From: Mimachlamys varia
Lineage: Eukaryota > Mollusca > Bivalvia > Pectinida > Pectinidae
Direction of reading: 5' to 3'
Assembly: GCA_947623455.1 (NCBI GenBank)
Contig: OX392529.1
Location: 1,240,001-1,304,000, forward strand
DNA length: 64,000 nucleotides
In this document: one piece after another, positions 1-64,000 of the stretch
Position numbering within the stretch: position 1 is the stretch's first letter
Layout of the letters: each line of letters begins with the position of its first letter
Notes under the pieces: model-generated
Told to the model about the DNA's origin: nothing
Database searches by the model: none
Seen by the model: only the letters and a program-made list of their open reading frames with translations
Translations under genes and position numbers: made by a program

Positions 1-1368
1 ACATAATCTTATCTCCTAAAAATATAATGATATACAATATATAACCATATAATCATGATTATACATACCTTCAATATTCTATATAGATATGTGTATATGA
101 TGTTTTTAGTTCAAATTCTAATATATTATACCAATAAAAAGAAAAGGAAAAATACCAAGGAGTCAGCAAAACCATAATCCGGCCGAACTAAAAATTGATT
201 AAAGTAGAGGCAAAATATGAACAAAGGAAAGATTTACATGGAGACACTCGTAAAAGTACAAGAGAATAAGACCAGGTGTTCCGGAAGAAGTGTCTTCTGC
301 TTCCTTGGATATTGGTTACATCCAAATAAATATCAATTCTCACAATGAGAACTGAGTCAGCATTGTCAATCACAACAAGTAAGCACAATAAAAAAATAAT
401 AAAAACCGTCCATCTTTATATCACACAAAGAAATAGAATTAATATTTCTCGATGAGATGAAGATGGCGGTCATAAAACTTTCCTATGTTATTTATCAACC
501 TGCATCTCTTGAATCCCTGTGCTGTAAGCTTGTTCATCAGCAGCTGACATCTATCACAAAAATCTCAATATTCAGAGCAAGCCCTAGAATCACTAATCAA
601 CTCCAACATTTAAACAGTCTAAGATGGAAAAGCAGGGATTTGTTATATAGATACCTGAAAAATAAATTGGATGGTGTCTTTTGTTGCCATGGTCACAGAT
701 GACATTTAAATGTCTGGCCAGCTATGCTAAATCAGTTATGTCATACAGAACAGTACTTATAGTGTCTGGTATACTCCAGGGGATTCCTGTAATGGGCTAA
801 TAGACGTGCTTTATATAGTCACTACTGCTTCCTGTCTGCTGGCCAATGTCTTGGTCAGTGTGTGCAGTATACACATCACATGTATGGGTTCTCGACAAAC
901 ACTTGGCTAACTCTTGACGACAACCACTTGGCTGACTCTTGACGACATGACTCTACTCTATTCCTGTGTACTTATCTCAGAATCAATAGTAACGAGGAAT
1001 ACCAAATAGTAAAGTATGAGATAGAATCACAGTCACACAATGATGGTTGGCTCACTGAAAAGATTCTACAAACCAAAATATCACTTTAGAAAAAAAACAA
1101 ATTATTTTGTAAGCGATATTGCCACAGTTACAATATATGGGGATAACGAGGCTTGGATCCAGACCTAGCTCTTCCTTGACTTACGATGTATATTCGTGAG
1201 ATAGGAATACACCCTAGAAGTATTGAGTCACAAATTGCATCAGATAACGGAATGATCCCTAGTAGAGTTTTTGTGTCTAAAGTAAATCAATTATAAAAGT
1301 GAAATTATTGACACTCTGGAAATTGCAAATAAATAACAATGTCTTTCCTTACATATAATAGAGGCATA
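1..1368. other. AT-rich single-copy stretch, no gene recognised
   Basis: This stretch has no recognisable coding exon, RNA gene or mobile element. An 81-codon plus-strand frame at 457-702 and a 66-codon minus-strand frame at 188-388 match no family I know and have no convincing splice or codon support. The only local structure is a perfectly spaced 25-bp doublet at 900-949, containing cacttggct and ctcttgacgac twice. If the stomatin-family gene further right is intact and continues leftward, this could be intronic DNA. Confidence 0.6.
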
Positions 1369-4300
1369 CCTTCCCTAGTATCCCCCAATCAATGTAGTTC
1401 TGTATCATAGATCCTTCCCTAGTATCCCCCAATCAATGTAGTTCTGTATCATAGATCCTTCCCTAGTATCCCCCAATCAATGTAGTTCTGTATCATAGAT
1501 CCTTCCCTAGTATCACCCGACCAATGTAGTTCTGTATCATAGATCCTTCCCTAGTATCACCCAATCAATGTAGTTCTGTATCATAGATCCTTCCCTAGTA
1601 TCACCCAATCAATGTAGTTCTGTATCATAGATCCTTCCCTAGTATCACCCAATCAATGTAGTTCTGTATCATAGATCCTTCCCTAGTATCCCCCAATCAA
1701 TGTAGTTCTGTACCATAGATCCTTCCCTAGTATCACCTAATCAATGTAGTTCTGTATCATAGATCCTTCCCTAGTATCCCCCAATCAATGTAGTTCTGTA
1801 TCATAGATCCTTCCCTAGTATCCCCCAATCAATGTAGTTCTGTATCATAGATCCTTCCCTAGTATCCCCCAATCAATGTAGTTCTGTATCATATATCCTT
1901 CTTTAGTATCACACAATCAATGTAGTTCTGTATCATAGATCCTTCCCTAGTATCCCCCAATCAATGTAGTTCTGTACCATATATCCTTCCCTAGTATTCC
2001 CCAATCAATGTAGTTCTGTATCATAGATCCTTCCCTAGTATCACCCAATCAATGTAGCTCTGTACCATAGATCCTTCCCTAGTATCACCCAATCAATGTA
2101 GTTCTGTATCATAGATCCTTCCCTAGTATCACCCAATCAATGTAGTTCTGTATCATAGATCCTTCCCTAATATCCCCCAATCAATGTAGTTCTGTATCAT
2201 AGATCCTTCCCTAGTATCCCCCAATCAATGTGGTTCTGTATCATAGATCCTTCCATAGTATCCCCCAATCAATGTAGTTCTGTACCATAGATCCTTCCCT
2301 AGTATCACCCAATCAATGTAGTTCTGTACCATATATCCTTCCCTAGTATCACCCAATCAATGTAGTTCTGTATCATAGATCCTTCCCTAGTATCACCCAA
2401 TCAATGTAGTTCTGTATCATAGATCCTTCCCTAGTATCACCCTATCAATGTAGTTCTGTACCATAGATCCTTCCATAGTATCCCCCAATCAATGTAGTTC
2501 TGTATCATAGATCCTTCCCTAGTATCCCCCAATCAATGTAGTTCTGTATCATAGATCCTTCCTTAGTATCACTCAATCAATGTAGTTCTGTATCATAGAT
2601 CCATCCCTAGTATCACCCAATCAATGTAGTTCTGTACCATAGATCCTTCCCTAGTATCCCCCAATCAATGTAGTTCTGTATCATAGATCCTTCCTTAGTA
2701 TCACTCAATCAATGTAGTTCTGTATCATAGATCCATCCCTAGTATCACCCTATCAATGTAGTTCTGTACCATAGATCCTTCCATAGTATCACCCAATCAA
2801 TGTAGTTCTGTATCATAGATCCTTCCCTAGTATCCCCCAATCAATGTAGTTCTGTATCATAGATCCTTCCCTAGTATCCCCCAATCAATGTAGTTCTGTA
2901 TCATAGATCCTTCCCTAGTATCACCCAATCAATGTAGTTCTGTACCATAGATCCTTCCCTAGTATCCCCCAATCAATGTAGTTCTGTATCATAGATCCTT
3001 CCCTAGTATCACCCTATCAATGTAGTTCTGTACCATAGATCCTTCCCTAGTATCGCCCAATCAATGTAGTTCTGTAACATAGATCCTTCCCTAGTATCAC
3101 CCAATCAATGTGGTTCTGTATCATAGATCCTTCCCTAGTATCCCCCAATCAATGTGGTTCTGTATCATAGATCCTTCCATAGTATCCCCCAATCAATGTA
3201 GTTCTCTATCATAGATCCTTCCCTAGTATCACCCAATCAATGTAGTTCTGTATCATAGATCCTTCCCTAGTATCACCCTATCAATGTAGTTCTGTATCAT
3301 AGATCCATCCCTAGTATCACTCAATCAATGTAGTTCTGTATCATAGATCCTTCCCTAGTATCCCCCAATCAATGTAGTTCTGTATCATAGATCCTTCCCT
3401 AGTATCACCCTATCAATGTAGTTCTGTACCATAGATCCTTCCCTAGTATCGCCCAATCAATGTAGTTCTGTATCATAGATCCTTCCCTAGTATCACCCAA
3501 TCAATGTAGTTCTGTACCATAGATCCTTCCCTAGTATCACCCAATCAATGTAGTTCTGTATCATAGATCCTTCCATAGTATCTCCCAATCAATGTAGTTC
3601 TGTATCATAGATCCTTCCCTAGTATCACCCAATCAATGTAGTTCTGTACCATAGATCCTTCCCTAGTATCACCCAATCAATGTAGTTCTGTATCATAGAT
3701 CCTTCCCTAGTATCTCCCAATCAATGTAGTTCTGTATCATAGACCCTTCCCTAGTATCACCCAATCAATGTAGTTCTGTACCATAGATCCTTCTCTAGTA
3801 TCACCCAATCAATGTAGTTCTGTACCATAGATCCTTCCCTAGTATCACCCAATCAATGTAGTTCTGTATCATAGATCCTTCCCTAGTATCTCCCAATCAA
3901 TGTAGTTCTGTATCATAGACCCTTCCCTAGTATCACCCAATCAATGTAGTTCTGTACCATAGATCCTTCCCTAGTATCACCCAATCAATGTAGTTCTGTA
4001 TCATAGATCCTTCCCTAGTATCACCCAATCAATGTAGTTCTGTACCATATATCCTTCCCTAGTATCACCCAATCAATGTAGTTCTGTATCATAGATCCTT
4101 CTCTAGTATCACCCAATCAATGTAGTTCTGTATCATATATCCTTCCCTAGTATCACCCTATCAATGTAGTTCTGTATCATAGATCCTTCTCTAGTATCAC
4201 CCAATCAATGTAGTTCTGTATCATAGATCCTTCCCTAATATCACCCTATCAATGTAGTTCTGTATCATAGATCCTTCCCTAGTATCACCCAATCAATGTA

Positions 4301-7300
4301 GTTCTGTATCATAGATCCTTCCCTAGTATCACCCAATCAATGTAGTTCTGTATCATAGATCCTTCCCTAGTATCACCTAATCAATGCAGTTCTGTACCAT
4401 AGATCCTTCCCTAGTATCACCCAATCAATGTAGTTCTGTACCATAGATCCTTCCCTAGTATCACCCAATCAATGTAGTTCTGTACCATAGATCCTTCCCT
4501 AGTATCACCCAATCAATGTAGTTCTGTACCATAGATCCTTCCCTAGTATCCCCCAATCAATGTAGTTCTGTATCATAGATCCTTCCCTAGTATCCCCCAA
4601 TCAATGTAGTTCTGTATCATAGATCCTTCCCTAGTATCACCCAATCAATGTAGTTCTGTATCATAGATCCCTCCCTAGTATCCCCAATCAATGTGGTTCT
4701 GTATCATAGATCCTTCCCTAGTATCCCCCAATCAATGTGGTTCTGTATCATAGATCCTTCCCTAGTATCCCCCAATCAATGTGGTTCTGTATCATAGATC
4801 GTTCCCTAGTATCCCCCTATCAATGTGGTTCTGTATCATAGATCCTTCCCTAGTATCCCCCAATCAATGTAGTTCTGTATCATAGATCCTTCCCTAGTAT
4901 CACCCTATCAATGTAGTTCTGTATCATAGATCCTTCCCTAGTATCACCCAATCAATGTAGTTCTGTATCATAGATCCTTCCCTAGTATCCCCCTATCAAT
5001 GTAGTTCTGTATCATAGATCCTTCTCTAGTATCACCCTATCAATGTAGTTCTGTATCATAGATCCTTCCCTAGTATCACCCAATCAATGTAGTTATGTAT
5101 CATAGATCCTTCCTTAGTATCACCCAATCAATGTAGTTATGTATCATAGATCCTTCCCTAGTATCCCCCAATTAATGTAGTTCTGTACCATAGATCCTTC
5201 CCTAGTATCCCCCAATCAAATAGTTCTGTATCATAGATCCTTCCCTAGTATCACCCAATCAATGTAGTTATGTATCATATATCCTTCCTTAGTATCACCC
5301 AATCAATGTAGTTCTGTACCATAGATCCTTCCCTAGTATCCCCCAATCAATGTGGTTCTGTACCATATATCCTTCCCTAGTATCCCCCAATCAATGTGGT
5401 TCTGTATCATAGATCCTTCCATAGTATCCCCCAATCAATGTAGTTCTGTACCATAGATCCTTCCCTAGTATCACCCAATCAATGTAGTTCTGTACCATAG
5501 ATCCTTCCCTAGTATCCCCCAATCAATGTAGTTCTGTATCATAGATCCTTCCCTAGTATCACCCAATCAATGTAGTTCTGTATCATAGATCCTTCCCTAG
5601 TATCACCCAATCAATGTAGTTCTGTACCATAGATCCTTCCCTAGTATCACCCAATCAATGTAGTTCTGTATCATAGATCCTTCCCTAGTATCCCCCAATC
5701 AATGTAGTTCTGTATCATAGATCCTTCCCTAGTATCACCCAATCAATGTAGTTCTGTATCATAGATCCTTCCCTAGTATCCCCCAATCAATGTAGTTCTG
5801 TATCATAGATCCATCCCTAGTATCACCCAATCAATGTAGTTCTGTACCATAGATCCTTCCCTAGTATCACCCAATCAATGTAGTTCTGTATCATAGATCC
5901 TTCCCTAGTATCCCCCAATCAATGTAGTTCTGTATCATAGATCCTTCCCTAGTATCACCCAATCAATGTAGTTCTGTACCATAGACCCTTCCCTAATACC
6001 ACCCAATCAATGTAGTTCTGTACCAAAAATCTTTTCTAGTATCACCCAATCAATGTGGTTCTGTATCATAGATCCTTCCCTAGTATCACCCAATCAATGT
6101 AGTTCTGTACCATAGATCCTTCCCTAGTATCCCCCAATCAATGTAGTTCTGTATCATAGATCCTTCCCTAGTATCCCCCAATCAATGTAGTTCTGTATCA
6201 TAGATCCTTCCCTAGTATCCCCCAATCAATGTAGTTCTGTATCATAGATCCTTCCCTAGTATCCCCCAATCAAATAGTTCTGTATCATAGATCCTTCCCT
6301 AGAATCCCCCAATCAATGTAGTTCTGTATCATAGATCCTTCCCTAGTATCACCCAATCAATGTAGTTCTGTATCATAGATCCTTCCCTAGTATCCCCCAA
6401 TCAATGTAGTTCTGTATCATAGATCCTTCCCTAGTATCCCCCAATCAATGTAGTTCTGTATCATAGATCCTTCCCTAGTATCACCCAATCAATGTAGTTC
6501 TGTACCATAGATCCTTCCCTAGTATCCCCCAATCAATGTAGTTCTGTATCATAGATCCTTCCCTAGTATCACCTAATCAATGTAGTTCTGTATCATAGAT
6601 CCTTCCCTAGTATCTCCCAATCAATGTAGTTCTGTATCATAGATCCCTCCCTAGTATCCCCCAATCAATGTGGTTCTGTATCATAGATCCTTCCCTAGTA
6701 TCACCCAATCAATGTGGTTCTGTATCATAGATCCTTCCCTAGTATCCCCCAATCAATGTGGTTCTGTATCATAGATCCTTCCCTAGTATCCCCCTATCAA
6801 TGTGGTTCTGTACCATAGATCCTTCCCTAGTATCCCCCAATCAATGTAGTTCTGTATCATAGATCCTTCCCTAGTATCACCCTATCAATGTAGTTCTGTA
6901 TCATAGATCCTTCCCTAGTATCCCCCAATCAAATAGTTCTGTATCATAGATCCTTCCCTAGAATCCCCCAATCAATGTAGTTCTGTATCATAGATCCTTC
7001 CCTAGTATCACCCAATCAATGTAGTTCTGTATCATAGATCCTTCCCTAGTATCCCCCAATCAATGTAGTTCTGTACCATAGATCCTTCCCTAGTATCCCC
7101 CAATCAATGTAGTTCTGTATCATAGATCCTTCCCTAGTATCCCCCAATCAAATAGTTCTGTATCATAGATCCTTCCCTAGTATCCCCCAATCAAATAGTT
7201 CTGTATCATAGATCCTTCCCTAGAATCCCCCAATCAATGTAGTTCTGTATCATAGATCCTTCCCTAGTATCACCCAATCAATGTAGTTCTGTATCATAGA

Positions 7301-10300
7301 TCCTTCCCTAGTATCCCCCAATCAATGTAGTTCTGTACCATAGATCCTTCCCTAGTATCACCCAATCAATGTAGTTCTGTATCATAGATCCTTCCCTAGT
7401 ATCACCCAATCAATGTAGTTCTGTACCATAGATCCTTCCCTAGTATCCCCCAATCAATGTGGTTCTGTATCATAGATCCTTCCCTAGTATCCCCCAATCA
7501 ATGTAGTTCTGTATCATAGATCCTTCCCTAGTATCACCCAATCAATGTAGTTCTGTATCATAGATCCTTCCCTAGTATCACCCAATCAATGTAGTTCTGT
7601 ATCATAGATCCTTCCCTAGTATCTCCCAATCAATGTAGTTCTGTATCATAGATCCCTCCCTAGTATCCCCCAATCAATGTGGTTCTGTATCATAGATCCT
7701 TCCCTAGTATCACCCAATCAATGTGGTTCTGTATCATAGATCCTTCCCTAGTATCCCCCTATCAATGTGGTTCTGTACCATAGATCCTTCCCTAGTATCC
7801 CCCAATCAATGTAGTTCTGTATCATAGATCCTTCCCTAGTATCACCCTATCAATGTAGTTCTGTATCATAGATCCTTCCCTAGTATCACCAAATCAATGT
7901 AGTTCTGTATCATAGATCCTTCCCTAGTATCACCCAATCAATGTAGTTCTGTATCATAGATCCTTCCCTAGTATCACCCAATCAATGTAGTTCTGTACCA
8001 TAGATCCTTCCCTAGTATCACCCAATCAATGTAGTTCTGTATCATAGATCCTTCCCTAGTATCCCCCAATCAATGTAGTTCTGTACATGTACCATAGATC
8101 CTTCCCTAGTATCACCCAATCAATGTAGTTCTGTATCATAGATCCTTCCCTAGTATCCCCCTATCAATGTAGTTCTGTACCATAGATCCTTCCCTAGTAT
8201 CACCCTATCAATGTAGTTCTGTATCATAGATCCTTCCCTAGTATCACCCAATCAATGTAGTTCTGTATCATAGATCCCTCCCTAGTATCACCCAATCAAT
8301 GTAGTTCTGTACCATAGATCCTTCCCTAGTATCACCCAATCAATGTAGTTCTGTATCATAGATCCTTCCCTAGTATCACCCTATCAATGTAGTTCTGTAT
8401 CATAGATCCTTCCCTAGTATCCCCCAATCAATGTAGTTCTGTATCATAGATCCTTCCCTAGTATCACCTAATCAATGTAGTTCTGTATCATATATCCTTC
8501 CCTAGTATCACCCAATCAATGTAGTTCTGTACCATAGATCCTTCCCTAGTATCCCCCAATCAATGTAGTTCTGTATCATAGATCCTTCCCTAGTATCCCC
8601 CAATCAATGTAGTTCTGTATCATAGATCCTTCCCTAGTATCCCCCAATCAATGTAGTTCTGTATCATAGATCCTTCCCTAGTATCCCCCAATCAATGTGG
8701 TTCTGTACCATAGATCCTTCCCTAGTATCCCCCAATCAATGTAGTTCTGTATCATAGATCCTTCCCTAGTATCCCCCAATCAATGTAGTTCTGTATCATA
8801 GATCCTTCCCTAGTATCCCCCAATCAATGTAGTTCTGTATCATAGATCCTTCCCTAGTATCCCCCAATCAATGTAGTTCTGTATCATAGATCCTTCCCTA
8901 GTATCACCCAATCAATGTAGTTCTGTACCATAGATCCTTCCCTAGTATCCCCCAATCAATGTAGTTCTGTACCATAGATCCTTCCCTAGTATCCCCCAAT
9001 CAATGTAGTTCTGTATCATAGATCCTTCCCTAGTATCACCCAATCAATGTAGTTCTGTATCATAGATCCTTCCCTAGTATCACCCAATCAATGTAGTTCT
9101 GTATCATAGATCCTTCCCTAGTATCCCCCAATCAATGTAGTTCTGTATCATAGATCCTTCCCTAGTATCCCCCAATCAATGTAGTTATGTATCATATATC
9201 CTTCCCTAGTATCACCCTATCAATGTAGTTCTGTATCATAGATCCTTCCCTAGTATCCCCCAATCAATGTAGTTCTGTATCATAGATCCTTCCCTAGTAT
9301 CACCCTATCAATGTAGTTCTGTACCATAGATCCTTCCCTAGTATCACCCAATTAATGTAGTTCTGTATCATAGATCCTTCCCTAGTATCACCCAATCAAT
9401 GTAGTTCTGTATCATAGATCCTTCCCTAGTATCCCCCAATCAATGTAGTTCTGTATCATAGATCCTTCCCTAGTATCACCCAATCAATGTAGTTCTGTAC
9501 CATAGATCCTTCCCTAGTATCCCCCAATCAATGTAGTTCTGTATCATAGATCCTTCTCTAGTATCCCCCAATCAATGTAGTTCTGTATCATATATCCTTC
9601 CCTAGTATCCCCCAATCAATGTAGTTCTGTATCATAGATCCTTCCCTAGTATCACCCAATCAATGTAGTTCTGTATCATAGATCCTTCCCTAGTATCACC
9701 CAATCAATGTAGTTCTGTATCATAGATCCTTCCCTAGTATCACCCAATCAATGTAGTTCTGTATCATAGATCCTTCCCTAGTATCACCCAATCAATGTAG
9801 TTCTGTACCATATATCCATCCCTAGTATCACCCAATCAATGTGGTTCTGTATCATAGATCCTTCCCTAGTATCACCCAATCAATGTAGTTCTGTATCATA
9901 GATCCTTCCCTAGTATCACCCAATCAATGTAGTTCTGTACCATATATCCATCCCTAGTATCACCCAATCAATGTAGTTCTGTATCATAGATCCTTCCCTA
10001 GTATCACCCAATCAATGTAGTTCTGTATCATAGATCCTTCTCTAGTATCACCCAATCAATGTAGTTCTGTATCATATATCCTTCCCTAGTATCACCCTAT
10101 CAATGTAGTTCTGTATCATAGATCCTTCTCTAGTATCACCCAATCAATGTAGTTCTGTATCATAGATCCTTCCCTAATATCACCCTATCAATGTAGTTCT
10201 GTATCATAGATCCTTCCCTAGTATCACCCAATCAATGTAGTTCTGTATCATAGATCCTTCCCTAGTATCACCCAATCAATGTAGTTCTGTATCATAGATC

Positions 10301-13300
10301 CTTCCCTAGTATCACCTAATCAATGCAGTTCTGTATCATAGATCCTTCCCTAGTATCACCCAATCAATGTAGTTCTGTACCATATATCCTTCCCTAGTAT
10401 CCCCCAATCAATGTAGTTCTGTATCATAGATCCTTCCCTAATATCACCCAATCAATGTAGTTCTGTACCAAAAATCTTTTCTAGTATCACCCAATCAATG
10501 TAGTTCTGTATCATAGATCCTTCCCTAGTATCTCCCAATCAATGTAGTTCTGTATCATAGATCCTTCCCTAGTATCCCCCAATCAATGTAGTTCTGTATC
10601 ATAGATCCTTCCCTAGTATCCCCCAATCAAATAGTTCTGTATCATAGATCCTTCCCTAGAATCCCCCAATCAATGTAGTTCTGTATCATAGATCCTTCCC
10701 TAGTATCCCCCAATCAATGTAGTTCTGTATCATAGATCCTTCCCTAGTATCACCCAATCAATGTAGTTCTGTATCATAGATCCTTCCCTAGTATCACCCA
10801 ATCAATGTAGTTCTGTACCATAGATCCTTCCCTAGTATCTCCCAATCAATGTAGTTCTGTACCATAGTTCCTTCTCTAGTATCACCCAATCAATGTAGTT
10901 CTGTATCATAGATCCTTCCCTAGTATCACCCAATCAATGTAGTTCTGTACCATAGATCCTTCCCTAGTATCACCCAATCAATGTGGTTCTGTATCATAGA
11001 TCCTTCCCTAGTATCACCCTATCAATGTAGTTCTGTACCATAGATCCTTCCCTAGTATCACCCAATCAATGTAGTTCTGTACCATAGATCCTTCCCTAGT
11101 ATCACCCAATCAATGTAGTTCTGTATCATAGATCCTTCCCTAGTATCACCCAATCAATGTAGTTCTGTATCATAGATCCTTCCCTAGTATCACCCAATCA
11201 ATGTAGTTCTGTATCATAGACCCTTCCCTAGTATCACCCAATCAATGTAGTTCTGTATCATAGACCCTTCCCTAGTATCACCCAATCAATGTGGTTCTGT
11301 ATCATAGATCCTTCCCTAGTATCACCCTATCAATGTAGTTCTGTATCATAGATCCTTCCCTAGTATCACCCAATCAATGTGGTTCTGTATCATAGATCCT
11401 TCCCTAGTATCACCCAATCAATGTGGTTCTGTATCATAGATCCTTCCCTAGTATCACCCAATCAATGTAGTTCTGTATCATAGATCCTTCCCTAGTATCC
11501 CCCAATCAATGTAGTTCTGTACCATAGATCCTTCCCTAGTATCACCCAATCAATGTAGTTCTGTATCATAGATCCTTCCCTAGTATCACCCTATCAATGT
11601 GGTTCTGTATCATAGATCCTTCCCTAGTATCCCCCAATCAATGTAGTTCTGTATCATAGATCCTTCCCTAGTATCACCCAATCAATGTAGTTCTGTATCA
11701 TAGATCCTTCCCTAGTATCCCCCAATCAATGTGGTTCTGTATCATAGATCCTTCCCTAGTATCCCCCAATCAATGTAGTTCTGTACCATAGATCCTTCCC
11801 TAGTATCACCCAATCAATGTAGTTCTGTATCATAGATCCTTCCCTAGTATCACCCTATCAATGTGGTTCTGTATCATAGATCCTTCCCTAGTATCCCCCA
11901 ATCAATGTAGTTCTGTATCATAGATCCTTCCCTAGTATCACCCTATCAATGTAGTTCTGTACCATAGATCCTTCCCTAGTATCACCCAATCAATGTAGTT
12001 CTGTACCATAGTTCCTTCTCTAGTATCACCCAATCAATGTAGTTCTGTATCATAGATCCTTCCCTAGTATCACCCTATCAATGTAGTTCTGTACCATAGA
12101 TCCTTCCCTAGTATCACCCAATCAATGTAGTTCTGTACCATAGTTCCTTCTCTAGTATCACCCAATCAATGTAGTTCTGTACCATAGTTCCTTCTCTAGT
12201 ATCACCTAATCAATGTAGTTCTGTATCATAGACCCTTCCCTAGTATCCCCCAATCAATGTGGTTCTGTACCATAGACCCTTCCCTAGTATCACCCAATCA
12301 ATGTAGTTCTGTACCATAGATCCTTCCCTAGTATCCCCCAATCAATGTGGTTCTGTATCATAGATCCTTCCCTAGTATCCCCCAATCAATGTAGTTCTGT
12401 ACCATAGATCCTTCCATAGTATCACCCAATCAATGTAGTTCTGTATCATAGATCCTTCCCTAGTATCACCCAATCAATGTGGTTCTGTATCATAGATCCT
12501 TCCCTAGTATCACCCAATCAATGTAGTTCTGTACCATAGATCCTTCCCTAGTATCCCCCAATCAATGTAGTTCTGTATCATAGATCCTTCCCTAGTATCC
12601 CCCAATCAATGTAGTTCTGTACCATAGATCCTTCCCTAGTATCACCCAATCAATGTAGTTCTGTATCATAGATCCTTCCCTAGTATCACCCAATCAATGT
12701 GGTTCTGTATCATAGATCCTTCCCTAGTATCACCCAATCAATGTAGTTCTGTATCATAGATCCTTCCCTAGTATCCCCCAATCAATGTAGTTCTGTATCA
12801 TAGATCCTTCCCAAGTATCACCCAATCAATGTAGTTCTGTATCATAGATCCTTCCCTAGTATCACCCGATCAATGTAGGTCTGTATCATAGATCCTTCCC
12901 TAGTATCACCCAATCAATGTAGTTCTGTATCATAGATCCTTCCCTAGTATCACCCTATCAATGTAGTTCTGTATCATAGATCCTTCCCTAGTATCACCCA
13001 ATCAATGTAGTTCTGTATCATAGATCCTTCCCTAGTATCTCCCAATCAATGTAGTTCTGTATCATAGACCCTTCCCTAGTATCACCCAATCAATGTGGTT
13101 CTGTATCATAGATCCTTCCCTAGTATCACCCAATCAATGTAGTTCTGTATTATAGATCCTTCCCTAGTATCCCCCAATCAATGTAGTTCTGTATCATAGA
13201 CCCTTCCCTAGTATCACCCAATCAATGTGGTTCTGTATCATAGATCCTTCCCTAGTATCACCCAATCAATGTAGTTCTGTATCATAGATCCTTCCCTAGT

Positions 13301-13576
13301 ATCTCCCAATCAATGTAGTTCTGTATCATAGACCCTTCCCTAGTATCACCCAATCAATGTGGTTCTGTATCATAGATCCTTCCCTAGTATCCCCCAATCA
13401 ATGTAGTTCTGTATCATAGACCCTTCCCTAGTATCACCCAATCAATGTAGTTCTGTATCATAGACCCTTCCCTAGTATCACCCAATCAATGTAGTTCTGT
13501 ATCATAGATCCTTCCCTAGTATCACCCATCAAATAGTTCTGTATCATAGATCCTTCCCTAGTATCCCCCAATCAAT
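1369..13576. repeat. 44-bp minisatellite, about 277 copies
   Basis: A single uninterrupted head-to-tail array of a 44-bp unit, recognised by ccttccctagtatc, caatcaatgtag and ttctgtatcatagat. Most units differ only at a few recurrent positions: cccccaa/cacccaa/caccctat, tagtt/tggtt, and tatcat/taccat. A 43-bp variant (caatcaaatagtt) recurs near 5214, 6268, 6930, 7150, 7190 and 10628, and is often followed by a unit reading ctagaatccc. One unit near 8088 carries a 6-bp insertion (catgta). The period is not a multiple of three and stops are frequent, so no protein is implied. The array ends in a short (atca)n slip at 13570-13585. Confidence 0.97.
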
Positions 13577-14868
13577 CAATCAATCATTTCCTCCAGAAAC
13601 CCTGATGGTGAGGGATATATCATGAAGACCTTTTTCATGATATACTCCCACCTTGTATAAGAAACTGTAGAACAACTTCAACCTACTGCAACTTTTTCGA
13701 TGTTTAACCACATTCCTATTACACTGTAATAACTCTAGGCATGATTATTCAAATCCTGCCTGATTAATGTCAAATTGATGAAAACCTGCATTTAAGCAAT
13801 TTTCCAAGGACAATATTATCGTGTCTTCCAAGGTCAATGTTATTTAGGCCTGTCATTTATCACCGTTTTTAACTCCAAGTGAGATAGATGAGCAAGCTGA
13901 TACCAGCAAGTCCTGATTACTCTCTGCCACTACTGGTTAGTGTCCTTATAATAACAGATGACAGTTCAAACAGCCATTATCTAGGTGACCTTGACCTTAC
14001 CACAGACTCTGATCCCCATGGTAACACGATTAGTCTGAAAGGTCAGTCATTGTATCATGTTGTTTGTTATCAGTGGAAATATGAAGATATGACTTGAGAT
14101 AAACAGATCTCCAGAAGTCGACCATTACAGGGTAAATGATCAAACCATTTATTTATCTACATCTTCATTGTCTTTGACAATAATAGTTGTGCTCTAGGGT
14201 CCTACAATTCCAATGAACATTTATCATTTTATACCAATCTTAAAATGTATGTTATAATGGTGGTTATTGTTGTTTTGTTATACTGATCAGTTGGCAACAT
14301 TTAGATTTTATAGTATAAGTAATGCTATACTAACAAATTAATTTCTCAAAATTCAAATTATGTGCTAATACGATACAAATGCAATACTGGGTCAAAAGTA
14401 TAGACTTGAGAATAGTATTGAATGCTAAACTTATGTCATACCAATGCTACAATGTATCTTTTAATCATATACAAAACCCCTAACCCGTTAGAAGGTGCAG
14501 GTAAACAATGTACAATAATGGTAACTAACTGCATAAATTAGAGAATTTTTTTTAATGCAGAATTTCGAATTCTTAGTCCTGGCTTGGTTTTTTTCTTTTG
14601 GAAACTATAGACCACTTATTTGCATGGACAAACTTGACATTAAAAGATATTTTCAACACTGTGCATAGTGCCAATGATAAGAATTGTCTTTATAAATACC
14701 TGCACTGTTATGAGGTTTATATCATTTAAGGACATATAGAGAAATTATTAAAGCTAATTGTCTAGATAAATTTACCTGAGTGGACAGATGATTGAGTAAG
14801 ATTATCACATGATGGTTTGATTACAAGAAAGTATATCAATGATGCCGTTGTTTTTACACCTTACTGAA
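13577..14868. other. Single-copy AT-rich DNA, no gene recognised
   Basis: Between the 44-bp array and the dispersed-repeat region I see no exon with family similarity and no tandem structure. A 69-codon plus-strand frame at 13888-14097 shows no recognisable motif. Confidence 0.5.
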
Positions 14869-15930
14869 CAACAGGCCCAGAGGGCCTGTATCGCTCACAT
14901 AGATTCATTGGTATCTAGCTAAGTAATCGTGGTAAAATATTTTCCAAAAAGATCTCAGGGACAGACCCTAAGGACGAATCATTGAAGCATATCTTTATAA
15001 ATTAAACTTTGGTTAATGGGTGGGTATCCAACAGTTTTCAAGTTAACCCGAGAAACTAGATCACTAGGGCTTTGGCCAGACCCCGACATCAATGTTAATA
15101 TCACATTTGTGATCGTCTCTTTATGTCCAGCAATTGTATATATAGTTTTGGGGTGGGGATCTCATTTAGAAATTATGACTCAGGAGTCAAGTCTGCAAGG
15201 CCCTGGCAGACCCTGGGATCAAATCTAAAATCATGATTGTGATTGTATATTAATGCCAAGAAATTGTATACATAGTTTTGGGATGGGGATCACAGCCGTT
15301 TAAAAGCTGTGACTTTTATGCAAAATCTATTCCTCTCCTCACAAGGATGTTAATAACCAGATTTGTTTGAAATACACTCAGTACTTTATGACAAGTAGCG
15401 ACTTCAAAAGTTTTTTTCTCAATTTCCCCTATTTGACCCTATCCCTTTAGCCCCATTGGGAATCAGAGTCACCTTTTATGTAAAACCTATTCCTTTCCTC
15501 AAAAGGATTTTTCTGTCCAAATTTGGTTCAAATCCCTTCAGTACTTTTAAACAAGTAGCGCTTTAAATGCTTTTATCTCTATTTCCCCTATTGGACCCAA
15601 TTTTCAATCCGAGTTTAATTACCTCTATTTCCTGTATTGGCCCTGCCCCTCTAGCCCCTTGAAGGTCAGAGTCACAATTTATGCAAAATCTCTTTCCCTT
15701 CTCCCAAGGATGTTTCTGGGCAAATTTGGTTAAAATCCATTGAAAACTTTATGACCAGGAGCCATTTAAAGGAATTAACTCTATTTCCCCTTATCCAGCC
15801 CCACCCCTCTGTCCCCTTTGGGGATCAGAGTCACCATTTATGCAAAATCCGTTCCCCTTCTCTCAAGGATGTTTCTGACCAAATTTGGTCAAAATCCAAT
15901 CTGAAATTTCTGACAGGTAGCAATTTGAAT
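14869..15930. mobile_element. Dispersed repeat, probably a non-autonomous transposable element relic
   Basis: The left edge carries an imperfect palindrome with a 7-bp perfect stem, caggcccagagggcctg at 14872-14888, followed by tatcgctcac. The body is a set of degenerate repeats about 130-200 bp long. Four copies share (g)gatcagagtcacc, tttatgcaaaatc and caaggatgtttct (around 15286, 15459, 15662 and 15820), and 15091-15161 resembles 15226-15291. I recall similar text as an abundant interspersed repeat in bivalve genomes; that is memory, not a search. There is no transposase or reverse transcriptase reading frame, so it is non-autonomous or decayed. Confidence 0.55.
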
Positions 15931-16200
15931 CAAAGGAGGGGTGCCAATTTGGGCCTTTCTGCGGCCTATCAGCGATAAGGCTAATATTTAGCAGGAAGAT
16001 GATTTAAGGTCAACTGCATATTGTACTACGTTCAAAACACCTAAACTACAAAAACTTCTAATTTGTATAGTTTCTGTTAAATAAGTAGCAGACTTGATTT
16101 AAATTGAACAAAAATGAGTAAAAAACTCATAAAGTAGGTCAAGGTCACAAAGTTGCTGACTGGTCTATTTTGATATAAAATATTTCAGGAAATTACCGAA
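15931..16200 (+). repeat. Left arm of long inverted repeat
   Basis: Matches the reverse complement of 19035-19412 with scattered substitutions and indels. Shared blocks include the boundary motif tgccaatttgggcctttctg and the inner motif tggtctattttgatat. Confidence 0.65.
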
Positions 16201-18203
16201 AAACATCCATATACTAGACAAAAGGCATTTGTTGTACCTACCTGTGAGTTGTGGCAGGTGTACTAATTACCCTGTAATTACCAAGAGGTGTGAATGTTAT
16301 GACCAGTGAATTCGAAGGGCATTCATGCTAATATAATTACCGATCCTCTAAATAGCAATATACACCGGCACAAATATTTTTATCCCTAGCCGTCCCCAGT
16401 GTTGGAAGAAAAACTTTTTTTTAAAAGGATTAAAGGAGTTTTCAACAGAATCTAACAATATTTTATCAGTATTTAACATTAGGCTAGTAATCTTTGCAAA
16501 ATTTGACACTGTTAATTAGGTTAAACTATATTTGTATCACATATATACGATGTTCTGAAATTTCTAAATTTTTAAAGATTCATTATTTTTGTAAAAATGG
16601 TGATGCTGATACTATGACATTTTTTTTTTAAAGTTATTGCATATTTTAAAATATCAACATAAACATTTGGTTATTGGATTTATCAGGAACGTGTATGTGT
16701 CCCTGGATTTATGATATATATTAAGGGCGGATCCAAGAATTTAGATGCGTTAATGTGACACACTTTTACTTTCAGATATAAACCCAAATTTTTCAAGATC
16801 TTGTTTATGAAAAATGTATGAAAAACAAGATTTAAACTCGTCTAATGATTTGAGTCCTAGTTGAAATGAATATCAACAAATAGAGTGAGCCTTACAAAAT
16901 TCATTTATGTATCGCGTTTGAATTTAACGTATATCTAGAATTCTGTGTCTGTTCTAGTACAATTCAAAGAATATGGCACAGTATTTTTCTGCGCTAGGAT
17001 CTAGAGTAATTATTTCAAACTGCATCCACTAAAAGATGGTGTAAAAACGTATGCAGTAATCGTAGGAGAACAATTTTTCAAAATATGTTTCAATAATCAT
17101 TAGCGTATGTTATTTGTTTTAATCATGACCACAGACTTTATCCTTGGAAAATATTTATAATTATTCACACAAATAGACTGGTGTGTTACTGAATTAAGTG
17201 AAATAAAAAAAGTCGGGAAGAGCTTTTTATTTTTGCAAACCGATTTCAGTCCAAATTTTAAACAATATTTCAATTTAACAGAAATAATTCAGACTGTCAT
17301 GTTTTCACACCTATTTTTGACAGTTTCTGCATTATTGAAATCAGGCAGAAATTGTTTGTTTACGTGCACAGTTCAAAAATTTAAATGATTTGTTTTTGGC
17401 ATTCCATATGTACGTGCTGTACTACTACTACCATATACTTGTACAGTATATGTTATAGAGTGGTGGGGGTTTGCCGGACACTAAAACATAAACTCGCCGG
17501 TGCTTAATATTTACTCCATCTCCACAAATCATACTGTACTGTTGACGTCATAAAAGATAATACTTCTGAGGTATTAACGAAAACATTTGATTGCACAGCG
17601 TAAACAGTTTGTATTAGCAAATCACATGATTTTAAAATCACCAAGATCTAACATGGAGTATATTACCGGACACTATATAATATGCAATCAAGGAAGATTT
17701 GATGTTTTCAAATTTTGCATGTTGTGGGTATAACTTGGAACACGTATTCATGATTCAGTACTGTATGCTGTTTTAATTTAATTCCAGCTTAATACAGTCT
17801 ATACAATCAAACGTTTGAAAAAAAACCTGCTATTTCAAGAAAATAATATGCTCACAACCACTCTATGCGTGTATATTGCTACTGTTTTCATATACTATCT
17901 ATAAAACCAATTTGTAACGTGTCTGTAAAAATCATAAAGTCCTTTCAAAGGCTTTACTAATTCCGTGGTCCTTTGTAGAAGCATTATTGTTAGGATGTGG
18001 TGGATGTGTAATACACACTCACAACACGATGTTTTTAAATGGTATTTCCTACATATCTATATTTTTTTCAAGGTATTTTATTGGTTAATCAATAGAATTA
18101 AACAACAATCAAGATCGACTTACATGTCGAGATCAATAGGCGTTTTTCTACTAAACTTTCTTCGTCAATGTCAGTTTACCTGAGTCGATCAGTTGTGCTT
18201 CAA

Positions 18204-18224
18204 TGACGTCACAGGTACCACGTG
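18204..18224. promoter_or_regulatory. Palindromic CRE next to a CACGTG E-box (candidate)
   Basis: tgacgtca at 18204-18211 is a full palindromic cAMP-response element, and cacgtg at 18219-18224 is a canonical E-box 7 bp away. A second tgacgtca lies at 17543-17550. These are textbook bZIP and bHLH sites, but they lie inside the inverted-repeat region with no gene start in view, so function is speculative. They may be remnants of an element's own promoter. Confidence 0.25.
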
Positions 18225-18420
18225 ACCGGTCAGCTCATTAAAATTCTCGCCAGTCGGGAGCGGTCAACTTTGACTGTCAATATCTAGATCCCGGGACACA
18301 ATCGAATGCTCGTTGATGGGCTAATCAGTATTTATTGAAATGTACTACAAATTTCATAACTTTTTACAAGATTTTCAAAATCGTGGCCAAAACCCTTTAA
18401 GAAACTCGAAAATAGATTGA

Positions 18421-18442
18421 CAACAATTATCACCCCTACATG
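18421..18442 (+). repeat. Left copy of a perfect 22-bp inverted repeat
   Basis: Begins caacaattatcacccctaca and is the exact reverse complement of 18990-19011. The pair encloses about 547 bp nested inside the larger inverted-repeat region, which would fit a small nested insertion, but no target-site duplication was established. Confidence 0.7.
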
Positions 18443-18989
18443 AATATTATAATAAATATTTGGCAATTAAGTTACTGAGGGAGGAGGTTGGCAAAAGGGT
18501 TTTGTCATTTGTAATGAACTTATTCTTTTGAAACCCAAATTGCACCCTGACACATTCCTATGAATGTGTAGTATATCTGACAGGATTGCTTCAAAACATT
18601 GTGTATTGCTATTGGGTGTCATGGTCAGGATCTGACTAATAATCTACTTTTAAAGACCATCTTCATCAAATACCAGTCATCAGATGATCGTTGCTTAACA
18701 TATTAATTGAAACAATAATTATACCAACAGTACAAGTATTGATAAAATTAATGCCAAAAATTCATTATGCGACCCGATTGGCGCCCTCTGCACCCCTGGA
18801 AAGTGAGCAATATGCTTAATGTAGATTTTTGGTTAGATTGGGACTAACAGTTTAATAAAAAGTTTATTGAAGCTGATAAAATCAAACAAGTTTTTTTCTT
18901 AAAAAATTAAAGCAAAAAACAAATGCACCAAATAACCCCTCAGGAGCCCCACCACAAGGCCACATAGAACCTTGCAGGGTAAGTAACTC

Positions 18990-19011
18990 CATGTAGGGGT
19001 GATAATTGTTG
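18990..19011 (-). repeat. Right copy of a perfect 22-bp inverted repeat
   Basis: Contains tgtaggggtgataattgttg, matching the reverse complement of 18421-18442 base for base. Confidence 0.7.
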
Positions 19012-19034
19012 CCATTTTATTTTGGAGTAGGTTA

Positions 19035-19412
19035 ATGGAAGATTTTTTTAATTTTCTCAAAGTATTTGATATCAAAATAGACCAGTTAGCAATTATGTGA
19101 CCTTGACCTACTTTATGAGTTTTTTTACTTATTTTTATTCAACTTTAATCTTCAAGTCTGCTACTTATTTAAGAGAAACTACACAAGCTAGAAGTTTTTT
19201 TCTACAATGTTCAGTGCGTGAGAACTTCAACAACAAGTTTTTCATTTTACACTCCCCCCCACATGGACCCCCAAATTTTCTATGAGCCCACACAAAATCA
19301 GATGTTTTGAACAAAATACAATATGCAGTTGACCTCAAATCATCTCCCTGCAAAATATTAGCTTATCACTGATAGGCCGCAGAAAGGCCCAAATTGGCAC
19401 GGCCTCCTTTTG
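19035..19412 (-). repeat. Right arm of long inverted repeat
   Basis: Reverse-complement counterpart of 15931-16200. It is longer than the left arm because of roughly 100 bp of extra internal sequence that includes a run of seven or more C (around 19253-19260). Two small frames that overlap here on opposite strands are attributable to the repeat. Confidence 0.65.
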
Positions 19413-19490
19413 ACAGACGACGGACAGACGACGAACGCAGCGCCATGGCATAAGCTGGACACAGGACCTTTGATCCAGTTGAGCTAAAGA
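19413..19490. mobile_element. Tail of dispersed repeat
   Basis: Short direct repeats gacagacgacg/gacagacgacgaacgc are followed by gccatggcataagctgg and gatccagttgagctaaag. I recall this combination at the end of an abundant bivalve interspersed repeat, and it probably belongs with the right inverted arm. Confidence 0.4.
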
Positions 19491-20239
19491 CAACATGAAA
19501 CCTCAATTTACAATTAAATCTGTAATATCACTGTTGATCAACACATAAAACGACTTTATCATATCTTGTGTCACAATCAATATTAAACATAAAATCCCTG
19601 GACAATTTGTGATTTTTTTTATATATCTCAAAATGCAAAATCCATATAATTAGTGTGCAAATAAAATTTAAACAATCAAATGGCTTTATTTAGAATTCTA
19701 TGCATAAATAATACTACATATACAATACAACATTTACCTGATCTATTCTTTTTACAGATAACAATTAAGAGAAATTAAATGTACCTAAGTTATTAGATTC
19801 TGCTGTGCTGTGTCTGTGGAGTATCTATGTCTTGTATATCCTGTTATTATTTAGGCCTATACCTCAGGAACAGACATCAACTTTTCAATCAAATCACCAG
19901 TCTCATCCTCAAACACAATCTTTATAATCATAAATCTTTCTTATCATCAAGTGTTCCATGCTGTTCTGATGAAGGTCCATTCATCTTCGTTTTCTATTTA
20001 CTGCAAGTTTTTATTTATTACACAGACACTTTGTCAGGTTTTACCTCACCAATACATCATCTCAAAGAAAAAAAAGATATCTTGTATTACGATATTTCCA
20101 ATAAGGAGTTAGAAACTTTTCCATCAAAATGTGTTACTAGGCAGTATGACATCAGAAATACTTTAAACAATTTCTCTGGAGTCTAATAAAAGTAACAAAT
20201 TGAAACATGTCAGACACAAAAGTTGGTCAGTCAAACGCA
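19491..20239. other. Single-copy stretch, no gene recognised
   Basis: AT-rich sequence before the 57-bp array. A 119-codon plus-strand frame at 19827-20186 has no recognisable domain and no supporting neighbours. I treat it as chance. Confidence 0.5.
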
Positions 20240-22196
20240 AGGAACTGCCAAACAGAAACAACACAAGCAGCCAACAAACCAGATCTTACTATCACAGGGA
20301 ACTACCAAACAAACAGAAATAACACTAGCAGCCAACAAACCCGATCTTACTATCACAGGGAACTACCAAACAGAAATAAAACTAGCAGCCAACAAACCAG
20401 ATCTAACTGTCACAGGGAACTGCCAAACAGAAATAACACAAGCAGCCAACAAACCAGATCTAACTTTCACAGGGAACTGCAAAACAGAAATAACACAAGC
20501 AGCCAACAAACCAGATCTAACTATCACAGGGAACTGCCAAACAGAAATAACACTAGCAGTCAACAAACCAGATCTAACTATCACAGGGAACTGCCAAACA
20601 GAAATAACACTAGCAGCCAGCAAACCAGATCTTACTATCACAGGGAAGTACCAAACAGAAATAACACTAGCAGCCAGCAAACCAGATCTTACTATCACAG
20701 GGAAGTACCAAACAGAAATAACACAAGCATCCAACAAACCAGATCTAACTGTCACAGGGAACTACCAAACAGAAATAACACAAGCAGCCAACAAACCAGA
20801 TCTTACTGTCACAGGGAACTACCAAACAGAAATAACACAAGCAGCCAACAAACCAGATCTAACTGTCACAGGGAACTACCAAACAGAAATAACACAAGCA
20901 GCCAACAAACCAGATCTAACTGTCACAGGGAACTACCAAACAGAAATAACACAAGCAGCCAACAAACCAGATCTAACTGTCACAGGGAACTACCAAACAG
21001 AAATAACACAAGCAGCCAACAAACCAGATCTAACTGTCACAGGGAACTACCAAACAGAAATAACACAAGCAGCCAACAAACCAGATCTAACTGTCACAGG
21101 GAACTACCAAACAGAAATAACACAAGCAGCCAACAAACCAGATCTAACTGTCACAGGGAACTATCAAACAGAAATAACACAAGCAGCCAACAAACCAGAT
21201 CTTACTGTTACAGGGAACTACCAAACAGAAATAACACAAGCAGCCAACAAACCAGATCTTACTATCACAGGGAACTACCAAACAGAAATAACACAAGCAG
21301 CCAACAAACCAGATCTTACTATCACAGGGAACTACCAAACAGAAATAACACAAGCAGCCAACAAACCAGATCTTACTGTCACAGGGAACTACCAAACAAA
21401 CAGAAATAACACTAGCAGCCAACAAACCAGATCTTACTATCACAGGGAACTGCCAAACAGAAATAACACTAGCAGCCAACAAACCAGATCTAACTGTCAC
21501 AGGGAACTGCCAAACAGAAATAACACTAGCAGCCAACAAACCAGATCTTACTACATGTATCACAGGGAACTACCAAACAGAAATAACACAAGCAGCCAAC
21601 AAACCAGATCTTACTATCACAGGGAACTGCCAAACAGAAATAACACTAGCAGCCAACAAACCAGATCTTACTATCACAGGGAACTGCCAAACAGTAATAA
21701 CACTAGCAGCCACCAACCAGATCTTACTATCACAGGGAACTGCCAAACAGCAATAACACCAGCAGCCAAAAAACCAGATCAAACTATCACAGGGAACTAC
21801 CATACAGAAATAACACTAGCAGCCAACAAACCAGATCTAACTATCACAGGGAACTGCCAAACAGAACTAACATCAGCAGCCAACAAACCAGATCTAACTG
21901 TCACAGGGAACTGCCAAACAGAAATAACACAAGCAGCCAACAAACCAGATCTAACTGTCACAGGGAACTGTCAAACAGTAATAACACAAGCAGCCAACAA
22001 ACGAGATCTAACTGTCACAGGGAACTACCAAACAGAAATAACACAAGCAGCCAACAAACCAGATCTAACTGTCACAGGGAACTACCAAACAGAAATAACA
22101 CAAGCAGCCAACAAACCAGATCTAACTGTCACAGGGAACTACCAAACAGTAATAACACAAGCAGCCAACAAACCAGATCTAACTATCACAGGGTTC
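20240..22196. repeat. 57-bp minisatellite, about 34 copies
   Basis: Units carry ccaaacagaaataacac, agcagccaacaaacc, agatct and cacagggaact. The period is 57 bp (19 codons) and the unit is stop-free in several frames, so long frames appear on both strands, the longest 692 codons at 20223-22301. Small indels, such as an extra 4 bp near 20314 and 21396 and a loss near 21713, switch that frame part-way. The common variants tac/tgc and caa/cta would be non-synonymous. I therefore read it as a non-coding array. The central units (about 20756-21180) are the most uniform. Confidence 0.95.
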
Positions 22197-22905
22197 TGTC
22201 TGACATCAGGAGTGTGCCATTCCTATCCTGTTAGAAATTCTATAAACATGTTTCACTGTAACAGTCATAAACTGTCAACCAAATTTCTATTGGCAAATTA
22301 GCCAGTCATATGAAGCTAGCCTCATTCACTTTAAGGACAACAGGATATCTAAAGTTACAGTTATATATGAGGTCGCATAACCATGTTTTAATATAATTTC
22401 AAACAGATAGGACAGGTATGATATATATTAATTACTGACTTAAGGATCTGTACCAATATAGGTGTAGCAGACTCAAAAGTAAATAAAGATATCAAGGAGG
22501 AAGGATGTTGTACCAGAGAGATGTAAATCAATACAATGCATGATACATATATATATATATACCCTGTATCACCAGACCTCTCCAATAGACATCATCAGCC
22601 CCATTCAGGACACCTCCAGATCAACATCTTTCCTCCTTCGTCTTATCTACTGTGTTTACCTGATTAACACCGCAGCCAGCCTGTACTTTGGAATACCTAC
22701 CATCTTTACCAGTTCTAGAGTTCTAGTTTACACACAGTGAACAATAAATGCAATCATTATGGTAATTTTGATACATATTTGTATGCACGTGTGTTTGTGC
22801 CAATTTGTATGTGTGTGTGGGTGTGTATGCATACATGTTTGAATTTATGTATGTGCATGTATTAACCCTTGTGTAATGGGTCACGATATTAATGCAAGTA
22901 TATGC
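22197..22905. other. Single-copy stretch with short microsatellites
   Basis: Contains a (TA)n run at 22547-22561 and a TG-rich tract around 22778-22860. A 66-codon plus-strand frame at 22540-22740 is not recognisable. No exon with family similarity was found. Confidence 0.5.
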
Positions 22906-24735
22906 AAAGGGTTGTTATAGTCCTCTAAAGGGGTGTTATAGTCCTCTAAAGGGCATTGTCCTCCTCTAAAGGGGTGTAATGGTCCACTAAAGGGGTGTTA
23001 TAGTCCTCTAAATGGGATTGTTCTCCTCTAAAGGCGATTGTAGTCCTCTTAAGGCGATCGAGTCCTCAAAAGGGTTGGGAGGGTTGAAGTCCTCTAACGG
23101 GGTGTTATAGTCCTCTAAAGGGGATTGTAGTCCTCTAAAGGGGAATGTAGTCCTCTAAAGGGGTGTTATAGTCCTCTAAAGGGGATTGTTGTCCTCTAAA
23201 GGGGAATGTAGTCCTCTAAAGGGGGTTGTTGTCCTCTAAAGGGGGTTGTCGTCCTCTTAAGGGGATTGTAGTCCTCTAAAGGGGGTTGTAGTCCTCTAAA
23301 GGGGTGTTATAGTCCTCTAAAGGGGATTGTAGTCCTCTAAAGGGGTGTAATAGTCCTCTAAAGGGGGTTGTAGTCCTCTAAAGGGGATTGTAGTCCTCTA
23401 AAGGGGTGTTATAGTCCTCTAAAGGGAGTTGTAGTTCTCTAAAGGGCTGTTATAGTCCTCTTAAGGGGGTTGTAGTTCTCTAAAGGGGTGTTTTAGTCCT
23501 CTAAAGGGAGTTGTAGTTCTCTAAAGGGGGTTGTAGTCGTCTTAAGGGGGCTGTAGTCCTCTTAAGGGGGCTGTAGTCCTCTTAAGGGGCTGTAGTCCTC
23601 TTAAGGGGTGTTATAGTCCTCTAAAGGGGTGTTATAGTCCTCTAAAGGTGTGTGAAAGTCCTTAAAAGGGGGCTGTAGTCCTATTAAGGGGGCTGTAGTC
23701 CTCTTAAGGGGTGTTATAGTCCTCTAAAGGTGTGTGAAAGTCCTTTAAAGGAGGCTGTAGTCCTCTAAAAGGGTGTTATAGTCCTCTAAAGGGGGTTGTA
23801 GTTCTCTAAAGGGGTGTTATAGTCCTCAAAAGGGGATTGTAGTTCTCTTAAGGGGTGTTATAGTCCTCTAAAGGGGGTTGTAGTTCTCTAAAGGGGTGTT
23901 ATAGTCCTCAAAAGGGGATTGTAGTTCTCTTAAGGGGTGTTATAGTCCTCTAAAGGGGGTTGTAGTCCTCTATGGGGACTGATGTCCTCTTAAGGGGGCT
24001 GTAGTCCTCTTAAGGGGTGTTATAGTCCTCTAAAGGTGTGTGAAAGTCCTTTAAAGGAGGCTGTAGTCCTCTAAAAGGGTGTTATAGTCCTCTAAAGGGG
24101 GTTGTAGTTCTCTTAAGGGGTATTATAGTCCTCGAAAGGGGGCTGTAGTCCTCTAAAGGGGTGTTTTAGTCCTCTAAAGGGGGTTGTAGTCCTCAAAAGG
24201 GGTATGTAGTCCTCTAAAGGGGGTTGTAGTCCTCTAAAGGGGGTTGTAGTCCTCTAAAGGGGGTTGAAGTCCTCTAAAGGGGGTTGTTGTCCTCTAAAGG
24301 GGGTTGTAGTCCTCTAAAGGGGTGTTATAGTCCTCTAAAGGGGGTTGTAGTCCTCTAAAGGGGTGTTATAGTCCTCTAAAGGGGTGTAATAGTCCTCTTA
24401 GGGGGGTTGTAGTCCTCTAAAGGGGTGTTATAGTCCTCTTAAGAAGGCTGTAGTCCTCTAAAGGGGTGTAATAGTCCTCTAAGGGGGGTTGTAGTTATCT
24501 AAAGGGGTGTTATAGTCCTCTAAAGGGGGTTGTTGTTCTCTAAAGGGGTGTTATAGTCCTCTAAAGGGGGTTGTTGTTCTCTAAAGGGGTGTTATAGTCC
24601 TCTAAAAAGGTGTTATAGTTCTCTTAAGGGGATTGTAGTCCTCTAAAGGGGTGTTATAGTCCTTTAAAGGGGGTTGTTGTCCTCTACAGGGGTGTTATAG
24701 TTCTCTTAAGGGGGCTGTTGTCCTCTAAAGGCGAT
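22906..24735. repeat. 20-21-bp G-rich minisatellite, about 88 copies
   Basis: Units have the core gtcctctaaagggg followed by alternating linkers: tgttata (21 bp) or attgta/gttgta (20 bp). Linker types intermix without strict alternation. Some blocks recur, for example one containing ggtgtgtgaaagtcc near 23649, 23730 and 24037. It grades at about 24736 into a 27-bp form with the same core. Confidence 0.93.
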
Positions 24736-26417
24736 TGAAGTCCTCTAAAGGGGTGGGAGGGTTGTAGTCCTCTAAAGGGGTGGGAGGGTTGAAGTCCTCT
24801 AAATTAGTGGGAGGGTTGTAGTCCTCTTAAGGGGTGGGAGGGTTGAAGTCCTCTAAAGGGGTGGGAGGGTTGAAGTCCTCTAAAGGGAAGGGAGGGTTGT
24901 AGTCCTCTAAAGGGGTGGGAGGGTTGAAGTCCTCTAAAGGGTGGGACGGTTGTAGTCCTCTAAAAGGGTGAGAGGGTTGAAGTCCTCTAAAGGGTTGGGA
25001 GGGTTGAAGTCCTCTAAAGGGCTGGGAGGGTTGAAGTCCTCTAAAGGGGTGGGAGGGTTGAAGTCCTCTAAAGGGGTGGGACGGTTGTAGTCCTCTAAGG
25101 GGGTGGGAGGGTTGTAGTCCTCTAAGGGGGTGGGAGGGTTGTGATCCTCTAAAGGGGTGGGAGGGTTGAAGTCCTCTAAAGGGGTGGGAGGGTTGAAGTC
25201 CTCTAAAGGGGTGGGAGGGTTGTAGTCCTCTTAAGGTGTGGGAGGGTTGTAGTCCTCTAAAGGAGTGGGAGGGTTGTAGTCCTCTAAAGGGGTGGGAGGG
25301 TTGTAGTCCTATAAAGGGGTGGGATGGTTGAAGTCCTCTAAAGGGGTGGGAGGGTTGTAGTCCTCTAAAGGGGTGGGAGGGTTGAAGTCCTCTAAAGGGG
25401 TGGGAGGGTTGTAGTCCTCTAAAGGGGTGGGAGGGTTGAAGTCCTCTAAAGGGGTGGGAGGGTTGAAGTCCTCTAAAGGGGTGGGACGGTTGTAGTCCTC
25501 TAAAGGGGTGGAAGGGTTGTAGTCCTCTAAAGGTGTGGGAGGGTTGTAGTCCTCTAAAGGAGTGGGAGGGTTGTAGTCCTCTAAAGGGGTGGGAGGGTTG
25601 TAGTCCTATAAAGGGGTGGGATGGTTGAAGTCCTCTAAAGGGGTGGGAGGGTTGTAGTCCTCTAAAGAGGTGTTATAGTCCTCTAAAGGGGTGGGAGGGT
25701 TGAAGTCCTCTAAAGGGGTGGGAGGGTTGTAGTCCTCTAAAGGGGTGGGAGGGTTGAAGTCCTCTAAAGGTGTGGGAGGATTGAAGTCCTCTAAAGGGGT
25801 GGGACGGTTGTAGTCCTCTAAAGGGGTGGGAGGGTTGTAGTCCTCTAAAGGTTTGGGAGGGTTGTAGTCCTCTAAAGGGGTGGGAGGGTTGAAGTCCTCT
25901 AAAGGGGTGGGAGGGTTGTAGTCCCCTAAGGGGTGGGAGGGTTGAAGTCCTCTAAAGGGGTGGGAGGGTTGTAGTCCTCTAAAGGGGTGTTATAGTCCTC
26001 TAAAGGTGTGGGAGGGTTGAAGTCCTCTAAAGGGGTGGAAGGGTTGTAGTCCTCTAAAGGGGTGGGAGGGTTGTAGTCCTCTAAAGGGGTGGGAGGATTG
26101 TAGTCCTCTAAAGGGGTGGGAGGGTTGTAGTCCTCTAAAGGGGTGGGAGGGTTGAAGTCCTCTAAAGGAGTGGGAGGGTTGTAGTCCTCTAAAGGGGTGG
26201 GAGGGTTGTAGTCCTCTAAAGGGATTGGAGGCTTGTAGTCCTCTAAAGGGGTAGGAGGGTTGTAGTCCTCTAAAGGGGTAGGAGGGTTGTAGTCCTCTTA
26301 AGGGGTGGGAGGGTTGTAGTCCTCTAAAGGGGTGGGAGGGTTGTAGTCCTCTAAAGGAATGGGAGGGTTGTAGTCCTCTAAAGGGGTGGGAGGGTTGTAG
26401 TCCTCTAAAGGGGGTTG
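24736..26417. repeat. 27-bp G-rich minisatellite, about 62 copies
   Basis: Same core as the preceding array (gtcctctaaagggg) with a longer linker, tgggagggttgta or tgggagggttgaa. Each unit therefore contains ggggtgggagggtt, three G-runs separated by single bases, and neighbouring units supply a fourth run after a 15-nt loop. This gives the plus strand dense G-quadruplex potential. The two unit forms clearly share an ancestor. Confidence 0.93.
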
Positions 26418-26974
26418 TAAAAAACTCATAACAAAAATAATGTTTATCTTGGACTTGTATTTATGTTAGTCTGTTGAACAGACAAAATGTTAATAACTAT
26501 AAAATAAACATGATTAACAGCGAAATGTGACAATGACAAAATAACTGCTGCCAAGAATAGAAAGCTAAATTGGACCAGAAAACCTCTCTGTTAGACAGCC
26601 AACTTGTGTTGTACAAGTCCAATATGCATAAAATCTATTTAATGTCAGTGAAGGAGACATGTCTCACACTGTCATTCCTATTGCCGAGTTTCTGGCTCCC
26701 TCCTTGATACTGCCAAATCAAGCCCAGACTAGCAGTGTCTACAGGAATCTAGCCTACAGACAAGACTACCAAACACAAATTACCTATAATACAAATAAAC
26801 ATTTCAACCGGAAAAGGAGCAAGTAAAAGTAATAAGATTTCCATGGATAGTCAAAGAATTGGCTTCCTGTGTCGGGAAACAATAATTGTCTCAGTAATGA
26901 CACTTCACACTGAATAATATTACAGAAAGCATCCAGCTCTAAATAGCATGCAATCACACCTTGCCAATGGCAGA
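26418..26974. other. Single-copy stretch, no gene recognised
   Basis: No tandem structure and no recognisable exon. An 80-codon minus-strand frame at 26784-27026 runs into the next array and has no known motif. Confidence 0.5.
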
Positions 26975-27424
26975 GTGACCACATCAGATGTTTCAGGGTA
27001 ACCACACATGTTGTCACAGTGACCACAACAGATGTTTCAGGGTAACCACACTTATTGTCAGGATGACCACATCAGATGTTTCAGGGTAACCACACATGTT
27101 GTCAGGGTAACCACACATACTGTCATGGTGATCACATCAGATGTTGCAGGGTAACAACACATGTTGTCATGGTGATCACATCAGATGTTGCAGGGTAACA
27201 ACACATGTTGTCAGGGTGACCACATCAGATGTTTAAGGGTAACCACACATGTTGTCAGGGTAACCACACATACTGTCATGGTGATCACATCAGATGTTTC
27301 AGGGTAACCACACATGTTGTCAGGGTAACCACACATATTGTCAAGGTGACCACATCAGATGTTTCAGGGTAACAACACTTATTGTCATGGTGATTACATC
27401 AGATGTTTCAGGGTAATCACACAT
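26975..27424. repeat. 44-bp minisatellite with half-unit variants, about 10 copies
   Basis: Units contain cacatcagatgtttcaggg, taaccacaca and tgttgtcagggtgac. Some units carry an additional shorter segment (agggtaaccacacata), giving irregular spacing. The sequence is unrelated to the 44-bp array at the left of the window. Confidence 0.85.
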
Positions 27425-27426
27425 AT

Positions 27427-28272
27427 TTGTTATACCCTGATTAGACATCGGACACGATTACTGTAATACCCTGATTAGATATCGGACACAATTACTGTTA
27501 TACCCTGATTAGACATTGACACAATTACTGTTATACCCTGATTAGACATCAGACACGATTACTGTAATACCCTGATTAGACATCGGACACAATTACTGTT
27601 ATACCCTGATTAGACATCGACACGATTACTGTAATACCCTGATTAGACATCAGACACGATTACTGTAATACCCTGATTAGACATCGGACACAATTACTGT
27701 TATACCCTGATTAGACATCGGACACGATAACTGTAATACCCTGATTAGACATCAGACACGATAACTGTAATACCCTGATTAGACATCGGACACAATAACT
27801 GTAATACCCTGATTAGACATCGAACAATTACTGTTATACCCTGATTAGACATCGGACACGATAACTGTAATACCCTGATTAGACATCAGACACAATTACT
27901 GTAATAACCTGATTAGACATCGACACAATTACTGTAATACCCTGATTAGACATCGGACACAATTACTGTAATACCCTGATTAGACATCGGACACAATTAC
28001 TGTTATACCCTGATAAGACATTGGACACGATTACTGTAATACCCTGATTAGACATCAGACACGATAACTGTAATACCCTGATTAGACATCGGACACAATT
28101 ACTGTTATACCCTGATTAGACATCGGACACGATAACTGTAATACCTTGATTAGACATCAGACACAATTACTGTAATAACCTGATTAGACATCGACACAAT
28201 TACTGTAATACCCTGATTAGACATCGGACACAATTACTATAATACCCTGATAAGACATCGGACACAATTTCC
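27427..28272. repeat. 34-bp minisatellite, about 25 copies
   Basis: Units read taccctgattagacatc, ggacac and aattactgtaa/gataactgtaa. A 32-bp variant lacks two bases (catcgacac). It follows the 44-bp array with almost no spacer. Confidence 0.93.
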
Positions 28273-28297
28273 CAGAAGCTGGAGGTCGAACCCACGT

Positions 28298-29729
28298 TTA
28301 CTAGCAGAAACATACAATGTTTAAGAGTGCTACCAGCAGAAGCAAACAATGTTTAAGATTGTTACCAGCAGAAACATACAATGTTTGATAGTTTTACCAA
28401 CAGAAACATAAATGTTTGATAGTGTTACCAGCAGAAACAAACAATGTTTAAGAGTGTTACCAGCAGAAACATACAATGTTTAAGAGTGTTACCAGCAGAA
28501 ACATACAATGTTTAAGAGTGTTACCAGCAAAAACATACAATGTTTGATAGTGTTACCAACAGAAACATACAATGTTTGAAAGTGTTACCAGCGAGAACAA
28601 ACAATGTTTAAAAGTGTTACCAGCAGAAACATACAATGTTTAAGAGTGTTACCAACAGAAACATACAATGTTTAAGAGTGTTACCAGCAAAAACATACAA
28701 TGTTTAAGAGTGTTACCAGCAGAAACATACAATGTTTAAGAGTGTTACTAGCAGAAACATACAATGTTTAAGAGTGTTACCAGCAGAAACATACAATGTT
28801 TAAGAGTGTTACCAGCAGAAACATACAATGTTTGATAGTGTTACTAGCAGAAACATACAATGTTAGATAGTGTTACTAGCAGAAACATACAATGTTTAAG
28901 AGTGTTACTAGCAGAAACTTACAATGTTTGATATTGTTACTAGCAGAAACATATAATGTTTAAAAGTGTAACCAGTAGAAACATACAATGTTTAAGAGTG
29001 TTACTAGCAGAAACATACAATGTTTAAGAGTGTTACCAGCAGAAACATACAATGTTTAAGAGTGTTACCAGCAGAAACATACAATGTTTGATAGTGTTAC
29101 CAACAGAAACATACAATGTTTGATAGTGTTACCAGCAGAAACATACAATGTTTGATAGTGTTACTAGCAGAAACATCCAATGTTTAAAAGTGTTACCAGC
29201 AGAAACATACAATGTTTAAAAGTGTTACCAGCAGAAACATACAATGTTTAAGAGTGTTACCAGCAGAAACATACAATGTTTAAGAGTGTTACCAACAGAA
29301 TCATACAATGTTTGATAGTGTTACCAGTAGAAACATACAATGTTTGATAGTGTTACTAGCAGAAACATACAATGTTAGATAGTGTTACTAGCAGAAACAT
29401 ACAATGTTTAAGAGTGATACTAGCAGAAACTTACAATGTTTGATAGTGTTACCAGCAGAAACATACAATGTTTAAGAGTGTTACCAGCAGAAACATACAA
29501 TGTTTAAGAGTGTTACCAGCAGAAACATACAATGTTTAAGAGTGTTACCAACAGAATCATACAATGTTTGATAGTGTTACCAGCAGAAACATACAATGTT
29601 TAAGAGTGTTACCAGCAGAAACATACAATGTTTAAGAGTGTTACCAGCAGAAACATACAATGTTTGATAGTGTTACCAACAGAAACATACAATGTTTGAT
29701 AGTGTTACCAGCAGAAACATAAATGTTTG
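28298..29729. repeat. 32-bp minisatellite, about 44 copies
   Basis: Units carry accagcagaaacatacaatg and tttaagagtgtt or tttgatagtgtt. The alternation of aagag and gatag forms and of accagc/actagc/accaac forms produces recurring blocks; the run near 28830-28960 resembles that near 29330-29450. It is the third of three arrays lying end to end. Confidence 0.94.
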
Positions 29730-31150
29730 ACAAGTGCGCCAAAGTGCATCATTCTTAAGTTATGAAATGAAAATAAAGATTGGCTTTCTGTCACTTAATT
29801 TACCTATAAATATATACTTAGTATGTTAAACAGGGAAAAAGAGCTGAAATGAACAACTAGCATTTCAAACAAACAAATGAAGAAATCAATATCATTTTAT
29901 ACTTTTATAGAATGTAGGCCTGTTATAACTACAAACTAACTCAGATAATACTCCTTCATTGCCTGACAACAATCACTTGCCTCCAATTCATCGTCAGGTT
30001 AGCAACCTCCATCACAGCCATTTTTTTAATTGAAATAACTTTATTCAGCATTGATTAATTGATTTATATCTGATTTTTATTTCCATTGTTTATTTTTCCA
30101 GCTTTGAACACATCTTTCATGTTTGACTTCTGACAAAGGGGCAGTAGATTCATCACTATAGAACACAGCAGCATGAAGAGTAGTGTGCTGTGATATTCTA
30201 GGGAACTTCAACCGCTATTAGAAAAACAGGAGTTCAACTTGAATGTCTGTAACTCTGTTAGTTCTATAAAACACAATCTGGTTCCTGAATGTCAAGTTTT
30301 ATGTAGTGATTTCATTATAACAGAGACTGGCGAAATAAAGCTAGTATTTTATACATCAAAAACATCAAAGCTGTTTCTGAATAAACACTTTGTCATTAAG
30401 TTTAGTCTAGGTCCACTATCATGCTGTCATATACTGCTACATCACAAGGAATGGAAAGAGAAAAATATTACAGTACATGGACATTTGTAATGTTCCCATC
30501 AACATTCTGTCTTCTCAAGTGTATTACCGTATAGGTGATCACCATGAACAGTTGATTTTCAAAACATGTAATGAAAAACTTAGATTGATTGTGTTTGATT
30601 GCTCAGTATTTACATCAGCCATGGTTTTTAATTTGACCCTGACACTATTTATTAAAATACTCTACTAAACACGTTTCTAAGTCTTATCTTTGCTTTACTT
30701 CCCTGCCATTATTTACAAGTCGGGGGATTTTTTGGTAATATTCAACAAAGACCCTGACACAGAGAGAAATCCATTAAACAATACACCACCCAAATCCTAG
30801 AAACATGTCATTCTTCATTTTCTGGTAGGCCACTCGAGTTCTAACGTTAAATCTTCATCATTTACATATATATACATCAAGTACTTACAGACCTACATTT
30901 CTAATCCGCAGCACTAATAAGAGTACACCTTTGGATTCAACCTAGCTGTTTGAGGTTTTTCACTGTACTCAACAGAAATGATTGCAGATTAGTAACTGGT
31001 TTCAAATTTTCAAACTAAAGTTCTCCTCTCTGACAATGCTAGCTAAAATCAATGTTCATATCCCTAGGGGAAGTCAAAATCAGGATCCACTTCCATCTGT
31101 ACATTACTGCGATCCATCATATTGGCATTGATCTCATAGCAAGGAACCAT
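29730..31150. other. Single-copy stretch, no certain gene
   Basis: The 1.4 kb between arrays has several small frames (for example 83 codons at 30239-30490) with no recognisable family. On the minus strand, about 31145-31069 reads as a short acidic frame ending at a stop (motif MEVDPDFDFP) and preceded by a possible acceptor TTCCTTGCTATGAG. It could be a terminal exon but has no independent support. Confidence 0.4.
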
Positions 31151-34100
31151 CACTGACAGTGGTAGGTACATCCTCACTGATAGTGGTAGGTACATCCCTA
31201 CTGACAGTGGTAGGTACATCCCTACTGACAGTGGTAGGTACATACCTATTGACAGTGGTAGGTACATCCCTATTGACAGTGGTAGGTACATCCCTATTGA
31301 CAGTGGTAGGTACATCCCTATTGACAGTGGTAGGTACATCCCTACTGACAGTGGTAGGTACATCCTCACTGACAGTGGTGGGTACATCCCTACTGACAGT
31401 GGTAGGTACATCCCTACTGACAGTGGTAGGTACATCCCTATTGACAGTGGTGGGTACATCCCTACTGACAGTGGTAGGTACATCCCTATTGACAGTGGTA
31501 GGTACATCCCTATTGATAGTTGTAGGTACATCCCTATTGACAGTGGTAGGTACATCCCTATTGATAGCTGTAGGTACATCCCTATTGACAGTGGTAGGTA
31601 CATCCCTACTTACAGTTATAGGTACATCCCTATTGACAGTGGTAGGTACATCTCTACTGACAGTGGTAGGTACATCCCTACTGACAGTGGTAGGTACAAT
31701 CCTACTGACAGTGGTAGGTACATCCCTACTGACAGTGGTAGGTACATCCCTAATGACAGTGGTAGGTACATCCCTATTGACAGTGGTAGGTACATCCTCA
31801 CTGACAGTGGTATGTACATCCCTACTGACAGTGGTAGGTACATCCCTATTGACAGTGGTAGGTACATCCTCACTGACAGTGGTAGGTACATCCCTACTGA
31901 CAGTGGTATGTACATCCCTATTGACAGTTGTAGGTACATCCCTACTGACAGTTGAAGGTACATCCTCACTGACAGTGGTAGGTACATCCCTACTGACAGT
32001 GGTAGGTACATCCCTATTGACAGTGGTAGGTACATCCTCACTGACAGTGATAGGTACATCCCTATTGACAGTGGTAGATACATCCCTACTGGGAAGGGTA
32101 GGTACATCCCTATTGACAGTGGTAGGTACATCCCTATTGACAGTGGTAGGTACATCCCTACTGACAGTGGTAGGTACATCCCTACTGATAGTTGTAGGTA
32201 CATCCCTATTGACAGTGGTAGGTACATCCCTATTGATAGTTGTAGGTACATCCCTATTGACAGTGGTAGGTACATCCCTATTGACAGTGGTAGGTACATC
32301 CTCACTGACAGTGGTATGTACATCCCTACTGACAGTGGTAGGTACATCCCTACTGACAGTTGAAGGTACATCCTCACTGACATTGGTTGGTACATCCCTA
32401 CTGACAGTGGTAGGTACATCCCTACTGATAGTTGTAGGTACATCCCTATTGACAGTGGTAGGTACATCCCTATTGATAGTTGTAGGTACATCCCTATTGA
32501 CAGTGGTAGGTACATCCCTATTGACAGTGGTAGGTACATCCTCACTGACAGTGGAAGGTACATCCCTACTGACAGTGGTAGGTACATCCCTATTGACAGT
32601 GGTAGGTACATCCCTACTGACAGTTGAAGGTACATCCCTATTGACAATGGTAGGTACATCCCTATTGATAGTTGTAGGTACATCCCTATTGACAGTGGTA
32701 GGTACATCCCTATTGACAGTTGTAGGTACATCCCTATTGACAGTGGTAGGTACATCCCTATTGACAGTGGTAGGTACATCCCTATTGACAGTGGTGGGTA
32801 CATCCCTACTGACAGTGGTAGGTACATCCCTACTGACAGTGGTGGGTACATCCCTATTGACAGTGGTGGGTACATCCCTATTGACAGTGGTGGGTACATC
32901 CCTATTGACAGTGGTGGGTACATCCCTATTGACAGTGGTGGGTACATCCCTATTGACAGTGGTGGGTACATCCCTACTGACAGTGGTGGGTACATCCCTA
33001 TTGACAGTGGTAGGTACATCCCTATTGACAATGGTAGGTACATCCCTACTGACAGTGGTAGGTACATCCCTACTGGGAGTGGTAGGTACATCCCTATTGA
33101 TAGTTGTAGGTACATCCCTATTGATAGTTGTAGGTACATCCTTATTGACAGTGGTAGGTACATCCCTACTGACAGTGGTAGGTACATCCCTACTGACAGT
33201 GGTAGGTACATCCCTACTGACAGTGGTGGGTACATCCCTATTGATAGTGGTGGGTACATCCCTATTGATAGTGGTAGGTACATCCCTATTGACAGTGGTA
33301 GGTACATCCCTACTGACAGTGGTAGGTACATCCCTATTGACAGTGGTAGGTACATCCCTATTGACAGTGGTAGGTACATCCCTATTGACAGTGGTAGGTA
33401 CATCCCTACTGACAGTGGTAGGTTCATCCCTATTGACAGTGGTAGGTACATCCCTATTGACAGTGGTAGGTACATCCCTATTGACAGTGGTAGGTACATC
33501 CCTATTGACAGTGGTAGGTACATCCCTATTGACAGTGGTAGGTACATCCCTATTGACAGTGGTAGGTACATCCCTATTGACAGTGGTAGGTACATCCCTA
33601 TTGACAGTGGTAGGTACATCCCTACTGACAGTGGTAGGTACATCCCTATTGATAGTTGTAGGTACATCCCTATTGACAGTGGTAGGTACATCCCTAGTGA
33701 CAGTGGTAGGTACATCCCTACTGACAGTGGTAGGTACATCCCTATTGACAGTGGTAGGTACATCCCTATTGACAGTGGTAGGTACATCCCTATTGACAGT
33801 GGTAGGTACATCCCTACTGACAGTTGAAGGTACATCCCTATTGACAATGGTAGGTACATCCCTATTGATAGTTGTAGGTACATCCCTATTGACAGTGGTA
33901 GGTACATCCCTATTGACAGTTGTAGGTACATCCCTATTGACAGTGGTAGGTACATCCCTATTGACAGTGGTAGGTACATCCCTATTGACAGTGGTGGGTA
34001 CATCCCTACTGACAGTGGTAGGTACATCCCTACTGACAGTGGTGGGTACATCCCTATTGACAGTGGTGGGTACATCCCTATTGACAGTGGTGGGTACATC

Positions 34101-35931
34101 CCTATTGACAGTGGTGGGTACATCCCTATTGACAGTGGTGGGTACATCCCTATTGACAGTGGTGGGTACATCCCTACTGACAGTGGTGGGTACATCCCTA
34201 TTGACAGTGGTAGGTACATCCCTATTGACAATGGTAGGTACATCCCTACTGACAGTGGTAGGTACATCCCTACTGGGAGTGGTAGGTACATCCCTATTGA
34301 TAGTTGTAGGTACATCCCTATTGATAGTTGTAGGTACATCCTTATTGACAGTGGTAGGTACATCCCTACTGACAGTGGTAGGTACATCCCTACTGACAGT
34401 GGTAGGTACATCCCTACTGACAGTGGTGGGTACATCCCTATTGATAGTGGTGGGTACATCCCTATTGATAGTGGTAGGTACATCCCTATTGACAGTGGTA
34501 GGTACATCCCTACTGACAGTGGTAGGTACATCCCTATTGACAGTGGTAGGTACATCCCTATTGACAGTGGTAGGTACATCCCTATTGACAGTGGTAGGTA
34601 CATCCCTACTGACAGTGGTAGGTTCATCCCTATTGACAGTGGTAGGTACATCCCTATTGACAGTGGTAGGTACATCCCTATTGACAGTGGTAGGTACATC
34701 CCTATTGACAGTGGTAGGTACATCCCTATTGACAGTGGTAGGTACATCCCTATTGACAGTGGTAGGTACATCCCTATTGACAGTGGTAGGTACATCCCTA
34801 TTGACAGTGGTAGGTACATCCCTACTGACAGTGGTAGGTACATCCCTATTGATAGTTGTAGGTACATCCCTATTGACAGTGGTAGGTACATCCCTAGTGA
34901 CAGTGGTAGGTACATCCCTACTGACAGTGGTAGGTACATCCCTATTGACAGTGGTAGGTACATCCCTATTGACAGTGGTAGGTACATCCCTACTGACAGT
35001 GGTAGGTACATCCCTATTGATAGTTGTAGGTACATCTCTATTGACAGTGGAAGGTACATCCCTATTGACAGTGGTAGGTACATCCCTATTGACAGTGGTA
35101 GGTACATCCCTATTGATAGTTGTAGGTACATCCCTATTGACAGTGGTAGGTACATCCCTACTGACAGTGGTAGGTACATCCCTACTGACAGTGGTAGGTA
35201 CATCCCTACTGACAGTGGTAGGTACATCCCTATTGATAGTGGTAGGTACATCTCTATTGACAGTGGTGGGTACATCCCTACTGATAGTGGTAGGTACATC
35301 CCTATTGATAGTGGTAGGTACATCCCTATTGATAGTGGTAGGTACATCTCTATTGACAGTGGTAGGTACATCCCTACTGATAGTGGTAGGTACATCCCTA
35401 TTGACAGTGGTAGGTACATCCCTATTAACAGTGGTAGGTACATCCCTACTGACAGTGGTAGGTACATCCCTACTGACAGTGGTAGGTACATCCCTACTGA
35501 CAGTGGTAGGTACATCCCTACTGACAGTGGTGGGTACATCCCTACTGACAGTGGTAGGTTCATCCCTATTGACAGTGGTAGGTACATCCCTATTGACAGT
35601 GGTAGGTACATCCCTACTGACAGTGGTAGGTACATCCCTATTGATAGTGGTAGGTACATCCCTACTGACAGTGGTAGGTACATCCCTACTGACAGTGGTA
35701 GGTACATCCCTACTGACAGTGGTAGGTACATCCCTACTGACAGTGGTGGGTACATCCCTATTGATAGTGGTAGGTACATCCCTATTGATAGTGGTAGGTA
35801 CATCCCTATTGACAGTGGTAGGTACATCCCTACTGATAGTGGTAGGTACATCCCTATTGACAGTGGTAGGTACATCCCTATTGACAGTGGTAGGTACATC
35901 CCTTCTGACAGTGGTAGGTTGATCCCTACTG
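31151..35931. repeat. 24-bp minisatellite, about 199 copies
   Basis: Units contain ggtaggtacatccctattga and cagt. The period is 24 bp, so it is open as an 8-residue repeat on both strands (1587 codons plus, 1427 minus). Simultaneous openness on both strands, with no start or splice context, argues against coding. Recurrent variants are cctactga, tgatagttgt, gtggtggg and cctcactga. A block of about 1.22 kb is present twice in direct tandem at an offset of exactly 1200 bp. Confidence 0.96.
32570..33791. repeat. First copy of a 1.2-kb higher-order duplication in the 24-bp array
   Basis: By line-by-line reading this block appears identical to 33770-34991, including rare markers such as gacaatgg, tactgggagtgg, atccttattg, ggttcatccc and ccctagtgac. 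The offset is 1200 bp, exactly 50 units. Identity breaks at about 32569 on the left and after about 33791 on the right. Confidence 0.85.
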
Positions 35932-36990
35932 AAAATCCCCCATTTTTTATTGACAGTTATCAGAACATGTTCAATAACCTTTTAACTTCGAAGAAAACAG
36001 AGCACATACATGACTTTAAAGTGTAACAGAGCCGACACTGATATTGATCAATGTTTAGTGTTTTCAGCTCCATATAAAAACCGTTTTCCCAAGAGGAGTA
36101 GCCTTTGCCCTGGCATTCATATGTTGTTAGGATTGATGGATGTTTGGGATGTTCTGGTGTATGTCTCTGGTCAGTACCGCACCACATGTACCATTCAGGA
36201 ATAGTCTGACAGTCTTTCTTACAGTAAAATTAACAATCCACCAGTCCGTGATCAAACATGCCTAATCATTCCTATCAATACCAAAATAGATCCAGAAAAA
36301 TTTGTTTGACAACTACATTTTTCGTTTTACATCTATAAGACACAAAAAGCATTAAATCTAGTATGAGAATTTCCCATCTAATGAGTAAAACCAGACAGAC
36401 CCTCTGTCACTTCCTGGTGCAGGGTAATTTGTATATATAAACCTCTAATTACCAGCAGACATACATGAAGCTCTATACACACGCTTGGAATTTGGTACCG
36501 CACAGCTTTTTCTAACCTAAAAGCTAAATATACTTTCTGAAGCCATACCTTTTGACAGTAATGGAACTCAGGTGTGCTCAAACCACAGCAAAAACACAAA
36601 TCTGGAATTACCAAATAACAGTGACCTTGTTAGACTTCACATAGGAAGACTTAGAGGAACCCCAAATCTTATGACCTCAAGCTTAAGCCACTTCTCATCT
36701 ACTCAAAGTGTTCACATTGGTGTCATTGCTAATTGTTTTAAACCAATTTTGGAATTTTTAACTATGTAGATTTTCTAGACAAGATCAGTGAGTTAAAAAG
36801 AAACCAGCCATGTGAGATGATTAATTAAAACCATGCAAAAGACATATTTTTTAACTTTCAAATTGCTCTATTTTATATGAATGACAAGGCAGTGAAAATT
36901 TTTTTTCTGGCAGAGAGTTACTTCCCTTGTCAAGTTATGCATCTCTCTAGATCTGCTGAGTCGGAGCATCTGTAATTCTGAAAAACATGG
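35932..36990. other. Single-copy stretch, no gene recognised
   Basis: Several 60-80-codon frames on both strands have no known motif. I looked on the minus strand for later stomatin exons, such as the segment that normally follows PPQE, and did not find one. Confidence 0.5.
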
Positions 36991-38130
36991 TTGAATGTTA
37001 TAAAGGATTAGCTGTTGATTGTTACAAAGGATTAGCTGTTGATTGTTATAAAGGATTAGCTGTTGATTGTTATAAAGGATAAGCTGTTGATTGTTATAAA
37101 GGATTAGCTGTTGATTGTTATAAAGGATTAGCTGCTGAATGTTATAAAGGATTAGCTGTTGATTGTTATAAAGGATTAGCTGTTGATTGTTATAAAGGAT
37201 AAGCTGTTGATTGTTATAAAGGATCAGCTGTTGATTGTTATAAAGGATTAGCTGCTGAATGTTATAAAGGATTAGCTGTTGATTGTTATAAAGGATTAGC
37301 TGCTGATTGTTATAAAAGTTTAGCTGTTGATTGTTATAAAGGATCAGCTGTTGATTGTTATAAAGGATTAGCTGCTGAATGTTATAAAGGATTAGCTGTT
37401 GATTGTTATAAAGGATTAGCTGCTGATTGTTATAAAGGATGAGCTGTTGATTGTTATAAAGGATTAGCTGTTCATTATTATAAAGGATTAGCTGTTGATT
37501 GTTATAAAGGATTAGCTGCTGATTGTTATAAAGGATCAGCTGTTGATTGTTATAAAGGATTATCTGCTGATTGTTATAAAGGATTAGCTGTTGATTGTTA
37601 TAAAGGATTAGTTGTTGATTGTTATAAAGGATTAGTTGTTGATTGTTATAAAGGATTAGCTGCTGATTGTTATAAAGGATTAGCTGTTGATTGTTATAAA
37701 GGATCAGCTGTTGATTGTTATAAAGGATTAGCTGTTGATTGTTATAAAGGATTAGTTGTTGATTGTTATAAAGGATTAGCTGTTGATTGTTATAAAGGAT
37801 TAGCTGCTGATTGTTATAAAGGATCAGCTGTTGATTGTTATAAAGGATTAGCTGCTGATTGTTACAAAGGATTAGCTGTTGATTGTTATAAAGGATTAGC
37901 TGCTGATTGTAATAAAGGATTAGCTGTTCATTATTATAAAGGATTAGCTGTTGATTGTTATAAAGGATTAGCTGCTGATTGTTATAAAGGATCAGCTGTT
38001 GATTGTTATAAAGGATTAGCTGCTGATTGTTACAAAGGATTAGCTGTTGATTGTTACAAAGGATTAGCTGCTGATTGTAATAAAGGATTAGCTGTTGATT
38101 GTTATAAAGGTTTAGCTGGTGATTGTTATA
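36991..38130. repeat. 24-bp minisatellite, about 47 copies
   Basis: Units contain gattgttataaaggattagc and tgtt or tgct. The variants gatcagc, gataagc and gctgaatg recur in blocks. It joins the following 27-bp array without a spacer at gttata/aactgatgg. Confidence 0.95.
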
Positions 38131-40852
38131 AACTGATGGTACTCACTACTCCCAACGAACTGATGGTACTCACCACCCTCTACAAACTAATGGTACTAAC
38201 TACCCTCTACAAACTGATGGTACTCACCACCCTCTACAAACTAATGGTACTCACCACCCTCTACAAACTAATGGTACTCACCACCCTCTACAAACTAATG
38301 GTACTCACTACCCTCTACAAATGATGGTACTCACTACCCTCTACAAACTGATGGTACCCACTACTCTCAACAAACTGATGGTACTCACTACCCTCTACAA
38401 ACTGATGGTACTCACTACTCTCTACAAACTGATGGTACTCACTACCCTCTACAAACTGATGGTACTCACTACTCTCTACAAACTGATGGTACTCACTACC
38501 CTCTACAAACTGATGGTACTCACCACCCTCTACAAAGTGATGCTACTCACCACCCTCTACAAACTGATGCTACTCACTACCCTCTACAAACTGATGCTAC
38601 TCACTACCCTCTACAAACTGATGGTACTCACTACCCTCTACAAACTGATGGTACTCACCACCCTTTACAAACTAATGGTACTCACAACCCTCTACAAACT
38701 AATGGTACTCACCACCCTCTACAAACTAATGGTACTCACTACCCTCTACAAATGATGGTACTCACTACCCTCTACAAACTGATGGTACTCACTACTCTCA
38801 ACAAACTGATGGTACTCACTACCCTCTACAAACTGATGGTACTCACTACTCTCTACAAACTGATGGTACTCACTACCCTCTACAAACTGATGGTACTCAC
38901 TACTCTCTACAAACTGATGGTACTCACTACCCTCTACAAACTGATGGTACTCACTACCCTCTACAAAGTGATGCTACTCACCACCCTCTACAAACTGATG
39001 CTACTCACTACCCTCTACAAACTGATGGTACTCACTACCCTCTACAAACTGATGGTACTCACTACCCTCTACAAACTGATGGTACTCACTACCCTCTACA
39101 AACTGATGGTACTCACCACCCTCTACAAACTGATGGTACTCACTACCCTCTACAAACTGATGCTACTCAACACCCTCTACAAACTGATGCTACTCACTAC
39201 CCTCTACAAACTGATGCTACTCACCACCCTTTATAAACTGATGCTACTCACTACCCTCTACAAACTGATGCTACTCACCACCCTCTACAAACTGATGCTA
39301 CTCACCACCCTCTACAAACTGATGGTACTCACTACCCTCTACAAACTGATGCTACTCACTACCCTCTACAAAGTGATGCTACTCACTACCCTCTACAAAC
39401 TGATGCTACTCACCACCCTCTACAAACTGATGCTACTCACTACCCTCTACAAACTGATGGTACTCACCACCCTCTACAACCTGATGGTACTCACTACCCT
39501 CTACAAACTGATGGTACTCACTACCCTCTACAAACTGATGGTGCTCACCACCCTCTACAAACTGATGGTACTCACTACCCCCTACAAAGTGATGCTTCTC
39601 ACTACCCTCTACAAACTGATGGTACTCACTACCCTCTACAACCTGATGGTACTCACTACCCTCTACAAACTGATGGTACTCACTACCCTCTACAAACTGA
39701 TGGTGCTCACCACCCTCTACAAACTGATGGTACTCACTACCCCCTACAAAGTGATGCTTCTCACTACCCTCTACAAACTGATGGTACTCACTACCCTCTA
39801 CAAAGTGATGGTACTCACCACCCTCTACAAAGTGATGGTACTCACCACCCTCTACAAACTGATGGTACTCACCACCCTCTACAAACTGATGCTACTCACT
39901 ACCCTCTACAAAATGATGGTACTCACCACCCTCTACAAACTGATGGTACTCACTACTCTCAACAAACTGATGGTACTCACTACCCTCTACAAACTGATGG
40001 TACTCACTACCCTCTACAAACTGATGGTACTCACCACCCTCTACAAAGTGATGGTACTCACCACCCTCTACAAACTGATGCTACTCACTACCCTCTACAA
40101 ACTGATGGTACTCACCACCCTCTACAAACTGATGGTACTCACCACCCTCTACAAAGTGATGGTACTCACCACCCTCTACAAAGTGATGGTACTCACCACC
40201 CTCTACAAACTTATGCTACTCACTACCCTCTACAAACTGATGGTACTCACTACCCCCTACAAACTGGTGGTACTCACCACCCTCTACAAAGTGATGGTAC
40301 TCACCACCCTCTACAAACTGATGGTACTCACTACCCTCTACAAACTGATGCTACTCACTACCCTCTACAAACTGATGGTACTCACTACCCTCTACAAACT
40401 GATGGTACTCACTACCCTCTACAAAGTGATGGTACTCACTACCCTCTACAAACTGATGGTACTCACCACCCTCTATAAACTGATGGTACTCACTACCCTC
40501 TACAAACTGATGGTACTCACTACCCCCTACAAACTGATGGTACTCACCACCCTCTATAAACTGATGGTACCCACTACCCTCTACAAAGTGATGGTACTCA
40601 CTACCCTCTATAAACTGATGGTACTCACCACCCTCTATAAACTGATGGTACTCACTACCCTCTACAAACTGATGCTACTCACTACCCCCTACAAACTGAT
40701 GGTACTCACCACCCTCTACAAACTGATGGTACTCACCACCCTCTATAAACTGATGGTACTCACTACCCTCTACAAATTGATGGTACTCACCACCCTCTAC
40801 AAACTGATGGTACTCACTAGCCCCTACAAACTGATGGTACACGCTACTTTCA
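38131..40852. repeat. 27-bp minisatellite, about 101 copies
   Basis: Units contain aaactgatggtactcac and taccctctac. The 27-bp period keeps a 9-residue frame open (up to 734 codons), but an ATG in every unit and single-base deletions at 38319 and 38750 that reset the frame argue against translation. Variants include ggtactc/gctactc, actacc/accacc and aaactg/aaagtg. Confidence 0.95.
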
Positions 40853-41373
40853 AATTGTCCAGGTTAGGCAAGGGAATCAATATTAGACAGGCAAACCGGA
40901 AATCTCAGCATGATAAAAATATTAAACCAAATAATTCTAACACAGAAAATCAGTAATTTGTTCATAACCACATTAGATTTTAGTATTAACATGCTAAAAG
41001 CAGGAGGTAACTTGTGGTTTTAATTTACAAAAACATCCTCATTTTCAGAGTGCTTCCAGACAAAACAAAAATGGGCTTCCCTTCCAATGTTGGTAATTTT
41101 GGCACAGTCATCCCTACACCAAACCATCAGGTAGCAAAGTTTGTGTTCACGCTACGGCTTGGTTCCATTTAAAAGCTGTTTCAAATATCAATACTTCGCA
41201 TGACAGAAATATTAAGCAAATATCATGTTTTTCTCTCATTTGTACAGCAGATTTTACTTTTACTACCTGTTTTGGTATAAAAACTTGATTTTGCAACATA
41301 ATTGTTTTCTTCAATAATGTATTTTGAAGGTCTTTATACTTAACAATATACAGGACAACAATTATTTCTGAAC
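40853..41373. other. Single-copy stretch, no gene recognised
   Basis: About 520 bp of AT-rich sequence with no tandem structure and no recognisable exon on either strand. Confidence 0.5.
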
Positions 41374-42087
41374 ATTATACTGTATTTATCATACTGTATC
41401 TGTTATACTGTATCTATCATACTGTATATATTATACTGTATCTATTATACTGTATCTATTATACTGTATCTAGTATACTGTATCTATTATACTGCATATA
41501 CACATATGTATCATACTGTATCTCTTATACAGTATTTATTATACTGTATCTATTATACAGTATTGATTATACTGTGTCTATTATACAGTATTTATTATAC
41601 TGTATCTATTATACGGTATTGATTATACTGTGTCTATTATACAGTATTTATTACACTGTATCTATTATACAGTATTGATTATACTGTGTCTATTATACAT
41701 TATTTATTATAGTGTGTCTATTATACTGTATTTATTACACTGTATCTATTATACTGTATCTATTATACAGTATTTATTATACTGTATCTATTATACAGTA
41801 TTTATTATACTGTGTCTATTATACTGTATTTATTATACTGTATCTATTATACAGTATTTATTATACTGTGTCTATTATACTGTATTTATTATACTGTATC
41901 TATTATACAGTATTTATTATACTGTGTCTATTATACTGTATTTATTATACTGTATCTATTATACAGTATTTATTATACTGTGTCTATTATACTGTATTTA
42001 TTACACTGTATCTATTATACAGTATTTATTATACTGTGTCTATTATACTGTATTTATTACACTGTATCTATTATACTGTGTTATAGT
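41374..42087. repeat. 14/28-bp AT-rich hairpin array, left part
   Basis: The basic unit is 14 bp, in two forms that are near reverse complements: one with tactgtatctatta and one with tacagtatttatta. Where they alternate, the 28-bp dimer holds atacagta and tactgtat flanking a 7-nt spacer, a perfect 8-bp hairpin stem. The left edge is degenerate; the centre is regular. Confidence 0.93.
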
Positions 42088-42440
42088 GGGGAACACATAT
42101 ACACCAAGGGGAACACATATACACAGAGGGGAACACATATACACCAAGGGGAACACATATACACAGAGGGGAACACATATACACCAAGGGGAAAACATAT
42201 ACACCAAGGAGAACACATATACACAGAGGGGAATACATATACACCAAGGGGAAAACATATACACCAAGGGAACACATATACACCAAGGGGAACACATATA
42301 CACAGAGGGGAATACATATACACCAAGGGGAAAACATATACACCAAGGAGAACACATATACACAGAGGGGAATACATATACACCAAGGGGAAAACATATA
42401 CACCAAGGGGAAAACATATACACCAAGGGGAACACATATA
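42088..42440. repeat. 20-bp array inserted inside the 14/28-bp array
   Basis: About 17-18 units of ggggaacacatatacaccaa or cacagag variants interrupt the AT-rich array. The block 42088-42349 corresponds to 44097-44358 at a constant 2009-bp offset. The match includes the rare caccaaggag unit and a shared 19-bp deletion unit (ccaagggaac). The right junction is seamless at cacatata/ctgtatc, where both arrays share tatac. Confidence 0.92.
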
Positions 42441-43302
42441 CTGTATCTATTATACAGTATTTATTATAGTGTGTCTATTATACAGTATTTATTACACTGT
42501 ATCTATTATACAGTATTTATTATACTGTATCTATTATACAGTATTTATTATACTGTATCTATTATACAGTATTTATTATAGTGTGTCTATTATACTGTAT
42601 TTATTACACTGTATCTATTATACAGTATTTATTATACTGTATCTATTATACAGTATTTATTATAGTGTGTCTATTATACAGTATTTATTATACTGTATCT
42701 ATTATACAGTATTTATTATACTGTATCTATTATACAGTATTTATTATACTGTATCTATTATACAGTATTTATTATAGTGTGTCTATTATACAGTATTTAT
42801 TATACTGTATCTATTATACATTATTTATTATAGTGTGTCTATTATACAGTATTTATTATACTGTATCTATTATACAGTATTTATTACACTGTATCTATTA
42901 TACAGTATTTATTATACTGTATCTATTATACAGTATTTATTATACTGTGTCTATTATACTGTATTTATTATACTGTATCTATTATACAGTATTTATTATA
43001 CTGTATCTATTATACAGTATTTATTATAGTGTGTCTATTATACAGTATTTATTATAGTGTGTCTATTATACAGTATTTATTACACTGTATCTATTATACA
43101 GTATTTATTATACTGTATCTATTATACAGTATTTATTATACTGTATCTATTATACAGTATTTATTATAGTGTGTCTATTATACTGTACATTTGTATCTAT
43201 CATACTGTGTCTATTATACTGTGTCTATTATACTGCATCTATCATACTGTATCTATCATACTATTTCTATTATAGTATATCTATTATAGTATATCTATCA
43301 TA
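42441..43302. repeat. 14/28-bp AT-rich hairpin array, right part
   Basis: Continuation of the array at 41374-42087, with the same alternating tactgtat/tacagtat units. It degenerates after about 43180 into ctatcatactgt and tatagtatat forms. Confidence 0.93.
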
Positions 43303-43768
43303 ATTAACAAACAATACACTTCTACAAGGCAATTCCTCACTGGTCATGGTATTTAACAAACAATCCATTTATAACAGGATGTTACTAAGGAAACTATCCT
43401 CATACATAAAACAGTTAAGGAGTCTATGTGATGGTAATATTGTCCTGTTGCCAACAGTAGAATTTGCAATTTGTATTTATAAAGAACAAGTAAGTGTCTA
43501 GTAGTGTAGGAAATACAGCCTGGACCAACTTTTGTTTTGATGTAGGTCAATTAAAGGTCAAAATGTAGGTCAGAGTGACTTACTCTTGATACACCACACT
43601 CCACAAACCATTCTGTTTCCCAAATATGAAGTTCTGCAGACTAAAGACTAAAGGTATTGGAGAATGTGCTCTTCAAACCACTTACTTTTATGAATCTTAA
43701 TCAGTAGGTCACAAAGGTCAAAATGTAGGTCAGATTAAGTGACCTACTTTTGATACCTGATATACCTA
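43303..43768. other. Single-copy stretch with AGGTCA half-site clusters
   Basis: A duplicated segment (43553-43590 and 43713-43757) contains ggtcaaaatgtaggtcag twice. In the left cluster aggtca occurs at 43544, 43555 and 43567 (direct spacings of 5 and 6 bp). In the right cluster it occurs at 43706, 43715 and 43727 (spacings of 3 and 6 bp). Such spacings match nuclear-receptor direct repeats, but the motif is also common in the dispersed repeats here, so no function is claimed. Confidence 0.4.
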
Positions 43769-44528
43769 CTCACCGAGGGGAACACATATACACCAAGGGG
43801 GAAACATATACACCAAGGGGTAAACATATACACCAAGGGGGAAACATATACACCAAGGGGGACACATATATACAAAGGGGAACACATATACACCAAGGGG
43901 AACACATATACACCAAGGGGAACACATATACACCAAGGGGGACACATATACACCAAGGGGAACACATATACACCGAGGGGAACACATATACATCGAGAAG
44001 AACACATATACATCGAGAAGAACACATATACAACAACGGGAACACATATACACCAACGGGAACACATATACACCAAGGGGAACACATATACACCAAGGGG
44101 AACACATATACACCAAGGGGAACACATATACACAGAGGGGAACACATATACACCAAGGGGAACACATATACACAGAGGGGAACACATATACACCAAGGGG
44201 AAAACATATACACCAAGGAGAACACATATACACAGAGGGGAATACATATACACCAAGGGGAAAACATATACACCAAGGGAACACATATACACCAAGGGGA
44301 ACACATATACACAGAGGGGAATACATATACACCAAGGGGAAAACATATACACCAAGGGGAACACATATACACCAAGGGGAACACATAAACACAGAGGGGA
44401 ATACATATACACCAAGGGGAAAACATATACACCAACGGAACACATATACACCGAGAAGAACACATATACACAGAGGGGAACCTTTATACACCAAGGGGAT
44501 ACACCAAGGGGAACACATATACACCAAG
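43769..44528. repeat. 20-bp minisatellite, about 38 copies
   Basis: Units read ggggaacacatatacaccaa, with cacagag, catcgaga and aaacata variants. It is the larger locus of the unit found inside the AT array at 42088-42440. Frames seen on both strands are by-products of 60-bp (three-unit) periodicity. Confidence 0.94.
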
Positions 44529-45612
44529 TATGAAGTTTCGGAGACAATTAATGTAGGAGATAGAGGCCGAACAAGAGAGCAGAAAGCTGGGCAGATCGAA
44601 GAACCTATGGACCAAATTTAAAGGACAGACTATCGATAGACTGACAGACAGAAGGAAATACCGTAATTTCTCGCGTATTGCGCACTTTTTTAGGGAAAAT
44701 AGAAAGTGTCAAGAAGGGGGTGCGCACTATATGCAAGAACAAGCAAAACCTTGACTTGGTCGCGATCATGTATGGTTAATTTTTCTGAGATTTTCAGAAA
44801 ACTATAGTCCCCTCCCCACCCATCACTCCCAGTGAGGCAGTAAAAATAAATAGAATCAGGAGACAAACAATTGCATTTGTAATTGTGAGAAACAGAAGGA
44901 ACACATGTACTTTAGACAGATAATTATATATAAAGATGATAATTATGTTCTCATCGCCCACATCAACAAAGCAATGGTTATTTCATGAAGTCATAATCCA
45001 ACTTCCTTATCTTACACAAAACCTGGGAAAATTACTGAGTAACAGTTCGCAGTATTGAAAGAGAATAACAATATTGTTTACAATCAGTATTCACAAGTTT
45101 TATAAAGCATGACTTCAGCATGAATTCATATGTGATTATATAGCTACACTAACTATGACTACAACATGTAATTGTATGTCTAGCTATATACTATATATAA
45201 TTACAACATGTATTCATATGTATATATACTATAATTATGTCTGCAACAAACAACAATACCATCAATATTACTTACTAGACTTTGTATGTTTAAACAACAT
45301 TTAGTCAAATGTATATACCATAAATACAGCATGTATTCATATGTATGGCTATAATATATACCATAAATACAACATGTATTCATAATTGTTGTAAAAGACC
45401 TGTTCTTTTATTATATCTGTAACTTGTTTTATTGAATAATGTATACCTCTAATGATGTCATAGACTTTTAACATTAAATGTTTCATTAAGTGAGGAAATT
45501 CTGAATGTAGGTTAAACTTATACTTCTTTGAATCAAGAACAAAGGTTTTAGCATAGCTCAATATATAAAAAATTTGTAGAGTGACAGCATAACATCCAGG
45601 TCCATATTATAT
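44529..45612. other. Single-copy AT-rich stretch with degenerate short repeats
   Basis: Around 44661-44740 the text taatttctcgcgtattgcgc and ggtgcgcactatatgc resembles the end of a DNA-transposon-like repeat I have seen in other animals; this is weak. From 45117 to 45385 five degenerate copies of an acaacatgtattcatatgta motif occur at irregular spacing. No exon was recognised. Confidence 0.4.
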
Positions 45613-48170
45613 AGGGTCTGGTTTATACAGGAGGGTCTGGTTTATACAGGAGGGTCTGGTTTATACAGGAGGGTCTAGTTTATACAGACGGTCTGGTTTA
45701 TACAGGAGGGTCTGGTTTATACAGGAGGGTCTGGTTTATACAGGAGGGTCTGGTTTATACAGACGGTCTGGTTTATACAGGAGGGTCTGATTTATACAGG
45801 AGGGTCTGGTTTATACAGGAGGGTCTGGTCTATACAGGAGGGTATGGTTTATCTAGGTCTCCATGTTATAGAGGGTCTGGTTTATACAGGAGTGTCTGGT
45901 TTATACAGGAGGGTCTGGTTTATACAGGAGGGTCTGGTTTATACAGGAGGGTCTGGTCGATACAGGAGGGTCTGGTCTATACAGGAGGGTCTGGTTTATA
46001 CAGGAGGGTCTGGTTTATACAGGAGGGTCTGGTTTATACAGGAGGGTCTGGTTTATACAGACTGTCTGGTTTATACAGGAGAGTCTGGTTTATACAGGAG
46101 GGTCTGGTTTATACAGGAGGGTCTGGTTTATACAGGAGGGTCTGGTTTATACAGGAGGGTCTGGTTAATACAGGAGGGTCTGGTTTATACAGGAGGGTCT
46201 GGTTTATACAAGAGGATCTGGTTTATACAGGAGGGTCTGGTTTATACAGGAGGGTCTGGTTTATACAGGAGGGTCTGGTTTATACAGGAAGGTCTGGTTT
46301 ATACAAGAGGGTCTGGTTTACACAGGGGGGTCTGGTTTACACAGGGGGGTCTGGTTTATACAGGGGGGTCTGATTTATACAGGAGGGTCTGGTTTATACA
46401 GGTGGGGTCTGGTTTATACAGGAGGGTCTGGTTTATACAGGAGGGTCTGGTTTATACAGGAGGGTCTGGTTTATACAGGAAGGTCTGGTTTATACAGGAG
46501 GGTCTGGTTTATACAAGAGGGTCTGGTTTATACAGGAGGGTCTGGTTAATACAGGAGGGTCTGGTTTATACAGGAGGGTCTGGTTTATACAGGAGGGTCT
46601 GGTTTATACAGGAGGGTCTGGTTTACACAGGAGGGTCTGGTTTACACAGGAGGGTCTGGTTTATCTAGGTCTCCATGTTATAGAGGGTCTGGTTTATACA
46701 GGGGGGTCTGGTTTACACAGGGGGGTCTGGTTTATACAGGGGGGTCTGATTTATACAGGAGGGTCTGGTTTATACAGGTGGGGTCTGGTTTATACAGGAG
46801 GGTCTGGTTTATACAGGAGGGTCTGGTTTATACAGGAGGGTCTGGTTTATACAGGAAGGTCTGGTTTATACAGGAGGGTCTGGTTTATACAAGAGGGTCT
46901 GGTTTATACAGGAGGGTCTGGTTAATACAGGAGGGTCTGGTTTACACAGGAGGGTCTGGTTTATACAGGAAGGTCTGGTTAATACAGGAGGGTCTGGTTT
47001 ACACAGGGGGGTCTGGTTTATACAGGGGGGTCTGATTTATACAGGAGGGTCTGGTTTATACAGGTGGGGTCTGGTTTATACAGGAGGGTCTGGTTTATAC
47101 AGGAGGGTCTGGTTTATACAGGAGGGTCTGGTTTATACGAGAGGGTCTGGTTTATACGAGAGGGTCTGGTTTATACAAGAGGGTCTGGTTTATACAGGAG
47201 GGTCTGGTTTATACAGGAGGGTCTGGTTTATACAGGAGGGTCTGGTTTATACAGGAAGGTCTGGTTTATACAAGAGGGTCTGGTTTACACAGGGGGGTCT
47301 GGTTTACACAGGGGGGTCTGGTTTATACAGGGGGGTCTGATTTATACAGGAGGGTCTGGTTTATACAGGTGGGGTCTGGTTTATACAGGAGGGTCTGGTT
47401 TATACAGGAGGGTCTGGTTTATACAGGAGGGTCTGGTTTATACAGGAAGGTCTGGTTTATACAGGAGGGTCTGGTTTATACAAGAGGGTCTGGTTTATAC
47501 AGGAGGGTCTGGTTAATACAGGAGGGTCTGGTTTACACAGGAGGGTCTGGTTTACACAGGAGGGTCTGGTTTATACAGGAGGGTCTGGTTTATACAGGAG
47601 GGTCTGGCTTATACAGGAGGGTCTGGTTTATACAGGAGGGTCTGGTTTATACAAGAGGGTCTGGTTTATACAGGAGGGTCTGGTTTATCTAGGTCTCCAT
47701 GTTATAGAGGGTCTGGTTTATACAGGAGGGTCTGGTTTATACGAGAGGGTCTGGTTTATACGAGAGGGTCTGGTTTATACAAGAGGGTCTGGTTTATACA
47801 GGAGGGTCTGGTTTATACAGGAGGGTCTGGTTTATACAGGAGGGTCTGGTTTATACAGGGGGGCCTGGTTTATACAGGAGGGTCTGGTTTATACAGGAGA
47901 GTCTGGTTTATACAGGAGGGTCTGGTTTATACAGGGGGCCTGGTTTATACAGGGGGCCTGGTTTATACAGGGGGTCTGGTTTATCTAGGTCTCTATGTTA
48001 TAGAGGGTGTGGTTTATACAAGAGGGTGTGGTTTATACAAGAGGGTCTGGTTTATACAGGAGGGTCTGGTTTATACAGGAGGGTTTGGTTTATACAGGAG
48101 GGTCTGGTTTATACAGGAGGGTCTGGTTTATCTTGGTCTCCATGTTATAGAGGGTTTGGTTTATACAGGC
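45613..48170. repeat. 20-bp minisatellite with recurring spacer, about 125 copies
   Basis: Units read gggtctggtttatacaggag. A spacer containing tctaggtctccatgttatag interrupts the array at about 45848, 46661, 47682, 47979 and 48130 (the last has tcttgg, and the fourth has tctctatg). A related form, ccaggtccatattatat, sits at the left edge. A marker pair (a unit with tctgatttatac followed by a 21-bp unit with caggtgggg) recurs at 46371, 46747, 47033 and 47339, showing block duplication. It lies in the intron downstream of stomatin exon 4, ending about 70 bp from that exon's donor. Confidence 0.94.
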
Positions 48171-48240
48171 CTTAAGACTAGAAGGTCTGTTGTTTTTACA
48201 GCTCAACTCATTCTGAGGTTATTTTGTACATTACACTTAC

Positions 48241-48323
48241 CTCCTGGGGGGGAACATCAAATGAAACCGTTCTCAAATCCACTTTAGTGTAGCTCTCTAT
48301 GCATGGAAGTACAAAAAATATAC
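48241..48323 (-). CDS. STOM: Stomatin-family exon 4 (SPFH/PHB continuation)
   Basis: The acceptor has a good pyrimidine tract, TTTCTTTTTGCTTACAG. The exon starts with the last two bases of the split glycine codon and reads IFFVLPCIESYTK, then VDLRTVSFDVPPQE, in phase with exon 3. It ends in phase 0 at GAG/GTAAGT (GT at 48240-48239). In relatives the next residues are roughly an ILTKDSV block; I searched all unique islands to the left on the minus strand and did not find it. Confidence 0.95.
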
Positions 48324-51300
48324 CTGTAAGCAAAAAGAAATTGGACGCAATTATGTTCAACAATTATACCACTGTAACATGGTCAAATGAAACTAATTTA
48401 TAAAGACATTAGGGATTGAGGATGACCTTTAAGATATATACAAATTTCTGTGAAACACTATCTCACATCAGCATAGAAATAATTCAGAACCATGCCGGCA
48501 ATCACAGAGAGGGAAACCAGATTTATTTTACTACAACATATTCTACAAAATATTGAATAAAGGACAAAAGGCCTGCACAGCTGTGGATCGGCAGGCATTT
48601 TACAAAGACTACAATAATTTCCGAGACCAAGTCTGTTAGCTCTCCCAAAGACTGGTCCGATTCTCCCCAAAACAGGAAAGTAGTACAGGCTGATTTAGTT
48701 GTCCGTCAGATATAGCTTTCCTGCCATATTTCTGTCGCTAGAATGCTGCAACAATTTTAGATGCAAAACTGAAAATCTGCCCCCAAAACACACATCTAGC
48801 TACACTACATGTTGGTTCCAAAGATTGATGATAGAACAGTTCACTTAATTACCAATGATGCAAACAATCCACCAGACTACTGCTTCAATCTCATGATTTC
48901 ATCAAATCTTGAATCTCTTCTAATTCAATGACAGGTTTCATTTGTCTAGTTCAAATATAGTTCAGTTATAGAATGATTAGATAAAAGGTGGCTGAGTTTC
49001 ATCAGGTATAGATTTAAGGCACATATGTGTCTTGGTTCTGTGGAGCTATAAAGATGTTCTGAATGTAAACTATATATACACTATCAGGATATCGCCATGA
49101 ACTACACTATCAGAATATCGCCATGAACTACACTATCAGGATACTACTATCACCATGAACTACGTACACTATTAGAATATCGCCATGAACTACACTATCA
49201 GAATACTACTATCACCATGAACTATACACTATCAGAATATCACCATGAACTACACTATCAGAATACTACTATCACCATGAACTACATTATCAGGATACTA
49301 CTATCACCATGAACTACACTATCAGAATATCACCATGAACTACACTATCAGAATACTACTATCACCATGAACTACATTATCAGAATACTACTATCACCAT
49401 GAACTACATTATCAGGATACTACTATCACCATGAACTACACTATCAGAATACTACTATCACCATGAACTACACTATTAGAATATCGCCATAGCTACACTA
49501 TCAGGATACTACTATCACCATGAACTACAATATCAGAATACTACTATCACCATGAACTACACTATCAGAATACTACTATCACCATGAACTACATTATAAG
49601 GATACTTCTATCACCATGAACTACACTATAAGGATACTGCTATCACCATGAACTACATTATCAGAATACTACTATCACCATGAACTACACTATCAGAATA
49701 CTACTATCACCATGAACTACACTATCAGAATACTACTATCACCATGAACTACATTATCAGAATACTACTATCACCATGAACTACAATATCAGGATACTAC
49801 TATCACCATGAACTACACTATCAGAATACTACTATCACCATGAACTACACTATCAGGATACTTCTATCACCATGAACTACACTATCAGAATACTACTATC
49901 ACCATGAACTACACTATCAGAATACTACTATCACCATGAACTACATTATCAGAATACTACTATCACCATGAACTACAATATCAGGATACTACTATCACCA
50001 TGAACTACACTATCAGAATACTACTATCACCATGAACTACACTATCAGGATATTACTATCACCATGAACTACACTATAAGGATACTGCTATCACTATGTT
50101 CATGTACCTATATGTACCTGGCCCCTTGGCTCCTCCAGATAACAACCGACCCAGCCCGAATATTACCCCTTCATGTACCTACCTGGCCTCTTGGCTCCTC
50201 CAGATAAAAACCGACCCAGCCGGAATATTACCCGTTCATGTACCTACCTGGCCCCTTGGCTCCTCCAGATAAAAACCGACCCAGCCGGAATATTACCCGT
50301 TCATGTACCTACCTGGCCCCTTGGCTCCTCCAGATAACAACCGACCCAGCCGGAATATTACTGCACGTTCAAACTCCTGTACAACCTGTAAGGAAGTAAT
50401 TTTCAGAAGTTACACAATTAATTGTTAGTTGTAGGAATTCCGTACAAGTAAACATGTTGGTTGGTTTGATACACCATATTATTTTGATTCAGTGAGAAAA
50501 AATTATAATAATACACTAAAGGACACTATACTCTGTAATAACTACAAAAACACCTGAATCAGACTTAATTAGACTCACCTTGAGACAGAAGAAGACAGAA
50601 AAGGGCAGTGTGAGCATGACAACAAGGATAGAGAGAATGGTAAGTATCCAGCCACAGCAGCCCAGGCTTCCAGTCTCTTCACCTGTACCTGTAATGTATA
50701 TAAAGGTAAGTTTTCTTACCTTTACCTGTAATTGATAATAAGGTAAGATATCCTTACCTGTACCTGTAACAGAAAAGAAGGTAAGTCATCCTCATCTGTA
50801 CCTGTAACAGATAATATGGTAAGTCATCCTCACCTGTACCTGTAACAGATAATAAGGTAAGTCATCCCCACCTGTACCTGTAATAGATAATAAGGTAAGT
50901 CATCCTCACCTGTACCTGTAATAGATAATAAGGTAAGTCATCCACACCTGTACCTGTAACAGATAATATGGTAAGTCATCCACACCTGTACCTGTAACAG
51001 ATAATAAGGTAAGTCATCCTCACCTGTACCTGTAATAGATAATAAGGTAAGTCATCCTCACCTGTACCTGTAATAGATAATAAGGTAAGTCATCCACACC
51101 TGTACCTGTAACAGATAATAAGGTAAGTCATCCTCACCTGTACCTGTAATAGATAATAAGGTAAGTCATCCTCACCTGTATCTGTAACAGATAATAAGGT
51201 AAGTCATCCACACCTGTACCTGTAATAGATAATAATGTAAGTTATCCTCACCTGTACCTGTAATAGATAATACGGTAAGTCATCCACACCTGTACCTGTA

Positions 51301-54152
51301 ATAGATAATAAGGTAAGTCATCCACACCTGTACCTGTAATAGATAATAATGTAAGTTATCCTCACCTGTACCTGTAATAGATAATACGGTAAGTCATCCA
51401 CATCTGTACCTGTAACAGATAATAAGGTAAGTCATCCACACCTGTACCTGTAATAGATAATAATGTAAGTTATCCTCACCTGTACCTGTAATAGATAATA
51501 CGGTAAGTCATCCACATCTGTACCTGTAACAGATAATAAGGTAAGTCATCCACACCTGTACCTGTAATAGATAATAATGTAAGTTATCCTCACCTGTACC
51601 TGTAATAGATAATGAGGTAAGTCATCCACACCTGTACCTGTAACAGATAATAAGGTAAGTCATCCACACCTGTATCTGTAACAGATAATAAGGTAAGTCA
51701 TCCACACCTGTACCTGTAATAGATAATAATGTAAGTTATCCTCACCTGTACCTGTAATAGATAATGAGGTAAGTCATCCACACCTGTACCTGTAACAGAT
51801 AATAAGGTAAGTCATCCACACCTGTATCTGTAACAGATAATAAGGTAAGTCATCCACACCTGTACCTGTAATAGATAATAATGTAAGTTATCCTTACCTG
51901 TACCTGTAATAGATAATAAGGTAAGTCATCCACACCTGTACCTGTAATAGATAATAAGGTAAGTCATCCTCACCTTTACCTGTAACAGATAATAAGGTAA
52001 GTCATCCTCACCTGTACCTGTAATAGATAATAAGGTAAGTCATCCACACCTTTACCTGTAATAGATAATAAGGTAAGTCATCCACACCTGTACCTGTAAC
52101 AGATAATAAGGTAAGTCATCCACACCTGTACCTGTAACAGATAATAAGGTAAGTCATCCACACCTTTACCTGTAACAGATAATAAGGTAAGTCATCCACA
52201 CCTGTACCTGTAATAGATAATAAGGTAAGTCATCCACACCTGTACCTGTAACAGATAATAAGGTAAGTCATCCTCACCTGTACCTGTAATAGATAATAAG
52301 GTAAGTCGTCCACACCTGTACCTGTAATAGATAATAAGGTAAGTCATCCACACCTGTACCTGTAACAGATAATAAGGTAAGTCATCCTCACCTGTACCTG
52401 TAATAGATAATAAGGTAAGTCATCCACACCTGTACCTGTAACAGATAATAAGGTAAGTCATCCTCACCTGTACCTGTAACAGATAATAAGGTAAGTCATC
52501 CACACCTGTACCTGTAATAGATAATAAGGTAAGTCATCCTCACCTGTACCTGTAACAGATAATAAGGTAAGTCATCCTCACCTTTACCTGTAACAGATAA
52601 TAAGGTAAGTCATCCTCACCTGTACCTGGAGATAAATCTATGACACAATCATATTTACTCGTGGTGTAGTGACAAAATATGACAAGGGAGATAAATCTAT
52701 GACACAATCATATTTACTCTGTTGTAGTGTCAATATGTGACAAGAAGATAAATCTATGACACAATCATATTTACTCGTTGTGTAGTGACAAAATATGACA
52801 AGGGAGATAAATCTATGACACAATTATATTTACCTCCGGTGTAGTGACAATATGTGACAAGGGAGATAAATCTATCAATGACACACTCATATTTAGCACT
52901 TGTGACATTATATGACAAGGGAGATAAATCTATGACACAATTATATTTACCTCCGGTGTAGTGACAATATGTGACAAGGGAGATAAATCTATCAATGACA
53001 CAATCATATTTAGCACTTGTGACATTATATGACAAGGGAGATAAATCTATGACACAATCATATTTACCTCCAGTGCAGTGACAATATGTGACAAGGGAGA
53101 TAAATCTATGACACAATCATATTTACCTCCAGTGCAGTGACAATATGTGACAAGGGAGATAAATCTATGACACAATCATATTTACCCCCGGTGTAGCGAC
53201 AATATGTGACAAGGGAGATAAATCTATGACACAATCGTATTTACCTCCAGTGTAACGACAATTTGTGACAAGGGAGATAAATCTATGACACAATCGTATT
53301 TACCTCCAGTGTAACGACAATTTGTGACAAGGGAGATAAATCTATGACACAATCATATTTACCCCCTGTGTAGCGACAATATGTGACAGGGAGATAAATC
53401 TATGACACAATCATATTTACCCCTGGTGTAGTGACAATATGTGACAAAGGAGATAAATCTATGACACAATCATATTTACCACTTGTGGTGTGACATTATA
53501 TGACAAGGGAGATAAATCTATGACACAATCATATTTACCACTTGTGGTGTGACATTTATAATATGACAAGGGAGATAAATCTATTACACAATCATATTTA
53601 CCACTTGTGGTGTGACATTATATGACAAGGGAGATAAATCTATGACACAATCATATTTACCACTTGTGGTGTGACATTTATAATATGACAAGGGAGATAA
53701 ATCTATTACACAATCATATTTACCACTTGTGGTGTGACATTATATGACAAGGGAGATAAATCTATTACACAATCATATTTACCACTTGTGGTGTGACATT
53801 TATAATATGACAAGGGAGATAAATCTATTACACAATCATATTTACCACTTGTGGTGTGACATTATATGACAAGGGAGATAAATCTATTACACAATCATAT
53901 TTCCCACTTGTGGTGTGACATTATATGACAAGGGAGATAAATCTATGATACAATCATATTTACCACTTGTGGTGTGACATTATATGACAAGGGAGATAAA
54001 TCTATTACACAATCATATTTACCACTTGTGGTGTGACATTATATGACAAGGGAGATAAATCTATGATACCAGACATATTTACCTCCAATGATGCGCACAT
54101 GTTGAGGATCAACATGATGAGCAGCTGTACTGTTATGATCCTGTCTATCCAT
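48241..54152 (-). CDS. STOM: Stomatin-family protein, N-terminal 112 codons in four exons (partial gene)
   Basis: This is the start of an animal stomatin-family gene. Such proteins are monotopic membrane scaffolds that oligomerise in cholesterol-rich membrane and modulate ion channels. The four exons join as 70 + 110 + 73 + 83 nt, 112 codons with matching phases. Residues 1-31 are a hydrophilic N-terminus. Residues 32-60 hold the membrane hairpin with LGCCGWILTIL and the conserved proline in LTLPFS. Residues 61-112 start the SPFH/PHB domain with VVQEFERAVIFRLGRL, SGGAKGPG and VDLRTVSFDVPPQE. Cys35 and Cys58 are at positions where palmitoylated cysteines occur in relatives (inference). The family is usually near 280-300 residues, so well over half is missing to the left. 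Orthology within the family (stomatin, STOML3-like, MEC-2-like) cannot be settled from this part. Confidence 0.93.
48324..49078 (-). other. Single-copy part of stomatin intron 3
   Basis: AT-rich sequence between exon 4 and the 32-bp array. A 70-codon minus-strand frame at 48458-48670 has no stomatin similarity and lies inside the intron, so it is not called. Confidence 0.7.
49079..50095. repeat. 32-bp minisatellite in stomatin intron 3, about 32 copies
   Basis: Units contain accatgaactacactatcag and aatactactatc. Shorter 23-bp units (with aatatcgcc or aatatcacc) occur mostly near the left edge. The array passes directly into the 65-bp exon-derived copies. Confidence 0.95.
50096..50376 (-). 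repeat. 65-bp tandem array made of stomatin exon 3 tail plus donor, 4 copies including the real exon
   Basis: On the minus strand each unit carries the coding text for residues from about IFRLGRL to GAKGPG, followed by a donor-like CCAG/GTAGGT or CCAG/GTACAT. Exon-end equivalents fall at 50313 (the real exon), 50248, 50183 and 50118, exactly 65 bp apart. The copies differ from the exon by changes that would alter residues: the two middle copies read TTTTTA where the exon has TTGTTA (L to F), and the most distal has TTCGGG for TTCCGG (R to G). Splicing to any downstream donor would add 65 nt or more and run into an in-frame TAA shortly after the authentic donor. Confidence 0.93.
50313..50385 (-). 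CDS. STOM: Stomatin-family exon 3 (start of SPFH/PHB domain)
   Basis: Phase-0 start after TTCCTTACAG, reading VVQEFERAVIFRLGRL then LSGGAKGP and the first base of a glycine codon. The donor is CCAG/GTAGGT (GT at 50312-50311). This is the most strongly conserved block of the family. The last part of the exon and its donor are the source, or one member, of the 65-bp tandem copies at 50096-50312. Intron 2 between exons 3 and 2 (50386-50578, 193 bp) is short and free of repeats. Confidence 0.95.
50386..50578 (-). other. Stomatin intron 2 (193 bp)
   Basis: GTGAGT at the 5' end and TTCCTTACAG at the 3' end. It has no tandem repeats, unlike introns 1 and 3. Confidence 0.9.
50579..50688 (-). CDS. 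STOM: Stomatin-family exon 2 (membrane hairpin)
   Basis: Encodes the end of the N-terminus and the membrane hairpin (LGCCGWILTIL, VVMLTLPFSVFFCLK) and ends in phase 0 at AAG/GTGAGT (GT at 50578-50577). The acceptor is ATTACAG/GTACAG/GTGAAG. A second AG 6 nt further in (exon start 50682) would also keep frame and would drop Thr-Gly. The acceptor and the first bases of the exon match the 38-bp unit of the array that starts immediately upstream. Confidence 0.93.
50689..52628 (-). repeat. 38-bp minisatellite derived from the exon 2 acceptor, about 51 copies
   Basis: Read on the minus strand, each unit contains CTATTACAG/GTACAG/GTGAGGA, the same text as the true acceptor and first bases of exon 2 (ATTACAG/GTACAGGTGAAGA), preceded by ACTTACCTT as at the real site. 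The first unit overlaps the exon edge at 50681. Each unit thus carries an acceptor-like CAG, six bases, and a donor-like GTGAGG. On the plus strand most units also contain a consensus donor, AAG/GTAAGT. The period of 38 is not divisible by 3. The array fills the 3' half of intron 1. Confidence 0.95.
52629..54075 (-). repeat. 59-bp minisatellite derived from the exon 1 donor, about 24 copies
   Basis: Read on the minus strand, units contain GGTAAATATGATTGTG and CATAGATTTATCTCCC. The real exon 1 donor region reads TGGAGGTAAATATGTCTGG and is followed by CATAGATTTATCTCCC. Units from about 52820 to 53350 mostly keep CTGGAGGTAAATATG, while those from 53460 to 54040 carry AGTGGTAAATATG and a 62-bp variant with an extra tataa. 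The array fills the 5' half of intron 1 and meets the 38-bp array at about 52628. Confidence 0.93.
54083..54152 (-). CDS. STOM: Stomatin-family exon 1 (start codon exon)
   Basis: ATG occupies 54152-54150 in a strong initiation context (GCGATGG), with an in-frame TAA upstream in the same exon or leader, so this is the likely start. The exon encodes 23 residues beginning MDRQDHNSTA, plus one base of a glycine codon. The donor is GGAG/GTAAATATG, with GT at 54082-54081. The sequence around this donor is the apparent seed of the 59-bp array that fills the adjacent half of intron 1: both contain TGGAGGTAAATATG. Confidence 0.85.
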
Positions 54153-54879
54153 CGCAGATATCACACAATGAACTCGTCCTTATGATCTGACCTCTACGAT
54201 ACAGCCTCTGTTTCACTATCTGCTCTGGTCATCAAACAACTTGACCATCACAGCATCAAATATTTGTATCAGGACATGAACATATACAGACAAGGAATCA
54301 GCGTAGTGTAACTTATAATACATACATACACGGAATCAGCGTAGTGTTACTTATAACACATACATACACGGAATCAACATAGTGTTACTTTATAAGAAGG
54401 TTGTTAGGACGCGGCTCTGCCAGCACTATATCCATTCCAATGTCAGAAAATAAATACCAGCTTTCAACAATGAGAACTGTAGCGGTATTGGAAAACCCCA
54501 CCTATACCCTAGCACACAGTGTAAGACAATAGTTCACCAGCTTCCCGAATCAGGAGGCCTCTACAGCCAGCTTTCATACAGATATGGAATATTGACTGAC
54601 AAAAAAACTTTGTCACACTGCAGAATTAAAAGAGCAATCCTTTTGATCAGCTGTAGGAAAGTGCTTTCTCCATGAACAGTCGTCTATACTGGAGCATCAG
54701 CTACACAATACCAACATCATACAGCAGTAGCATTGTTAGGAATCTCACTATTAACCGGTATATATCCTGCCTATAGAGGTCTTTACTGCTGCTACAAACC
54801 AGGTTTGGAACTGTCTGGGTGTTTGTCTCCTTGGAGAATCTTTGATTGGCAGTGTTAGTAAGTACCTGTATGATCTGAG
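54153..54879 (-). other. 5' flank or leader of the stomatin-family gene
   Basis: Sequence upstream of the start codon on the minus strand. It contains a 38-bp repeat in 2.7 copies at 54292-54393 (ggaatca at 54294, 54332 and 54370, with tagtgttacttat). No certain TATA box or initiator was identified. A promoter would be expected here or further right, unless there is an upstream non-coding exon. Confidence 0.5.
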
Positions 54880-55131
54880 AGATAGACTGATGGGGAATTT
54901 GTCGCCTCTCCCCGGGAGATAGACTGATGGGGAATTTGTGGCCTCTCCCCGGGAGATAGACTGATGGGGAATTTGTCGACTCTCCCCGGGAGATAGACTG
55001 ATGGGGAATTTGTCGACTCTCCCCGGGAGATAGACTGATGGGGAATTTGTCGCCTCTCCCCGGGGGATAGACTGATGGGGAATTTGTCGACTCTCCCCGG
55101 GAGATAGACTGATGAGGAATTTGTCGCCTAT
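54880..55131. repeat. 37-bp minisatellite, about 6.7 copies
   Basis: Units contain gggagatagactgatgggga, atttgtcg and ctctcccc. Variation is confined to a few sites (cgcc/cgac/ggcc). It lies upstream of the stomatin start codon. Confidence 0.93.
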
Positions 55132-55285
55132 ATATCATTGTATATCAATACACTTCATTGATACCGTCATGGTTGTAATACAAAACAATGGTTCATAAAC
55201 ACAAAAGTAAAATCTGTCATTGGTAACAATGTTTGAACTTGATTTGGGTAAATGATAATAGAATGATTTACGTGTTAGATAAAAT

Positions 55286-57757
55286 GGTCTAGTATATAGA
55301 CAAGGGGAGGGGGCAGTACTAATTGTCTAGTATATAGACAAGGGGAGGGGGCAGTACTAATTGTCTAGTATATAGACAAGGGGAGGGGGCAGTACTAACT
55401 GTCTAGTATATAGACAAGGGGAGGGGGCAGTACTAATTGTCTAGTATATAGACAAGGGGAGGGGGCAGTACTAATTGTCTAGTATATAGACAAGGGGAGG
55501 GGGCAGTACTAATTGTCTAGTATATAGACAAGGGGAGGGGGCAGTACTAATTGTCTAGTATATAGACAAGGGGAGGGGGAAGTACTAATTGTCTAGTATA
55601 AAGACAAGGGGAGGGGGCAGTACTAACTGTCTAGTATACAGACAAGGGGAGGGGGCAGTACTAATAGTCTAGTATATAGACAAGGGGAGGGGGCAGTACT
55701 AATAGTCTAGTATATAGACAAGGGGAGGGGGCAGTACTAACTGTCTAGTATATAGACAAGGGGAGGGGGCAGTACTAATGGTTTAGTATATAGACAAGGG
55801 GAGGGGGCAGTACTAATGGTTTAGTATATAGACAAGGGGAGGGGGCAGTACTAACTGTCTAGTATATAGACAAGGGGAGGGGGCAGTACTAATGGTTTAG
55901 TATATAGACAAGGGGAGGGGGCAGTACTAACTGTCTAGTATATAGACAAGGGGAGGGGGCAGTACTAATGGTTTAGTATATAGACAAGGGGAGGGGGCAG
56001 TACTAATTTTCTAGTATATAGACAAGGGGAGGGGGCAGTACTAACTGTCTAGTATATAGACAAGGGGAGGAGGCAGTACTAACTGCCTAGTATATAGACA
56101 AGGGGAGGGGGCAGTACTAATTGTCTAGTATAAAGACAAGGGGAGGGGGCAGTACTAATGGTCTAGTATATAGACAATGGGAGGGGGCAGTACTAATGGT
56201 CTACTATATAGACAAGGGGAGGGGGCATTACTAACTGTCTAGTATATAGACAAGGGGAGGGGGCAGTACTAATGGTCTAGTATATAGACAAGGGGAGGGG
56301 GCAGTACTAATTGTCTAGTATATAGACAAGGGGAGGGGGCAGTACTAACTGTCTAGTATATAGACAAGGGGAGGGGGCAGTACTAACTGTCTAGTATATA
56401 GACAAGGGGAGGGGGCAGTACTTACTGTCTAGTATATAGACAAGGGGAGGGGGCAGTACTAACTGTCTAGTATATAGACAAGGGGAGGGGGCAGTACTTA
56501 CTGTCTAGTATATAGACAAGGGGAGGGGGCAGTACTAACTGTCTAGTATATAGACAAGGGGAGGGGGCAGTACTAACTGTCTAGTATATAGACAAGGGGA
56601 GGGGGCAGTACTAACTGTCTAGTATATAGACAAGGGGAGGAGGCAGTACTAATGGTCTAGTATATAGACAAGGGGAGGGGGCAGTACTAATTGTCTAGTA
56701 TATAGACAAGGGGAGGGGGCAGTACTAATGGTCTAGTATATAGACAAGGGGAGGGGGCAGTACTAACTGTCTAGTATATAGACAAGGGGAGGGGGCAGTA
56801 CTAATGGTCTAGTATATAGACAAGGGGAGGGGACAGTACTGTCTGTCTAGTATATAGACAAGGGGAGGGGGCAGTACTAATTGTCTAGTATATAGACAAG
56901 GGGAGGGGGCAGTACTAATGGTCTAGTATATAGACAAGGGGAGGGGGCAGTACTAACTGTCTAGTATATAGACAAGGGGAGGGGGCAGTACTAATGGTCT
57001 AGTATATAGACAAGGGGAGGGGGCAGTACTAACTGTCTAGTATATAGACAAGGGGAGGAGGCAGTACTAACTGTCTAGTATATAGACAAGGGGAGGGGGC
57101 AGTACTAATGGTCTAGTATATAGACAAGGGGAGGGGGCAGTACTAACTGTCTAGTATATAGACAAGGGGAAGGGGCAGTACTAACTGTCTAGTATATAGA
57201 CAAGGGAAGGGGGCAGTACTAATTGTCTAGTATATAGACAAGGGGAGGGGGCAGTACTAACTGTCTAGTATATAGACAAGGGGAGGAGGCAGTACTAACT
57301 GTCTAGTATATAGACAAGGGGAGGGGGCAGTACTAATGGTCTAGTATATAGACAAGGGGAGGGGGCAGTACTAATTGTCTAGTATATAGACAAGGGGAAG
57401 GGGCAGTACTAACTGTCTAGTATATAGACAAGGGGAAGGGGCAGTACTAACTGTCTAGTATATAGACAAGGGGAAGGGGCAGTACTAACTGTCTAGTATA
57501 TAGACAAGGGGAGGAGGCAGTACTAACTGTCTAGTATATAGACAAGGGGAAGGGGCAGTACTAACTGTCTAGTATATAGACAAGGGGAGGGGGCAGTACT
57601 AACTGTCTAGTATATAGACAAGGGGAAGGGGCAGTACTAATGGTCTAGTATATAGACAAGGGGAGGAGGCAGTACTAATTGTCTAGTATATAGACAAGGG
57701 GAAGGGGCAGTACTAACTGTCTAGTATATAGACAAGGGGAGGAGGCAGTACTAACTG
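55286..57757. repeat. 38-bp minisatellite, about 65 copies
   Basis: Units contain gtctagtatatagac (5-bp inverted arms gtcta/tagac), aaggggagggggcag and tactaa. It is very uniform: differences cluster at the taatggt/taactgt/taattgt position and at gaggggg/gaggagg/gaagggg, with the last two commoner toward the right end. Confidence 0.96.
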
Positions 57758-58106
57758 AGACCCTGCTGGAACCTTGCAGGTCAATTAAAACACATGCCAC
57801 ACAGATCATCAGTAATGTTTAAAAGTGAAGAGCTATCTGTTTGTGGAGGGTTGCTGGTAATGAAAGTCCATGTTAGGCACATAGATAGCTATCATTACAA
57901 CTGATGGAACTATAGTCTGCCAGAGGAGATAGAATTCATCACAGGAGGGGGTAATCACTACACAGGATGGGGGGGGGGGAGTAATGGCCTCTACATACAG
58001 TCAATTAACTCCATGTTTTATAGGAGTAGCTAAGTCTACCTGACGGGTATTGAAGTTTGTTTCTCATTAAACTTAGTGTTGATCATGTTACATTGGGAGA
58101 AAGCAT
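57758..58106. other. Single-copy stretch, no gene recognised
   Basis: Contains a G-run at about 57968-57979 and no recognisable exon. Confidence 0.5.
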
Positions 58107-61100
58107 AGGGACAGAGAAGTAGAAGGGACAGAGAAATAGAAGGGACAGAGAAGTAGAAGGGACGGAGAAGTAGAAGGGATGGAGAAGTAGAAAGGATGGA
58201 GAAGAAGAAGGGATGGAGAAGTAGAAGGGACAGAGAAGTAGAAGGGATGGAGAAGGAGAAGGGATGGAGAAGCAGAAGGGACGAACAGGTAGAAGGGATG
58301 GAGAAGGAGAAAGAAAAAGAAGTAGAAGGGATGGAGAAGTAGAAGTGACAGAGAAGTAGAAGGGACAGAGAAGTAGAAGGGACAAAGAAGTACAAGGGAT
58401 TTTTGGAGAAGTAGAAGTGATGGAGAAGTAGAAGGGATTATCGGAGAAGTAGAAGGGATGGAGAAGGAGAAAGGACGGAGAAGTAGAAGGGATGGAGAAG
58501 TAGAAGGGACAGAGAAGTAGAAGGGACAGAGAAGTAGAAGGGACAAAGAAGTACAAGGGATTTTTGGAGAAGTAGAAGTGATGGAGAAGTAGAAGGGATT
58601 ATCGGAGAAGTAGAAGGGATGGAGAAGTAGAAGGGACCGAGAGATAGAAGGGACAGAGAAGTAGAAGGGACAGAGAAGTAGAAGTGATGGAGAAGTAGAA
58701 GCGATGGAGAAGTAGAAGGGATTATTGGAGAAGTAGAAGGGATGGAGAAGTAGAAGGGACAGAGAAGTAGAAAGGACAGAGAAGTAGAAGGGATGGAGAA
58801 GTAGAAGGGACGGAGAAGTAGAAGGGACAGAGAAGTAGAAGGGATTATTAGAGAAGTAGAAGCGATGGAGAAGTAGAAGGGAGGGAGAAGTAGAAGGGAC
58901 AGAGAAGTAGAAGGGACGGAGAAGTAGAAGGGACAGAGAATAGAAGGGATTATTGGAGAAGTAGAAGGGACGGAGAAGTAGAAGGGACTGAGAAGTAGAA
59001 GGGACATAGAAGTAGAAGGGATTATTGGAGAAGTAGAAGGGATGGAGAAGTAGAAGGGACAGAGAAGTAGAAGGGACGGAGAAGTAGAAGGGACGAAGAA
59101 GTAGAAGGGACGGAGAAGTAGAAGGGACAGAGAATAGAAGGGATTATTGGAGAAGTAGAAGGGACGGAGAAGTAGAAGGAATGGAGAAGTAGAAGGGACG
59201 GAGAAGTAGAAGGGACAGAGAATAGAAGGGATTATTGGAAAAGTAGAAGGGACGGAGAAGTAGAAGGGACGGAGAAGTAGAAGGGACAGAGAAGTAGGAG
59301 TGATTATTGGAGAAGTAGAAGGGAGGGAGAAGTAGAAGGGACGGAGAATAGAAGGGATTATTGGAGAAGTAGAAGGGACGGAGAAGTAGAAGGGATGGAG
59401 AAGTAGAAGGGACGGAGAAGTAGAAGGGACAGAGAAGTAGAAGGGACAGAGAAGTAGAAGGGATGGAGAATAGAAGGGATTATTGGAGAAGTAGAAGGGA
59501 CGGAGAAGTAGAAGGGATGGAGAAGTAGAAGGGACGGAGAAGTAGAAGAGACAGAGAAGTAGAAGGGACAGAGAAGTAGAAGGGACAGAGAAGTAGAAGG
59601 GACAGAGAAGTAGAAGGGACGGAAAAGTAGAAGGGACAGAGAATAGAAGGGATTATTGGAGAAGTAGAAGGGACAGAGAAGTAGAAGGGACGGAGAAGTA
59701 GAAGGGACATAGAAGTAGAAGGGATGGAGAAGTAGAAGGGACAGAGAAGTAGAAGGGATGGAGAAGTAGAAGGGACAGAGAAGTAGAAGGGACAGAGAAG
59801 TAGAAGGGACGGAGAAGTAGAAGGGACATAGAAGTAGAAGGGATGGAGAAGTAGAAGGGATGGAGAAGTAGAAGGGATTATTGGAGAAGTAGAAGGGACA
59901 GAGAAGTAGAAGGGATGGAGAAGTAGCAGGGACAGAGAAGTAGAAGGGACGGAGAAGTAGAAGGGATGGAGAAGTAGATGGGATGGAGAAGTAGAGGGGA
60001 CAGAGAGGTAGAAGGGACAGAGAAGTAGAAGGGACAGAGAAGTAGAAGGGATGGAGAAGTAGAAGGGACAGAAAAGTAGAGGGGACGGAGAAGTGGAAGG
60101 GACAGAGAAGTAGAAGGGATGGAAAAGTAGAAGGTACAGAGAAGTAGAAGGGACGGAGAAGTAGAAGGGATGGAGAAGTAGAAGGGATGGAGAAGTAGAA
60201 GGGACAGAGAAGTAGAAGGGATTATTGGAGAAGTAGAAGGGACAGAGAAGTAGAAGGGACTGAGAAGTAGAAGGGACATAGAAGTAGAAGGGATGGAGAA
60301 GTAGAAGGGACAGAGAAGTAGAAGGGATGGAGAAGTAGAAGGGACAGAGAAGTAGAAGGGATGGAGAAGTAGAAGGGATTATTGGAGAAGTAGAAGGGAC
60401 AGAGAAGTAGAAGGGACAGAGAAGTAGAAGGGACATAGAAGTAGAAGGGATGGAGAAGTAGAAGGGACATAGAAGTAGAAGGGATGGAGAAGTAGAAGGG
60501 ACAGAGAAGTAGAAGGGATGGAGAAGTAGAAGGGAAAGAGAAGTAGAAGGGAAAGAGAAGTATAAGGGATAGAGAAGTAGAAGGGACAGAGAAGTAGAAG
60601 GGATGGAGAAGTAGAAGGGACAGAGAAGTAGAAGGGATTATTGGAGAAGCAGAAGGGACGGAGAAGTAGAAGGGGCGGAGAAGTAGAAGGGATGGAGAAG
60701 TAAAAGGAACAGAGAAGTAAAAGGAACAGAGAAGTACAAAAGAAGGATAAGTAGAAGGGATGGAGAAGTAAAAGGGACAGAGAAGTAGAAGGGACAAAGA
60801 AGTAAAAGGAACAGAGAAATAGAAGGGACATAGAAGTAGAGGGGATTATTGGAGAAGTAGAAGGGACAGAGAAGTAGAAGGGACATAGAAGTAGAAGGGA
60901 CAGAGAAGTAGAAGGGATGGAGAAGTAGAAGGGATGGAGAAGTAGAAGGGACAGAGAAGTAGAAGGGAGGGAGAAGTAGAAGGGATGGAGAAGGAGAAGG
61001 GATTATTGGAGAAGTAGAAGGGACAGAGAAGTAGAAGGGACAGAGAAGTAGAAAGGACAGAGAAGTAGAAGGGACAGAGAAGTAGAAGGGAGGGAGAAGT

Positions 61101-61249
61101 AGAAGGGATGGAGAAGTAGAAGGGATGGAGAAGGAGAAGGGATCGAGAAGGAGAAGGGATTATTGGAGAAGTAGAAGGGACAGAGAAGTAGAAGGGACAG
61201 AGAAGTAAAAAGGATTATTGGAGAAGTAGAAGGGATTTTGGAGAAGTAG
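58107..61249. repeat. 17-bp purine-rich minisatellite, about 180 copies
   Basis: Units read agaagtagaagggacag or agaagtagaagggatgg. The plus strand is about 88% purine in the consensus. A longer variant inserting attattgg (gggattattggagaagtag) recurs about twenty times at irregular intervals. Many minus-strand frames with SLLLLCPFYFS-like repeats result from 51-bp (three-unit) periodicity and are not called as genes. Confidence 0.95.
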
Positions 61250-61548
61250 TGTAAACAGTGATATGATGGGGAGATCTGATACTGTATACAGTGATATGAT
61301 GGGAAGATCTGATACTGTAAACAGTGATATGATGGGAAGATCTGATACTGTATACAGTGATATGATGGGAAGATCTGATACTGTAAACAGTGATATGATG
61401 GGAAGATCTGATACTGTATACATGCAGTGATATGATGGGAAGATCTGATCCTGTACACAGTGATATGATGGGAAGATCTGATCCTGTAAACAGTGATATG
61501 ATGGGAAGATCTGATCCTGTATACAGTGATATGATGGGGAGATCTGAT
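61250..61548. repeat. 33-bp minisatellite, about 9 copies
   Basis: Units contain cagtgatatgatgggaagat and ctgatactgta. One unit near 61420 has a short insertion (catg). It follows the 17-bp array directly. Confidence 0.93.
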
Positions 61549-61593
61549 TAAGTTATGTTAATGTAATAAGAAGAGAAAAAGTGATCAAGATAT

Positions 61594-61745
61594 TGCCATC
61601 GCTTGGGCTTGAACCCGTGATAATTGGCTCACCAGCCCCATACTCTACCGACTGAGCTAAAGGGAAATTCCCTACAAATCACACTTGTGAGGTCACCTAT
61701 GATCAATGCACATCGTTTACCCTATTCCCCTTTTTTTTTTAAATC
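61594..61745 (-). mobile_element. tRNA-derived SINE-like element, copy 1
   Basis: On the minus strand the head contains an A-box-like TAGCTCAGTCGGTAGAG (61659-61643) and a B-box-like GGGTTCAAGCCC (61616-61605) at near-tRNA spacing. The anticodon arm cannot be folded well, so I call a SINE head rather than a working tRNA. On its minus-strand upstream side lie atgatcaatgcacatc and an A/T run (about 61732-61743) that are shared with the next copy. Confidence 0.6.
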
Positions 61746-61839
61746 TCCAACCCAGGTTCTTTGACTGCCTGCCAAGGCTTCTCTTCCCTTGAAATGGGGA
61801 AGGTTATCGGAACCAGTTTGTAATAGGATAAAGAAAATT

Positions 61840-62010
61840 GAAAGGGCTTGCATCCATGACCCTTGGCTCTCCAGCATGATGCTCTAATGACTAAGCTAAA
61901 GGGATATTCCCTACAGCTCACAGTCGTAAGGCAACATATTAACCTTATCAATGCACATCTTTTACACAAAAAATGATGAAGCTCCCATTTAAAATCCACC
62001 TTTTTTTAAA
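61840..62010 (-). mobile_element. tRNA-derived SINE-like element, copy 2 (more decayed)
   Basis: Same organisation about 240 bp to the right: A-box-like TAGCTTAGTCATTAGAGC (61898-61881) and a degraded B-box GGATGCAAGCCC (61854-61843). Shared flanking text includes agctaaaggga, attccctaca, atcaatgcacatc and a T-rich run. The two copies lie in direct orientation and probably arose from tandem duplication or serial insertion. Confidence 0.5.
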
Positions 62011-62324
62011 ATTGCTGACAATAAATTATGTGTTTTAAGAATTCCTGTTTGAAACAACATTATTCTGCCAAGTACTCACTGCTAGATTCCTCCCACTAAC
62101 TTTATAATAACGCTGCACTTTTCTCTCCATTTGGTTCTTTCTGTCTACAAAAACCTTAAATTACTGTCTCTAAGATTTACAACACATTAATTGCTAACAG
62201 CCTTCAGACAGCTGATTATTTACAGACAGCCTTAATAGCTAAACTGTACCATTAACCAATCCCTCCCCTGTAAGGTGAAACCATCCCTCCTAACCATGTT
62301 CAAATAGAAAACATTCCAATATGG
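62011..62324. other. Single-copy stretch, no gene recognised
   Basis: AT-rich sequence between the SINE-like pair and the last array. I see no feature. Confidence 0.5.
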
Positions 62325-64000
62325 TGTAGTCCTACACAATACATCCTGTATATCTGACCTGTAGTCCTACACAATACATCCTGTATATCTCACCTGTAGT
62401 CCTACACAATACATCCTGTATATCTAACCTGTAGTCCTACACAATACATCCTGTAAATCTGACCTGTAGTCCTACACAATACATCCTGTATATCTCACCT
62501 GTAGTCCTACACAATACATCCTGTATATCTCACCAGTAGTCCTACACAATACATCCTGTATATCTCACCTGTAGTCCTACACAATACATCCTGTATATCT
62601 CACCTGTAATCCTACACAATACATCCTGTACATCTGACCTGTAGTCCTACACAATACATCCTGTACATCTGACCTGTAGTCCTACACAATACATCCTGTA
62701 CATCTGACCTGTAGTCCTACACAATACATCCTGTATATCTGACCTATAGTCCTACACAATACATCCTGTATATCTCATCTGTAGTCCTACACAATACATC
62801 CTGTACATCTGACCTGTAGTCCTAAACAATACATCCTGTATATCTGACCTGTAGTCCTACACAATACATCCTGTATATCTCATCTGTAGTCCTACACAAT
62901 ACATCCTGTACATCTGACCTATAGTCCTACACAATACATCCTGTATATCTGACCTGTAGTCCTACACAATACATCCTGTACATCTGACCTATAGTCCTAC
63001 ACAATACATCCTGTATATCTGACCTGTAGTCCTACACAATACATCCTGTATATCTCACCTGTAGTCCTACACAATACATCCTGTACATCTGACCTGTAGT
63101 CCTACACAATACATCCTGTATATCTCACCTGTAGTCCTACACAATACATCCTGTATATCTGACCTGTAGTCCTACACAATACATCTGTATATCTGACCTG
63201 TAGTCCTACACAATACATCCTGTATATCTCACCTGTAGTCCTACACAATACATCCTGTATATCTGACCTGTAGTCCTACACAATACATCCTGTATATCTC
63301 ACCTGTAGTCCTACACAATACATCCTGTATATCTGACCTGTAGTCCTACACAATACATCTGTATATCTGACCTGTATAGTCCTACACAATACATCCTGTA
63401 TATCTCACCTGTAGTCCTATACAATACATCCTGTACATCTGACCTGTAGTCCTATACAATACATCCTGTACATCTGACCTGTAGTCCTACACAATACATC
63501 CTGTATATCTCACCTGTAGTCCTACACAATACATCCTGTATATCTGACCTGTAGTCCTACACAATACATCCTGTATATCTGACCTGTAGTCCTACACAAT
63601 ACATCCTGTATATCTCACCTGTAGTCCTACACAATACATCCTGTATATCTCACCTGTAGTCCTACACAATACATCCTGTACATCTGACCTGTAGTCCTAC
63701 ACAATACATCCTGTATATCTCACCTGTAGTCCTTCACAATATATCCTGTATATCTGACCTTTAGTCCTACACAATACATCCTGTACATCTGACCTGTAGT
63801 CCTACACAATACATCCTGTACATCTGACCTATATAGTCCTACACAATACATCCTGTATATCTGACCTATAGTCCTACACAATACATCCTGTATATCTCAC
63901 CTGTAGTCCTATACAATGCATCCTGTACATCTGACCTATAGTCCTACACAATACATCCTGTATATCTGACCTGTAGTCCTACACAATACATCCTGTACAT
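62325..64000. repeat. 35-bp minisatellite running off the right edge, at least 47 copies
   Basis: Units contain gtagtcctacacaatacatc and ctgtatatctgacct or ctcacct. Occasional units have two-base gains (tatagtcc near 63375 and 63833) or a loss (acatctgtata near 63184 and 63357). The array is still regular at the last base, so its full length is unknown. Confidence 0.95.

Follow-up and report, generated by a model that had tools for sequence, protein, structure and literature searches.

How can an intron come to consist of copies of its own two splice-site regions, and which of these copies does the gene use? The question is raised by a stomatin-family gene on the reverse strand of the window, i.e., the whole 64,000-nt stretch of Mimachlamys varia DNA analyzed here (Table 1). 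The joined exons 1–4 encode a 112-aa peptide that matches the Pfam Band_7 domain and solved stomatins (E = 3.6e-35). Its best named matches are scallop proteins: that of Ylistrum balloti is 95% identical across 75% of the query, and that of Argopecten irradians stands at 87% over residues 1–60 and at 94% in an alignment of the proteins. The N-terminus encoded by exon 1 resembles that of the Ylistrum record P0002 and also that of the Argopecten record P0122, which has a short insertion there. Further stomatin exons beyond exon 4 were not found within the 64,000-nt window; hence, intron 4 must be longer than 48 kb unless the gene is interrupted. The record P0002 itself leaves the stomatin sequence directly after exon 3 (GAKGP followed by EFHIEW), the point of departure being the junction that is tandemly copied in the present gene; the gene model may be wrong at this point, or the protein may have an alternative end.

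Table 1. Exons, intron and splice-site arrays of the stomatin-family gene (positions in the window; a slash within a motif marks the splice boundary)
Feature	Position	Strand	Description
Exon 1	54083..54152	-	Stomatin CDS nt 1–70; 3′ end ATTGGAG/GTAAAT
Intron 1	50689..54082	-	3394 bp, two tandem arrays
Array 1	52628..54083	-	TRF: period 59, 24.5 copies, 88% matches; holds donor-equivalents
Array 2	50680..52628	-	TRF: period 38, 51.3 copies, 92% matches; acceptor TTACAG and GT 6 nt on
Exon 2	50579..50688	-	15 nt at 5′ end match array 2 unit at 13 positions
Exon 3	50313..50385	-	Stomatin gene
Array 3	50115..50361	-	65-bp units, 3.8 copies (four copies); exon 3 donor tandemly copied
Exon 4	48241..48323	-	Stomatin gene, last exon located in window

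An earlier note on this DNA, made from the letters alone, described intron 1 as almost wholly two arrays, of about 24 units of 59 bp and about 51 of 38 bp, joined near 52628 with no unique sequence between them. Direct reading and TRF bear this out in each respect: the unit anchors are contiguous in both arrays with none skipped, and the two minisatellites abut at 52628/52629 with zero unique sequence separating them (the partial array 2 unit at the meeting point is left out of our unit counts). With each array reduced to one unit, the intron would, judging from the unit lengths, measure only about 100–130 bp. No relatives of either unit family were found elsewhere in the window when a family's own array was masked, the best chance match having an E-value of 4.5 for array 1 and array 2 giving none at E 10; units so devoid of relatives leave an introner or transposable origin of the intron unsupported in the window. 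Searches against Rfam at the gathering threshold and a tRNA scan likewise returned no matches.

The array on the acceptor side preserves the splice motif with particular regularity. TTACAG is kept in all 51 acceptor-equivalents, the real acceptor counted, and AG/GT in 48 of them. Further, 48 of the 51 units present a donor-like GT 6 nt past the acceptor, mostly as CAG/GTGAGG or CAG/GTGTGG, a feature that the earlier note overlooked. The array thereby has the appearance of a run of potential back-to-back acceptor/donor (dual-specific) sites. Splice-site strength was scored throughout with approximate matrices, on which all percentiles given here rest. Ranked against single-copy AG sites, the acceptor copies have a median at the 98.1th percentile; the median of the +6 donors, ranked against single-copy GT sites, is at the 99.7th. 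When acceptor and donor scores are combined, the array 2 unit outscores all others among the 46 unit-strands of the window, and 0.15% of 2000 shuffles reach its value. The repeat also enters exon 2, whose opening 15 nt agree with the best unit at 13 positions, which none of 33,784 single-copy 15-mers equals. The homology has faded by 30 nt, where 14 of 30 positions match and 7% of comparison k-mers do as well.

On the donor side the corresponding evidence is weaker. GT is kept in 22 of the 25 donor-equivalents of array 1, the real donor counted, and the unit holding the real donor is 76–95% identical to the 23 other full-length units. The last 8 nt of exon 1 match the unit at seven positions, as do 0.2% of single-copy 8-mers; the signal fades outward, with 1–3% of single-copy k-mers matching as well at 10–20 nt and 19% at 30 nt. 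Thus, being short and fading past 8 nt, this homology makes the exon 1 side the weaker half of the claim that the tandem duplications took in the splice junctions themselves, a claim that stands by virtue of the homology into exon 2 and, weakly, into exon 1. The likeness of the array 1 copies to the true donor region needs a correction of place: exon-like copies (CTGGAG/GTAAAT and CGGAG/GTAAAT) do exist but lie deeper in the array, while the units near exon 1 read CACAAGTG/GTAAAT. With the approximate matrices, the array 1 donors have their median at the 93.2th percentile of single-copy GTs. As a donor, the unit is unexceptional, since 11% of 1000 of its own shuffles reach its score, and its combined acceptor and donor score is reached by 13% of 1000 shuffles.

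At exon 3, a third junction has been copied, which was not noticed in the earlier note. The unit of array 3 comprises the final 49 nt of exon 3 and 16 nt of intron, and copies 2–4 are identical to the first at 64, 62 and 57 of 65 positions. The donor of the first copy (50312, the real one) and those at 50247 and 50182 read GTAGGT, and that at 50117 reads GTACAT. Each of the later three donors would retain a stop codon, so that the normal protein comes only from the first. The exon 3 donor copies thus show the same process as the arrays of intron 1. Altogether, three of the seven internal stomatin junctions lie inside an array and within 50 bp of its edge (at distances of 1, 8 and 49 bp), and when the array map is rotated through all 64,000 positions, counting the true one, 122 of them reach three junctions; this is a post hoc figure from one gene, with the 50-bp limit chosen after the distances were known. 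An array of 32-bp units (49078–50098) nearly adjoins the exon 3 copies, lying 16 bp from them, and intron 3 is likewise mostly made of arrays.

The surroundings of the gene are themselves rich in such sequence, with tandem arrays making up about 73% of the window (46,839 of 64,000 bases). These include a 12-kb array of 44-bp units (1369–13576). At 42088–42441, a 354-bp block made of 20-bp units is embedded in an array of 14-bp units and shares 97% identity with part of a second array of 20-bp units (43771–44528), 1.3–2.4 kb off; it looks as if a piece of one array was copied into another. A further array, of 34 units of 57 bp (20196–22301), lies within a frame open for 701 codons, and this putative frame would encode 19-residue repeats, whose reading shifts halfway through.

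Which sites, then, yield the protein? At the exon 1–2 junction, two scallop orthologues agree with the predicted protein (IIGGTGEETGS and IIGGIGEETGS), and the protein length around the junction is equal in the window and in both records, with the residue at the exon 2 edge varying among scallops between T and I. An alternative start of exon 2, 6 nt further in, is in frame too (IIGGEETGS). However, both orthologues possess the two residues concerned (IIGG-T/I-G-EETGS), which supports the start at 50688. When each GT donor copy is joined to each acceptor copy (22 × 51 = 1122 pairings), only two pairings are open and in frame, namely the real one and one in which the real donor joins acceptor copy 48. 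The remaining 1120 are frame-shifted or stopped, and most pairings retain array sequence.

With the approximate matrices, the score of the real exon 2 acceptor is 6.1, tied lowest among the 51 sites, whose copies range from 6.1 to 11.1; as none of the 50 copies falls below the real site, we reject strength as the reason why the outermost acceptor would be used. The real exon 1 donor scores 7.1 on the same approximate matrices, equal to the best array 1 copies and exceeded by none of them; hence, strength could help the choice of donor, even as the donor-like sites of array 2 mostly outscore it. Most array 2 units (50680–52628) also carry ACTTACCT, which we take to resemble the 5′ end of U1 snRNA and which is able to pair with the unit's own donor AGGTGAG in a 7-bp hairpin. 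In units with GTGAGG, the predicted fold is AGGTGAG-GATGA-CTTACCT at −8.9 kcal/mol, and its stability in three unit copies is matched by 1.7% of 300 unit shuffles. Masking of the spare donors by such hairpins was dropped as a mechanism: the real exon 1 donor has a mean unpaired value of 0.24, and the medians are 0.31 among the array 1 copies and 0.28 among the +6 donors of array 2. The real donor being as buried as its copies, structure cannot separate the two. In a single comparison, the real acceptor of exon 2, at 0.64, proved more open than its copies, the median of which is 0.36. If RNA confirms this layout, one gene would combine 21 spare GT donors and 50 spare acceptors within a 3.4-kb intron, offering a natural experiment on how the spliceosome picks the outermost site.

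Given these features, we consider it very probable that the arrays are mirage-type minisatellites (see below), in which junction-bearing segments were duplicated, amplified and homogenized while the outermost copy still works. Under this proposal, segments of 59, 38 and 65 bp, each holding an existing splice junction, would have been tandemly duplicated, and the duplicates amplified and homogenized through block duplication or unequal exchange in an array-rich region of the genome. The exon-abutting copy at either end would have stayed the working splice site, and the donor and acceptor arrays would have come to form all of intron 1. Because the spare copies are all intronic and are removed together with the intron, we infer that their expansion was near neutral; repeat growth tolerated by reason of this intronic position is the most likely account. 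Messages with a shifted frame or a premature stop are in general destroyed by nonsense-mediated decay. Use of a spare site would almost always give such a frame-shifted or stopped product, which would be expected to meet this fate.

Traces of the amplification are visible within the arrays. Array 2 contains an exact repeat of 219 bp whose copies lie four units apart, and in array 1 an exact repeat of 180 bp recurs at a distance of 122 bp; both point to duplication of multi-unit blocks. The earlier note had the intron growing inward from both ends. This fits array 2, where the five units nearest exon 2 have diverged (mean identity 0.81, versus 0.93–0.96 in the remaining blocks). Array 1 shows the reverse, with likeness greatest among the units beside exon 1 (0.953) and lowest among the deepest (0.841), so that the units adjoining exon 1 are probably those most recently amplified. 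With the two gradients opposed, symmetric inward growth is unsupported. Dyad symmetry of the units was rejected as a driver of amplification, the mean z being 0.07 for 23 consensus units, one of which falls below −1.64.

Other readings of the same structure deserve to be weighed. The minisatellites might have arisen in the intron for unrelated reasons, with their terminal units captured only later as splice sites; such a capture would have moved the exon edges into the arrays. With 73% of the window in arrays, an intron and an array must often coincide, and both the modest match of 7 of 8 nt on the exon 1 side and the variation between T and I at the exon 2 edge would sit well with captured sites. 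Yet each exon 3 copy includes 49 nt of conserved coding sequence, whose simplest source is the exon, and the protein at the exon 1–2 junction is equally long in the window and the two scallop records. Accordingly, we think it quite improbable that the arrays came first, and equally improbable that a capture shifted the exon edges. Nor do we see more than a slim chance that the arrays form a functional device of unproductive splicing, in which competing array sites set the level of correct mRNA. The strength of the array 2 sites (98.1th and 99.7th percentile medians for acceptors and +6 donors on the approximate matrices) and the 1120 of 1122 pairings that have no open in-frame product are what such a device would call for, but 25 of the 38 columns of array 2 are invariant across the first 49 of its 51 units, with splice columns not singled out, and the comparable repeats of amphioxus are described as leaving regular splicing undisturbed (PMC3087553).

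Array 2 could alternatively represent about 50 back-to-back acceptor/donor sites removed stepwise. Recursive splicing takes out an intron in successive pieces by reusing a donor regenerated at each junction. Here, exon 1 would join any array 2 copy, the +6 donor would be reused, and the cycle would be repeated until exon 2 is reached. The +6 donor at exon 2 is weaker than the others (8.0 versus a median of 9.6 on the approximate matrices). As each step through a +6 donor leaves GTACAG, such steps would insert in-frame Thr-Gly pairs, giving IIGG(TG)nEETGS, and added Thr-Gly pairs occur in neither of the two scallop orthologue records. We regard this reading as rather unlikely. Were it true, expansion of the array would be harmless at any length, and a repeat disarmed by its own splice sites would explain the arrays on junctions in such genomes. 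Finally, long arrays are generally hard to assemble, so that the copy number in intron 1 may be inexact. That an assembly or sequencing artefact multiplied the units is, however, barely conceivable: they carry many distinct substitutions, mix lengths of 59 and 63 bp and diverge in a graded manner toward an edge, none of which is expected from an assembler.

The earlier note knew of no named class for such an intron; this is mistaken, as tandem repeats across exon–intron boundaries in amphioxus have been named mirages (PMC3087553). They are described from Adh3, with units of 10–72 bp (Canestro 2002, cited in PMC3087553), and from the globin genes BflGb6 and BflGb9. They affect both 5′ and 3′ boundaries, present AG/GT in many copies, leave splicing apparently undisturbed and have copy numbers that are unstable between alleles or tissues, as reported for Adh3, BflGb6 having 3 and 6 units in two haplotypes (PMC3087553). 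Similar boundary repeats occur in amphioxus PGBD5 (PMC3902484). As in these, the repeat of the present gene crosses the boundary at the exon 3 donor (49 exon nt) and the exon 2 acceptor (13 of 15 nt), with a weak likeness at the exon 1 donor (7 of 8 nt). The signals are likewise kept in many but not all copies (GT in 22 of 25, AG/GT in 48 of 51), and homogenized interiors are paired with a diverged edge, here at only one edge per array. In contrast, the host is a scallop rather than a cephalochordate, the intron is filled from both ends by touching arrays, its units number about 75 as compared to 3 and 6 in the BflGb6 haplotypes, and most acceptor units also bear a donor-like site.

Human genes offer partial parallels. 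UBC and VCX3A contain tandem dual-specific AGGT-type splice sites, once per unit (PMC10809524). The units of array 2 similarly have AGGT with predicted acceptor and donor strength; however, the UBC sites lie in coding sequence at 228-nt intervals, a multiple of 3, whereas array 2 has 38-bp non-coding units and predicted sites. The 31-bp VNTR of CBS, c.1444_1467+7(16_21), has a unit that by its name crosses a donor (PMC2630376); it resembles the present arrays in running from exon into intron and differs in concerning a single donor rather than an entire intron. Among the literature matches listed, comprising titles and abstract openings with few subscription papers, boundary-spanning arrays were found in amphioxus and human genes and in no mollusc.

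In human paralogues, repeats at exon–intron boundaries may create introns (PMC2812944), and intron gain has been ascribed to tandem duplication of AGGT-bearing segments (Rogers 1989, cited in PMC3087553; PMC4974935). The present duplicated segments also bear splice motifs, a likeness limited to the motifs. The locus accords with a view in which tandem duplications are tolerated when they bring splice signals of their own, and in which introns can grow, and perhaps also arise, in this way. By every structural feature checked, the arrays of intron 1 look like mirages, new in host and layout, and would, if confirmed in RNA, extend mirages from lancelets to a mollusc.
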